Of a DNA stretch of 64,000 bases, positions 1 to 64,000 are shown in pieces (the stretch's first letter is position 1; every line of letters begins with the position of its first letter). The position numbers were made by a program, and so were the translations under genes. Below the pieces are notes generated by a model. The model was given only the letters and a program-made list of their open reading frames with translations. It was not told where the DNA came from and searched no databases. Origin of the DNA: Sialis fuliginosa (lineage: Eukaryota; Arthropoda; Insecta; Megaloptera; Sialidae); assembly GCA_961205875.1 (NCBI GenBank), contig OY540810.1, positions 9,796,001 to 9,860,000 on the forward strand, written 5' to 3'.

Positions 1-1865
1 TCTCTATTTTGATTTTCAAGTTCATAAGAAAATTGTAATCTATCATGAAAAGAATTAAAGCTATTGCATAAAGTTTCAATTTTATCCGAAGGTATTGCTG
101 TAATGATGTCATCAACATATCTTTTAAAAAAAGGAATCTCATAATCTACATTTTTCAAAACAGACTCTTGTAGTTCGTTCATAATAATATCAGCCAAAAC
201 AACAGATAGAGATGAACCCATAGGTGCTCCATAAATTTGTGAATAAAATTGATTTTTAAACTGGAAATATGACGTATTGCAACAAAATTTCAAACCATCA
301 ATAAAATCGTCCTTCTCAATATTAGTGTATTTTTTTATTTCTTCCCATTTATTAGTGATAATCTCAATAGTAGTATCGATAGGTATGTTAGTAAACAATG
401 ATTTAACATCAAGTGAAATTAATTTATATTTATTAGGTATATGAAAATCTTTAATAAATTCATGGAATTCCCAAGAGTCTCTCACGGTATTATTATTAGC
501 AGTAATATTTTTTAAAATATCAGAGAAAAATTTTGACAATTTTTGTTGTGGGCTATTATATGAAGCAACTATAGGTCTGACAGGATTATTTACTTTATGT
601 AATTTTATCAACCCGTAAATTTGTGGAGGAGTACTATTATGCACTTTAAGTTGGTTACTCAAATTTTGATCAATATAACCCATTTCATAAAATTTTTGAA
701 TAATGTTATTGTTTCTGTTCTGGAAAATATTAGTGGGGTCTTTATGTATTTTAAGATATGTTTCACCATCATTTAACAGCTCATACATTTTATTATCATA
801 ATCTACTTTATCAATCAATACGGTTTTATTAGTTTTATCAGCACGAATCACTTTGATATTTTCATTCTCCTTAAAAAACTTCCTTGCATCAGAAACATCC
901 TTAATTAGAGAACAATTATATTTATTATTCAAAAAATTGTTTTTTTTCATGTTATCCTTGTACTGATTAACATTATATATAAATTTATTTCTAATTAAGT
1001 TTTTTTCATTTTCATCTAGGTTGTCAATACCATATTCAAATGAAATAATCATATCATTGATAGGTAGATTATTATTATTATAGGGTAAATTGAAATTTGA
1101 TCCAAGTTTTAATAAATTGTTAATATTATCAGGTATCTTGTTAGAGGTTAAATTAACAACAAAATTCTCCTCATTGTGTTTAAGAGGGTTAAATTCAATA
1201 TCTATTGGTAGCTTACAATTATATTTGTTATTATATTTAGAAACATGGTTATTACTTATTATTAAATTTCTATTTTTATTATTATTATAGTTATCTACTA
1301 TCTGTTTAGAACTATTGATACAATTATTAATATATTGATTTTCATTAACCATGGCTTCAGACTTCAATTTATTAAATTTATTAATGACAACATTAAATGA
1401 TTTATAATAAGTAAATTGATAAATAGAACTTTCAATGAAAAAAACTTGTTGTAAATCAGATATAGTAAGATATTGTTTTAGCAAACTATGACATTCATTA
1501 ATACAATTTTTGTTATTTTTTAAATTACTAAAGGTTTCTGAAATTAACAGATTTAATAGCTTGTACTTAAAATTATTTAAAATATTGTTATATCTATGTT
1601 TATTGCTATTATTACTTAAAGAAATAAAGTTTTTTTTTTTATTATTATCAAATTTACTATTCATAAATTTAGGAAAAAGATTATTCTTTTTACAACTTAT
1701 AAGGAAAAATTTTTTTATATCTAGTCTTGCCTTTGTACTATATAATTTTCTTACTTGTTTCATTCTATCTTGGATGTCTTCATTTTTATATTTGTTGAGT
1801 AGAGAGTTCATATTACACTTATCATCCCCAGTGTTTTTTATATTAGTATTCATATATATGACCAT
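1..1865 (-). CDS. PLE reverse transcriptase, second copy, N-terminal part (cut by window edge)
   Basis: This is the reverse complement of 3721-5579 in the right-arm ORF. It starts at the same ATG (1865) and stays open to the left edge, giving about 621 codons. It covers the N-terminal domain and the reverse transcriptase up to and beyond the YVDD catalytic box (reverse complement near 120). Compared with the right copy it carries six extra bases around 1626-1645, in frame, adding an Asn and a Lys in a poly-Asn/Lys stretch near residue 76. The GIY-YIG part would lie left of the window, so completeness cannot be judged. Two open frames on the + strand here (1090-1290, 1510-1923) are antisense shadows. 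Confidence 0.85.
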   Translation of the reverse strand, partial: MVIYMNTNIKNTGDDKCNMNSLLNKYKNEDIQDRMKQVRKLYSTKARLDIKKFFLISCKKNNLFPKFMNSKFDNNKKKNFISLSNNSNKHRYNNILNNFKYKLLNLLISETFSNLKNNKNCINECHSLLKQYLTISDLQQVFFIESSIYQFTYYKSFNVVINKFNKLKSEAMVNENQYINNCINSSKQIVDNYNNNKNRNLIISNNHVSKYNNKYNCKLPIDIEFNPLKHNEENFVVNLTSNKIPDNINNLLKLGSNFNLPYNNNNLPINDMIISFEYGIDNLDENEKNLIRNKFIYNVNQYKDNMKKNNFLNNKYNCSLIKDVSDARKFFKENENIKVIRADKTNKTVLIDKVDYDNKMYELLNDGETYLKIHKDPTNIFQNRNNNIIQKFYEMGYIDQNLSNQLKVHNSTPPQIYGLIKLHKVNNPVRPIVASYNSPQQKLSKFFSDILKNITANNNTVRDSWEFHEFIKDFHIPNKYKLISLDVKSLFTNIPIDTTIEIITNKWEEIKKYTNIEKDDFIDGLKFCCNTSYFQFKNQFYSQIYGAPMGSSLSVVLADIIMNELQESVLKNVDYEIPFFKRYVDDIITAIPSDKIETLCNSFNSFHDRLQFSYELENQNR

Positions 1866-2335
1866 CTTGATATTATTTAAATATACCTATTTTGTAGGGG
1901 TTTTTTTTAGGTCAAAATATTAATTAAAGAACTAAACCAATGTTCAAATCATTTTAATTAATAGCGCTTATTTTAATTTTCAACATTTTTGTCTTCATCA
2001 GAAATTAATAATTATCCCTATAAGAAATCATAAACATAAGTAAGTAACATAAGCAAATGAACAAGATATTCATAGATATAAACATATTTTTTTTACTTAC
2101 AATTTAAACAGTAATTAGTGTGACCATATGTATGTAGTAAAAGATGCATATTACATCAAAAAAATTTTTTTTTTTAAATATTAAAAAGTACCCATTCTTG
2201 TACAAAAGACTAAAAATATGTAAATGTGATATCCAACAGATAAAACAATATATAAAAACAATTTCTTTAAAACATTAAAACTTAAAAATTTAGTTTAAAA
2301 ACGTTAAAAATAAATAAAATTCGTATCACATTGTA
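1840..2335 (-). repeat. PLE pLTR, left-arm copy
   Basis: Reverse complement of 3251-3746. It joins the end of the truncated unit (2336) to the start of the second ORF (ATG at 1865), so it serves as both 3' end of one unit and 5' leader of the next. By eye it matches the other two pLTRs, including the long A/T homopolymer pair (around 2158-2175). Confidence 0.9.
1945..2012 (-). ncRNA. Hammerhead ribozyme-like motif in left-arm pLTR
   Basis: Same motif as at 3574-3641, on the minus strand. The core CTGATGA is the complement of 1995-2001, with GAAA following after a short stem II. See the entry at 3574 for the fold. Confidence 0.6.
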
Positions 2336-3250
2336 TCACATGTTGAAAAGTATTTATACTAAGATAAAACTTAATTAAACAAGAAACATCAATTGTTTTT
2401 ACTTAAAACTAGTTACAAATTTATTATACAAACATGAAAAAAGAAATAAAATTACTAGTGTTTCAATGAAAGAAAAGCACTAGTATTACAAACTTAATTA
2501 TATTTATTACATCTATGGAAAACAAAAATCTTATCTATGTTAAATGTCAATTTTAAGTACAAGGTAACCTATAAAGAATTTTTTAAAAATTTTAAAAAGA
2601 GAGAAAAAAAGGGGAACAAAAACCAACAAAATCAAACTAAAACATATACCTAATCAAACAAAAATGAAAAAAGTTAAAATTAATAGAAAAACCAAAAAAT
2701 GGCATACAATACAAGCAAAAAGAAACGTGGAAAGAAGAAGAAAGAGGAAAAAAGAAAATTTATTTAATTAAATTTAGATATGATTCTTTGAGGTGATTAA
2801 GATTTTCTCTAGAGTTAAGACATTTAGGTTCTTTTAAGATATGTAACGATTCACTAAGTAATCTTTTTTTTAAAATAGGCTGAAAATCTAAAATTTCAAC
2901 ATCACCATATTCAACTTCGTGACCAGTCTGTTGTATATGGGTACGAAGTGCAGTAACTTCATTTTTAGCATATTTATGACTGTTGATTCTCTTTTGCAAG
3001 TATTGTTTAGATTGCCCTAAGTAAGAATAATCACAAGAACATTTAAGTTTATAAATAACGTTAGAACATTTCATCTTATCAGTTTTATTTTTTAATTTAG
3101 AAAAAAAAATTTTTGTAGTATACTTATTTTTGTTTATCATTTTTATATTATGTCCAGAAACAACTCTTTTCATTTTTTCAGATAAAATAGGTATATACGG
3201 GAATGAAAAATATATTTGATCATCATAAGAGTAATTGGAACTTTCTGCAA
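2336..3250 (-). pseudogene. 5'-truncated PLE copy: GIY-YIG fragment plus 3' tail
   Basis: This matches 5900-6814 of the complete copy, reversed. The coding part (3250 down to 2760) is the last 162 or so residues (from about residue 728). It includes the GIY-YIG endonuclease motifs and the same stop codon, but no RT. It differs from the complete copy at one residue in the HIQQT-x-HE segment (Gly instead of Ser). The fragment begins abruptly in mid-codon at 3250, as expected for incomplete target-primed reverse transcription. Bases 2336-2759 are the 3' untranslated tail. An internal Met would allow a 137-residue product, but there is no reason to think it is made. Confidence 0.85.
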
Positions 3251-3746
3251 TACAATGTGATACGAATTTTATTTATTTTTAACGTTTTTAAACTAAATTT
3301 TTAAGTTTTAATGTTTTAAAGAAATTGTTTTTATATATTGTTTTATCTGTTGGATATCACATTTACATATTTTTAGTCTTTTGTACAAGAATGGGTACTT
3401 TTTAATATTTAAAAAAAAAAATTTTTTTGATGTAATATGCATCTTTTACTACATACATATGGTCACACTAATTACTGTTTAAATTGTAAGTAAAAAAAAT
3501 ATGTTTATATCTATGAATATCTTGTTCATTTGCTTATGTTACTTACTTATGTTTATGATTTCTTATAGGGATAATTATTAATTTCTGATGAAGACAAAAA
3601 TGTTGAAAATTAAAATAAGCGCTATTAATTAAAATGATTTGAACATTGGTTTAGTTCTTTAATTAATATTTTGACCTAAAAAAAACCCCTACAAAATAGG
3701 TATATTTAAATAATATCAAGATGGTCATATATATGAATACTAATAT
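3251..3746 (+). repeat. PLE pLTR, upstream copy of the complete element
   Basis: Direct repeat of 6815-7310 with a constant offset of 3564 and no indel that I can see. It begins tacaatgtgatacg and ends 26 bases inside the ORF (...atactaatat). It holds the hammerhead-like motif (3574-3641) and the ORF start codons at 3721 and 3733. It should act as leader and promoter region for the complete copy; promoter activity is inferred from the family. Confidence 0.92.
3574..3641 (+). ncRNA. Hammerhead ribozyme-like motif in pLTR
   Basis: Conserved core CTGATGA (3585-3591) and GAAA (3605-3608). Stem II: one unpaired A, then GACA / TGTT around an AAAA loop (one G-U pair). Stem III: AATTAA (3608-3613) pairs with TTAATT (3625-3630), extended by TA/TA. 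Predicted cleavage is after A3631. Stem I pairs ATTT (3581-3584) with AAAT (3632-3635), with further broken pairing. Self-cleaving type I hammerheads are known in pLTRs of Penelope-like elements, and the position about 80 bases before the ORF fits. Stem II is short and AU-rich, so activity is uncertain. Confidence 0.65.
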
Positions 3747-6390
3747 AAAAAACACTGGGGATGATAAGTGTAATATGAACTCTCTACTCAACAAATATAA
3801 AAATGAAGACATCCAAGATAGAATGAAACAAGTAAGAAAATTATATAGTACAAAGGCAAGACTAGATATAAAAAAATTTTTCCTTATAAGTTGTAAAAAG
3901 AATAATCTTTTTCCTAAATTTATGAATAGTAAATTTGATAATAAAAAAAACTTTATTTCTTTAAGTAATAATAGCAATAAACATAGATATAACAATATTT
4001 TAAATAATTTTAAGTACAAGCTATTAAATCTGTTAATTTCAGAAACCTTTAGTAATTTAAAAAATAACAAAAATTGTATTAATGAATGTCATAGTTTGCT
4101 AAAACAATATCTTACTATATCTGATTTACAACAAGTTTTTTTCATTGAAAGTTCTATTTATCAATTTACTTATTATAAATCATTTAATGTTGTCATTAAT
4201 AAATTTAATAAATTGAAGTCTGAAGCCATGGTTAATGAAAATCAATATATTAATAATTGTATCAATAGTTCTAAACAGATAGTAGATAACTATAATAATA
4301 ATAAAAATAGAAATTTAATAATAAGTAATAACCATGTTTCTAAATATAATAACAAATATAATTGTAAGCTACCAATAGATATTGAATTTAACCCTCTTAA
4401 ACACAATGAGGAGAATTTTGTTGTTAATTTAACCTCTAACAAGATACCTGATAATATTAACAATTTATTAAAACTTGGATCAAATTTCAATTTACCCTAT
4501 AATAATAATAATCTACCTATCAATGATATGATTATTTCATTTGAATATGGTATTGACAACCTAGATGAAAATGAAAAAAACTTAATTAGAAATAAATTTA
4601 TATATAATGTTAATCAGTACAAGGATAACATGAAAAAAAACAATTTTTTGAATAATAAATATAATTGTTCTCTAATTAAGGATGTTTCTGATGCAAGGAA
4701 GTTTTTTAAGGAGAATGAAAATATCAAAGTGATTCGTGCTGATAAAACTAATAAAACCGTATTGATTGATAAAGTAGATTATGATAATAAAATGTATGAG
4801 CTGTTAAATGATGGTGAAACATATCTTAAAATACATAAAGACCCCACTAATATTTTCCAGAACAGAAACAATAACATTATTCAAAAATTTTATGAAATGG
4901 GTTATATTGATCAAAATTTGAGTAACCAACTTAAAGTGCATAATAGTACTCCTCCACAAATTTACGGGTTGATAAAATTACATAAAGTAAATAATCCTGT
5001 CAGACCTATAGTTGCTTCATATAATAGCCCACAACAAAAATTGTCAAAATTTTTCTCTGATATTTTAAAAAATATTACTGCTAATAATAATACCGTGAGA
5101 GACTCTTGGGAATTCCATGAATTTATTAAAGATTTTCATATACCTAATAAATATAAATTAATTTCACTTGATGTTAAATCATTGTTTACTAACATACCTA
5201 TCGATACTACTATTGAGATTATCACTAATAAATGGGAAGAAATAAAAAAATACACTAATATTGAGAAGGACGATTTTATTGATGGTTTGAAATTTTGTTG
5301 CAATACGTCATATTTCCAGTTTAAAAATCAATTTTATTCACAAATTTATGGAGCACCTATGGGTTCATCTCTATCTGTTGTTTTGGCTGATATTATTATG
5401 AACGAACTACAAGAGTCTGTTTTGAAAAATGTAGATTATGAGATTCCTTTTTTTAAAAGATATGTTGATGACATCATTACAGCAATACCTTCGGATAAAA
5501 TTGAAACTTTATGCAATAGCTTTAATTCTTTTCATGATAGATTACAATTTTCTTATGAACTTGAAAATCAAAATAGAGAAATTAGTTTTTTAGATATAAA
5601 AATTTTGGTTAACAAACATAATAAAGTTGAAACCATATGGTATACTAAACCTACCTGGTCTGCTAGATATTTGAACTACAATTCTAATTCCTCTATTGAA
5701 CATAAACGTAATGTTATTACTGCTATTTTAGACCGGGCAATTAAATTCACTAATTTTAAATATAGAAGTCAAATACTCAACAAAGTTTACAATATTTTCA
5801 TATTAAATGGTTATCCCATTAATTTTCTTAAAAACACTATAAATAATAGACTCAAAAGTATACTTTATGGACATAATAAAAATAGTAAAAGTTTGGCTGT
5901 TGCAGAAAGTTCCAATTACTCTTATGATGATCAAATATATTTTTCATTCCCGTATATACCTATTTTATCTGAAAAAATGAAAAGAGTTGTTTCTGGACAT
6001 AATATAAAAATGATAAACAAAAATAAGTATACTACAAAAATTTTTTTTTCTAAATTAAAAAATAAAACTGATAAGATGAAATGTTCTAACGTTATTTATA
6101 AACTTAAATGTTCTTGTGATTATTCTTACTTAGGGCAATCTAAACAATACTTGCAAAAGAGAATCAACAGTCATAAATATGCTAAAAATGAAGTTACTGC
6201 ACTTCGTACCCATATACAACAGACTAGTCACGAAGTTGAATATGGTGATGTTGAAATTTTAGATTTTCAGCCTATTTTAAAAAAAAGATTACTTAGTGAA
6301 TCGTTACATATCTTAAAAGAACCTAAATGTCTTAACTCTAGAGAAAATCTTAATCACCTCAAAGAATCATATCTAAATTTAATTAAATAA
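3721..6390 (+). CDS. Penelope-like element polyprotein: reverse transcriptase + GIY-YIG endonuclease
   Basis: 889 residues, uninterrupted, within the usual size for PLE ORFs. An Asn/Lys-rich N-terminal region (about 1-330) is followed by the RT: ADKTNKT (340-346), PPQIYGLIKLHK (411-422), SLDVKSLFTN with catalytic Asp484 (482-491), YGAPMGSSLS (543-552), YVDD with Asp583/584 (581-584), SFLDIKI (622-628). A linker leads to the GIY-YIG nuclease: VIY (791-793), YLG (803-805), Arg814, His818 and Glu860, with Cys788/797/799 nearby. The enzyme would nick target DNA and reverse-transcribe its own RNA there. ATG 3721 is taken as the start; ATG 3733 is an in-frame alternative. All key catalytic residues are present, so this copy could be functional. 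Codon use is strongly AT-biased. Confidence 0.95.
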   Translation: MVIYMNTNIKNTGDDKCNMNSLLNKYKNEDIQDRMKQVRKLYSTKARLDIKKFFLISCKKNNLFPKFMNSKFDNKKNFISLSNNSNKHRYNNILNNFKYKLLNLLISETFSNLKNNKNCINECHSLLKQYLTISDLQQVFFIESSIYQFTYYKSFNVVINKFNKLKSEAMVNENQYINNCINSSKQIVDNYNNNKNRNLIISNNHVSKYNNKYNCKLPIDIEFNPLKHNEENFVVNLTSNKIPDNINNLLKLGSNFNLPYNNNNLPINDMIISFEYGIDNLDENEKNLIRNKFIYNVNQYKDNMKKNNFLNNKYNCSLIKDVSDARKFFKENENIKVIRADKTNKTVLIDKVDYDNKMYELLNDGETYLKIHKDPTNIFQNRNNNIIQKFYEMGYIDQNLSNQLKVHNSTPPQIYGLIKLHKVNNPVRPIVASYNSPQQKLSKFFSDILKNITANNNTVRDSWEFHEFIKDFHIPNKYKLISLDVKSLFTNIPIDTTIEIITNKWEEIKKYTNIEKDDFIDGLKFCCNTSYFQFKNQFYSQIYGAPMGSSLSVVLADIIMNELQESVLKNVDYEIPFFKRYVDDIITAIPSDKIETLCNSFNSFHDRLQFSYELENQNREISFLDIKILVNKHNKVETIWYTKPTWSARYLNYNSNSSIEHKRNVITAILDRAIKFTNFKYRSQILNKVYNIFILNGYPINFLKNTINNRLKSILYGHNKNSKSLAVAESSNYSYDDQIYFSFPYIPILSEKMKRVVSGHNIKMINKNKYTTKIFFSKLKNKTDKMKCSNVIYKLKCSCDYSYLGQSKQYLQKRINSHKYAKNEVTALRTHIQQTSHEVEYGDVEILDFQPILKKRLLSESLHILKEPKCLNSRENLNHLKESYLNLIK

Positions 6391-6814
6391 ATTTTCTTTT
6401 TTCCTCTTTCTTCTTCTTTCCACGTTTCTTTTTGCTTGTATTGTATGCCATTTTTTGGTTTTTCTATTAATTTTAACTTTTTTCATTTTTGTTTGATTAG
6501 GTATATGTTTTAGTTTGATTTTGTTGGTTTTTGTTCCCCTTTTTTTCTCTCTTTTTAAAATTTTTAAAAAATTCTTTATAGGTTACCTTGTACTTAAAAT
6601 TGACATTTAACATAGATAAGATTTTTGTTTTCCATAGATGTAATAAATATAATTAAGTTTGTAATACTAGTGCTTTTCTTTCATTGAAACACTAGTAATT
6701 TTATTTCTTTTTTCATGTTTGTATAATAAATTTGTAACTAGTTTTAAGTAAAAACAATTGATGTTTCTTGTTTAATTAAGTTTTATCTTAGTATAAATAC
6801 TTTTCAACATGTGA
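6391..6814 (+). other. PLE 3' untranslated tail
   Basis: Non-coding sequence between the stop codon and the downstream pLTR. It is very pyrimidine-rich on the + strand for the first 150 bases (runs of ttctttcttctt and tttttctctcttttt). The same sequence is present, inverted, at 2336-2759, so it belongs to the element. Confidence 0.85.
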
Positions 6815-7310
6815 TACAATGTGATACGAATTTTATTTATTTTTAACGTTTTTAAACTAAATTTTTAAGTTTTAATGTTTTAAAGAAATTGTTTTTATAT
6901 ATTGTTTTATCTGTTGGATATCACATTTACATATTTTTAGTCTTTTGTACAAGAATGGGTACTTTTTAATATTTAAAAAAAAAAATTTTTTTGATGTAAT
7001 ATGCATCTTTTACTACATACATATGGTCACACTAATTACTGTTTAAATTGTAAGTAAAAAAAATATGTTTATATCTATGAATATCTTGTTCATTTGCTTA
7101 TGTTACTTACTTATGTTTATGATTTCTTATAGGGATAATTATTAATTTCTGATGAAGACAAAAATGTTGAAAATTAAAATAAGCGCTATTAATTAAAATG
7201 ATTTGAACATTGGTTTAGTTCTTTAATTAATATTTTGACCTAAAAAAAACCCCTACAAAATAGGTATATTTAAATAATATCAAGATGGTCATATATATGA
7301 ATACTAATAT
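6815..7310 (+). repeat. PLE pLTR, downstream copy
   Basis: Direct repeat of 3251-3746 directly after the 3' tail. It ends 26 bases into the ORF sequence (ATG at 7285), where unrelated sequence starts (atatttacatatatata). It is thus the start of a second tandem unit cut off almost at once. Confidence 0.92.
7138..7205 (+). ncRNA. Hammerhead ribozyme-like motif in downstream pLTR
   Basis: Same bases as at 3574-3641 (offset 3564): CTGATGA at 7149-7155 and GAAA at 7169-7172. With the upstream copy it brackets the complete unit. Cleavage at both would release a unit-length RNA of 3564 bases. Confidence 0.63.
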
Positions 7311-8706
7311 ATATTTACATATATATATCAGTACAGTAGCGTGTAGTTCACATTTGCATTAAATTAAAGAAGTGTTTAATATTGAATATTTGTTAGAAAT
7401 ACAACTTTATTTGTATTTTTAAATATCTTGATTTATAACACCTGGTATTTTAAAGAATTTGCTCGAGATAAATTCTAAATAACTTCTTGGTAACACTATC
7501 TGCGAGGTCTCTGTCAAATTGTTATGAATTTGCTCAGGCTTCTAGAGCAATGGTAATAAATATATAATAATGTAAATTCTATGCATTTTATGATGTTCAC
7601 TTGTCAGCCCTAATTTTAAGTCGCTGATGCGTCAAGATCATCATATATACAATTCCAGTTTGGTTATCATTTATATTTAATACCTAGCAGATAGCGTTAG
7701 CAAAAAACTAATTGGCTTTGTTCTCGAGCAAATTCTTTATAATACCTGGCATTATTCTATTAGGGTCAGTGTCAGTGTCGCCCTGGGTAAAAAAAAATTG
7801 TCGCCCCTTTACTAAGGGAAAATATAATTTATTTTTGACAGTCAAAATTCCTATATGAACTGGAAAGTGAGAATTTTTACAAATAATGGAAAATATAATA
7901 TAAATTAAAAACTTAAAACCTTTTTTCAGCCTGCCGCCCTAGGCCATGGCCCCCATGGTGAATACGCCTCTGATTAGGGTGGTTTAGAATTAAAAAAATA
8001 CTGCACTCCCTATATAAAAATTCTCTGCGCGCTACTGATATCAATATTTATACTATTATTGAAAAAATGTATTTGTTTACATTCGTTTTTATGAACACAA
8101 TGTAAACAAATAATTTTTTATTTACAATTATTTGTTTACTGATACATTTTTTTTATTTGGAAATTGTTAAAAGAATATTTAAATAATTGGTAAATACTGG
8201 AATAAATAATATAATTAAATATAATTAAATAATTAAATATTGGAACTTTCAAAAATTTCTATTTGATTTTATCATTCTGATTCGTCAAACGATATAACAA
8301 AATGACGTTTAAATATTTTATTTGAGATGAAGATATTATGCCAATGACCGAAAACGTATGGAAGTTATCAAAAATAGAAATAAAATTATAATTTGTTCAA
8401 TAATAAATAAAAACAAGTATCAAATTCCTATATTTAGCAATATTTTTAATCCTTAGTAAAACGAAACTCCCTCTTAATAAATAGTGCTATTCAGATAATT
8501 ATAATTTACAATAGTACAACATATGCTTGCAATTTTGAACCGATTGTAATAACATTATTCCATGAAGTAGTTTTGTTAAATTTAAGTACAAGGGTCGTTT
8601 GAGGTTAGGTCCTTTTTGATAATGGCCATGGTAGTAGGAATAAAGGGCAGACATAAATTACTATGACCCTACGACAATGTTATTATCTTGTAAAAATGTA
8701 TAAGTA
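7311..8706. other. No gene seen; repeat scraps
   Basis: AT-rich sequence with no credible coding frame. A short GC-richer stretch (about 7765-7975, with cgccctaggccatggccccc) looks like a degraded transposon piece. Two gctcgag(a/c) motifs with 'aaattctttataa/aaagaatttgctcgag' form a loose inverted pair (7453-7475 and 7723-7745). Confidence 0.5.
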
Positions 8707-9202
8707 AGGTACTGCCACCAGTCTTGGCCGCATTAAGAGCAAGGTATACTGTGTTTTTTTTATTAATGGGCTTCTTTTTTATATGAACTCATGAACTCAT
8801 ATTACTAATATAACAAATACCTTTTTATTAAATCAATTTAATTACTAAAGTCCGAAAAAATATATATTTTTTAATTATAGACTTTTATTTTGTTTATTTT
8901 TTTCCGATAATGAATAACGTAACACCAGTAATGAGCACCCAGTGATGGACACTTACTAATGATTATTAATGAATAATAATGAAAATTAATAAATAGATGA
9001 CACTATCAATAAGTTTAAATGCCCACCGTTTTGACATTTATTGGCTGATTGTAAACAAATTAAGCTGTTTTACAGTTAAATATCTATAGATTATGATTCA
9101 GTAATGGCAGTAATCAAATATCAACAAATATTTTTAATTTAGCACATTTAATTAAACAAAAGTCCAACACTGGAGTATGATCTAAGACTGATGCCAGTAC
9201 CT
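8707..9202 (+). mobile_element. TA-flanked MITE, copy A
   Basis: Begins AGGTACTGCCACCAGTCTTG and ends with the inverted form (...GCCAGTACCT). TA lies directly outside each end (8705-8706, 9203-9204), as for Tc1/mariner-type target sites. No transposase. This family has at least eight copies here, about 450-560 bp when complete, sharing internal phrases such as 'aaagtaaaatcagtaatg' and 'ccgattgtcatcaaatt'. Confidence 0.85.
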
Positions 9203-10199
9203 TATCTATTTTATTTAAGTATATAAAAACATTTAGATAATAAAATATATAAATTGAGTTCAACCCTGATCCACCACAAGTGAGTTGAGTTTAATTTTAT
9301 TTAACTCTTAATTTTCGAGAACATTTTAGAAAGTTATGTTTATGTTTCAATTTAGGCAAAACGTAAAGTTTATTTTGGTTTTAACAAAATTTAATCCTTT
9401 TTTCGTGTACTTGAATATTTAAATAATATTTGAAAGGTGTGTACTTATATTCGATAAATACTGTAGATTTTAATTTTAATGTTTAATTTCCTTGTTTGTG
9501 TATGTACTTTGTACGTATGAAAATTTATTAAAAACATTCGGAAATGTTTGTTTTGTTATATAATGCAAATATTATATCCAGAGTTAAGGGTGTTCTAAGG
9601 TACACATACTTTTTGATTTAATTATATAAATAAATCGCAATGCTTTTTACTTTCTTATACGGCCATATGTAGAGTCATTTGGGATGAGACACAACACATT
9701 TTTTGTATTGCTTATAAATATTAAATAAATACAAATGAATGTATGAGTAAATCTTATTTATTTAAATATCTTTAACAAAATATAACATTTAGTCTAAAAA
9801 AATTATTTTAATATCGTAATATGCTTTAAAAAAAAGTCGAAAAAGTGCATCTTTTTCTAGGGCTTGGGGTTAAATGCACCACTCGAAATGACTTATTCAT
9901 TTATACATTCTTCTCTCTACTTCTATTTTTTTTATCTTCCACAAATATTACACAATGAATGAATGATACAAAGTACATGTTTCATGGAGCTATTTTAGGC
10001 AATCTGTACAACGAATTCAATCCATTCGAGAACTGATTTTTAAAATTTCATACTCCCTGGATATGGCATTTAGACCCATGTCTTTGTCCTGTAGATTTGA
10101 AATAGATTTGTTTTACTGTCCATGCTGCTTTGTCAGAAGCAGGATGTAAGGGCCTTGCTTCAGGGCCCTCATATCCTATCACGGACCCCCAGACTGGCG
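9203..10199. other. No gene seen
   Basis: AT-rich with stop codons in all frames. The right end (10140-10200) has a GC-rich phrase 'cctatcacggaccccc' that recurs in modified form at 17750-17765 (cctatcgcgggcccg), both next to other repeats. Confidence 0.45.
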
Positions 10200-10575
10200 G
10201 GCCTCCTAAAATGTTTATCTAGTCGTTTTTTTATAAAGTTTTGTATTTTTTTCATTTTGAGTGGCGTATCTAAGAAGTTTATAGTCAGATTTTGATAAAA
10301 TTCATATGGGACCATCTTGGAAGTATACTCTTTCAAACATATAGCATTTTCACATAATAGATGCATAACTGACGGAGTTATGCCCAAATATACATATATA
10401 AAATATATATACAAAAAAATACAAAACCCCGCCATTTTTGAAGTCCATGGTCAGATTTTGAAAAAAAAAATATACTCTTTCAAACAAACAAAAAATCGCT
10501 CAAATTGGTGTTATGCCCAAACATACATAAAAAAAATATTTTTGACGAATTGAGAACCTCTTTTTTGAAGTCGGT
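10200..10575 (+). repeat. Interspersed repeat ending 'gaattgagaacctc...gaagtcggtta'
   Basis: Shares 'gagtggcgtatct', 'atatactcttt' and the end 'gaattgagaacctc(ctcc)ttttttgaag' with 54165-54325. It contains a partial internal duplication (two 'tatactctttcaaacat/aaac' and two 'tatgcccaaa' blocks). Two open frames across it (10169-10435 -, 10317-10553 +) are chance frames in the repeat. Confidence 0.6.
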
Positions 10576-11188
10576 TAATAAAAATCATAATTTAATAAAA
10601 ATATTTTCAAATTCCTGTAGTAATTGAATCAGAATTTAATTTAACATAAATTATACATGAAAATAATAAAGGTCTTTTAAAGTAACGATCTAATTAGTAT
10701 TAAAAGATACAGGATAGAAAGAGATGTAAAAGACAGAGAAAGTTCAAATAAAATTAGTTCAAACAATGTAATTCTTTTTCTTTTTGTTGTTTATTACAGA
10801 AATAAAAGTCTATGTTTTTAAACCAGTGCGCACACTTTTGATTCATACAATGTGTTGTTCAAAAAATACATTTGAGATTTTTCCTCTGTTTTGAACATTC
10901 TCTATTTTATAAACTTCGCTAGCACTTTGATTTCACTGGCAACAGAAATGCTTGATGTACAGAAAATTTTGCTTTGTCAGTTGCAAGTATTTAATGAAAA
11001 CGATTCGCTGGTTAAAGTGTAGATTTTTGAATTTTTTCTTGCAATATTATTTCCTTTCTAATTTTTTATACGATATTATAATTATTTAGTAATCTTTAAA
11101 ATTTGAAAATTTTATTAATGATTTTAAAAAGTTAAAGTGGTGTACATTTTAATACCAAAGCCATGTAATTCCTTATTATAAACTACAT
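10576..11188. other. No gene seen
   Basis: AT-rich unique-looking sequence; no recognisable repeat end or coding frame. Confidence 0.4.
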
Positions 11189-12039
11189 CCTTAATATGTA
11201 TAAAGCTCAACGTCTGTCTGTCTGTCCGTTAGTACGCTTTTAACTCGAGAACCACTTATCCGATTTACGTGTTTGCTTCTTCATAATGTGTTCTCTGGTC
11301 AGGTTATAGGGTATATTTTGTTACGTTAGTTAGTGACGATAATAGTAAATCATGTTGGAAAAAAGTTTGACGCCAGCGCGTTGTTTTGCAATACGCTACC
11401 TAAACCATTAAATATTGTACAATAATGTAGTAAATAACTGTGTAGAATCGAAAGATCTAAAATAAAGTTCGTTATATCATATATCTAACTTTTATATCTA
11501 AGCCACAATGGCTGCTCTTATGTTTCAAAGAAAATTAAAAATGTTTAGGTTCTGTTTACGTGGACTTATGATCTGAAAAATATTAATCCTTATCGAAGTA
11601 AATGATTTCGTCATTATAAGTACTTAATGTAGATCAAATTTGCCCTTTACAGCATCCAATTCGGTCTTATAGCTTAGGAAATAAATTGAAATAAAGTTAT
11701 ATACGGTAACATATTATTAATATCGCGCAAACTAAAGAAAAGCCGCGTCGGGGCGTGAGGCAGGAGAAAGCAATTTACGTGCGCTCGGCTGGCATTCGGA
11801 CTCACTCGGTCCTCGGTCGTTGTCTTTTTTGATCGTCAATTGTTTATTTTGTTTTCTATAATTAACTTTTAAATTTAATCAGAACAAAAATTATTTGTAC
11901 TTTTTGTTCTGATTCGTTTTTGTTAGGTAATTATTACAATAATAACAAATTATGTTTGTATTTAATTCAACTAAATTTTTTAAAAATTTTAAACAATTAT
12001 TCTGTAATCTACGTGAGCGAAGTCGTGGGCACAGCTAGT
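11189..12039 (+). mobile_element. Non-autonomous Helitron-like element (probable)
   Basis: Starts tccttaatatgtataaagct followed by a run of 'ctgt' units. Ends cgagcgaagtcgtgggc-style sequence and CAGCTAGT (12032-12039), a 3' terminus resembling insect Helitrons ending in CTAG before T. A GC-rich block at 11740-11830 lies inside. There is no Rep/helicase ORF. The 5' part recurs inverted at 12700-12862. Confidence 0.5.
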
Positions 12040-12699
12040 TATGTAAATGTGAGATTGACTGCACATGAATTCTAAAATTTAATTACATAAATCTTAAAAA
12101 AATTAAGTAAAACTGCGAATGAGATAACGTTTTACATATTTTACCGAAATACATAGATTATTAATCATAGCAGCTTGCTCAGAAGCAATTTATAATCTTG
12201 TGTCAAAATCCCAGACAAAATACTATTATTATATCATTAGTATCGAAACTTGAGATATTTAATTCGAAAACTATTACTTTTCGTATAAAGTTTTGATACA
12301 CTATTTTTTCCTCCTGAATTTTATTAAAGTTTCAACTAGCAGCGCCTCATGGTGGTATCTCTACGAACTAAATCTACATCAATCATAATATTCTGAATAA
12401 TCAATAGTCGTTTATCATGTATTATTTATCAAAATACAGAAATAATTATTTGCATATTTTATAAATTGTATAACATTATGGCAAACTAAAAATAGAATGT
12501 TATATTAACGTATATTACGTAGTTACTTATTAGTTTTTTATACATACATGAAATGTACTGTATAATAAAGTATAGTGATCATGAAAAAAAACTCGAGATT
12601 TTAACAGAATTACACGTGTTGAGGGACCCTGAATCACGTATGACCATTATTTCAATGTTGTGTGTGTGTGTGTGTGAGTCTGCCTGTGTGACTGAACGC
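12040..12699. other. No gene seen; half of a direct repeat
   Basis: Holds 12331-12420, which is repeated in the same orientation at 12877-12965 (both with 'aactagc..gcgcc' and 'aatcaatagtcgtttatc'-like phrases). A short TG microsatellite lies at 12659-12677. Confidence 0.45.
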
Positions 12700-12862
12700 T
12701 CCACAGCCAAAACGGTGAGACTTACAAACGTTACAAGAGAATGTACCTATAAATTACAAAGGAAACCTCGTAAATCGGATAAGTGGTTCTTGAGTGATAA
12801 GCGCACTAACTGACAGACAGACAGACATATAGAGAGACGTTGAGCTTTATATATATTAAGGA
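12700..12862 (-). repeat. Inverted fragment of the Helitron-like element
   Basis: Reverse complement of the start of 11189-12039: 'aatcggataagtggttcttgag', a run of 'cagacagacagaca' and 'cgttgagctttatat...ttaagga'. Only the 5' portion is present. Confidence 0.6.
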
Positions 12863-13799
12863 TATATGTATTTTCATTGAAACTACTAGCGCCACACTGT
12901 GGCAAGAAAGATGAACTAATTATACATCCATCATCAAGGTCTCGCTAATCGGTAGTCATTTGTCTTGTAACCAATCGATGACATCGGTGTTTTGACAGTT
13001 GTTTACAGATCTGTGTACAAACATGTGTCAGCAGTATTAAAAATGTTTAATGTGGACAATAATTCTTATGTCAACGAATAAATTCAGGATGATCCATTTT
13101 AAATGTCTTCTCTTGATAAATTATTATTAGCGAAGATAAGCCTGTTGTGGTTGTTGTTCGAAAACTGAATTTACTGACAAAATTTACTTATGTTTTTACG
13201 TAGAATAAGAATCGGCATTCATGTAGGAAGTTTCCATATAAAAAAAGATGAATGAAAACGTCAACTAAAAAAATTTGCTAGGGTACGAACATCGATTCCC
13301 CTTCAAACCGTGCAACTTTTATCTGAAAAATATTTTGATGACACATCGGCACGTAAGTTGACAAATAGTAGTAAAATATTACAGAAATGTAATGCATAAA
13401 CTATTAGCGTTACATGGTTTACGTTATTAAACATTAGTTTCCAATTAGTTATAGGTAGGTACATTTACTGCCGCTAGCAGTACATAATATTGAGATATTA
13501 TAACAATATAGTTTTACTGTAACGAGTATATTTATATAATAGGCTCGTTTGGTCTAAGACGATATTTTGACTATAATTAATTTTTCGTTCCAAATCAATT
13601 TAAAATTTACAAAATCATTTTAAACTAAACTTTCGTGGGATTGGGAGCTCAACCGTGAGAGAGCATTTAATATAAAATAAGACTAATATTTGGTCAACAA
13701 ATAATAATATTTTTCATGCGAATTAATTAAATTAAATAAACGATTGTTAAATTAATAATTAAACGTATTATTTTAACACAAAAACCGTATACAGAATAA
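12863..13799. other. No gene seen
   Basis: Contains the second direct-repeat unit 12877-12965 (see 12040). The rest is AT-rich without a recognisable element. Confidence 0.4.
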
Positions 13800-14010
13800 C
13801 ACATAGCTTGACACCAACGTAAACTGACTTGTAAGCATTCATCCATCTTTCTATTATACATCTTACAAGCACTCTCCCACGCATAACCGATGTAAACTGA
13901 CTTTTACCCATGCGCTATTCATCCATCTTTATCTTATACATATACTCGTCGTTCTCTCACGTATATACACACTCTCCTTAGCGTTTCATCTTCAAAATCT
14001 AGCGCCCTAA
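13800..14010 (-). repeat. Interspersed repeat, inverted partner of 39540-39740
   Basis: Contains 'gcataaccgatgtaaactga', 'tcatccatctttatcttata', 'ctctcacgtatat' and 'ctctccttagcgtttcatctt'; all occur reverse-complemented at 39540-39740. Internally the 'catccatctt...ataca' phrase appears twice. Confidence 0.7.
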
Positions 14011-16640
14011 AGAAGTTTTACTTAAAAATATACCTATAAAATACATTTATGTATCCTTCATAAATTGCTTGAATGCATTAAATTTTAAACTGAATTTCCG
14101 AAAAAAAACTTGCAAGGCCAGCAGTGATAGTTTAAGGGGAGGAAGAGTGTGTGATAGAGAGAGAATAAAAAACATCAACGTAAATAAACAACATAACATT
14201 GATGCGTGTTTTTTGTTCTTATGTTTGGTTGTAGTAAACTCGATTGAAGCAAAACCAAACAAGTCTATTCTTTTTGGGACCGGAAATAATCTGTCGTCAC
14301 TTCCCTAACGCGAAGACGGCCATAAACACACCGCAATCCAATAACTACAGATACCTTGGTAGCGGCATAACACTGGAGATATATTAAATTGGTACGACAG
14401 CCCGCGTGGCCCTCACACCAAAGAACCAACTGTGTGTGGGCTCATTTCACACGAACCATATATCAATTTATTTTTTCGTGGTTGAGATATTCTAATGAAC
14501 AGTAGGTAGGATTGACAAGATTTCAGTCATGTGGTCCGGGGTTAAGGGGGGGGGGGGCATAGCGAGCTAGAAAAAGGTAATTTAAACTTACTGGAAAAAC
14601 ATTTTTTGGGGCCCGCCAACAAGTTCCAGTATGAGAGCCAGTGTAAGATGTGAAGGCCTTGACAATAGGCGCTGGTTGTTTTGATCAAATCTGTCCTATT
14701 TGAGTCTGATAAGCGGCATTTATATTAACCGAAAATACTTCAATTTTTATTCAATCCAAAATTTCTAACTGAATCTTAAAATATGCAACAAAAATTTTTT
14801 TATCGTAGAATGAAATCAGAGTGTAAATAAGTTCTTTAAATAAAAATTAAAGTGAATTTTAACTTTTATTTTTGAAATCGTAAAATTTTTTTTTCAATAT
14901 TTGAAATTTACATTTTTTCCATTTCCAAGTTGTTACTCTTTGGACTTTGAAACAAAAATATATTATTGATTTCTCTAAATTATCAAATTAATAGGATAAC
15001 TATTAATAGAACTGTGTTACATTTAAAAAATGTTCCTCTAATTTTGATCGAAAATGTATAGTTTAATTTTAATAATATTTAAAAAATAAGGTATTTCACT
15101 AAATTTTAAAATACATTATAAATTGAGTATATGTATCTATGAAATAGATACTTGATGTTTTTCTTTTTCTAAAATAATACCGAAAAAACGTTGAAAATAA
15201 TATTTTTCTACTCAAATTAAAAACCCGCCATAAAGCTTATTCAAAGTCACGTGGTATGCGTGACGTCAGACATCAGTAAACAAACTAAAACAAACCAATA
15301 GTGATTAAGTATTTTGACGTATAACATGTGTCAGACGCGTTTGACAAACAGGTTAATAATTACAATTTTTATTAAAATACTCTCTTATTTCACGTAAAAT
15401 AATATTTGATTGTATATTATAATAACTAGAAATTGGAAAAATAGTTTTTCAGCTATTGCTTAAAAATGCATTTATTGTAATTTTTATTACATATCTCCAC
15501 TGTTTTCATTAAACTAGTTTGATTGAACACGATTTGAAATCAACTAACATATTTGCAATTACCTTTCCAACTATTTTTAAACTATTTGCGACACTTTTTA
15601 CTGCTTCGTTTGCACTATTTATTATCAAATTGTAAAAAACAACTATTTATCAACTACATTTCGAAAAAAAAATCAAATAGTAACTATTTCATTGAAAATA
15701 ACAACTATTTTTCCAATCTCTAATAATAACATATATACTAGGTATACTTATTACAAGATTTTAGACTTTATTATCAATAGTGTCAAATACCCTTTTATTT
15801 TATCGTGTGAACTGATTCTTAACCAGTCGACAATAAACTTCGTGTCCGTGAGTCAGTACGTGTGTGTGTGCGTGCGTGTGTCGGTGGGTGTGTTTAATCC
15901 TAACACAACACGACCATCCCACTATTATTTGTTTTGAATTGGAAACAAATAAAAAAAATACTTCCGATTTTGTTCATCCACTCAATAAGAAGAATTGTTT
16001 ATTTAAAAGTAAAATGTTTACTTTATGTTCAAAAATGAATTCCACTTATTAATTTTTAATATTTAATGTTTCATTGTTTAACATTATATTGAAAGATATT
16101 ATTTAAACATATTTCTAATTATCTATTCAATAATACACGGAAAAAGGTAGATTTCCATATTTATGCAAAAATTACAATTCCGTCATGTTAATCAAAATGT
16201 GGCCTGGTAAATTTTACAATGTAATGTTTCGAGGCGACGCTTTTCTTATTTTCAATTTAATTTAATTCCGTCCCAGCTTCGCACGGGAGTAAATATTTCA
16301 CTCCCTGTGGGTTGTAATTGTTGTTTTAACTGACCCGGTAAACGTTATTCTACCCAATAATAATTTGTTTAAAAATCAGACTATAAATAGACATTTTCGT
16401 AAATATCTCTACTACCAGTTCCATTTTTTGTAAAAATATTTCTTTCCACGTAACTATCATAATATGACTCAAATCAAATACACATTCTCGACCCAGTGCC
16501 ACCTACCGGGTCCAAAAAATCTATAAACTTATCGGAACATCAATCGAACATTTGGTGTGAACATGGCTTCGATACGTCCAGTGGTTTAGGTCTGATTTGT
16601 ATATGTGTATATATTATGTATATTATTGTATATATTAAAA
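14011..16640. other. No gene seen
   Basis: Mostly AT-rich. A poly-G run lies at 14544-14555. TG/GC-rich microsatellite at 15858-15888. A slightly GC-richer patch at 14290-14460 and open frames at 14047-14308 and 15692-16052 show no domain or codon signal that I can recognise. Confidence 0.4.
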
Positions 16641-16689
16641 ATTAAATAAAAACAACTTGTTTGTCTAAACATCAAAATTTAATAAAGAA

Positions 16690-16740
16690 TAAGTAATTGC
16701 AAGCTTTCGATTCACAGAATCATCGTCAGGCTATTAAGAA
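16690..16740 (-). ncRNA. Hammerhead ribozyme-like motif, left arm of foldback
   Basis: On the minus strand: CTGACGA (fits CUGANGA), one unpaired T, stem II GATTC-TGT-GAATC, GAAA, then a short palindromic stem III (AGCT). Stem I pairs TTAATAGC with GCAATTA through an A-A mismatch. Confidence 0.6.
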
Positions 16741-16897
16741 AGAACAAAATATGAGAACGATGTCGTTATCTCAACAATATTCATGGACAAAGTAAAATCA
16801 GTAATGGGCGCCCAGCTAATGATTACACAAATGATGACACACGACAACATGAATATTGTTGAGATAACGACATCGTTCTCACATTTTGTTCTTTCTT

Positions 16898-16950
16898 AAT
16901 AGCTTGACGATGATTCTGTGAATCGAAAACTTGCGATTACTTATTCTTTA
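16898..16950 (+). ncRNA. Hammerhead-like motif with broken core, right arm
   Basis: Same layout as the left arm, but the core reads TTGACGA instead of CTGACGA. This replaces the conserved C at core position 3, so the motif is expected to be inactive. Stem II GATTC-TGT-GAATC is intact. Confidence 0.5.
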
Positions 16951-16992
16951 TTAAATTTTGACGTTTAGACAAACAAGTTGTTTTTATTTATT

Positions 16993-17455
16993 ATATTTAA
17001 CGTCACTACTAGTATATTATTAAAAATTATAAATGTACTCATTTCATTTTATGAGAAAAATAAAGTTATATTACAAAAATTTTGTTTAAAATACAAAATT
17101 TTTTAGACAATGCAGTATATTTAAGTATTTAAACAAAATGTAATTAAAACTTTAGATGTTAAACTATTTTCATAATTACAATGAGAAAATATACATTCTT
17201 TTGTCTGAACAATCTTAAAAGAATAATATTTAAACAGAGCGCAAAAATAATTTAAATAAAATTGTTTTAATCTCATTTTCATTAATTTTAGCTTTATTAC
17301 TGTTACTAAAAAAATGAGAGTAAACAGAAATTCTGCATACCTATAAAGAAAACGTATATATTATATAATTTCTTCGAAATGTGAAAAGACTAAGAACATG
17401 ATATATTTTTTTAGTTCCTTAACAAAATAATTTACTTTAACCAAAATAAAACAAT
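16993..17455. other. No gene seen
   Basis: AT-rich, no recognisable repeat or coding frame. Confidence 0.4.
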
Positions 17456-17520
17456 GTCATTCGACGCGTGTTTCGACTTCACAAGAAGTCTTCATCAGGA
17501 GTCTGGAACAAGCCTAATAG
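17456..17520 (-). ncRNA. Hammerhead ribozyme relic
   Basis: Minus strand: CTGATGA, one unpaired A, stem II GACTTC-TTGT-GAAGTC (6 bp), GAAA, stem III ACAC/GCGT with one mismatch, then CGAATGACATTGTTTTATT. Closely related to the motif at 49203-49254. Stem I pairing is poor, so probably inactive. Confidence 0.6.
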
Positions 17521-17785
17521 TTTTAATCTGGAATTATTAAAAATATTTAGTTACGTATATATGTACTTCAAGAAAATATTATCCTGTGAAAAGTCATAAC
17601 AATTTATACGTTTTTAAGAAATCCTTTCCACGTCTGTAACTCCGAAACTAATTGATGAAAAAATCTGAAAAAATTGTGAAAAAAGTAGAAATAACAATAA
17701 TAATAATTAATACAATAAATAACAGTTTCATTGTTATGGCCTCCATATCCTATCGCGGGCCCGTACGTTTGGATTTTATTTAATA
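17521..17785. other. No gene seen
   Basis: Short AT-rich stretch; ends with the GC phrase 'cctatcgcgggcccg' (17750-17764) just before the next MITE. Confidence 0.4.
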
Positions 17786-18234
17786 ACAGTACTGGCACCA
17801 GTATTGATCACTTTGATGGGCTTCTTTAATAAAATAAATACCTATTCATTAAATTCCGCAAAAAAAATTTTTTTTTTAAACTAGCTTTTTATTTTGTTTA
17901 TATATTTTTTCTCCAGTAATAGCCAAAGTAAAATCAGTAATGGGCAAGCAGCTAATGATTACAAAATGATAAGAACTACGACACAAAAGTTATAAAGCAG
18001 ATGCTATGATAATATAATAATTAATTAGTAGATTACACTAATAATTAGTTCAAATGTCCACGATTTTGAGACCCATTGGCCGATTGTCATCAAATTCAGC
18101 TGTTTTACTGTTAAGTGCCTATAAATTATGATTCAGTAATAGAAATAATCAAATAACAAATATTTTTAATTTAGTGCATTTAATTAAACTAGTATCCAAT
18201 ATTGGGTTATGATCCAAGACTGGTGTCAGTACAT
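17786..18234 (+). mobile_element. TA-flanked MITE, copy B
   Basis: Left end 'agtactggcaccagtattga', right end 'ccaagactggtgtcagtaca'. The internal 'aaagtaaaatcagtaatggg' and 'cgattgtcatcaaattcagc' match copies A and C. Terminal bases are eroded and the target duplication is not clear. Confidence 0.8.
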
Positions 18235-20449
18235 TATTTAATACAAGATATGCAACAACCTTCACATAAAATCAACTCTCTCCATCTTTTAGATCTGCTG
18301 CAAACAAGTGCATCAATTCTTTTTAATACCATCAGGACGATTGTTTATCTTTTTTGCCCACATGCTGCAGTAGTGTCGGGGTTCTCCACTTAGCCTGTTT
18401 GATATCCACTATCAGAGTGATATTGCAATTGACACTTTGTGCACCGATTCCACTGGGATCGTGTGTTCGACTCTTGGTCGTATCACGTCGCCATCTAGCT
18501 ATTCTTTTTGATGTAAGATTTGCAGGAAAAATTGCCGATCATATCTTCATCGCTTTTCCTCTACCGTTTCCATTTCATTTTGATCTGACCCGACTTCGTG
18601 TTCGTACGTGCACGTTTCCACTTGTCATTTTTTTATTTGCTGCTTGTTTTTTTATCTTTCTTGATGTGTGGGTTTGTTGTTATAGTATTTGTAGGGTTTC
18701 GTTTCATATTTTATATTTAAGATAAATTATTACTGTCTGTTGTTTTTAATAACACCAAAGGTGGGTCTCAAATTCAGGGGTATAATATTATTGATCATTT
18801 TTAGTGTTCCGTGCCAAACGGAACACCTATGGAATCACTTCGGTGTCCGTCCGTCTGTCACAAGCGAGTTTCGTTCAAACTGTTCAGCGTAAAAATTTGA
18901 AATTTAGCATACATGTGGCCTAATTATGAATTTTGATTCTAGGGTATAATTTCAGGAGGTAAATTGGGAATTGGAAAGAAATATTCAAGTGCATTGTGTA
19001 GCTTATTGAAACACGAATTCAACAATATACAGAGTGGAGTATTTAAAGTGTTACAGATTTTTATCTTAGAATCATCGCATAGAAAAATCTGAATAAAATC
19101 ATGAACATTGAAAATTAGGTGTAGATTGACCCAAATTTAACTGGATTGAAAAATTCTGATAACTGCTGAACCATTGGATTTAGAGAACAAGTTTTTCGAT
19201 AATTTTTTTTTATTTTCATTAATTTAAGTAGGGGGCTAATGGCACGGATCACTAATTCTGCAAATAAAGCTTGCGCTTGTCTTAATTTTTTTTAACAAAA
19301 CACAGTAAGGAGAAATAATATCAATAGTCCGAGGTCACCAACGGGCAATTACATTGATTGACAATCCTCGGATTTGGTTTTAATACTTATTGTTAGTTAG
19401 TCAAATAAAAAATATAAAAATAATTCCATAAATGTATATGTCAGATTATAATCTTCGTTATTGTTAATGTATTATTTAAATTTTTCAAATTTATAAATCA
19501 AGTTGATCTAGATAAAAATTCACATTTTTGCATACCTATTAAAAAACGATATATTTAGACTGAATATTCAGGACCGTATTAATACTAAAATTTCGATGTA
19601 ATTTTGTATTTATTAAAGAGACCCACGATAAAACTCTTGCACTCTTAACTGGCCTATTGTTTTTATTTATTTTTTTAGATAATAAAAAAGTTCATTGACC
19701 CCAACAATTTCTTAACTGTCAAAAAAAAATCAATTGTAGCATCCTTCATGACTTCAGACTTTTCTCTTTAATTTTCTTTTTTTATTGCTGTACAATTATT
19801 TTTGATCTAGTTATCAAAAAACGATCTTCAGCTTTCCAAATCTACTATTGGATTTTTTACTATCATTTTTTCCTTAATAGGCGTCCAAAAAATTTGGTTT
19901 ATGCTTTGAGTGCAAAAAAAATCGGGGCGATACAAAAAATCAAACTAAAAAGAAAGGTCTGTTCTTCAAAATTCGTTCATAAGATTTGGCAAAACAAGAA
20001 TTATCATGGCCCGTGGAAGCTCTCCGAATTGATACTTTACAGCTAGTTCTTTTATTGTTAAATTTGTTTTCAGCGCTCAAAAATACGAAAGAAAAACATA
20101 GTCTGGTTAAGAATACAATACCTTTTTGTCAATCTGTGCTATTTTTAACATTTGTTCAATTGTACATCAAAAAGTTCTTATTTTGACAAAAATAAATGTG
20201 TAAAAGAAGATTTTCATGATGATCGTGAAGTAATCTTGGCTTCTGAAGGTAAGCCGAATCATTTTGTAGTCGTTATTTAAGTCAACGAAATGGAAATGTT
20301 CAAAGCTTTTATACCACGTTTCACATTATGTTAGTCTTAAAATTCGGAAGAGCAAAAATGAAATAAAAATGAAATTAATACATTTGAAAAACCATTTGAT
20401 CTGACATTCAAAGAAAAAAAGAAATGCTGTATTCCAGCAAATATTTGTA
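18235..20449. other. No gene supported
   Basis: 18240-18720 is GC-richer and open in one + frame (123 codons) without an ATG that I trust or any domain. 18800-18960 has an 'acggaacacc...gtccgtccgtctgtc' phrase typical of degenerate insect repeats. The remainder is AT-rich. The 'tcttggcttctgaaggtaag' phrase at about 20232-20251 resembles the insert at 38213-38272. Confidence 0.4.
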
Positions 20450-21635
20450 TAGACCAGAACATAGTAACGAAGTCGTTTAGAAAAATTTTCTGCTTGAATT
20501 TTTTGTTTTTATCTTATTAGGGAGGTTGGTCCGATTATAAAAGTGTAAGGTGCCAGTCGGTACCTTGGTCGGATATTGTTTAGATTGCGAAAAGGCCCTA
20601 CAAAAAGGAAAAAAATGTTTTTTGAAATCAAAAAATTGTATTTACACTAATAAATGTAACTCTACTCTTTTGTTTGTTATACATTTTTAAAAATTCATGA
20701 AACCTTGAATTTAGGTATTTTTAATCATGGAAATGTATACTTAAAAACTAATGTTATTATACTTTATAATTTTTTTATAATCTCCAAATGAATTTTAACA
20801 ATATGGTATACTTCAATTTCAAGATTCTTACCGACAACCACCTGTGTTTTAATTAACAATCAAGCGCATTAACTACTCTGCGCATTTATATTGCGCTCTG
20901 ACTCACACTCTTATGTCTCATATAGGCAATTACGATTATTTGAATTTTATAAAAACATTACTGTCTTATTTATTATTATTACGAATGTTATCTTTTCATT
21001 AAAATACTCAATCAATAATTTTAATAAATTCAGATAGTCATTACTCATATAAATACGAATCTGATGAAAAATATGTATATAATCTTTTTGGTTGATTATT
21101 ATCTTTAATTTTGTAAATAACTGTTTTTTCTCATATGAGACATAGGGTGTGAGTGAGAGAGAACTATGAACGCGCAGAGTAGAGAAACGTGCTTAATTGT
21201 TAATTAAAATAAAGGTGGTTGCCGGTAATAATCTTGAAATTGAAGTATACTATATTGTAAAAATTCATTTAGAGATTATAAATTAAAGTCTGATAACATT
21301 AGTTTTGTTTTTTAGTATACATTTTCATGATTGAAAAAACTTAAATTCAAGGTTTCAAGAATTAAAAAAAATTTATAACAAATAAAGAAGTAGAGTTACA
21401 GTTAGGAGTGTGAGAAGCTTTTTTATGTGAAAAGGCCTAAATATATATATTTATTATAGGCCTATACATATTTTGATTTCAAAAAACATTTTTTTGTAGG
21501 GCCTTTTCGCGATTTAACTGGCATCTTACACTTTTATAATCGGGCAACCTCCCTAATAAGATAAAAATTAAAAATTCAATCGGAATAATTTTCCGAACGA
21601 CTACATTACTATGTTTTGGTTTAGTAGTAACGTTG
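20450..21635. repeat. Large foldback, arms about 480-500 bp
   Basis: The left arm (about 20450-20925) is the reverse complement of the right arm (about 21130-21635), with scattered substitutions. Matching phrases: 'gattataaaagtgtaaggtg' / 'catcttacacttttataatc'; 'ggcccta(c)aaaaagg' / 'tttttttgtagggcc'; 'cattaactactctgcgc' / 'gcgcagagtagag'; 'cttatgtctcatat' / 'atatgagacata'. The roughly 200-bp AT-rich loop has no ORF. No transposase; no clear target duplication. Confidence 0.85.
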
Positions 21636-24000
21636 AATTTTATTTTTACTGTTGTTAATTTGTACATCCAGTTTCTATTTTAGAAAATATAAATTTGTAA
21701 TTAACAAATTGCAAGACAAGTAAAGCAATAGAGAGAACAAAAGTCCATAGATTGTGAACACAAATTGAAATATACATATAGGTTGAAGTAAATTAAATCT
21801 TGATCAGATCTCATACGGCGAATCGATTTATTCCATTGTCCAATATTAACAGGAATAAAAGAGGTCGAGGGAGAGGGGAAATGTTTACGAATGCAAATAG
21901 CAAATAAAGCGTAGAGAATGAGTCCCAGTGCGTGTCATTTGTTTCTGGGACAAAGTGACGCCGTCGCGATCTACTCCCCGGGGACCTGGTGATCGATTCC
22001 CTGGGGATGAGGACGTGACCACTCTCCGGTACCCGGATGAAATGTAGGACTTGTAGCACCTCTTACGGAAAGGACTCGATGTGTGTTTTTTGTGATGTTC
22101 GCGTGCGTCTGTGCTCGACGTCGAATATTTATTCTATATTTGAATGGGTGCGGGACTGTTTGTATGTATATGTGTGTTTGTGCCTTTAATATTGTAGTAA
22201 CGATTTAGGATGTTTGGTAAAATGAGTTAGGTGAATTTAGATTGTTTGAATAATATTATTATAAAGCCATATTTAAGCTCTTAAAAAAACTTAATTTTTT
22301 TTATGTATTTCTTAAAATTTGGCTAGGGCAGTGAAATGCTTGAATGAAACTGAGTATAAGAACTGAAGAAATTGTTAGTTTTATCGATAAAGAGAAAAAA
22401 ACTAGTTTTGAAAAATTATTCGGTTTTCCTATATTTTTAATTTCTTGCTAAGTAAGTATTGTAAATCCGTTTTTTTCGAATTCGAGATTTTGATGGAAAT
22501 ATCAATTTTTACTTTCCATGAATTTATTTTGATTATTTTCGCTATGATGTCTGTCTATCTGCCGGTTTGTCAGTCTGTCTGTAGACGCTGTATCATCTGG
22601 GAATAAAATCTCATCTTTACAGGATACGGATCGATGTTTAGTCTTGTCAATTTTTCGAATTATTTAAAAATTTTCTTAAGACGCACCTGATTATTGTTTC
22701 GTATATTTTAATTTTTTTAGCAATTTCAATCTAAATCTAAATTTATGCAAACGTCAAAATGACATTTAATTGTAAGAAAATATTTTACAACAAAACATTG
22801 TAGACCTAACATACATTATAGGAAATTGAATGCTCTACAAAAAAAGATTCTGTACAATTTTCAGGAAACGTGTCGTTCTTGAGATATCTTGAAAAATAAA
22901 TATTTTGGGATATCACACTGTCCCGTGGCACCGATGGCAACTTTTTTATACATCATTATACAGTTATACTAATTATATATGTACATAAGTACTATTTTTT
23001 ATTATTTAGTGTTCTAAAGAAGTATAACTTTTTTTTTTGGCATGTCAATGGAATCGGTTACCTATAATAATAATAATAATAAAATGTAAAGTAATTGTAG
23101 TAATGCTTGGTATGTTTTACTGAAGCAACCGATGTTTATTCCTAATAAACATATATTGTGTGTATCATAATATATTAATAATGGTACCTATTATACTCAT
23201 ATGAGAAACCAATAGATTAATCTGGTAATATTTCAATATCGACTTTAAACGTATTACATACATCCTACATTGCGCCATTTAATTGGATAAATGGTGTTGT
23301 TATTATCAACACAAGGGCGTAATAACATCAGTACACATATCGCAACGCAGAACAAACTAATTAGTAATGATGAAAGTAAACCAATAATGTAACGTATCCA
23401 ATTCCATCTGTCTATATGTACATTTCTATCACTACTTCAGAATACCTGTACATGGAAGTGTCTTTCGTGAGTTGACAAAGGACCAATTTGAGTACCGCAA
23501 ATTGTATTATGTTACTACTCAACCCCCTGCCATTTTCCTTGGACGTACTCGATTGTATCGATTCCAACCTCAATTCACCACTCGATTGTCGATTGATGGA
23601 CGTTCCCCCTCTTACATCGTTAGGACGACTGCATGGGCGCACGCTTGATTTTTCGAGGAGAGGTGATAATTATACATATTGCAACGAATATCTTCAGAAA
23701 GTGAATGCAGGTGTACCGAAATTCGCGCCGAATTCTTTATAGGTTGATGTATCTCATTTTAATAAATACTTTTTGCCTTTATTTTTTTAAGAAAAGGGCA
23801 TTTTTAGCAAAAAAGTGATTACAAAAAAAAAAAAAAAACTCAACTGCTCAAAGCAAAATGATTATGTATTTATGTTTGTATGTATGTGACTTCCTTTGCG
23901 CCATTCTGCAGCCTAAACGGCTGAACTAATTTTCATTAAACAAATGTCAAACGATTTCTTGTAATCCCGGGTGTGCTATAAGATATATAAAAAACTGAAA
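21636..24000. other. Two GC-rich islands of unknown nature
   Basis: 21925-22080 is strongly GC-rich: frames on both strands are open, including a + frame that ends TLRYPDEM-stop at about 22046 after a possible acceptor at 21928, and a minus frame of 82 codons. 23480-23745 is open on both strands (84 codons +, 76 codons -). Neither shows a domain I recognise, and both strands read equally well, so I do not call genes. A short A run (23824-23839) and a TAA/AAT microsatellite (23066-23083) lie here. Confidence 0.35.
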
Positions 24001-24330
24001 CCACTGCCACTTTTTAAATATTAAATTTTTAGACAAGGAAAGAAAAAGGACTTGTAGAACATTGCCTAGCGTTGTTACCACATCGGTCCACGAGTCATTG
24101 GTGTATCATTCGGATTTTAAAATTTAATCAATTGTTTTAATAGAGAAACGTCTGTTTGCAACCATAATCTCTCTTACAGAACCAATCTAATTGTAATTTA
24201 AAGCTTATTTGCATATTATAAATTTTCGACTGACGCCTTTGATATATTTTCATGGAAACGATATATGATACAAGATGGCCGCCGTAAGTTTTGGTGACAG
24301 TTTTGTTTACGGACTAGTATTGGTTGTTAT
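24001..24330 (-). repeat. Interspersed repeat family R2, copy 1
   Basis: Shares 'ttgtaatttaaagc(t/a)tatttgcatattataa', 'gacgcct', 'gagaaacgtct' and a 'gttgttaccacat...gtccacgagtcattgg'-type end with 37240-37500 and 47090-47420, both in the opposite orientation. It also shares 'ggttgttatgtatccatag' with 36880-36905. Confidence 0.7.
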
Positions 24331-24780
24331 GTATCCATAGTCTTTCCTAATCTAAGACTCTAAGACCAGGGTTATTATAGTTTAATAACCGTTTTGATCT
24401 AAGACTTAATTAATGGCATTATTAATTCCTATTATCATTGAAACAAATACAAATTCAAACTGTCGGTATATTATTCAATTTTAATATTATATTATTCGAA
24501 AACTAACATTTATAATGAAAAGGTGAGTTTTTTTGTATTTGATTTCAAAATTTAATTTCAAAACATATAATTATACTTGTGTTTCGGCTTAATCCGAATA
24601 TTCGCAAATATTATAGCGTAGACTTGGCTGATCTATCATCTGTGATTTATGTGTTTAATTAAGCGCGTACAGTCTTTTAGTTATTTTAAAAAATATGAAG
24701 TTTTTTTAATTGTTTGTATATAGGTGAGGATTTCAATAAATCACTAAAAAGTTAAAAATAAAATAAATAATTTTTAAAAA

Positions 24781-24980
24781 TTAAAAATCCGACTGCACAG
24801 AAAGGAGTAGAACTAAAATGAATTCAACAAGATTACCTAAATTATAAATTAATTTTAAATTTGCTTACTTTTTATACATATTATGACTGAATCAAAATCA
24901 TTACTTACACTTTATAATTAAGGTAATCTTGTTTAATTCATTTTAGTTCAAATTCTTTTTTTGTGCAGTCGGGTTTTTAA
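24781..24980. mobile_element. 200-bp foldback MITE
   Basis: Long terminal inverted repeats of about 70 bp: TTAAAAATCCGACTGCACAG... at the left and the inverse ...TGTGCAGTCGGGTTTTTAA at the right, with 'aactaaaatgaatt(c/a)aacaag' paired inside. Short AT-rich centre, no ORF. Confidence 0.8.
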
Positions 24981-25404
24981 TTTTTTTAAATTATTATTTT
25001 TTTACAAAAGTGATATTGTAGCAACCTGTAATTTACGAAATTCACTAGATACTATTTCCTGCCTTTGTCTACACTTCTCCTGTCTCATTTGTGTTCGCAT
25101 ATGATGCCTGATGTGTTAACAGACCACGTATGCATTTACATTTTTGCGTGACATATCGTTATAAATCCACACGTGGTATTGTCAAAAAGGACAAACTCCA
25201 ATTTACATATTATGCTGGATAAAACACAACACTGTCGAAGAGATGTTTCACTCTAATGATGCGACTTGGGATGTCACAAATACTAGGCTCAATTGTGCGT
25301 TAAGAACAATGATATGTTGACATTATTTTTCTAGTCAGAAAAAATTCCGAAAATTTCCGAAACCTAATTTTTATTATGGGTATTTATCATATTTATAATA
25401 TACT
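24981..25404. other. No gene seen
   Basis: AT-rich sequence between repeats, nothing recognisable. Confidence 0.4.
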
Positions 25405-25545
25405 AGCGCATTGGACCCGGTGTTACCGGTAGATATAAATTCAATCTGTAATAAATCTATTCAACATTGTTTTCACCCAAGGTTATTAAAACGTAATGAA
25501 ATCTGTTCAGTAGTTACTGAGACAATCATGCACAGGCATTCAGAT
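25405..25545 (-). repeat. Helitron-like 3' fragment ending 'ggtccaatgcgctagt' (inverted)
   Basis: 'actagcgcattggacccggt' is the inverted terminus of a family also found at 26318-26562, 49087-49505 (split), 50810-51092 and 62350-62641. All carry 'ttaatccg/cggattt', 'agttagcgata' and 'acaatgttt' phrases. Confidence 0.6.
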
Positions 25546-25857
25546 GCAAAAGTATGTCTGTTTCTCTGTCTGTTTGTTACCTTTTCACAGCTAAACCGCT
25601 GGACTGATCTTTATGAAATTTGGCATGGAGATAGCTTGCATCCTGAGGAAGGATATAGGCTAAAAATTTATTAGATAAGAAAATGATTATGTGAAAATAT
25701 GTACGCACGACCTTTTCTATCGATTATCATAAAAGAAATCTATAGAACCTAACCTTCTTTTTCTTAATGGGTTTTATGTCAAGTGGATTTTCTCCTTTTC
25801 TAACAGCTCCTACTTAACCTAAATTCATCGCAAACAATGTTGCAAGTAACAGCTAGT
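25546..25857 (+). repeat. Second Helitron-like fragment ending CAGCTAGT
   Basis: Contains 'aaaccgctggactgat', 'gaaatttggcatggagatag' and 'cctgaggaaggatatagg', and ends aacagctagt (25848-25857). This is a common non-autonomous insect repeat type. It abuts the inverted fragment before it. The open frame at 25411-25674 spans both and is not a gene. Confidence 0.55.
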
Positions 25858-26317
25858 ACAACAAAATGTACGATTTGGTTTAGGTAGATCCATAAAATGA
25901 TTTACGATATCAAATAAAACTGCATACATTCTAATATTTGCAATCCCATTATGAAATATCGAAGTAGATTAACAAAAAGTATAAGTCAATAAGCAAATGC
26001 ATTAAATACATCATGCAACATTTATCTAACATACGTATTTTGTTTCATGTATACCAGCGAGTCATAATATAATGTACTTCTAGATTGTACCAGCTACTAC
26101 TGTATACGAACTATAAATTATATTATATTCTCGTATACCTATACGTACCTACATATGCTAATCGATTTGTACATTATATATAATTACTGCGAATGCTCAT
26201 TTCATTGTCTTTCATTAATGCTGATGGATGATATAAAATATTGTATGTTATTTGTGAGAGAAAACATATTAGAAAATTATATTTCCGAGTGCAAAATAAT
26301 TATTGTTCTACAACTGA
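25858..26317. other. No gene seen
   Basis: AT-rich; nothing recognisable. Confidence 0.4.
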
Positions 26318-26562
26318 TTGAATAAAACAAAGTATATCTCGCTGCATCTGTCTGTCTGTATGTGCATGATTTTCTCAGTAACTACTGAATGGATTTCGTT
26401 CCGGTTTTCACTTATGAATAGATTGTTTCACGAGGAAAGTTTTGTGAATATTTTATGTCAATTTCATGAAGTAATAAAAAAAGAACAATTTTTGCGTGCA
26501 CTGAGTAAATTGTTAGCGATAAGTGAAAACAATGTTTAAAACACCGGGTCCAATTTGCTAGT
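26318..26562 (+). repeat. Helitron-like fragment ending 'gggtccaatttgctagt'
   Basis: Begins with ctgtctgtctg-type sequence, then 'actactgaatggatttcgtt', 'cacttatgaatagattgttt', 'ttagcgataagtgaaaacaa' and the end 'ccgggtccaatttgctagt'. Same family as 25405, 50810 and 62350. Confidence 0.65.
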
Positions 26563-27759
26563 ATATGCATAAAATCAAGACTGATACTGTAATCATTTTT
26601 CTTTATTCAAACAATGGCTTTATTTGTCACGCGTTCAAAATGAGCGTCATTAAAATAAAATAACTAAGATTATATATGTACATCACCAATATGATATGAA
26701 AAATGGCTGAAAGATTATAGCAAATGAGAGATTTTCAAATATAAAAATTCATAACATCTACATAAAAATGTATTTTAAAACTTACAGTAGAAGAATTGCC
26801 TCATATATCATCCACTATCCTATTATTGCATCTCGCTCCAGTTTTATCAGCTTGTATGTGCTGCATTCTACCGGTGATTCTGCCAACTACATATTAATAT
26901 TCGAGGTAGCAATTGATATATGTAATTTAAAAACATACTTATTTTTCTACTATTTGTTTATAGGAATTATATTCCGAATTTTACTTAAATAATTCGTCTT
27001 CTAGGTATTTACAATGTCTAGAAGACATTGTGACACTAGCATTTATACTGCTCTACTAATTGTAAGCACAAATATGGTATCTGCATTTAAATAAAAGTAA
27101 GTAAACTATAATTATGCCTAGTAAAGTATAGTTACGTGAAAATTTTTTTTTCAATTTATTTTATTTTAGCAAAAAAAAAACGAAATGCTAAAAAAATTTC
27201 TTGAATAATTTTCCAAGTTTCATTAGACCAAAAAAACATTTTTGTACTTTTTCTCTAAAATTGATGATTTCTTGAATGTTCAAAATCTCCAAATTATTTT
27301 GTTAGATATCTTATTAAAATTAGGTCATTCAAAAAAAACTTTTCAATGAAAGATTCGTGTTTTTTCTTTTAGAATAAGATTACTAAATAAAACCTACAAG
27401 TTCATATTTAAAAAAATGATGTTGTCCTTCAAAATCCTTGAAGGCCACGTTAAAATAAATAAATATCCATATTCGATGACCCCCTCATAACCAAACATTT
27501 TTTTCAAATATGCGATGGTTCTCAGATAATTATCTGTAACATTTTAAATGCACCACCCTGTATACCGAAGGCCATTTAATAAAAGATTTTATTTACATTC
27601 TTTTGTTTAGTCTATTCATAGTATTTGCGTATTTATTCGAGAAATACGTTAAAATGAATGGTACTCTTAATTTAATGATACTGAGCAAAACTGATACACT
27701 TCAAACTTTCACATCGTTTTCCTGTGCAATCAATTCATCTATATATATCGAGGGTGATT
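26563..27759. other. No gene seen
   Basis: AT-rich. A small palindrome CAATGTCT-AGA-AGACATTG lies at about 27012-27032. Open frames at 26768-26992 and 27603-27797 have no supporting features. Confidence 0.4.
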
Positions 27760-28140
27760 CAATAATTATCTGCAATGCAGCTATAAACTTTATTTAAAAA
27801 AATATAAAACTTATAGAAACATTTTCCAATGTTTTTCAACGTACATGTTGCATCGTTGCAGATGTTTCTTTTTGTTCCCGGAAAAAAAAAACAAAACATT
27901 TTTTTCGAGCAGCGAGCCACGCTTTCTTCAATTCTTAGTCCGAGGTGAATCAACACCATTAATGTCTTTTTGAGTGTACAAAACACATGATAGTCTGAAG
28001 GGACGAGATCGGGACTATACTAAGGGCGAATCGATCAATACCTCAAACTTGAGTTTCTGGGGCTTGCAACAACATAATGCTTTTTGACGGATATTTCGGC
28101 GTTTGCTTCGAATTGCACTGTAACGAATTCACGATCACTA
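27760..28140 (-). pseudogene. Mariner-type transposase relic (C-terminal part)
   Basis: On the minus strand a frame gives KLKFEVL, then after a frameshift YSPDLVPSDYHVFCTLKKTL. This matches the conserved block around the third catalytic Asp of mariner transposases (family form FEVL..PPYSPDLAPSDYHLF..L). Further downstream 'LKNIGKCFYKF' resembles the C-terminal W-K-C/V segment. Frameshifts and stops break it; the N-terminal part and terminal repeats are not visible. It is a dead copy. Confidence 0.75.
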
Positions 28141-28162
28141 TTTACTCTCCTTATGTTCCAGT

Positions 28163-28364
28163 CAGGGGTTATTTTAGTGTGTAGTTGTAGCTTATTTCTG
28201 TACCTTCTTCAAAAAATGAAAACTGCAGTTATAAAACCTAATTTGTGTAGTTGAAAAATTGTAAATAGAAAGAGCAAAAAAAGTCACTATAATTTGTAAG
28301 AGATAAATATACAATGTGTAAAAAGGTATATGCAGTTGAAAAAATTTTCTTAAAATAACCTTTG
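28163..28364 (+). mobile_element. hAT-type MITE, copy 1
   Basis: 202 bp. Ends CAGGGGTTATTTTAG... and the inverse ...TAAAATAACCTTTG. The flanks are GTTCCAGT on both sides, a perfect 8-bp target duplication as in hAT elements. No ORF. Sister copy at 47706-47926. Confidence 0.92.
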
Positions 28365-28823
28365 GTTCCAGTATTGGGCATTGTGAGTACTAAAAACCTG
28401 TAAATATCAATGCCTATGCACATTTGCACATATTGCTGGTCACACAATTGAAACTCAAAATTGAAATATTGAGTCGCCTTTAGTATAGTTCTGATTTTAC
28501 TCCTTCAGATTATTGCGTGCTTGGTTCACTCAAGGATACATTAAAGAATCTAGAATACATATACTGCCCAGCCAAAAATGTTTTTTCTGAGGGCAAAACT
28601 AAGTTTTGTAACGATGTGTGTTAAAAAGCAAGAAGACTAGGAATATTGAAAAGTTATGTTATTTTTAATTTTTCTTTTTATTGAAATAAAATGTATAGCT
28701 ACATTGCCGATAGTTATTGACGCATTATCAATATTTCAAAAATTAGAATTGAATACAGGTGTTTAATTGGAACTTCTAATAATTTATTTGCCATTATAGA
28801 CGTTGCTTTAAGGCAAAATTATA
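28365..28823. other. No gene seen
   Basis: AT-rich between two MITEs; nothing recognisable. Confidence 0.4.
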
Positions 28824-29359
28824 AGGTACTGGCACCGGTCTTGAATGCTTTAAGAACAAGTTATACTATTTTTTGGGATTGATGTGATTTTTTTGTAATT
28901 CCATGAACTCATGTTACTAATAAAACATTAATTACATTAGTAAATCAATTTAATTATCAAAGTCCACAAATATAGGTTTTAAAAAATTATATCCTTTTAT
29001 TTTGTATATAATTTTTTCTCCAGTAACGAATAAAGTAACACCAGTTATGGATACTTGCTAATGATAACCAAATGATAAGTATTGTGACACAAAAATTATA
29101 AAATAAAGAATTGTAAAATTTGAAAAACTATAAATCAGGTACTATGATAATATAATAATTATTAGAGTAGTTTAAATGTTTATCATGTCGACACCTATTG
29201 GCCGATTGTCATCAAATTAAGCTGTTTAACAGTTAAGTGTCTATAGATTATGATTCAGTAATGACAGTAATCAAATATCAACAATTATTTCTAATTTAGT
29301 ATGTTTAATTAAACAAGCATCCAACACTGGGATATTGTCCAATACTGTTGCCAGTACCA
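28824..29359 (+). mobile_element. TA-flanked MITE, copy C
   Basis: Begins AGGTACTGGCACCGGTCTTG and ends ...TTGCCAGTACCA. TA lies on both sides (28822-28823, 29360-29361). Internal sequence matches copy A throughout ('gaactcatgttactaata', 'cctattggccgattgtcatc'). Confidence 0.88.
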
Positions 29360-30404
29360 TATGATCAGTAATTTAAATTAAACGTTATATAAAATATGGT
29401 AAAAAATCGGTCTTAATGAAATGAGAAACTATTAACTTTAGCAACGTTGAACAATATAGAAAAGTTTAGAATAAACAATATTAAAACATTGTATTACAAA
29501 AACCGTAACAAGTTTCCCAGTGACATCGTTTAACCAGTTATAATTACAAGCGAGTCTGCGTTAAATAGTCTTTCAAGAACTTCCGAGACGCAAATTGTTA
29601 TTTTATGTTATTAATAGTCGGTCGTTAATTTAATTGCTGATTTTGCTGCAGCACCGCGCCGTGCTCGATGCAGATACAAATAAGTAAATGGATTGTGTAC
29701 AGTAGGCACTCGCGGAATAAGTATTCTTGATTGCGTGGCTTTAATTTGTTCTGACATCAGTGGTGTGTCTAAAAATTAAAATTACTTTCTATAAATTATT
29801 GTGCACACTTCGATCTCTAGATGTACATAAATACATTTATTGAAAAGCAATAACACTTGTGTAGAGGAGAGTGGCTATATAAGAGCCATGTTTTTAAGAT
29901 GCCGTCTCATATTCCAAGTAGCTGAATATAATAGATTAACGTGTAAAAATATTTGTATATTATAGTAACACTAAAAGGGCATTACCCATAGACATTTGAC
30001 ATTTATCTTTAAAATGGCTTGTCTGTAGTGAGAGGTGAAAAATAATAAGAACAAAAAGTAAGTTTTTAAATTAAACTTCCATGTTTTTTGCATTTATTCG
30101 TGATAAGTTTTAGGAAAAACTATTGGGAGCGTTCACGTCTGACCAAAAAACAGAACAACGAACTTTGATTGGTTGATTTGTAGAATTTCTGGTGGAATGA
30201 ACCAGAAATTAAAAGAATGTCACTTTTTAAGCGTGTAAGGAAGTGAGAAAGAAGTAACCAGAAAGAGAGAAACTAGTGACCAATATTGTTATTTAACCTT
30301 ATAATTAAGTGTTAACGAGTAAATATATATTTTTGCTCAAAACTTTTGCCCCCACTTATATAAATACAAAAAAAATACAAGTGTAATTTAATCTTGGTCT
30401 CTAG
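29360..30404. other. No gene seen; possible conserved non-coding patch
   Basis: 29570-29760 is GC-richer than its surroundings (with 'ctgcagcaccgcgccgtgct') but has no long frame. The rest is AT-rich. Confidence 0.35.
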
Positions 30405-30480
30405 GTGTAAACCGCGTCGTTATTTCGGACAACCTCGTTCCACAATGAGGTGAACATCTTCAGGGATATATAAACTAAAT
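30405..30480 (-). other. PLE-like CTGAAGA...GAAA motif
   Basis: Minus strand: CTGAAGA, then a long imperfect hairpin (CACCTC / GAGGTTG), then GAAA and 'taacgacgcgg'. The core and stem II resemble PLE hammerheads. Stem III is weak and stem I does not pair, so I list it only as a possible relic. Confidence 0.3.
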
Positions 30481-31641
30481 AGATTTCCGAACTGTTGTCC
30501 TTGTTGTCGTATTCGTTCCGTGCGTAACGTTCTGGATGACCGGTAACTACGCCTTAGGTAGTGAGGGGTGTTACTTGGAATTTACAATTACAGCTGCAGC
30601 ACTATATTTTAGGTACGCCTAGGGCGCCTGAAACCCTTGCGCTGGTCCTGTTTACATAGGTACGATTTTTTAATTTTAAGGGTTTGTATGGAGATTCGAG
30701 GATCATTAGTATTGTTGACCAGGAAGTGTTCTAGATTCTTGGAAAATTTAATTAATCTTAAGATGATTTAAAGAGAATTTATGAATTGAATACATATTAG
30801 AGTTGGGCATGTCAGTTCATGACAGAGAGCGCTCCCTATAGTGTCAGTGGTCTTTAATGAATTTGTTTGTTCTTCTAGTTCTTTTAGTTCATAAAAAAAA
30901 TTTCCCGATTATACGATGACAATTTATGGATTTAGATATATTGGATTGTTGGATTTTCAATCTATAATTAAATTGTTTAATTAGTAAATTTGTACTACTA
31001 TGCAATTTTCAATTCGTTATTAATAGACAAGATCGATATTTTTAAATCATCATATTTTAATTTCATCCAATTTGACTGTCCCCTGATTAACAATGGTTTT
31101 GTGCCGGTTTTTTTCGTATTTCTATATTTAATTATAATTTTTAAGAAACAACAAGAGAAGAAATCTTGGTTGAATAAACTGTTATTGGATTTTATTGTTT
31201 CAATATTTATATATAATTTGAACTGAGAATAATTTTAGAACCATCTTGTCGAATCCTTCCTGAACACAATAACAATCAGTAAGATAGAGTGCAGTAGAAC
31301 GGAGGATGTAATTTTCATTATTGAATAACTCGTGATGCAATGCAGCTAGAATGCGAATCAATCAGCTTTGTGTCGTCAGAACCAAAACTGAGTCTCTACT
31401 CTTGAAACTATATAGTAAACATATAGTCCAAAGCTCTTACAAGGTGAATAGATGTGTTATAGAAATGTAATCGAATTATATTCAATAGAAACCTGTCGTA
31501 GTTCTTGTGGAAATTATGTCTTCAGAATTTCGGTTCACCGATTTTCTTAGTGCTTAAAATGTATGTTGAATTTTGGTTCCTTATATTTACTATACTAATG
31601 GCTGGGGCTTTGGTCACGTATTAGTTTTTTATAAACATTTA
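30481..31641. other. No gene seen
   Basis: GC-richer 30500-30660, then AT-rich. The open frame at 30990-31226 is AT-driven and without a domain. Confidence 0.4.
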
Positions 31642-31887
31642 AGGTACTGGCACCAGTCTTGGATCATACCCCAGTGTTAGAAACTTGTTTAATTAAATGT
31701 ACTTTAGTTGATATTTGATTACTGCCATTACTGAAACATAATATATAGACTATAGACACTAAACTGTAAAACAACTTAATTTAAACTAATTATTAGTGTA
31801 ATCTATTTATTAATTATTATTATAGCTTCTGCTTTATATGGTTTCAAATTTTACGACTCTTCATTTTATAACTTTTGTGTCGTAGTA
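31642..31887 (-). mobile_element. TA-flanked MITE, copy D (truncated)
   Basis: Starts AGGTACTGGCACCAGTCTTG with TA before it, and follows the inverted orientation of copy A for about 245 bp. It stops at 'cgtagta', where a pogo-like end begins. Confidence 0.8.
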
Positions 31888-31970
31888 CAGTGTACTCTCG
31901 ACTATCTGGGATAATGCTAGGGAAAACGGGCACGGATAATTGAAAAACATGGATAATCCGAACAATTTTT
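31888..31970 (+). mobile_element. pogo-like terminal repeat inserted in MITE copy D
   Basis: CAGTGTACTCTCGACTATC directly after TA, followed by 'ggcacggataattga' and 'catggataatccga'. This resembles terminal repeats of pogo/Tigger-type Tc1-mariner elements. I do not find the matching right end or a continuation of copy D, so both are truncated. Confidence 0.55.
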
Positions 31971-32890
31971 CACCCTTATAATAGTTAAATTTTGAAAATT
32001 CTATTATTTTTATTTTTCTTGAAATAACATACCTAATACTAGTAGAAAGACCCCAATATTATCTGAAAACTAAAAAATTGTAATTATAAAAATATAGCAG
32101 TCTATTCATTTAATATATGTTTAGTTAAATTATTTCTTTATTTGAATAAAGTGATCACAAGATTTACAATTTTCAAAACGAATTTCATATTAAAATAAAA
32201 ATAAATAAGTTAGCAACAAGCATAGTCAATTTCGACATTTTTCCTTCCTTTGAAGTGAAATGTTTCTTTATAATTTAATCAAACACTAAATTTAATAGTA
32301 TAATATATAGATACTATATCGTTTTCTGAATTTATAGACGGGTTTTTCGAAATATCTAATTGTTAACGTGTCAAAAATCATCCAAACGTTCTACAAAATA
32401 TTTTAAAGACAGATCATAATGACCTACATATATTAATAACATATTCAAAATGTAATTTTCGTAAAATCCTTTCTTACTGAATGCTTACGTCATACAAAGA
32501 AGAAATCGCTCAAATATCATATTTGTAGTTACAGGGGTTTGGGCTGGACGTTGATGAGTCAATCACTCGAGACTTTATAGATATATAATTGTTGCTTTCA
32601 ATTGTTTTAAATTGATATTTTTATGATCAATTTTATTAAATAATAAATTATTTACGAGCAGCTGCATAAAAGTGTCAATGACTGCTTAGCTAGAAAATTT
32701 AATGGGGAAGTTTATTGAGCGAGGGCAATTTAGAAAAATAAGATACAACATTGTACTATATCAAAATATTATAGGGTTACTATCGTCCAAAATTATTAGC
32801 AAGTATTGTAATTAAAATTAAAATTATATGTTTATGACTTTTTCCTATTACTATTGCAGTTAAATTATTATTTGTTAGCTTTTATCTATA
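31971..32890. other. No gene seen
   Basis: AT-rich; possibly the body of the pogo-like element, but no transposase frame remains. Confidence 0.4.
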
Positions 32891-33446
32891 AGGTACTGAC
32901 ACCAGTCTTGGATATGACCCCATTAATGGCTATTTTTTAATAAAATGTACTGAATTAGAAATATTTGTTGATTTTTGATTACTACGATTTCTGAATATTA
33001 ATCTATATACATTTAACTGTCTTACAGCGTGATTTGATGACAATCGGCCAATATATAGGTATCAAAATTTTAAACTAACTATTATAATATAATTTATTTA
33101 TTAATTATTATATTATCATAGCAACTGCTTCACATTGTTTAAAATTTGACAATTCTTTCTTTTATATTTTTTGTGTCGTAGTACTTATCATTTTGTAACC
33201 ATTACCAAGTGTCCATCAATGCTTGCTCATTACTGGTTTTACTTTATCCATTACTGGAGAAAACACAAACAAAATAAAAGGCTATAATTTAAAAAAAAAC
33301 TATATTTGCGGATTTTGGTAATTACATTGATTAAATAAAGAGTTACTTGTTTTATTAATATTATGAGTTCATGAGAATTACAAAAAAGAAGCCCGCCAAT
33401 CACGTAAACCTTGCTCTTATAGCGGCCATGACTAGCGCCAGTACCT
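32891..33446 (-). mobile_element. TA-flanked MITE, copy E
   Basis: Complete: AGGTACTGACACCAGTCTTG ... GCGCCAGTACCT with TA on both sides (32889-32890, 33447-33448). Orientation opposite to copy A. Confidence 0.88.
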
Positions 33447-36069
33447 TAGTTAAAATTTATAAAATAAGTCTTATTGTTAGATAAATCAACTTGTAACCGG
33501 AAACTAATAATTACTTTTGCTTAATTGGGAGCAAAATAATAACTTGTCTCTAAATAATTGGGTTTCAAACTGTAGGTCGCGAAAAGTTTTAACTTAGAAT
33601 ATTGGTACGCCACTGAAAGACACAGACAGTTTTTTCTTACAAAAATATTACCTATAAATTGAGTTATGTACGTGAAGTAAGAGTAAGTCATAAAAAACAC
33701 AATAAACTGGCTGCATATGTTGAAAACAGACGACGTATCTAGACGGCGACAAAAATCTCGCGAAATCTAATGTAAAATCTATATAGATTCTATCAGAAGA
33801 CAAGCAACTAATCTTTTTGTGAGTGCAATGACAGCACTTCTTCACGAAGCGAGCGAAAATGTCAGATACGTTGGAATTAAATTAGATTTTTTGTCAACTT
33901 CTCTCGACAGCAGTGCTGCGGTTAATTTTTGAACAGACGTCGGAGTTTTTGTGTAATTTATTTAGTTTTGTCCTGATTTCGAGCCATGCTTCCCGTTCTG
34001 TGTTTGTTGTTGTTATATTTCGTATATTCTTCTTCTTTTTTTGTGTTTTTTTTTTTCTACTATTTATGTTGACCAGTGGAAATATGTAGCTGTTATATAT
34101 TCATTGTGCATGTAGTGGGGAATATGAAAATGTAACATAGTTTTATTTATATTTTTATTATTTAAATTACCCAGTTGTTTTCATTTCTTTTATTTTAATG
34201 TATGAATACTAGATGGTTTAGATATAAAGCCAACATATTTTTGTTAATTTATCTTACGATAGTTTCAGCTTTACCCATTTAATGTAAATAAGATATGATA
34301 GTAAATTTAAGATTTGTACACGCGTTACAAGTTACACTTCTTTGCGTGATTGAAAAAAAACTACGACAAATTACCCTCGAATAATATTATATTTGAAAAA
34401 AAAAAATTATTTCACCATAATTAAATAACTTTTTACATTATATATTTTCCAAACTTTCTAATAATAAAAAAGCAAATAAATAATCACTTCAAAAACTAAA
34501 TAAAACATCTAACAAAATCCTAAATGTAATGTTAATGTAAACGTAACACGAAATAATAACCCGTGTTACTCTTGCACACGCCATCAAAAATATATCGCAC
34601 TTCGAGCGAAACTGACTGTGCCGTTTCCAAAAGTTTGTTATCGCTGATACAAAAAAAATGGAAGACTGATATAATTGTTGAAGTATAAATTATTCCTACC
34701 ATTTTAACTAAAAATTTAAGAAATAACACTGTTAGCACATTACAACGAAGCTTTAAATTTTTAATAAAAATGGCGAGGCTAACTTGTACTTCTCCAAAAA
34801 TGATATATATCTGCTATTTTTTTTTAATGGCGATAGCTAATTTCTAGAAGCTGTACAGTTTTTGGACATTAAAAATTTATAGATATGAGAAAAAATAGGA
34901 GTAAATATATCACTAAAAATCCATTTTTTTCATTTCCACCTGGATTTTTTTCTGAGAAATAATATATTTTTGAAGAGATGTACCAAGGTTTATCGTGTGA
35001 TTACTGTTGCTCGGTTATAAGAGAAACAAATTCAAATATTTATTCAAACCCTTATTTTTTTAAATAAATGATACATTTGAAAAACGTAATATGATGGATT
35101 TAAAAAAATATCATTTCTGAATTTAACGCATCAAAATTCTTAAGAAACAAAGGTTTTTCATCTCTGATGTAGTGATATTAATAAAAAAAAATCAAAATTG
35201 AGTCTTGTCTCGTCCGAATTTACGCCAGTCTCGTCTCGACGTGCATCTCTAATTACGAAATTGTACCATTTAAAAGTTAAATAAAACAATGTAAACAATA
35301 TTCGTAATAAATTATAAATTGTAATACACGAAATAAATTAAATACAAATCGTGTAAAGTTAGTCACACAAACACGAGATAATATACAACATACATGATAA
35401 CTTTGAGTAATCAAAAGTTAAGTACGGTTTCTGAGAGATAATGAAATAAAGCAACCGTATCAAATAGGTCATATTATATGTAAAACACTCCACCCTTCAG
35501 AATGACAGCTACTGGAAGTTTGTTAGACGTGTTTATTTTCGTGAAAGTAACTGTTAAAATATTATCACTAATATTAAATTATCTGTGTAATATTTGCATG
35601 TAACTATGTATGGAATTTGAATCCAGGAGAGTTTGTGTAACTGCGTAAAGTTTATTTATTTATTGCTACTGTTTACAAAATATAAAGTAATCAGTTAGTA
35701 ACTAAATTAATAAATTATTATGATGTAATATGATCCCAAATATTTTTTCGTCATACACATATGTATATTTTTATACGGTACTGCTCCAAGCAGTTATTTA
35801 TTTTGTCCTCCCCCCCTCTAACTCGGTAACTACTGGCTCAAAAAATCTGAAACAAATTTGGTAACGAGGCTTTGGTGGAACTACCGACGACAAGTACTAA
35901 AGTCAACAATATCATTTCAAATTTTGGAGAAATAGAGAGGGGAGTCATAGTATTTTTATTTTTATTTTCATATCTAGGCATGTGGGGTGTCGAAATATAG
36001 ATCTTAATTAGTAGAATATGACTCTATTTTTTTAACTCAAAAATGGTGCTTGTAGAGAGCTCCAAGCAG
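33447..36069. other. No gene supported
   Basis: AT-rich. At 33986 an ATG in fair context (gagccATGc) opens a 28-codon hydrophobic frame (MLPVLCLLLLYFVYSSS...) ending at 34072 that looks like a signal peptide, in a slightly GC-richer patch (33880-34000). No following exon could be shown. Homopolymer and low-complexity runs are common. Confidence 0.35.
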
Positions 36070-36224
36070 CTTTGGCCGATTGTCATCAAATTAAACTGTT
36101 TTACAGTTTTTCAGTAATGGCAGTAATAAAATATCAACAAATATTTTTAATTTAGTACATTTAATTAAAAAAGTGTCCGACACTAGAGTATTATTCAAGA
36201 CTGGTACATGCGGTACCAGTACCT
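36070..36224 (+). mobile_element. TA-flanked MITE, copy F (right-end fragment)
   Basis: Starts internally at 'ttggccgattgtcatcaaat' and ends 'gtaccagtacct' followed by TA. A small duplication near the end gives 'ggtac' twice. Confidence 0.78.
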
Positions 36225-37239
36225 TACATTACTTTACACTTTACACGTTTACTGTTATTTTCAGTATTACGTATAAGTTATATATGAAAGTCACATGGCA
36301 CATATGGCATATATTTTTACTTTAGTATTATAATATGAAATATAACAATTCAAATTTTCTTTTCTTTTTTGTGTCTTTGTGGAAACATTGTCTGTACATT
36401 GTACATTATCTATAAAATTCTTAGACTACATAAAAATACAATGCTGGTTTTTATACTTTCTTGATCTTTATGAAGATATGATACCAATTACAATGCAAAT
36501 TGGCGTAAGTTTTTTTAGATTGGTAGAAGTAAATCTGAATAATACATATGTACTTAATAACTATTTTATATTTCAATTGTGTAGACGGGACTTAAGAAAT
36601 ATTAAAGAGAAACGATCATTTCAAATTTAAAGAATGAATTATATGTATGCATTAAATGCGATAGGAATACTTTCATTAAAAAATAGGTACCTACATTTAC
36701 GAGTTGAATACTTTCAATAATTCTTGATTACATAGATTAATTTTTTTATGGGGGGATTACCTCCCCCATATGAAATAACTATAAAAAAACATGGAACATA
36801 AATAAATGTGATTTTTATATTAATTCAAAAACAAATAAATGTACTAAATCATAAAGTTAGGAAAGGTTATAATGGATAGTGGATACATAACAACCAACTC
36901 TATAGTCTGCTTCATTTAAGATTCCAATGGTGGGCGGGGATTAGACGGTACGATTCACACAGGCACTATTCTCGCACAAGGTTAGCCCACAAAATAAAGA
37001 TAATAAGAAGCCATATTTCACGTTAAAAAACTGGCTATCGTTTTTTTACACGTTTTTAGAATAACTAATCTGACAATTTGAATTTATTTGCATTTGTTTC
37101 CAAAGCAATATGTATTAGTAGATGTATTGCGTCAGTGAAAATTGTGTTATTGTGAATCTGCCTGGCGTTTTTCCTAATCAGGAGCTCGTATTGTGCTTCC
37201 TATGTTTAGCTACCGCTGCAATCTTAATTGAAACATAAA
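36225..37239. other. No gene seen
   Basis: AT-rich. 36880-36905 ('ggatacataacaaccaa') matches an outer part of repeat R2 (24300-24340), suggesting that the R2 copy at 37240 is split by about 350 bp of other sequence. Confidence 0.4.
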
Positions 37240-37500
37240 CGTACACGAATTTGTTATCAAAACTCGATGGCAGCCATTTTTTTTATTAAATGTCATTATC
37301 AGTGAATATATCTCATAGGCGTCGGTTGAAAATTCATAATATGCAAATAAGCTTTAAATTACAATTGAATTTGATCTGTAAGGGAGGTGATTAATGAATT
37401 ATCAATGAAATATTTTTAAAACCAATATAAGACTTTCATTTTTAAAACTATATTTATTTTAAAATTTTGTCGGTGACTCCGTGGACCGATTTTTTTGCAG
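37240..37500 (+). repeat. Interspersed repeat family R2, copy 2
   Basis: Holds 'ggcgtcggttgaaaattcat', 'atgcaaataagctttaaatt' and 'gactccgtggaccgat', matching 24001-24330 inverted and 47090-47420 in the same orientation. Confidence 0.7.
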
Positions 37501-37546
37501 ATAACAATGTTATGAATTCTAACAATAAGTCATACTACTAAAGATG

Positions 37547-37585
37547 CTGAAAGTTAAAAGCAGCGAAACGTTTAAAAATAACTCC
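37547..37585 (+). ncRNA. Decayed hammerhead ribozyme motif
   Basis: CTAAAGA (one change from CTGAAGA), one unpaired T, stem II GCTG...CAGC, then GAAA and ACGTTT. It keeps the layout of the other motifs but the core G is lost, so it should be inactive. Confidence 0.45.
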
Positions 37586-38195
37586 ACACCAACCAAGCTA
37601 AGATCATCCAGATGTTTGAACGGCAGCGGTGAAAGCCTTTAAGTAACATATGACATTTTAACTATCTTCCAAAATTCTCCTCTCTTTCTCAAAGCCATCT
37701 GCGTTAGTGATGACACGCCACAGCGGGAATGGAGACACATAGAGAGAGAAATACGCGCACAAATAAACAACAATAAGAAAGTGTAGTCGATTCTCAGGTT
37801 GATAAGCAGTCGCTCCTGGGATGAGATAAGAGGAGAGTTTGCATTACAATATGCAAATTTTATCCTCAATTACGAGGCTACCTCTAGCGTTTGCTTTTAT
37901 TGGCGATGTGCTGTTTGCGAGATGCGCCCGAATCTGCCGATTAAAATTCTCAAGATGTAGTGGCTGTTCATGAAATGCGCCATTAACGCATATCGGACGA
38001 GTGATTTTAAATCTTACAGTATTCAGTGTAGAAAACCTTATAGATAAAAGAGATACGCAATGAAACAGACATTTGAGATTGACGCAATTTTTTATTAAAA
38101 CCGCAAAAATTAAAAAAAAATCAGCTACGTTACACATAGCTCAAATTAATTAAGTTTCTTGAACTGAATCTTTTTTAGCACTAAAATAATAGAAA
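37586..38195. other. No gene supported; GC-richer patch
   Basis: 37650-38010 is less AT-rich and contains an octamer-like ATGCAAAT (37852-37859). A minus frame of 97 codons with a true ATG runs 38137-37844; no domain recognised. It may be non-coding regulatory DNA. Confidence 0.3.
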
Positions 38196-38289
38196 ATAGT
38201 TAAATAATATGTTTTGAGGCTTCCGCGGTGATCTTGATATGGATCTTGGCTTCTGGGTGTAAGCCAAGATCCATAGTTAAATAATATGT
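38196..38289. repeat. 60-bp insert with perfect hairpin flanked by 17-bp direct repeats
   Basis: ATAGTTAAATAATATGT occurs at 38196-38212 and 38273-38289. The 60 bases between end in a 15-bp perfect stem (38238-38252 with 38261-38275, loop ctgggtgt). The direct repeats look like a target-site duplication. The second arm of the stem runs three bases into the right-hand repeat. Confidence 0.75.
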
Positions 38290-39539
38290 CATTTTTGTGT
38301 GATGAAACCTATCAAATATAATTTAATTGAAATTAAACAGATCTGTAATCTATATATTAATACGTAAACATCGAAAATTGTCGTACGTTTTTTTAGTATT
38401 TATTATAAAAGGAGGTAAATGAAACTTATATAATTCAAAAGGTATCTACTGTGTCATAGATGTGCACAAAAAAATCGTGTGTATGTTGCAGTTAAGGCAG
38501 GTAAAATAAAGTTAATTCCTCTCACATCGTTCAACAGCATAGCAATACTCCTGGCGCCACCAAGCGGCAAAAATAAATAGTTTTGGGTTTCTATCAAACG
38601 TAGAGAATGTGTATAGAGATTTCAATTAGCGTTCAATTGCAGTGTTTTTATTTGGAAATTTTTGTTGTAAAAGCAGGTTAGGTTAGGTTAGGTACTGTGC
38701 CATAGACGTGCACAAAAAATCATGTGTGTATGAAATATTGGTCGAATCAAGTATAATTGTTTATTTAATTACATTTATTACGAAATTAGTTCCGCAGTTC
38801 TTTAACATCAGCCTATTTATTGCATTGAAGTCATTTTAACCAATCAACATTACTATTTAAAAAACATTCATTTCAATGCATAAGTAACTTTGAAAATTAT
38901 TTGACAAACTTCATCTACACAGAAAAAAGATTTGAAAAATAACTAACCATTAATTTTTGATTCAAATATCTGCAATATTACACAATACATCAAAAAGACA
39001 ATAAGTGTAATATCTAACCTTTGGAATCTTTTTCGAAAAAAATGTTTTTTTAGTTTTTTACGACGAAAATATTGTCAATACCCAATACGAACATTACACA
39101 TATGGGATTAAGCAAATACCATCTTTATGGTGAAAGTGTAGTCTATGGAACTTAGTGAAACTAACAACAAAATTTGAATTCATTCGTTCGAATAGTTTCG
39201 ATAGAACAGACATTGTCCGTTTCATTCATGAACTGTACTTTTTATTGCGGATCTCCTCAACATACCACCGACTTTACATACATCAATAAAATCGTTTTAA
39301 AAGTATTTTAAACTATTCAGTGTGTTCATTGTTGTTACCATTTCACAAGAATCGAGAATGTGTTTTATTATAGTAGGTCACAGTACATAATATTCTTTCG
39401 GTTAAATCAATGTTATGTTAACACAAACGAAGTTCGAATGATTTAAAATCTTTTACTTATTTTTCATTGGAGAAATGTATGTGTACAGAGTAAAGCTGCA
39501 GAGAGTGGGGCAAGTCTCATATCGTCTCGGTTTTGAAGT
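38290..39539. other. No gene seen; direct repeat and TTAGG run
   Basis: A 40-bp phrase (actgtg(t/c)catagatgtgca...) occurs at about 38449-38490 and again at 38695-38735. Between them (38675-38695) is a run of four TTAGG-type units, the insect telomere repeat. The remainder is AT-rich. Confidence 0.55.
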
Positions 39540-39740
39540 GAAACAAATGAATTGAAATGACCTCGAAACGTTTTAAAACGATTAAACACGTTTTCAAGAT
39601 GAAACGCTAAGGAGAGTGTACATATACGTGAGAGAGCGATGAATAGATGTATAAGAGAAAGATGGATGAATAGTTAGTTTACATCGGTTATGCATGAGAA
39701 AGTGAAGAGTAGATGTATTTTATAAGCCTTAGTACAGGAT
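39540..39740 (+). repeat. Interspersed repeat, inverted partner of 13800-14010
   Basis: Contains 'aagatgaaacgctaaggaga', 'tacgtgagaga', 'gatgaatag' (twice) and 'tttacatcggttatgcatga', the reverse complement of phrases at 13800-14010. Confidence 0.7.
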
Positions 39741-39853
39741 GATTCGGGACTGGCGTGTCAAACTAATAGTTGATCAAACTATCGGCCGACTAAAGGTCTG
39801 TAGTGTACGCAAGCTCTTAAATGATAAATGATAGATATAGTGTTACCATTCTA

Positions 39854-40518
39854 CAGGTGTCCTACGGGAAGGTATTGAAACTAATCAGCTGTCATGCTGT
39901 AGAATCAGAAGCATACGGAGCTGTATGGAAGCAATTCGACAACGACTGTATAAGCTAAGATAGAAATAAGAACCTATTGTCTGTTCCTAGGACGTTATCC
40001 GTGGATGAAATGGGCTTCGTGACTGTTTCCTGCCCTGATTGCCCCAGGGCACTTCCCGATCCTCCCAGTCATCCATGTCTGGTGGTGGTATAGTGACGTA
40101 AATAACTGGCTGTATATGAAAAAAAAAATGAAAAAAAAATGTGTTGAAAAGAGGAGAGACTGCAATTTTATTCGGGCTATGGTAGCGCGTCAAAATAAAT
40201 AATCTGACTTTTTCTCTTGAAAAGTTCTTCTGTGTATGACAGTTCTTGTAGGGGGTTTCGTATTAAATACAAAAAACAAAACCACACTGAAAAGGCTATA
40301 ATTCATTATTTATTTAAACTCATACAGAATTATCGATCATTTTAGCATATTTTTTATCAATTAAATAAATTGATGCACAAATATTTCATTACATCATATT
40401 TTATTTAAACAAATTAAAAACTGCAGACTTTCTTCTTTTCAACGCTGTTTTTTTAATAATAGCATCCGTTTGAAAATGATAGCTGATTAGTTTCAACACC
40501 TTCCCGTGGGACACCCTG
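39854..40518. mobile_element. 665-bp TA-flanked element with about 43-bp terminal inverted repeats
   Basis: Left end CAGGTGTCCTACGGGAAGGT... pairs with the right end ...CCTTCCCGTGGGACACCCTG. The inner parts also pair (gaaactaatcagctgtcat / atgatagctgattagtttc). TA on both sides. The centre holds a GC-rich piece (40010-40100) that is open on the minus strand (PPPDMDDWEDREVPW) but ends in unrelated sequence; it may be a captured fragment. Confidence 0.8.
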
Positions 40519-43500
40519 TATTATAGTATTAACACATACCACCCCAGTGATTTTTACAAAAATCAAAGACGAAAAGAATGAGACTGTATTTGTTAATAAT
40601 GTTAAACTCGCTCTTTATGGGATAAACATGTAAATTATCGCGGTTAGAAAACGTTTGCATTTGGCATGAAAGTGTTAATGGACTGTGCAATGCGTCTACT
40701 GATTTTTTTTCGTTGTTGTTGGTTGGTTTTAATGCTAATTCAATTGTTTCTGATTATTATGTGTAAAAGTTTTTGACTGGGAATTTTCGTTCGTCTTAAT
40801 TGAATGTTGGAGTTTGTTTGATAATTTTTTTGTAACTTTGTTAAGTGCTTTTTCAAATTTTTGTGATGAGCGTATGAAAGTATAATTATGGTAATTTTAT
40901 TCCATTGCTAATTTTTTCATAAATTATGTATGTTTATGCAAATTTTCTTTAATTTGTACACACCTAACAATGATTTTTTGAATTTAGACTTCTAAATGGT
41001 ATGTTGGTTTTTAAAGCCAGCATTTAGAAATATCAATCTAATATTTACGTCAAATTTTACAACAAAAAACCTAAAAAAATGTGTTCTAAATTCTAAAAAA
41101 GAATTCAAATTCCATAAACAATAACATGTATTATTAAGTAGAATAATAACAATTTTTTTTTCTTCAAAATTGTTTTTTTTCGAGCTGTTGAGTCGATACG
41201 TATTAGTCGATATTCTAGAGTCTACATAATGATTCGTCTAATTGGTTAATAAAATTTTGAGAAAATCTGCTACTTTAGAATACCACCTAAGCAGAAAGTT
41301 ATAGTAGAGGTAAATTAGCATTTTGAAGTGATTCAATCGTGAAGTTGAATTTTTTTTGCTCTTTGTACGTTCGAAGATGAGTTAAAAATCGAAAAAGTTA
41401 AGAAAATCGGCCATGTGTGTCCCGAGAAAATTGCATCATTGTGCATTTTTGATGCATTTCGAGTGCATCGCTACACTATTTTTTAAATATCTTCGGTTTT
41501 ATAGGTCGTAGAATAATAAAAAAAACACGCAAAATACTTGTAAATTAATATAGAACTGAAAAAAAATAAAAATTGCAAAAAACTTTTTTATCACCAATAA
41601 TGCAATAATTAACGTACAAATCAAAGGATTTTTAAGAAATCGGGAAGAAATATGTTATAAATACGAGATGAAATTTTCAAAAATTATTTTTGATTTTACG
41701 CCCACAATCGGTCACTTTTGAAAACAATGTATTTATTTCATTTAATGAGAAAACATCGTAGAGTAAATTCTATTTTTTTAAATTGTAGACTTTGTTATGT
41801 ACTTTCTTGTAAGTATATACAAAAATCTGTTAAATAAGTTAAAATATCGTATTTGATGAATAAACTAATAAATTTTTGCTAGGGATTTTAATTATAGATG
41901 AAATGCATCATTATAATCAGCAAACAAATGTTTATAGAAAATATGTATAAAAGAACATAAATTCAAATCACATTTCTAACAAGTCTTTGGACCGTAAAAC
42001 ATTAATTTCAACGTTCGCGTAAAACTTCTTAAATATATTTCAAACACGACTTTGATTCAGATAAACAATAGGTTCAGATAAATCTTCGGAAAGCTTCGTA
42101 CCACTCATCAAATAATAAAATACTTGTCAGTTGTGAAATGCAGCATTTCTGTAATATCTCAATGTCATAACACAGAATATTACTGCGGTCTTTCGCTTTT
42201 ACCGTATTCTGATGAGTTTTATTAGGATGTAGTAAAAAACATGGAATTGTCTTCAAGAATTATTATTGTTACAAAGGCCAATGCCATCGAGTTTTTTATT
42301 CATTATATTTTCTTTATATTTAATGACTTGTTCGAGAAGAGACAGGGTAATATGAAAATAGTAAAGAAAGGTTAGTTAATTCTATAGATTCATATTCTGC
42401 TATGACTTTGTCATTTGTTAAGTCTTCTGGAATGTAGAGAAACTAACTTGTAGGTGTTTAAAATGTTAGTTAATTTATATATAACTTAAAGAGTTGCAAT
42501 TATATTTTTTTAATTAACTTAGTATTTATAAATGAAAATAATTTAAATTTTATTTCCATTACGTTATCTTGTTTCTTGTTTCTAAAAAAAAAACGACCAA
42601 AACCGAAACTTCACTGAAGCACGTATTTTAGGCCTAATTTTCGTACGGTCACTAAAATATAACCTAAACTTATTATAATATCTAAGTTAAATTAAATTAT
42701 CATAATGGATATAATATGTATTATTTGTAAAACGATGTATATAATAATCAAAAAATTGTTTATTGTTTGGACAGAGCTTATATACAAACATATATATATA
42801 TATATGTATATACCAATTGATTGTTCATAGAGGTATTTGTATAATGTATAATAAAAAATGATTATCAAATAAACGACTCTAAAAATAAAAATAAAGTATA
42901 AAAATTAAATGGTGGATTAATATTTTATTATTTGTCGATATATTTTATAATTTACATTTTGTTTTTATGAACTCATAAAAATGGCAATTTAAAAACCAGG
43001 ACAATAAAATAGGGCAATAAATCGTTGGTTACCTCTTTCACAATTAAATTAAACTGCCTAATAAAATGAGAAATTGGAAATAAAGTGAATTACAAAGAAA
43101 TAATTGCTTAATTTAAATTGATTACGTTTGAAAGCAATATAACTCATCTTAAAAAAAATCCTATTAATGATAAAAAATATCTTATATATCAAAACATTTA
43201 TTTGTATTGAAATGATGATATATCTTATTACTTATCAGTGGCTTCGTCCGTGTTTATTTTGCAATAAATTATCTGTTATAATTTTTATTACATATATTTT
43301 TTTTTTATACGTTTTGGATCTAAATAAGTATGTATTTTATAAAAGTAATTACTTACATATATTTAAGACAAATCGATGAAAAATCAAAAAGCTAAACAAA
43401 TTCAAGTATGTAAAATAACGAGATATTTTGAAAAAAATATTTTTGCAACTCATAAACTTTTATGACAAAAATTGTAGATAAATTAATGTTCTTTAAGATT

Positions 43501-43782
43501 GTTATTTGATGTTTAATTAACAATTACCAGTTTACGAAATAATTCGCAAAAGCTACTTTTTATAAACTTTGTCACGCTATAATTCGCAATCGGATAGTTT
43601 TTAAGAAAATAAGCATGGAAAAGAAGGTGTAGAAAATTAAGCGTTGGGCAAAAAAAGTATCATTTTCGTTGTAGCTTCGACGGTTTGCAAGATATTTACG
43701 TTTGATGTTTTTACAACCCACTGACAATTATAGTAAATAGTATGGTTTATATAAATGACCATGACGCATGCGGTTAAGTAGT
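40519..43782. other. No gene seen
   Basis: Very AT-rich. A TA microsatellite lies at 42790-42806. Open frames at 42074-42256 and 43167-43379 have no support. Confidence 0.45.
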
Positions 43783-44273
43783 AAATGTACTAATTTAGAA
43801 ATATTTGTTGATAATTGATTTATTTTCTTCCATTACTGAATCATAATCTATAGACACTTAACTGAAAAACAGCTTAATTTGATGACATTCGGCCAATGGG
43901 TGTCATAATGATGAACATTTAAACTAATTGTTAGTGTAATCTATTTATTAATTATTATATTATCATAACATCAGCTTTACATTGTTTCAAATTTAACAAT
44001 TTTTTATTTTATAACTTTTGCGTCATAGTTTTTATCATTTTGTAATCATATATATAAAAATCCATCACTGGGTGCCCATTACTGGTTTTACCTTGTCCAT
44101 TACTGAAGAAAAAATATAAACAAAACAAAAGGCTATAATTAAAAAAACTATATTCGCGTTTAATTTAATTGATTTAATTAGTAACATGAGTTCATGAGAA
44201 TTACAAAAAAGAAGCTCATCAATCTCAAAAACAGTATACCTTACTCTTAACGCGTCCAAGACTGGTGCCAGTG
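43783..44273 (-). mobile_element. TA-flanked MITE, copy G
   Basis: Inverted orientation. The body matches copy E; the right end reads 'ccaagactggtgccagtg', the left terminal 30 bp is lost. The open frame at 44065-44259 is inside it and not a gene. Confidence 0.82.
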
Positions 44274-47034
44274 AATGTGAATTTTATGGCGAGAGTTCAA
44301 CTTTCAACAATGTAAAGTTCAAACTCAACAAATAAATAAATAACAAAAAAGATTTCAATTTATTCTAAATTGTATTTGCTGAATAAAACACGTTACAAAT
44401 TTATTTCATCCAAGTTTCTCACCCATTATCACCGAGAAGTCCTTAAAGATAATCACCAAGATACCATTTTGAACGCACACATCTTGGTCGAAGGTTGATA
44501 TTGCTTGTTCTTTTTCCATCGCACTTATTTCGATATTCCGAACGTACAAATTGAAATGCGATTTGCCCGAAACGCACAATTCACCCAGAAGATAATTGGG
44601 CTCATTGTTTTCAAGTGGTGTTTATTTAAATCTCTTCCTATGTACATTCATCTTTCTTCCACGCAACGCACGTTGGTTCATTCTTGCTTTTTCTTACGTC
44701 TAGATAACTTGACAACTCGGTACTTTTTTGTACATGAGAATCTTTCTACGACGTAATTGGTTGGTGTTTTGGTAATGTTTATTATTCCACGTACGTGCAT
44801 ATGAGTGTTGAGTTTATTTTTTAGTATTTTATTTCTTTTTATGTATAAAAAAAAGTAGTGGAAAAATCGATGTTCTCTTTTCAAAATTCAATATCGATTC
44901 CAAGAAGTATAAGATTAAAATTTTCAATTTTCCCATTGAGTGTTGCCAACAGCTGATCATAATACACAATTTTTCTTCAATATCTGTATTTCTTTTCAAG
45001 TATAATATCGTCAGTAAAGTATTGCATAACAAGTTTTTTTGATATTTAATATCTACAGACGATTCTTTTGAGATATTGAAACGCAAACAGAGTTTTATTT
45101 CCATTTAATTAACATGGAAAAATGAATTAAAATAAAAAGTGTGTGTGTGTACTTATGTGTGCGCATTAGAAGTTATACTTTTTTGGCGTAGTGACATTTA
45201 GTGTGTAAATGCAAAACTAAAAAGCTGAATTAATATGTATTATCTACACCTAACCTTCATGATATTAAATTGTTTCCGTTACATGTTGCTCGCGCATTTT
45301 ATTTCCGTTGTATTACTGAAATTTCACCCTAAACGTGTCTAAATAAGTATAACTTCAATTGAATTTCCTACAAAATAAATTCTTTGTGCTCAATTCAAAG
45401 ATCCAGTATTTTTAAAGATATGTTTGTTTAAACATAAAAATTGGATTAAAAAGTAAGTCAAGTATCATTTTTAGTTTTTACAGTAGGTACCTCTTACGTA
45501 CGAGATAGTCTCCAGTTATACTCATTGTTATATGCCTGGGTGAAAGTTTAATGCTCACTATTAAAATATTGTAATTTATACGATCATATAATTTATACTC
45601 GATTGATTTAAATCGTTAATTGATAAAAAAAACATCCTTGCACAAGTATGGAGCCATTTATGTCAAGTGACCACTTTACATAAATTAAAATACATTTTGA
45701 TTTTCGACACTTCAACAATATTCTTTCTTTCGAGTGTTTTAACAATTTAGGATTTGTTAACTGACTTTTAAAGTCAACAAAAGTAATATAAAATGTTTTC
45801 ACCTTCATAATATAACGAGAATGATTTTATGTTATACAATGTAAATATGTGTAACATTTTTTACGTAATGTATTTATACCTCTCATTATTATAATGGGAA
45901 GGAAACATGAGCAAAAAAGTGCAATAAATTTTATAATAACACTGAATACGTCGGACTTAATTTCAACATTCCTGAAACAAGCAGGGAAATAAAAAACATG
46001 CGGAGTTTGTTTGAAATATGAACTTTTACGGATGTATTAAAAAAAGGTATTAATGCTGTATCATTTTACTTATGTATTTACCTGACGTAGTTATGGAGAA
46101 ACACATAGCACCGGGAATTATTATGCAAGGATCAAAAATTAAACAACGTTAATACAGTGGCGTTACAACAATGCGTTTATATAATTAAATAAAATTTAAA
46201 AAAATCATTTTATTAACATGCTTTTATTAGCTGTTTATATACTATGGGCTTCAGAAGTCGTCTGTCACCGTAAAGGTCAGAATCGCTTACAACAGATTCG
46301 AAAATATTAAGACAAAAAACATCGGTTATCTTTTTCTAGGGTGGAGCTTATATAGTTACATCATTTTAAATAAAAACACAAATATACATCCATTTCATTA
46401 ATTTATTTTATATCAAGTTTAAGATATTTAAATAATACTAAAATTCGGAATATCAAATATTTATTTCTACAATAGATTACATAATAATTTAATCGCTCGA
46501 ATCTATATGAGTAGTATCAACGAATAGTATTTCTTTATCTAGCAAATTAGTTTCAAAATATATGTATCTTTGTTTGGTATATGGATAAATAATTTAAATA
46601 TTATAATAATCAAATGGAAGGAGCCTACTAAGTTTGTGATGAGCAAATTTCAATGAAAACTGAATTTCACTGTATATTGTAAGCAAATTTTACAACTCAC
46701 TTTTCACCCACTTCTAATTGTTGTATTGATTTGAAACGAATGCAGTTTTGATAACAATATAATAATATGGTACCATCGTACATTGCTTGTATGATGATGG
46801 CGGGAAGTGGTCATAGGGACCCTTCTATGACAACAGCAAGCCCATGCGTGTTTTTGAGTTTTTTTAAACTAGAACTTTTTAAGTATAGAGTATAGAATAT
46901 TATTGGAGTGATAACTCAATCATAAAAACCTGTCTTGCAAAACAGCAAGGGCGGGGTACTGCAACATCCTTGTCTAATGAACTCTGATTGACTAATAGGT
47001 TATAAATATTGAATTCGCTCTATATAATGGTAAC
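44274..47034. other. No gene seen
   Basis: 44400-44760 is slightly less AT-rich and open in a + frame (83 codons) but without recognisable features. The remainder is AT-rich, including a short GT run at 45141-45151. Confidence 0.4.
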
Positions 47035-47430
47035 CAACAACGACTGAAACATTTTTAGATTGGAGAGTATGAATCTGTTACCAAAATTTAATGGCGGTTG
47101 TCTTTTCTTAAATATCATAATCGTCATTTCCATGCATATTATCCCAGAGGCGTCTGTTGAAAATTTATAATATGCAAATATGCTTTAAATTACAATTGAA
47201 TTTAGTATGTATGAGAGATGATAGTTCCAAATAGACGTTTCTCTGTTAATCAATTGTCACTGAAATATTTTCAAAGACAACATAAAACATTTATTATTAA
47301 TTAATTTTATAATTCAAAACAATTAATATTTATTTTAAAATCTGAATAATACGCCAATGACTTGTGGAGCGATAAGGTAACAACGCTATGTAATTTCTTC
47401 TTTATCTTTCCTTGTCTGTAGGTGCAATAC
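47035..47430 (+). repeat. Interspersed repeat family R2, copy 3
   Basis: Contains 'aatggcggttgtctt', 'gaggcgtctgttgaaaattt', 'aaattacaattgaattta', 'gacgtttctctgttaatcaa' and 'cttgtggagcgataagg', the reverse complement of 24001-24330. Confidence 0.72.
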
Positions 47431-47705
47431 GGTGTACACTGGAATCTATTTCTATCAACTTGCGTTCTCCCATTTGAGTTATCAATCCAGTAATATTCTA
47501 TATATCCATGGTATACGACCAAAAAATTAGACGTCACTCGTTCTGGTCGACCATCCACGCTGGCGACTGATACAAAAATTGGTTCTGGAGAATAGCAAAA
47601 CTAAGATCTGACAGATTAAGAGAATGCTTTGGCAATCCCAAAAAACGATGACCACGATGATGATCGTCTTCAATCGACTCTTTTTCTTGTTGAAACATTC
47701 GACTC
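47431..47705. other. No gene seen
   Basis: Short stretch between two repeats, with a minus open frame (47307-47558) that overlaps R2 and is not supported. Confidence 0.4.
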
Positions 47706-47926
47706 CAGGGGTTATTTTAGTTAGAAGTTGTAGCTTATTTCTTCAGTTCCAAGAAATTAATGTTGTGTAGTTGAAAAATTGCAAGTAGAAAGAAAAATAT
47801 AAAAATGTGTTATAGCGTAGAGCAAAAAAATACACTATAATTTGTAAGAGAGAAATATACAAAGTTTACAGCAAAAAGTCAAAAAAAGTTATTTGCAGTT
47901 GAAAAATTTTCTTAAAATAACTCCTG
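47706..47926 (+). mobile_element. hAT-type MITE, copy 2
   Basis: 221 bp, CAGGGGTTATTTTAG ... TAAAATAACTCCTG. Flanks TTCGACTC / TTCGACTT form an 8-bp target duplication with one change. Internal sequence ('gttgaaaaattgcaagtaga', 'cactataatttgtaagaga') matches copy 1; a roughly 20-bp insertion accounts for the extra length. Confidence 0.9.
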
Positions 47927-47939
47927 TTCGACTTTATTT

Positions 47940-48425
47940 TTGTGGTTTCGTAGAAAACTAGGAAATCTAAACCCTAAAGTTTCGCTTTGCCCATCTGTAT
48001 GTCTGTATGTCACAGCTTTCCCATTCTCATTTATATACCTATACATATGAAATTTGGTATACGGATGTAGTTTGATAACCCAAAAACAGAAATGTTGAGA
48101 TTAAACAAATTTTATACTGAAATGTGTACTCATTTATTTTTTCAGTCACCCTATTGAGTGTGGTATCTCTAGATAGGTCCACTAAAATAAAATATTTTTA
48201 GAACCTTTTAATTTTAATCCTTCAGTCACGATATATTCGCTTTCAATGTCATTATCAGAACTTTTAATTAGTACTTTCAATACAAATTATAAAGAACACT
48301 GTAGATTATTATTTTTTGTTGCTTTATTTTGTAGAAATCTAGTTAATTTCGAAAGAGAATGTCAGTGAGAATGATTACGGAACCCTATCATGTGCGTACC
48401 CAACACGCACTTAACCATTTTATTT
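47940..48425 (+). repeat. Interspersed repeat R5, copy 1
   Basis: Contains 'cgctttgcccatctgtatgt', 'gaaatttggtatacggatgt', 'tcagtcaccctattgagtgt', 'cagtgagaatgattacggaa' and 'gtgcgtacccaacacgcact'. Its last part recurs inverted at 63270-63660. Confidence 0.7.
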
Positions 48426-49086
48426 GACCGTGGAATAAGACGATCCACTTTCTCTGTAAATATAAGACACTTCCTGTGTATATAATTCAATACAAAATCA
48501 TAAAATGGTGTTTTTTTATACAGTCGAATTTAGTCGACTTTGGCGTCCAAAGGGTTAAATATCCATCATATTTTATCATACAACTGTTTTGATTTACTAA
48601 ATGACTTAATTATAAATATATCCATAGATTCGAAGCTATATGTATATTAATAATATTTTGTACATTATGCAATATATTATAAATGTCAATAATACCATTA
48701 CACATATATCATATTATGTTGTTACCATCCTGTAGTTATTTCACTAGATATCTAACCGCAACACATTAATAAAAATTGTGTGCATGTCGGTTTCTAATGT
48801 TTCCCTACCACGGAACATTTTTCATATGTACTATATGTTTTATGTCTATGCACAGATATTCGATTGGTCTGATAGTGTATTGAAAAATTGAACCAACTTG
48901 CTGAACGGAAATAGTACAGCGACTTTATAAATTCCGTACTGAAGTTATTGCATTTTTCTACATTCGTTTTTTTTTTTGGAATCGCTTATTTTATTAGATG
49001 TAGGGGAAGGAATCATATCATTTGTGTGAAAGTTCGATGCTCTAAAGAATATATTTAAACTTTGGAATTTCATTTATATTATGATT
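48426..49086. other. No gene seen
   Basis: AT-rich; nothing recognisable. Confidence 0.4.
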
Positions 49087-49167
49087 TACTAGCGCATTGG
49101 ACACGGCTTAACCCAGAGATATAAATTTAATTTGTAATATAATTTGTAATAAAGCTATTAAATATTA

Positions 49168-49329
49168 CTTAAACTAAAAATTTACACCTCCAAACTGGAA
49201 TTGTTAGGCTCCTGATGAGGACTTCTTGTAAAGTCGAAACACGTGTCGAGTAACATTGTTTTATTGTGGTTAAGATGTATATTTTTAGTTTACGTGACTA
49301 AGAAAGCACAGTTTCTCTGTTTTTCCAGT
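49168..49329 (+). mobile_element. 162-bp hammerhead-bearing retroposon with 15-bp target duplications
   Basis: AGCTATTAAATATTA lies at 49153-49167 and again at 49330-49344, so the 162 bases between are an insertion into the older Helitron-like repeat. The insert carries one complete hammerhead (49203-49254), a 12-bp inverted repeat around it (TAAACTAAAAAT / ATTTTTAGTTTA) and no ORF. Size and content resemble small non-autonomous ribozyme retroposons (retrozymes) thought to be moved by PLE enzymes. Confidence 0.75.
49203..49254 (+). ncRNA. Well-formed hammerhead ribozyme (type I)
   Basis: Stem I: GTTA-GG-CTC pairs with GAG-TAAC (GG forms an internal loop). Core CTGATGA 49212-49218. One unpaired G, stem II GACTT...AAGTC, GAAA 49236-49239. 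Stem III is the palindrome ACACGTGT (49239-49246) with almost no loop, as in minimal PLE/retrozyme hammerheads that work as dimers. Predicted cleavage is after C49247. Confidence 0.82.
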
Positions 49330-49589
49330 AGCTATTAAATATTATTTTCACTTATCGCTAACTATTTACTCTACGCACACGAAGATATATCCGACTTCAT
49401 AAAATTTGCCCAAATTATACATCTAAACATTCTTCGTGGAACACTCTATCGATTAGTGAAAACCGGAATAAAATCTGTTCAATAGTTACTGAAAAAAATA
49501 ATTGCGAAAAATTAGGTTTGAATTTATTGAATATTGAAAAACGATTCTTACAACTATGTATGTCACATTTGTAACAATACTTATTGTTA

Positions 49590-49795
49590 TACAGGGTTAA
49601 TCAAAATTAGAGTAACAATTAAATGCAAAAAATAGAAGAAATGGCAAACATCCAACCTGAAATTGTGAATTTGATGGCGTTCAGCCACTTTATGAAAAAT
49701 TGCTTCATCGCTGAACGATTTCAGATTGGATGTATGCCATTTCTGCAATTTTTTGTACTTATCGGTTGACATGATTTTGACTCAATCTTTATATA
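49590..49795. mobile_element. Imperfect foldback element
   Basis: 'agaaatggcaaacatccaac' pairs with 'ggatgtatgccatttctgca', and 'gatggcgttcagc' with 'gctgaacg'. Starts after 'tatacagggttaatc'. No ORF. Confidence 0.65.
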
Positions 49796-49869
49796 TGATA
49801 GAGCATGCTTATTAAAAAATTACTATGAAAGTATTTTACACTATTATATTTATATTATATTATATATTA

Positions 49870-50104
49870 GGGTGGGCCAATTTTCTAACCGACCTCGGGT
49901 ACCCTCGACGTGAAAGTACCCTCAATTCTAATAAAAAACGCCCATGGAACTATACATCTACATTCAACTTTAGTTTTGATTGAAAATTTTAAGTTTGAGT
50001 TAGAGGTATAGTTCCATGGGCGTTTTTTCTTAGAATTGAGAGTACTTTCACGTAAGGGGGTAGCCGAGGTCAGTAAAATTCCTTCCATACAATTTGGCCT
50101 ACCC
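49870..50104. mobile_element. 235-bp foldback MITE with TTA target duplication (PIF/Harbinger-like)
   Basis: GGGTGGGCCAATTTTCTAAC ... TTTGGCCTACCC; the arms pair over about 95 bp ('acgcccatggaactata' / 'tatagttccatgggcgt'; 'cgtgaaagtaccctcaattct' / 'agaattgagagtactttcacg'). TTA at 49867-49869 and 50105-50107. The open frame at 49885-50088 is part of it. Confidence 0.85.
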
Positions 50105-50809
50105 TTATAAGTAGGTATGCAACTTATAATGTATATAACTTATAAAATTATAATTTTACCATATCTCGGTCTCGTTTGACTTTTTAAAATATTTTTTTCT
50201 AAGAAATTCTTAAATAAAACGAATCTTATATATTTTACTTTAATTATTCATTTGGAAATTAATATCAAATAGTAGGTACATTTTTATGAATTTTTGATAT
50301 TTTAAAATCGAGACTCGTCTAGGTTTATACATAATTATAATTAATATCGTATCACTCGCGTCTTATTAGAATTTAAGGCACTCTCATCATGTTATGTATA
50401 ATTTCACCGAATAATATTGAGTTTGTGAGTTAAAGGGTTAAACTGGCTTCTAAGATATTTATTTGAGTGTTATTTTCGATCTTGAGCACGCCGCTGGTAG
50501 TACCTAGCGAGTATAAAATGGGTGTTGATATTTTCATTAACCTTTAACGGCTTTACGCTGTTGGTTTATGCTAGCTCATAAAATGTTTTACAAATAAACA
50601 GGCAGGAACTGTTCTCACTTAATTATATAAATTCACAAACGTGCCCTAATGAAGGTGCACGAATTTGTGTGGGTGTGCGTAAAAATAGAATACTTTTGCA
50701 TTGTTCTCATTCTTGTATTTTTATATTAATAAAATAGGATGTCGCGGTGGAACTTTTAATGTAAATGTATAGTATGTGATATGGAAATTTAATTAGAAGT
50801 ATACACTTG
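50105..50809. other. No gene seen
   Basis: AT-rich; nothing recognisable. Confidence 0.4.
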
Positions 50810-51092
50810 CTTATGGAGTCTCCCACCGCGTCTGTCTGTCCATGTCTGCATGATTTTATCAGTAATTACTGAACGGATTTTAATCCGGATTTCATTAATG
50901 GATAGAGTGTTTCGCGAGGGAGGTTCAGGTTTGTAATTTGTGGATATTTTGTTTTAATGAAGTCGGAAAAAATCGTCGGAGAGGTATCTTCGTGTACGCT
51001 GCGTAAATAGTTAGCAATAGGTAAATGCAATGTTTAATAGGTTTATTACAGATTAAATTTATATCCCCGGATAGAATCGAGTCTAATGCGAT
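50810..51092 (+). repeat. Helitron-like fragment
   Basis: 'ttactgaacggattttaatc', 'atggatagagtgtttcgcga', 'aatcgtcggagaggtatctt', 'caatgtttaataggtttatt' and the degraded end 'tctaatgcgatagt'. Closely matches 62350-62641. Confidence 0.68.
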
Positions 51093-51526
51093 AGTATAAA
51101 TCTATATAAAAATGATTTTTGAAACTTTAAAAACTCAAAGAGACGATTTAGTTAAATCCTACACCAAAAATTCCATATCAGTCCGTTCGCGGATTGACCA
51201 ACCGCTTCAGGTTGCTTTAGTCTTTGATTGGTTTGTTTTTAGTCAATCTTAAGAGAGTCTAAACCGCCGATCAAAGATAGAAGCTAAAATAATTCTGTTC
51301 GTTCTTTGACCAGTCAATCCTAGATATGACTGCTTAATGAGGTAGTAAAATCCCGATATGCACGTTGTTCGGGCATGCTCAGACCTATCTGTGTTTATTA
51401 TTTTATGTAGTACATTAAATCAATTGTTAGTTTTGTTTTAGTACGTATTTTGCCATAGTCCCTTTTTGTAGGTCTCGACACTCTTTCATAAAACTCCATA
51501 TTAAAATATTTCGTTCGTACATTTTT
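51093..51526. other. No gene seen
   Basis: Mixed-composition sequence; 51180-51330 is less AT-rich, without a frame. Possibly the body of the pogo-like element ending at 51585. Confidence 0.4.
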
Positions 51527-51585
51527 CTCGTTAGTACGTGTTTTCCCTCCAGTCCCTTCAAAAACGTACTAACGAGGTTCTACTG
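51527..51585 (-). mobile_element. pogo-like right end with 13-bp inner hairpin
   Basis: Ends CGAGGTTCTACTG followed by TA, the inverse of CAGTAGAACCTCG, a pogo/Tigger-type terminus. CTCGTTAGTACGT pairs with ACGTACTAACGAG just inside. No matching left end found. Confidence 0.55.
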
Positions 51586-52479
51586 TAGTAAATTATATTT
51601 AGTATAATATAGTATATTTGTTTCTTCCATTGATCAGCTATGTTAGTCACTACCTACTACAATCGACTAAAACCGATCTAGTTAAAGTCCGAAAAATTAT
51701 ATCTACGCAATTATGAAATTTTTAACTTAAAATACATAATAATATGTAGGTATATATAACATAACATATTCAATCTTATACTGTTAATTGTAAGCTAAAC
51801 AATCACAAATCTATAAGCCTCTATATCATTTAACAAGTACTCCATTAGCTTGAAATAGAGACAAACCGCACATGGAATGTCTAACAGATATTCAGATGAT
51901 AATCGTCTCTGATTCCACATCGATCCTACAATTAGTGACGACTGTTCGAGATGTACGCACGCCATGTCCATACTAATATTGCTATAATAATTGCTTGCAA
52001 ACCAACTCCAACCACTAGTGCATAGTTCCATATATTATCTAATACTAGCTCTAAGAATCGACCAATTGGTTACATTGTAGTTAATATGTATGTATATCGT
52101 TTCTGTAAGTACGTATGTAATGTTACATGTAATTTAATGCTCTATTATCGAGTTGGAATGCAATTCTGTATTAAATGTTACATCTGAAGTTTTCTATATA
52201 TATATATATAAGTTATTTTTAACGTAGAAATATTTGGGGGTAACCTTCGGAGAATAAATGCAACGGAATACATATGTCGCACTTTAAAAGCTTATATCAG
52301 ATATCTCCAGAACTAATAGTCATAGAGCAATTTTAATAAATAAATCACCGATCGGAAGGTTATAATAATATGAATTTTAACCCTTTATTTCCCAACGTTA
52401 AGTAGCATAAAAAGTTAAGCTTATTAACTTTCCAATTATAATTGGTCCGAAAATAGAACATATTTTTATATTTCAAGGT
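51586..52479. other. No gene seen
   Basis: AT-rich with a TA microsatellite at 52195-52209. The open frame at 51795-52031 (-) has no support. Confidence 0.4.
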
Positions 52480-52910
52480 CACTACAGTATGTTTATACTG
52501 TTTCCAAATAGATCTTTGTATGTGTGTACGACTGTGGTTATTTTTTTCCTGCACGAAATCTTGCAAATAAAAAATGATATTGACTTCGTTGAGGTGCCAA
52601 TCGAAGAGTCTTGGCGTGAATATGATCTGAAAGAAATTTTAATCAAACAAATACTGCAAAAAGTAGATTTCAGAATTTCTTGAAAAAAATTTATCCGATC
52701 TAATTTGTTTTGGTGGTAATCAATACTTTGGAATATCTAATATTTTTATAGTTTTTATCAAATAACATCTTATAGTTTTTTATAATAGTGAAAAAATAGT
52801 TGAAAATAATAAATAATTAGTTTTCAAATATTAAAAGTCATACCATGTTGGGAAGTTGGTAATGTGGACCTCAAGAGTCACACTTAGTTAAATTGCCACC
52901 TTTGTAGAGT
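52480..52910 (+). repeat. Interspersed repeat R7, copy 1
   Basis: Same order of phrases as 56950-57345: 'gcaaataaaaaatgatattg', 'ccaatcgaag', 'catgatctgaa'-like, 'tttcagaattt', 'ctaatttgttttggtgg', 'gtggacctcaagagtc'. The 64-codon frame at 52489-52683 lies inside and is not supported. Confidence 0.75.
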
Positions 52911-53744
52911 CCGAACCCACCTCACTGCTTGTTTTAATTGGATTTTGTACAAAGGGTCGACATAATTAATTATTTATAATAAATCAGTGATTGAATTTAT
53001 TGTTAAATAAATATGGGAGGTCATTTTAAAAAGTTTTAAAAATACGTAAAAAGTAGATCGCATAATTGTCTAAAATTAAATTTCTGTTACAAAAAAACTT
53101 TGTTTACATGGTGGAGGTGCTGGGTATAAAGAGTAAACATATTTCAGGACCTAATAGGAGAAATAATTCACAAAAAAATAAAGATCTCTGAAATATTTAT
53201 CATTGAATAAATGATATTAACCCCATTATTTTCATATTAATATAAAAACTATTTATACTGGTATTTAACGATAGAAACATATACAATAAAAATATCTATA
53301 TTTGTAGTCATGGTTTGCTAAAAATAAATAATATAAAACATTAACCAAGTTTTGTTTAAAAGCTTAATCATGTTTTAATGGTGGTGACATACAACAAACA
53401 AATATTCCCATGTAAAATGTAATGGGTACAAAGTTAATTAGAAGGAACTTTCCTGAAAAACATTAACACACACAAACACATTGCAACAAAAAATTACCTC
53501 CTGTTTCATACTAATTGGACTTTACTTTAAATGCTACTCAGTGGATACAGTAATTGTGTCTATGATGAAAAACTCACCTGCAATTAAATAAAACTGAACT
53601 CATATTCTCATAGAAAATTATACTTCAGTTCTGTAAAAGTAAAGAAATGATTAAAGACACAGTAAACTTACTTTCAAGAACACATTGTTTTTCAAATATC
53701 GCCCCCACCCCCCAAAAAAAACGGTTAAAATTTTCCGCTTCTTT
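52911..53744. other. No gene seen
   Basis: AT-rich; a C-run (53701-53711) precedes the next MITE. Confidence 0.4.
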
Positions 53745-54115
53745 TTTGTAACTTTCGTGAACTCGTATTACTAGTAAAACAAGTACATCTTTATTAAATC
53801 AATTTAATTAGGTATCAGAATCCGCAGATAGTTTTTTTTTAAATTATAGCCTTTTATTTTGTTTATGTTTTTTTTCCCCAGTAATAGATAAAGTAAAATC
53901 AGTAATGTGCACCCAGTGATGGGCACTTACTAATGATTACAAAATGATAAGTACTACGACTCAAAAGTAATAAAATAAAGAATCGTAAAATTTGAAACAA
54001 TGTCAAGCAGATGTTACGATAATACAAAAATTAATAAAAAGTTTACACTAATAATTAGTTTAAATGTCCACCATTTTGATATCCTTGGCCGATTATCATC
54101 TAATTAAGCTGTTTA
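53745..54115 (+). mobile_element. TA-flanked MITE, copy H (both ends missing)
   Basis: 'gaactcgtattactagtaaa', 'aaagtaaaatcagtaatgtg', 'ttgatatccttggccgatta' follow copy C in order. The terminal repeats are gone. Confidence 0.78.
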
Positions 54116-54164
54116 TATTATTATAGATTCTGTCTAATCTAAAATTTTATTATTACCTATATAC

Positions 54165-54325
54165 GCTTCATTGATTTTTTCCCTTTTGAGTGACGTATCT
54201 ATTTTCGAAGTCAAATTATGATAAAAGTTATATGGAGCTACCTCTATAATATACTCTTTAAAAAAATCGTCCATATATATACAGCCGAATTGAGAACCTC
54301 CTCCTTTTTTGAAGACTGTTAAAAA
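54165..54325 (+). repeat. Interspersed repeat, second copy of the 10200-10575 family
   Basis: 'gagtgacgtatct', 'atatactcttt' and the end 'cgaattgagaacctcctcct'. Shorter than the first copy. Confidence 0.62.
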
Positions 54326-56949
54326 TAATATAAGTCTCAGATTGAAAATAATAACTTAAGCTACCCCATTTAAAAATGCTTGCAAGCTAGCAAATTTGCT
54401 AGCTTCTTTATAATATTACCGGATATTATAACAACGGAATGTATACAATATTTTAGAATTATTGACTTCAATGTCAAAATGAACCCATTTCAAATTCAAC
54501 TAGTCAGAATTTGTTGTTGATAATACAACTTCACGTCTAATACAACACATGAATATAATAATAACAACACTACCATTTCTGATGTAATAATAATAACAAT
54601 AATACTATTCATAACTATAAAACGTATGCATATGACAGACTAGACAACAAAATAAAAGTACGTGTACAGTTGTACAGTGTACACCTTCTCTCTTTGTTCC
54701 ACACACACATATACATATAAAGTTCCGTCCGGCTGTATAGAGTTCCCTGTGGTGCTATTCGAATCCCTCAACAATTTATATCATTTTAAATAACATCAAA
54801 GAGTCCGGCAGCTCTCCAGCTTACGTCAGCAGTGAATAGTTATGCATTGAAATAACGTGCTTAAAATAAGAATACCGAAGGTATTCTTTCTTTTATTATT
54901 TTAGTGCTGAGATTCTGGTAGTAAGGTGGAAGGTGGCGGGCAAAGGTAATTTAATTAAAATATTTTATACTATATGTAATATACAGGTATATGTATGTTA
55001 TATGTATAATTGTATGGTAATATTATTATATATTTGATTAATAAAATTTTATGTTTTGAAATTAACGAGTATTTTATTAGTGAAGTAATTTTCAGTAAAC
55101 GAAAATGGATATTTATATAATTTATATAAAAAAAACTTCTGCAAAATGTATAGCAAAGTGCTTTTATGAGTTAAATTCAGTTAAGAGGGAACATATGAGT
55201 AGACGGTGGAAAAATAGGTGAATTTTGGGAATTATTATCTCAAAAAATATTTGTTCGATTTCATCCAAGTTTGTTTTATTCTTAAGTATATATATTGAGG
55301 TATGTTTACAATTTTTTTTTATAAATATACATACATATATCGACTGGGATCGCTGCTGTTGTGGCTGGTGTAAAACATGTCCCTCGATGCGGTCCCCAGG
55401 ATTACTGGCAGTCGGTTATCTGAATCAGAAATTTCAAAGAGATTCTTAGAAGTTAGTATATGATGCCCTTCGGAACGTAGAATTTTTTACTCAATTTGTT
55501 TTATCAAACCAGAAGGGTTGGAAATTATGGTTGAAAAATGAATCTAATGACGTACTAATTGCACCCTTATTTTCAAAATTGCACCAAAAAGGCATCGTTC
55601 ACAGTCCCGAAAACTTAGTGTTAGACTCACGATTGACCCCCCTACGAAACCCCCTAAAAAAATCGCTACCTACCCAAAATGCACGGTTAAATGACGCTAA
55701 GACTTTACTCATTTTGAACTACAGAAATGAAGTATTTTTTTTTTTTGTAAACATAAAGTGATTGAATTTTCTTAACGGACGCCGCATATAGAAGGAATTT
55801 AACTTGAAGCTCTCTCAATATAGAGAATAAATGGATATAAACAATTGGCAAATCAAATCAACAAATCACCGCGGAAAACTTTAACTGTACATAAATTAAA
55901 TCAATTATTTAAAGCCCGATAGAAGCTTTTACAGTCTGGTCATATTTTACAAGCAATCGTAAAAATAATAGTAATGCCTTTTCACTTCGCATGAAAATCT
56001 ATAACAATGAATATAATGATATTAAAAAAGATAAAAATCAATTACACTGTTAAAAAAGAGATCCCAGATTGAACAGTCTACTATGTTCCTTTACTTTGAA
56101 AATATTGAATACAGATAATGCCATGGTTAAAAAATTGATGGAAAATTCTTCTGAGTTTACTCGCTATCATAAATCTTTGTCATTCACAAGGGAAAAATAA
56201 ATAGAAAAACTTTAAGTGGAAATTCTACCCTTCAATGTGCAAATAACTTTATAGAGTTAATTTAATCAAAAAATATTTTCGGCGAGTGCAGGAACATTTG
56301 AACAAAAACATAAAAGTGGGGACCAATTACTGCAAGAACAAGAAGAAGGAAAAGAAGAGAATACCATCATGAATATAATCTGTTCTCTGTTGTCTATTAG
56401 CAATTTAACTTTTTATGTACCCTATCTAAGTTTTCATAGAGTAAAGCAAGGACAAATTGTTATTATAATACAGACTTGTATTAAGTTGTTTTCCTTTTTT
56501 TATTTCAACTTTACTCTATTTCATATCTTCGTGAATATTATGACTTCATTTTGTGATTAGAAACTTTATTCTTTCGAGTTCCTTCATAACGTATGTTTTA
56601 TGTGTGTATTTAGAATATATACAGGGTGATTTATAACGAAACTAAATATAATTTACATTCGATCGAGAATGTTATTTTAAGCAAAATATTTAATATGAAC
56701 ATGTGTCCGGAAACTTCTTGTGAATCCATTGTATTAAAGTTATTAAATTTGATAATTAATTTAATATAAATAAATGTTATCGATTTTTAATATCAACCAA
56801 TAATTATTTAGCACATGGCTGTAAGAGGTAAATAAAGAACAAAACATTGAAGAGCTCAGTTGCTTACGATTATCAAATTTCATAACTGTATCACATTGGG
56901 TTCTTCAGATATTAAATAAAAACAAACCATTTTTGAGCGACTGTAACTC
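54326..56949. other. No gene supported
   Basis: 54690-54850 is less AT-rich (with 'gagtccggcagctctccagc') but without a frame. A 9-bp hairpin AGAATACC-GAA-GGTATTCT lies at about 54880-54899. A + frame at 55225-55449 ends in a Cys/Trp-rich stretch (DWDRCCCGWCKTCPSMRSP) that I cannot place. The 56630 'tacagggtgatttataac' phrase resembles an insect MITE end. Confidence 0.35.
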
Positions 56950-57345
56950 TCAACCTACATAAGTACTCATTTTTTTTCTGTACGAAATATCGCAAATAAA
57001 AAATGATATTGACAACGTTGGAGTACCAATCGAAGCATCTTGACGTTGACATGATCTGAAAAAATTTCATCAAATTCGGTCCAGCCGTTTTTTTGTATGA
57101 ACAAAAAGGCTGCAAAAAAGTACATTTCAGAATTTATCTGATCTAATTTGTTTTGGTGGCAATCGATATTTTCAAATATCAAACATTTTTATAGACTTTG
57201 TTAAATAACATTTTAAAATTTGTAATAATAGTGAAAAAACAAAAAATTCTACAATCAATATTCAAATATTAATAGTCACACCAAAGGGGAAGTTGGTTGT
57301 GTGGACCTCAAGGGTCGCATTTATTTACAAATAAATGCCACCTTA
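56950..57345 (+). repeat. Interspersed repeat R7, copy 2
   Basis: Long match to 52480-52910; here the middle holds an extra 'ggtccagccgtttttttgt' segment. Upstream, 'tgtatcacattgggttctt...attaaataaaaac' (56887-56926) recurs at 58845-58878 and 60985-61018. Confidence 0.75.
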
Positions 57346-58282
57346 TAATATTTTAATTTTGTAATATAACCTCCATACAAAATCGAAATGTAGAGTAAAA
57401 AATTAATTAAATATTAGATTATTTACCTTAAAATACACGAATATACAACAAAAATAAATCGACAAACAAGAATCCGTTGGCAAATTTTACATATTAAATT
57501 CGTTTCGACTTTTAGTGTCTCTCAATTATTGATCAAAAGAGGTCTAATGCAATTTGGTACATCTGTCGCCAGGGCTTGTGGGACGCAGCGCGAATCGAAA
57601 TGTGAGAATTATTCATTAAAATTATAGCGCTGTTTATATACAAAATACAGAATTAGATGCCGAATTTAGTACCTTCATTAGTAGAGAACCGAGCAAAAAA
57701 ATGTGTTCACCCGTTAAAGGTAAATTTTTTTAGTAATCAATGCAAAGGATTTAAAAAAGAATATATCTACATGTATAATATTGATTTTAACAATGCACAC
57801 AGCTTTTTTTCGTTTTTAATATAGGTACGTTAAACAATGATTTCCTATTCGTTTATTTTATTTTATTCAGCTGTGTTATTTCAGCGAAAATAAATATATG
57901 AATACTTATTTTCGTTGAATTTTTTTAAATTCTAGATAAATGTATTATTTTCTACATATATTTTAAAACAAGAATATGAGTTAATACTCCTTTAAATGCA
58001 CTTATTGAAGAATAGCAATTTTTAATTTCTTTCTCTAGTATATTAGTACAATTGACTAAAGGTCTATAAGGACGTATTTTAGTTATATTGAATTTTTTTC
58101 TTATTTTTATATTTTATCATAGTACAAAAATATGTGTCTTTTTTTGTATTTAATTACTAAATAGTTTTTGTGTATTTTTATCATATAATTGTATATTAGT
58201 GCCCAAACAAGGAAAAAAATTAAGGAATACAAATACAGGATGAAATTTTCTTAAATAAAATATAAAATTGAAAGCACTAATG
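57346..58282. other. No gene seen
   Basis: AT-rich; nothing recognisable. Confidence 0.4.
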
Positions 58283-58804
58283 AGCAACCATTTTGCAATG
58301 AGAATCGCAAACCAGTTACGCAAGCAACCGTTTTGGTGACTTTGCACGTATAACGTAATGGCCCTCCGCACACGGTGCAACCGTAACAAAACTGATTTGC
58401 AACCAGTTTCCAACTTGTTTCATGCAACTGTGCTTGCAGGTCGAATTTCAGTTGCATGATATTTTAGTTTTATAATTATAATAATATTATTATTTATTTA
58501 TAATTAAAATTATTAGTTAATTATTATTATTCCTATTAATAATTACCTACTCGTCGAGTAGGTGGAAAAACATGAAGTTCTATACAACATGTTGCCAAAA
58601 GTTAAAAAAACTTAAAAACTTAAAAAAAAATCGCGTTTTTTCTTCACGGCAATTCCCATAAAACTGTCGACTGATAAAGATTCAGTCGCGCTCGTGTGCG
58701 GAGCGAGGACATAAATCGATTGCAAACCAGTTGTAAAATAGTCGCTTCCGCAACTGGTTTGCGATTCTCGTTGCAAAATAGTCGCACCATGTGCGGAGGG
58801 CTTT
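58283..58804. mobile_element. Nested MITEs with GCCCTCCGCACA(C/T)GGTGC ends
   Basis: GCCCTCCGCACACGGTGC (58362) is inverted at GCACCATGTGCGGAGGGC (ending 58802). Inside the right end, 'caactggtttgcgattctcg' also occurs inverted outside the left terminus (58300-58330), so an outer partial copy appears interrupted by an inner one. No transposase; the two minus frames here are repeats. Confidence 0.65.
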
Positions 58805-60585
58805 ATTTATAATAATAAACTATTTATAAAACTCTATAACTGTAGCACAATTGGTTCTGATAATATTAAATAAAAACTTGTGCACAGAGTTATTTAAAAA
58901 AATCATAATTCATCTTTTATCGTTTAAAAAAACACCGAACGATTTTTATCTTTTCGATTTTAAAGTGTATTTAGTACTCTGTAGATGCAAAATTCACAAA
59001 AAGGTTGTAACTATTTACACTTTAATTAACATTTGCTCCAAAGCACTGTGAGCGATCTTTGCAATTTAAAAAAAACTGATGTTGATGCCATTTGTAAGAA
59101 AACAAAATTTTGTCCGAAATATCAACCCTTCAAAATTAATAATATGGTATCTATGAATTTTAAAATCCACCTCTCTTTAATTCTGAAATTAATTGGTCTA
59201 TTACACCCAAAGTCTAGTTTTAGAAGTATTGATAAAGATAATAATGAAAATAATGGAATGGTAAATAATTAATTTTATTTCAGTTTAAATCAATGTTAAA
59301 ATATTTATAGTTATGAAAGAGATTCATGTACATTTCCTCTACTCCTTTTAAATGTTAATTGAAATGAAGCTAAATATTTACCATTAAAGACTAAATTTTC
59401 TTAAGAGTCGCCTTCTGTAAATATTTATTTGATGGTGTTTGTTTTTTCTGTTTGCCTTAAACTGATTAGAACTGAAAATTTAAATTTAATCTAAATTTTC
59501 AGACGCGGTGTATACGTTAATATAGAATGATTAATTTCAACGTCGCGGACGCGCAATACTTTTAGTTAAATTCAAATTTGATCTTTTTATTAAAAAAATA
59601 TTATTCTTTTATTTATTATCGTAGTTCTGTCTCACAGTTTCCAATGTAATTATTTTTATTTGTTAGATATAGAATTAAAAATAATCACCTAATATCTAAC
59701 TGTCTTATTGTTGCGTAGATAAAGTATAATAGTTAGAATTTTATTGATTTGTTTCAATGTCGAGAAAAATAAAAATATCGGTATTTATAACTTATAACAA
59801 TTATATTATAATAGATAATAATAATTTAGTGGTATTATAATATAAAACATATAAATAAGATAAGTATTAATATTGATATTTTTTGTTACAGATGCATACA
59901 TACAATGAAAAATAAATAAAATACGGTAAGTTAATGAAAATATCAGTACTAGGGTAAGCCGAGTTAAATCGAATCAATTTCACTATTATTTTTCTATTTT
60001 TCATCTATGCTATAATAATTAAGGTTTCATGCAAATATGAAATTCCATATTTCACAACAAAATAATCAAGATACGGGAACTATCTAATTTACCTTATAAT
60101 TGAGATCGAAATGGATTATAATTTAAAATCTCATATAGAAATATATCGTGTTTTTACTAACGCGGCATGCTGAGACGAGAGTGCAATCAATTTAATCGAG
60201 ACGAGACCAAGACGAGACTGGCTTATTCAAGACCTTTCTGTTTGCATCGCCGAAAAGCACTAAATTTTACTCAAATATGGCTCTATTACCGTGCGTAGAT
60301 AAACGGCAGTAATATAATTTATTTTTTTGGTACCGTTCGATTGTATTTTGAACGATTTCCTACATATTACTGAGGGAAAAAAGCAATAGATATCGTTTAC
60401 TCACAAGATACAGGCCTTTTTAGTTTACCTATCGCCTAGTACATACTCTTCTAACCTAAGCCTGTATTAAATGGTTCTCAACTATTTGCACAGTTAAGTG
60501 AAACCTGGAAGTGCTAAAACTTTGATTCAATATTTTCATTTTGCTTATTACTCCCTTTTACCTCCTCTCTTAAACTGAGTCAGTG
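58805..60585. other. No gene seen
   Basis: Very AT-rich. 60160-60240 contains 'gagacgagaccaagacgaga'-type purine sequence resembling 35200-35240 inverted. The frame at 59033-59272 has no support. Confidence 0.4.
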
Positions 60586-60800
60586 AATAGTCACTAATTA
60601 TCAACTATGCCCTACTCTGCACTATTTTATCGTGCAGAGTAGGGCACTGCTAATCAGTGGATAGTCACTGAATAAATCAGTGGATCATTGTTGCATGGAT
60701 TCAATATGGTCGAAATCACTGGTTGATCAGTGAAAACTGATATAGACCACTAATTGTCAGTTACTTTTACATTCACTGAAGGAATCAGTGGAATTCTCAC
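60586..60800. repeat. CAGTGA-rich repeat with a 15-bp perfect hairpin
   Basis: TGCCCTACTCTGCAC (60608-60622) pairs with GTGCAGAGTAGGGCA (60632-60646) around a 9-base loop. The hairpin is flanked by similar 20-bp units ('agtgaatagtcact' / 'agtggatagtcact'), and 'tcagtg' or its inverse occurs about ten times in 210 bp. Confidence 0.7.
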
Positions 60801-61458
60801 TGTGTATTTTGTGGTATATGAGCTTATAAAAGTGCCAAACATAGGAAAAATTTAAGAACAAAAAACTACTAGATAAAAATGGCCCACTAGCTCCATTCTG
60901 TCCTGGTCTAAATCATCATTGATTGATACTGGATATCGTTAACACATATAAATACTAAACCGGGTATCAAATTTTATTGCTGTATCACAATGGGTTCTCT
61001 AAATATTAAATAAAAACTCATTTTAGCCAAAATCTGTGGGGGTCTGTAGCTTCCTCACGAAGTGTTTCTAGACACATGTTAAACAAATTTTTTTTCTCAA
61101 TCAACTATTCGAATACGTTCCACCTGATATGGCTCATCTTGTATACATACACACAATTTACAATATATTTTAAAATTTAGTCAAATACCCTATTAAGAAC
61201 GAATTTTGTTAAATAAGACAATCTTAATTAACAGCTTTTGACATGTTCTTATATACTGTATAATAATTATATAGAATACTCCAACAAACAATTGAATCCA
61301 TTTCTTTGTGAACAACGCACTTGGATGTTCAATTTATAATTTATGAGTTCGTTCAAGTTATGTATACGTACTATACACGAGACTGAAGTTAGTTTAGGTC
61401 GGTCCTTCTATTCAAAGAGGCCGTTGTTAGGCGTCCGTAACTTTGTTCAGAAAATAAC
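60801..61458. other. No gene seen; probable downstream region of the exon at 61459
   Basis: AT-rich. Holds a 'tgtatcacaatgggttct' repeat fragment (60983-61018). On the minus strand an AATAAA lies at about 60974-60980, roughly 480 bases past the stop codon at 61459. Confidence 0.4.
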
Positions 61459-61705
61459 TTAATCGTACATTTCCGTTTCCTCTGGCGCTGCTGCTGTAGA
61501 AATGCGCCGTTCTCGGCACGTACCTGTCGATATAAACTTGCCCTGGGGGTGGGGAGGGGTGCAGGTCTTCTCCACTACTGCTGTGCCGGTAGTTGTCTCT
61601 TCCTCGACCAGTGAAGAAGAATTCAAGTTGCCGCCGCTTTCAGTGTCTGTTTGTGAAACGGGGCAGCGGTCGTCAAATAAAATTAAATCGTGTCGATTGT
61701 GTTTT
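61459..61705 (-). CDS. Candidate last coding exon of an unidentified host gene
   Basis: A GC-rich block in AT-rich surroundings coincides with one minus-strand frame. It starts after a splice acceptor (…tctgatctacAG, 61706-61707, with a pyrimidine/ctgat-rich upstream) and ends at TAA (61459-61461): one base plus 81 codons. There is no ATG and the frame is closed by TGA at 61723-61725, so it needs an upstream exon, to the right of this window. The peptide is polar and acidic/Ser-Thr-rich (includes DRCPVSQTDTESGG, SSSLVEEETTT, and a C-terminus APEETEMYD), as in cytoplasmic tails; I do not recognise the family. A donor (ACAG/GTACGT, 61523) could instead end the exon at 61524. The + strand frame across it (61502-61711) is taken as a shadow. 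Confidence 0.5.
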
Positions 61706-62349
61706 CTGTAGATCAGATCAGATCAAATTTTTTAAATGGTTTTGATAATTTTTTTTCGGTATTATCTGTAATTTTTTGTTATTATATTTTTAGAAACCCT
61801 TTAAAATTTTAGAGTGATTTAAAAAATTAAAGAGGTAACTTGCGAATTTCAAAAATGGATTTTTTTTAATTCAGTTACTGACTACCTATCTGATCGTTTT
61901 TTAATGTGGTTACAATATTTCAGAGCAAAAAATATTTTTGACCATTTAGAGCAAACTTTTTTTGTTTATATTAGAATTTTTTATTTTTATTTTGAAGCTT
62001 ATTTATAGTAAACGCAAAAAATACAATATTTTTTTATGTTTTTTTTTTGTATACGATTTTATGTCAATTTTCACTACCTAACAATTAATTTTTTTATTTA
62101 ATTTTATAAATAATTATTCTTTCGATTTACAAATAATTGAAATGATAATAATTTATGAGCGACCTCTAAATATTAATATTTTACTCTGTTTTAATGAATA
62201 TTATTATTATCAACTATAGAAGAGATCAAATAATGAGAAATTGAATATTTTATTTTTATTTTACGCTTTTTGGAAATCGTGAACAACCTCTTAAAATTTT
62301 AAAGGGGTCTCTTAAAATATAGAACATGCTTATAATATATTTATAAATC
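61706..62349. other. Probable intron, no gene seen
   Basis: Very AT-rich; would be intron upstream of the candidate exon. Nothing recognisable. Confidence 0.4.
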
Positions 62350-62641
62350 TATACATACTACATAGTATAAAACAAAGTCCTTCGCCACTTCTGCCTGTCT
62401 ATCTGTGCACTATTTTCTTAGTAACTACTGAACGGATTTTATTCGAGTTTTCACTAATTGATAATGTCTTACGAGGAAGGTGAAACACTGTCAATTTCAT
62501 GAATTCGAAAATAAAGTAATCGTCGGAGAGGTATCTTCGCGTACGCTGAAAATAGTTAGCGATACGTGAAAACAATGTTTAATAGGTTTATTACAGATTA
62601 AATTTATATCCCCTTGTTACACCAGGTCCAATGCGTTAGTT
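62350..62641 (+). repeat. Helitron-like element, fullest copy of the 'tccaatgcg(c/t)tagt' family
   Basis: Runs from 'ctatacatactacatagtat' through 'actgaacggattttattcga', 'tcgtcggagaggtatcttcg', 'ttagcgatacgtgaaaacaa' to 'ccaggtccaatgcgttagt'. About 290 bp, no ORF. Confidence 0.65.
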
Positions 62642-63269
62642 TTTTTTATAAATTACAGTCAAGTGTTCTTTATTTATTTTAAAATCCCGGTTTCTTATTT
62701 AACAAATTTATTCTGAAAACAAATAAATAATTTAAAATAAATTTTCCCAGTATGTACTTATAACAGAAGTGTCATAACTTTCATTTAATGAACATCTTTT
62801 CAAAAAAGAATATGCTCGTTTAGCATGTTTTATACCCCTTAATAACTATTTTATAAGCAAAACTATTAAATGTAAAGCAGGAATATTTTATAAGAAAATT
62901 ACACAACGTATACATAATTTTGTATTTCAAATTTATATTTGGTACATTAATATGTATTAGAATATATTGATTTTATTGTAATCTTTAACAAAGTTTTGTT
63001 GGAAAAGTTTTGGACCGGAAATCCGGATTTGTCGGCATGAAAATAGCGATAATTTTTAGCGGTTTTCTTATGGAAATTTTTTATTGTAAATTCACGACCC
63101 GTATGTTACACAACAATGTGTAATAAAAATAAATATTCAAATTTTATTATTCTTTAAGACTTTGTTATAACTTCTATTAAATAATATTTATTAAATTTTG
63201 TAAAGTACTTGGAAAATACATTTTCGATTTTAAATTTGTTATTACTCTCATGACGAAGCTTTGAAAAAT
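62642..63269. other. No gene seen
   Basis: AT-rich; the minus frame at 63154-63360 overlaps repeat R5 and is not supported. Confidence 0.4.
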
Positions 63270-63660
63270 AAAGCGGCCAAGTGCGTATTGGGCACGTACA
63301 TGATAGGGTTCCGTGGCCATTCTCACTAACATTCTCTTTTGAAATTAAAATTAAGTACATTTTACAAATACAAAGTATTAGAAAACATTCTTAAGTGTTC
63401 GTTGTAATTTCAATAAAAGTACTAATTAAAAGTTACATTATGGAATTTTTTCAGATATTTTGCATCGATAGTTAAGGAGGGGGGGGGGGCATTTTGATAG
63501 CGACATAAAAATGCAAATATATCATGACTGAACGGTTGAAATCAAAAGGTCCTTAAACATTTTTTTTGCATTTTAGGAGACCTATCTGAAGTCACCCCAC
63601 TCAATGGGGTAAGTGAAAAAATATTTTGAGAACACTTTTCAATATATGGGGAAAAGGTCC
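63270..63660 (-). repeat. Interspersed repeat R5, copy 2 (inverted)
   Basis: 'aagtgcgtattgggcacgta', 'gggttccgtggccattctca' and 'caccccactcaatggggtaa' are the inverse of 48425-48140. A poly-G run (63479-63489) interrupts it. Confidence 0.68.
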
Positions 63661-64000
63661 TGATCTGTGTTTGTCATAGCCTTCTAGATACTTTATGTAA
63701 AAACATGGTACCTAAACATGGTACAAATATATATATATGTATCTTTCCAATATGGTTTTAATATTTTATTAATTTAGGTCACTATGATCATGCCTCTTTC
63801 AAATATTTTGTCGAACAATTGGATTACTTTCGACACATGTCAACAATTAAATATTTTGAAATATATTGATTAAAAATTGAAATATAAAGTAACATTTCAT
63901 TTATAACACATTCATTTCAATTATGTTAAGTAGGTATGTTGGGTGGGCATATTGAATATTTAAGGTAACTATGTTTTTGTGGATATTAACCCGGGTAACA
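63661..64000. other. No gene seen
   Basis: AT-rich to the window edge with a TA run at 63728-63737. Confidence 0.4.

Follow-up and report, generated by a model that had tools for sequence, protein, structure and literature searches.

A hammerhead-bearing 162-bp insert in Sialis fuliginosa is probably a minimal insertion product of a Penelope-like element

Penelope-like elements (PLEs) have been described in rotifers with a pseudo-LTR (pLTR), an inverted pLTR that is 37 bp shorter, a 31-bp tail and a target-site duplication (TSD) (PMC3846280). In Pen2a of Adineta vaga the pLTR lies beside the GIY-YIG coding end, a head-to-head inverted pLTR is shorter by about the length of the tail, the tail is one-sided and 30-40 bp long, TATA and Inr-like motifs are present, some copies carry a 5' palindrome and a TSD is found (PMC3846280). 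The leader family described here shares these features with Pen2a as far as that source describes it, but the copies examined mostly lack the coding part, are about 139 nt long, have TSDs of 10-16 bp and occur in high copy number. In a second system, Poseidon PAc of Anolis carolinensis, the PLE protein cuts and extends both DNA strands, and reverse transcription initiates at two internal RNA sites, which delimit the tail (Frangieh et al., PMC11167929). We liken our family to PAc with respect to the two internal start sites, the hammerhead motif in the leader, the cutting and extension of both strands in vitro, the use of uncleaved RNA as the main substrate and the AT-rich targets. Insertion by PAc persists with ribozyme mutants, and the RNA needed 172 nt of the ORF (PMC11167929). 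Animal (non-LTR) retrozymes also have a type I hammerhead, an AT-rich sequence and long TSDs, with PLEs as the suspected helper (PMC7229834); unlike them, the leader has no fixed unit, and regular tandem monomers were not found save in one candidate array. Both the route of PLE insertion and the purpose of the ribozyme are described as open questions in the papers cited here, and minimal hammerheads of unknown role occur by the thousand, for the most part scattered, in many animal genomes (PMC7761336).

We analyzed a window of 64,000 nucleotides (C2:9796001-9860000) and searched the 392-Mb genome in 20 contigs. An insert at 49168-49329 is bracketed by identical 15-bp direct repeats, AGCTATTAAATATTA, at 49153-49167 and 49330-49344. 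It lies within an older host repeat on the minus strand (approximately 49088-49497) that by eye is Helitron-like, ending in a hairpin followed by CTAG/T, features that we take to be those of Helitrons. The left flank of the insert gave 40 scored matches among 160 candidates in the genome, its own locus counted, and 16 of the 19 other host-repeat copies that were fetched crossed the insertion point in one piece in alignment, with the duplicated 15 bp present once in the uninterrupted sites; the remaining three (L058, L060 and L066) did not align in one piece over this point. Since paralogous copies are uninterrupted and the TSD is exact, 49168-49329 represents a true insertion into a pre-existing repeat. 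An initial annotation, which had described a hammerhead retroposon with exact 15-bp flanking repeats inside an older repeat, was thus correct on both points. In line with its statement that the insert has no ORF, none of at least 130 aa is listed there.

The interpretation of the 162 bp as a unit, in contrast, did not hold, because the insert consists of two opposed arms and belongs to a family without a fixed length. Its first 22 bases (49168-49189, minus strand) are an inverted copy of about 49273-49295 and form a left arm that runs from leader position 104, the tail-less start site, down to position 83. After a 5-nt joint (CCAAA, 49190-49194), the remaining 135 bp (49195-49329, plus strand) form a right arm that is the pLTR or 5' leader of a PLE, covering family positions 5-139 with 128 of 135 bases identical to the majority sequence. 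This majority sequence is 139 nt long; over 133 compared positions, 7 differences separate the window copy from it. Only the right arm carries the tail, a stretch of about 35 nt bounded by the two start sites (49295-49329, plus strand; family positions 105-139), which in its family form contains GAAAC-CACA-GTTTC. The end of the tail resembles a 3' splice site, with a pyrimidine run and CAG/T, and the tail includes CTAAG. The leader may hold an intron, given a branch-like CTAAG and an acceptor-like TTTTTCCAG, and the putative start of reverse transcription may coincide with an intron end.

A genome search with the 162-bp query returned 40 scored places among 1243 candidates. Many copies of the sequence therefore exist, but they do not form a fixed unit: the part common to the aligned copies extends from query position 22-28 to 162, and their 5' ends vary. 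Eight of the 40 copies have no substitutions relative to the majority sequence, small gaps not being counted. A TSD of at least 11 bp flanks 22 of the 40 copies, compared with 9 of 1000 random pairings, and one of at least 10 bp flanks 23; across leader insertions these duplications are 10-16 bp long, with an AT content of 85% compared with 70% for the loci. No TSD of at least 8 bp was found within 260 bp at 13 of the 40 copies. The last observation, together with the attribution of solo pLTRs without a TSD to recombination or deletion (PMC3846280), speaks for a full PLE insertion that was later shortened by deletion or by pLTR recombination. We regard this as extremely unlikely, given that the duplication flanks the short insert itself in the window copy and in 23 of the 40 copies, that the paralogous host-repeat sites are uninterrupted, and that the eight copies without substitutions are already short.

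The arms of the TSD-bearing copies have a consistent geometry. In the 23 copies with a TSD of at least 10 bp the right arm stops at position 137-139 plus 0-4 nt, a constancy that partly reflects selection, since copies were drawn by queries with tail or leader. An inverted arm longer than 15 nt is present in 19 of these 23, and in 16 of the 19 its outer end falls within positions 102-106, about 35 nt upstream of the end of the right arm. The inverted arms of two further copies (L015 and L046) align from positions 95 and 98, with the TSD overlapping the arm, and that of L017 was misaligned to another stretch but by eye starts like the others. The distance from the outer end to the TSD is 0-4 nt, the misaligned copy aside, whereas the aligned inner ends are spread over positions 1-89. 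In L017, L021 and L045 an additional inverted piece of the leader start sits between the arms. A blind sample of six tail matches (L070-L075), picked without viewing their context, gave right arms that start at positions 19, 91, 4, 1, 70 and 38. In four of the six, a TSD of at least 10 bp occurred together with an inverted arm, and the outer ends of these arms aligned at 94, 107, 108 and 111; no TSD was found for L072 and L074 in 401 bases each. Read from this anatomy, the tail and the offset outer ends are the PLE signature of two internal, putative reverse-transcription start sites.

The head-to-head arrangement recurs in neighboring matches. Among adjacent pairs less than 400 bp apart in the fetched loci, 20 of 21 were head-to-head, one was head-to-tail (inside L018) and none was tail-to-tail. 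On contig C1, three partly overlapping lists of exact matches contained 8, 10 and 4 minus-then-plus pairs; among the matches listed there were no plus-then-minus pairs, and the head-to-tail steps numbered three, all within one array. An exact match to positions 5-40 accompanies 3 of 14 exact tails on C1, inexact matches not being counted. Genome-wide, at up to two mismatches, there were 520 tail matches, and 36-mers from the leader gave 985 (positions 5-40), 1579 (22-57) and 1369 (58-93) matches, with none for reversed controls. A diverged, older relative of the leader lies in the window itself at 17408-17504 (minus strand; 84% over 100 columns), with the hammerhead core largely kept; its differences are concentrated in the 3' part and the ribozyme half is better preserved. 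The leader copies in L014, L020 and L035 adjoin a repeat reading about ggcaccagttatgg(c/t)cgctataagagca.

Several loci connect the leader to a longer element. Sequence upstream of the leader is retained in L018, L024 and L042, and the junction between coding end and leader is visible in L069, L024 and L018. L068 and L069 contain an open stretch of 162-163 aa whose best Pfam match is GIY-YIG (E 7e-4 and 2.3e-3, neither of which reaches the curated cut-off). Searching at the protein level with 115 aa from L069 gave 150 scored places among 997 candidates, including a relative at 90% identity located in an 854-aa open frame, and a search with the 275-bp body of L018 returned 40 scored places among 280 candidates. 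For 22 of the 40 best protein rows, the promoter and leader-start pattern follows 11-17 bp downstream of the GIY-YIG coding end, and for 19 of the 40 at exactly 13 bp; these counts cover 100 of the 170 pattern places, and some of the 18 misses may fall among the other places rather than lack the pattern. The sequence is accordingly the pLTR that at other loci adjoins a longer PLE, essentially the outcome that the initial annotation had named as incompatible with its own reading, although its proposal that insertion depended on a PLE is supported: GIY-YIG coding ends are followed by the same leader, and a PLE-type tail, an inverted arm and TSDs are present.

The same loci carry a candidate promoter. 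In L069, TATAAATA starts 31 nt ahead of the A of TCAGT (counted by eye), and variants of this stretch occur in L024, L042 and L068, with a shortened form in L018. We read TATAAATA as a predicted TATA box with the spacing that is standard ahead of an arthropod-type initiator, and the predicted transcription start is at leader position 2. The longest solo right arms stop at this predicted start. Copies running upstream through the leader start gave 170 matches compared with 985 matches to positions 5-40, both at up to two mismatches and both lower bounds, and no TATA box was present in the solo copies examined.

Taken together, these results make the insert a probable minimal insertion product of a PLE, a by-product of the element generated by priming from two ends. 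The PLE would be transcribed from the TATA/TCAGT promoter in its pLTR, giving an RNA that should begin at leader position 2. The PLE protein would bind the 5' part of an RNA uncut at the ribozyme site and cut AT-rich DNA with a stagger, in keeping with the TSDs of 10-16 bp. Each broken 3' end would then prime cDNA synthesis at its own internal RNA site, as the footprint suggests: the right one where the tail stops (position 139) and the left one about 35 nt upstream (about position 104). Copying would proceed to the 5' start of the RNA or stop short of it, the tip of the cDNA in some cases folding back over a short distance, and the two cDNAs would be joined, presumably last, into the opposed arms observed between the target duplications. 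The hammerhead would be copied along as a component of the leader. Such a solo copy would probably be dead on arrival, because it lacks the TATA box and anything downstream of the reverse-transcription start. If the 172 nt of ORF needed in PAc RNA are required here as well, solo copies would be unable to act as templates, since they stop at the start site.

Opposed arms could also arise if a single cDNA, primed at the right, reached the 5' end of the RNA, snapped back and copied itself into the left arm. Self-priming of this kind has been proposed for PLEs (PMC3846280), the right arm has a 5' palindrome of at least 5 nt in 11 of 39 assessed copies and of at least 10 nt in 3 of 39, and the inverted 5' end between the arms of L017, L021 and L045 is in agreement with it. 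However, this route should leave the outer end variable and place the inner end at the palindrome, and what is observed is mostly the reverse (outer ends at 102-106 in 16 of 19, inner ends at 1-89). We therefore consider a single-cDNA origin unlikely. Separate priming at each end of a staggered break agrees better with the footprint, and fold-back on a small scale may add a few bases at the cDNA ends.

The hammerhead motif itself (49206-49253, plus strand) is of type I. The strict pattern CTGATGAG...GAAA (49212-49239) has its sole match in the window here, compared with a mean of 0.07 in shuffled sequences, and a looser pattern adds the diverged relative at 17498 (minus strand) and three copies of the motif of a second PLE in the window. 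Rfam Hammerhead_1 (RF00163) matched 49206-49253 with 19 bits, below its gathering score of 34 (E 0.046 for the 301 bases searched), and a hammerhead was absent from the matches of two whole-window scans. Stem I is bipartite in the fold model, as had been proposed (CTC/GAG and TGTTA/TAACA), with its 5' strand at 49202-49211 (TGTTA, a GG bulge and CTC) and its 3' strand at 49248-49255. The stem II hairpin (49220-49235) has 5 pairs in the window copy and is preceded by one extra G after CTGATGA. The palindromic stem III noted in the initial annotation is ACACGTGT (49239-49246), which in the model forms only 2 bp closed by an ACGU loop and, being self-complementary, could pair between two copies. 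The motif places the predicted cleavage site after C49247, in agreement with that annotation.

Of the 40 copies, 39 retain an intact core pattern. The hammerhead fold is not the energy minimum, at -4.8 compared with -8.5 kcal/mol for the window copy and -9.0 compared with -15.6 kcal/mol for the majority sequence, and folding energy gave no signal (z -0.6 to -0.8). With a stem III of 2 bp and a hammerhead fold that lies above the energy minimum, the monomer ribozyme is probably weak. The leader resembles the minimal type I hammerheads reportedly found in PLEs by Cervera and de la Pena (2014) and Lunse (2017), both cited in PMC7761336, in its very short stem III, its pLTR location and its many dispersed copies, and differs from them by the extra purine between CTGATGA and stem II, which is found in both the leader motif and the second PLE of the window. 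For PLE hammerheads, activity is reported as a dimer or with protein (PMC7761336; PMC11167929), and a viroid hammerhead core with an extra nucleotide is reported in a work cited in PMC6155905.

The minimal single-ribozyme retrozyme proposed initially would be an independent, non-autonomous element: its ribozyme would cut the tandem RNA, which would then be circularized and reinserted by a PLE enzyme. The type I core, the low GC content, the long TSDs and an insert size close to the range that PMC7229834 states for animal retrozymes (150-450 bp) agree with this proposal. So does, by match positions, a head-to-tail array of four exact cores with 176-bp spacing at C1:39236276-39236839 (plus strand). 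Among the matches listed, the last core of this array is the only one with a downstream leader segment after it, and an inverted segment lies at 39236007. Neither the tail-to-head junction nor the tail-less head-to-tail junction expected of tandem units had an exact match in 392 Mb. The right-arm 5' ends of the blind sample, scattered at 1, 4, 19, 38, 70 and 91, define no monomer, the longest arms stop at the predicted transcription start rather than at the cleavage point, stem III has just 2 bp, and the leader is common to PLE-coding copies. Given also the lack of a predicted TATA box in the solos examined, a retrozyme is very unlikely. The cleavage point lies within every right arm that extends to position 5, indicating that the template RNA of these arms was uncut there, or rejoined. 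A template produced by ribozyme cleavage was considered and rejected, since the 36-mer counts (985, 1579 and 1369, compared with 520 for the tail) show no 3'-side excess, a rough test given that the segments differ in conservation and that diverged relatives, the one at 17498 (minus strand) among them, match the core as well.

The preferred reading, insertion of leader sequence by priming from both ends, raises a further point. In vitro, PAc uses the same start sites on both strands, whereas here the arms of tail-bearing insertions use different ones, and this fixed polarity does not match the absence of a strand difference reported in vitro (PMC11167929). We tentatively suggest, as a possibility rather than a probability, that PLE enzymes give each target end its own fixed RNA start, one including and one lacking the tail, making all short insertions twin-primed with one polarity, and that the orphan minimal hammerheads scattered through animal genomes are mostly leader footprints of this reaction rather than ribozymes with a local function. 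Leader insertions would account for dispersed hammerheads that otherwise resemble functional ribozymes or mini-elements. We do not claim strand-specific use of two start sites as unpublished, the literature searched being the openly licensed part. The value of the leader family lies in its two-site footprint and large copy number: it comprises hundreds of short insertions whose DNA sequence is enough to show both start sites, the cut in the target and the joint of the arms.

The window contains a second PLE (1-7311), identified as such by eye, with an open frame of 896 aa at 3700-6390. A Pfam search of this ORF gave nothing useful, and a PDB search gave weak reverse transcriptase matches (best E 0.031). 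Its pLTRs at 3250-3747 and 6814-7311 are identical, and it has a long head-to-head inverted arm, positions 1-2336 being the inverse of 5579-3250 at 99.7%. A hammerhead-like motif, CTGATGAAGACAAAAATGTTGAAA, occurs in it at 3585 and 7149 on the plus strand and at 2001 on the minus strand. Elsewhere in the window, a palindrome at 49908-50053 draws weak miRNA-precursor matches on both strands and is probably an inverted-repeat element. Finally, C10:3223703-3253527 holds five copies of a decayed GIY-YIG fragment at a spacing of ~7.37 kb, by position a tandem array.
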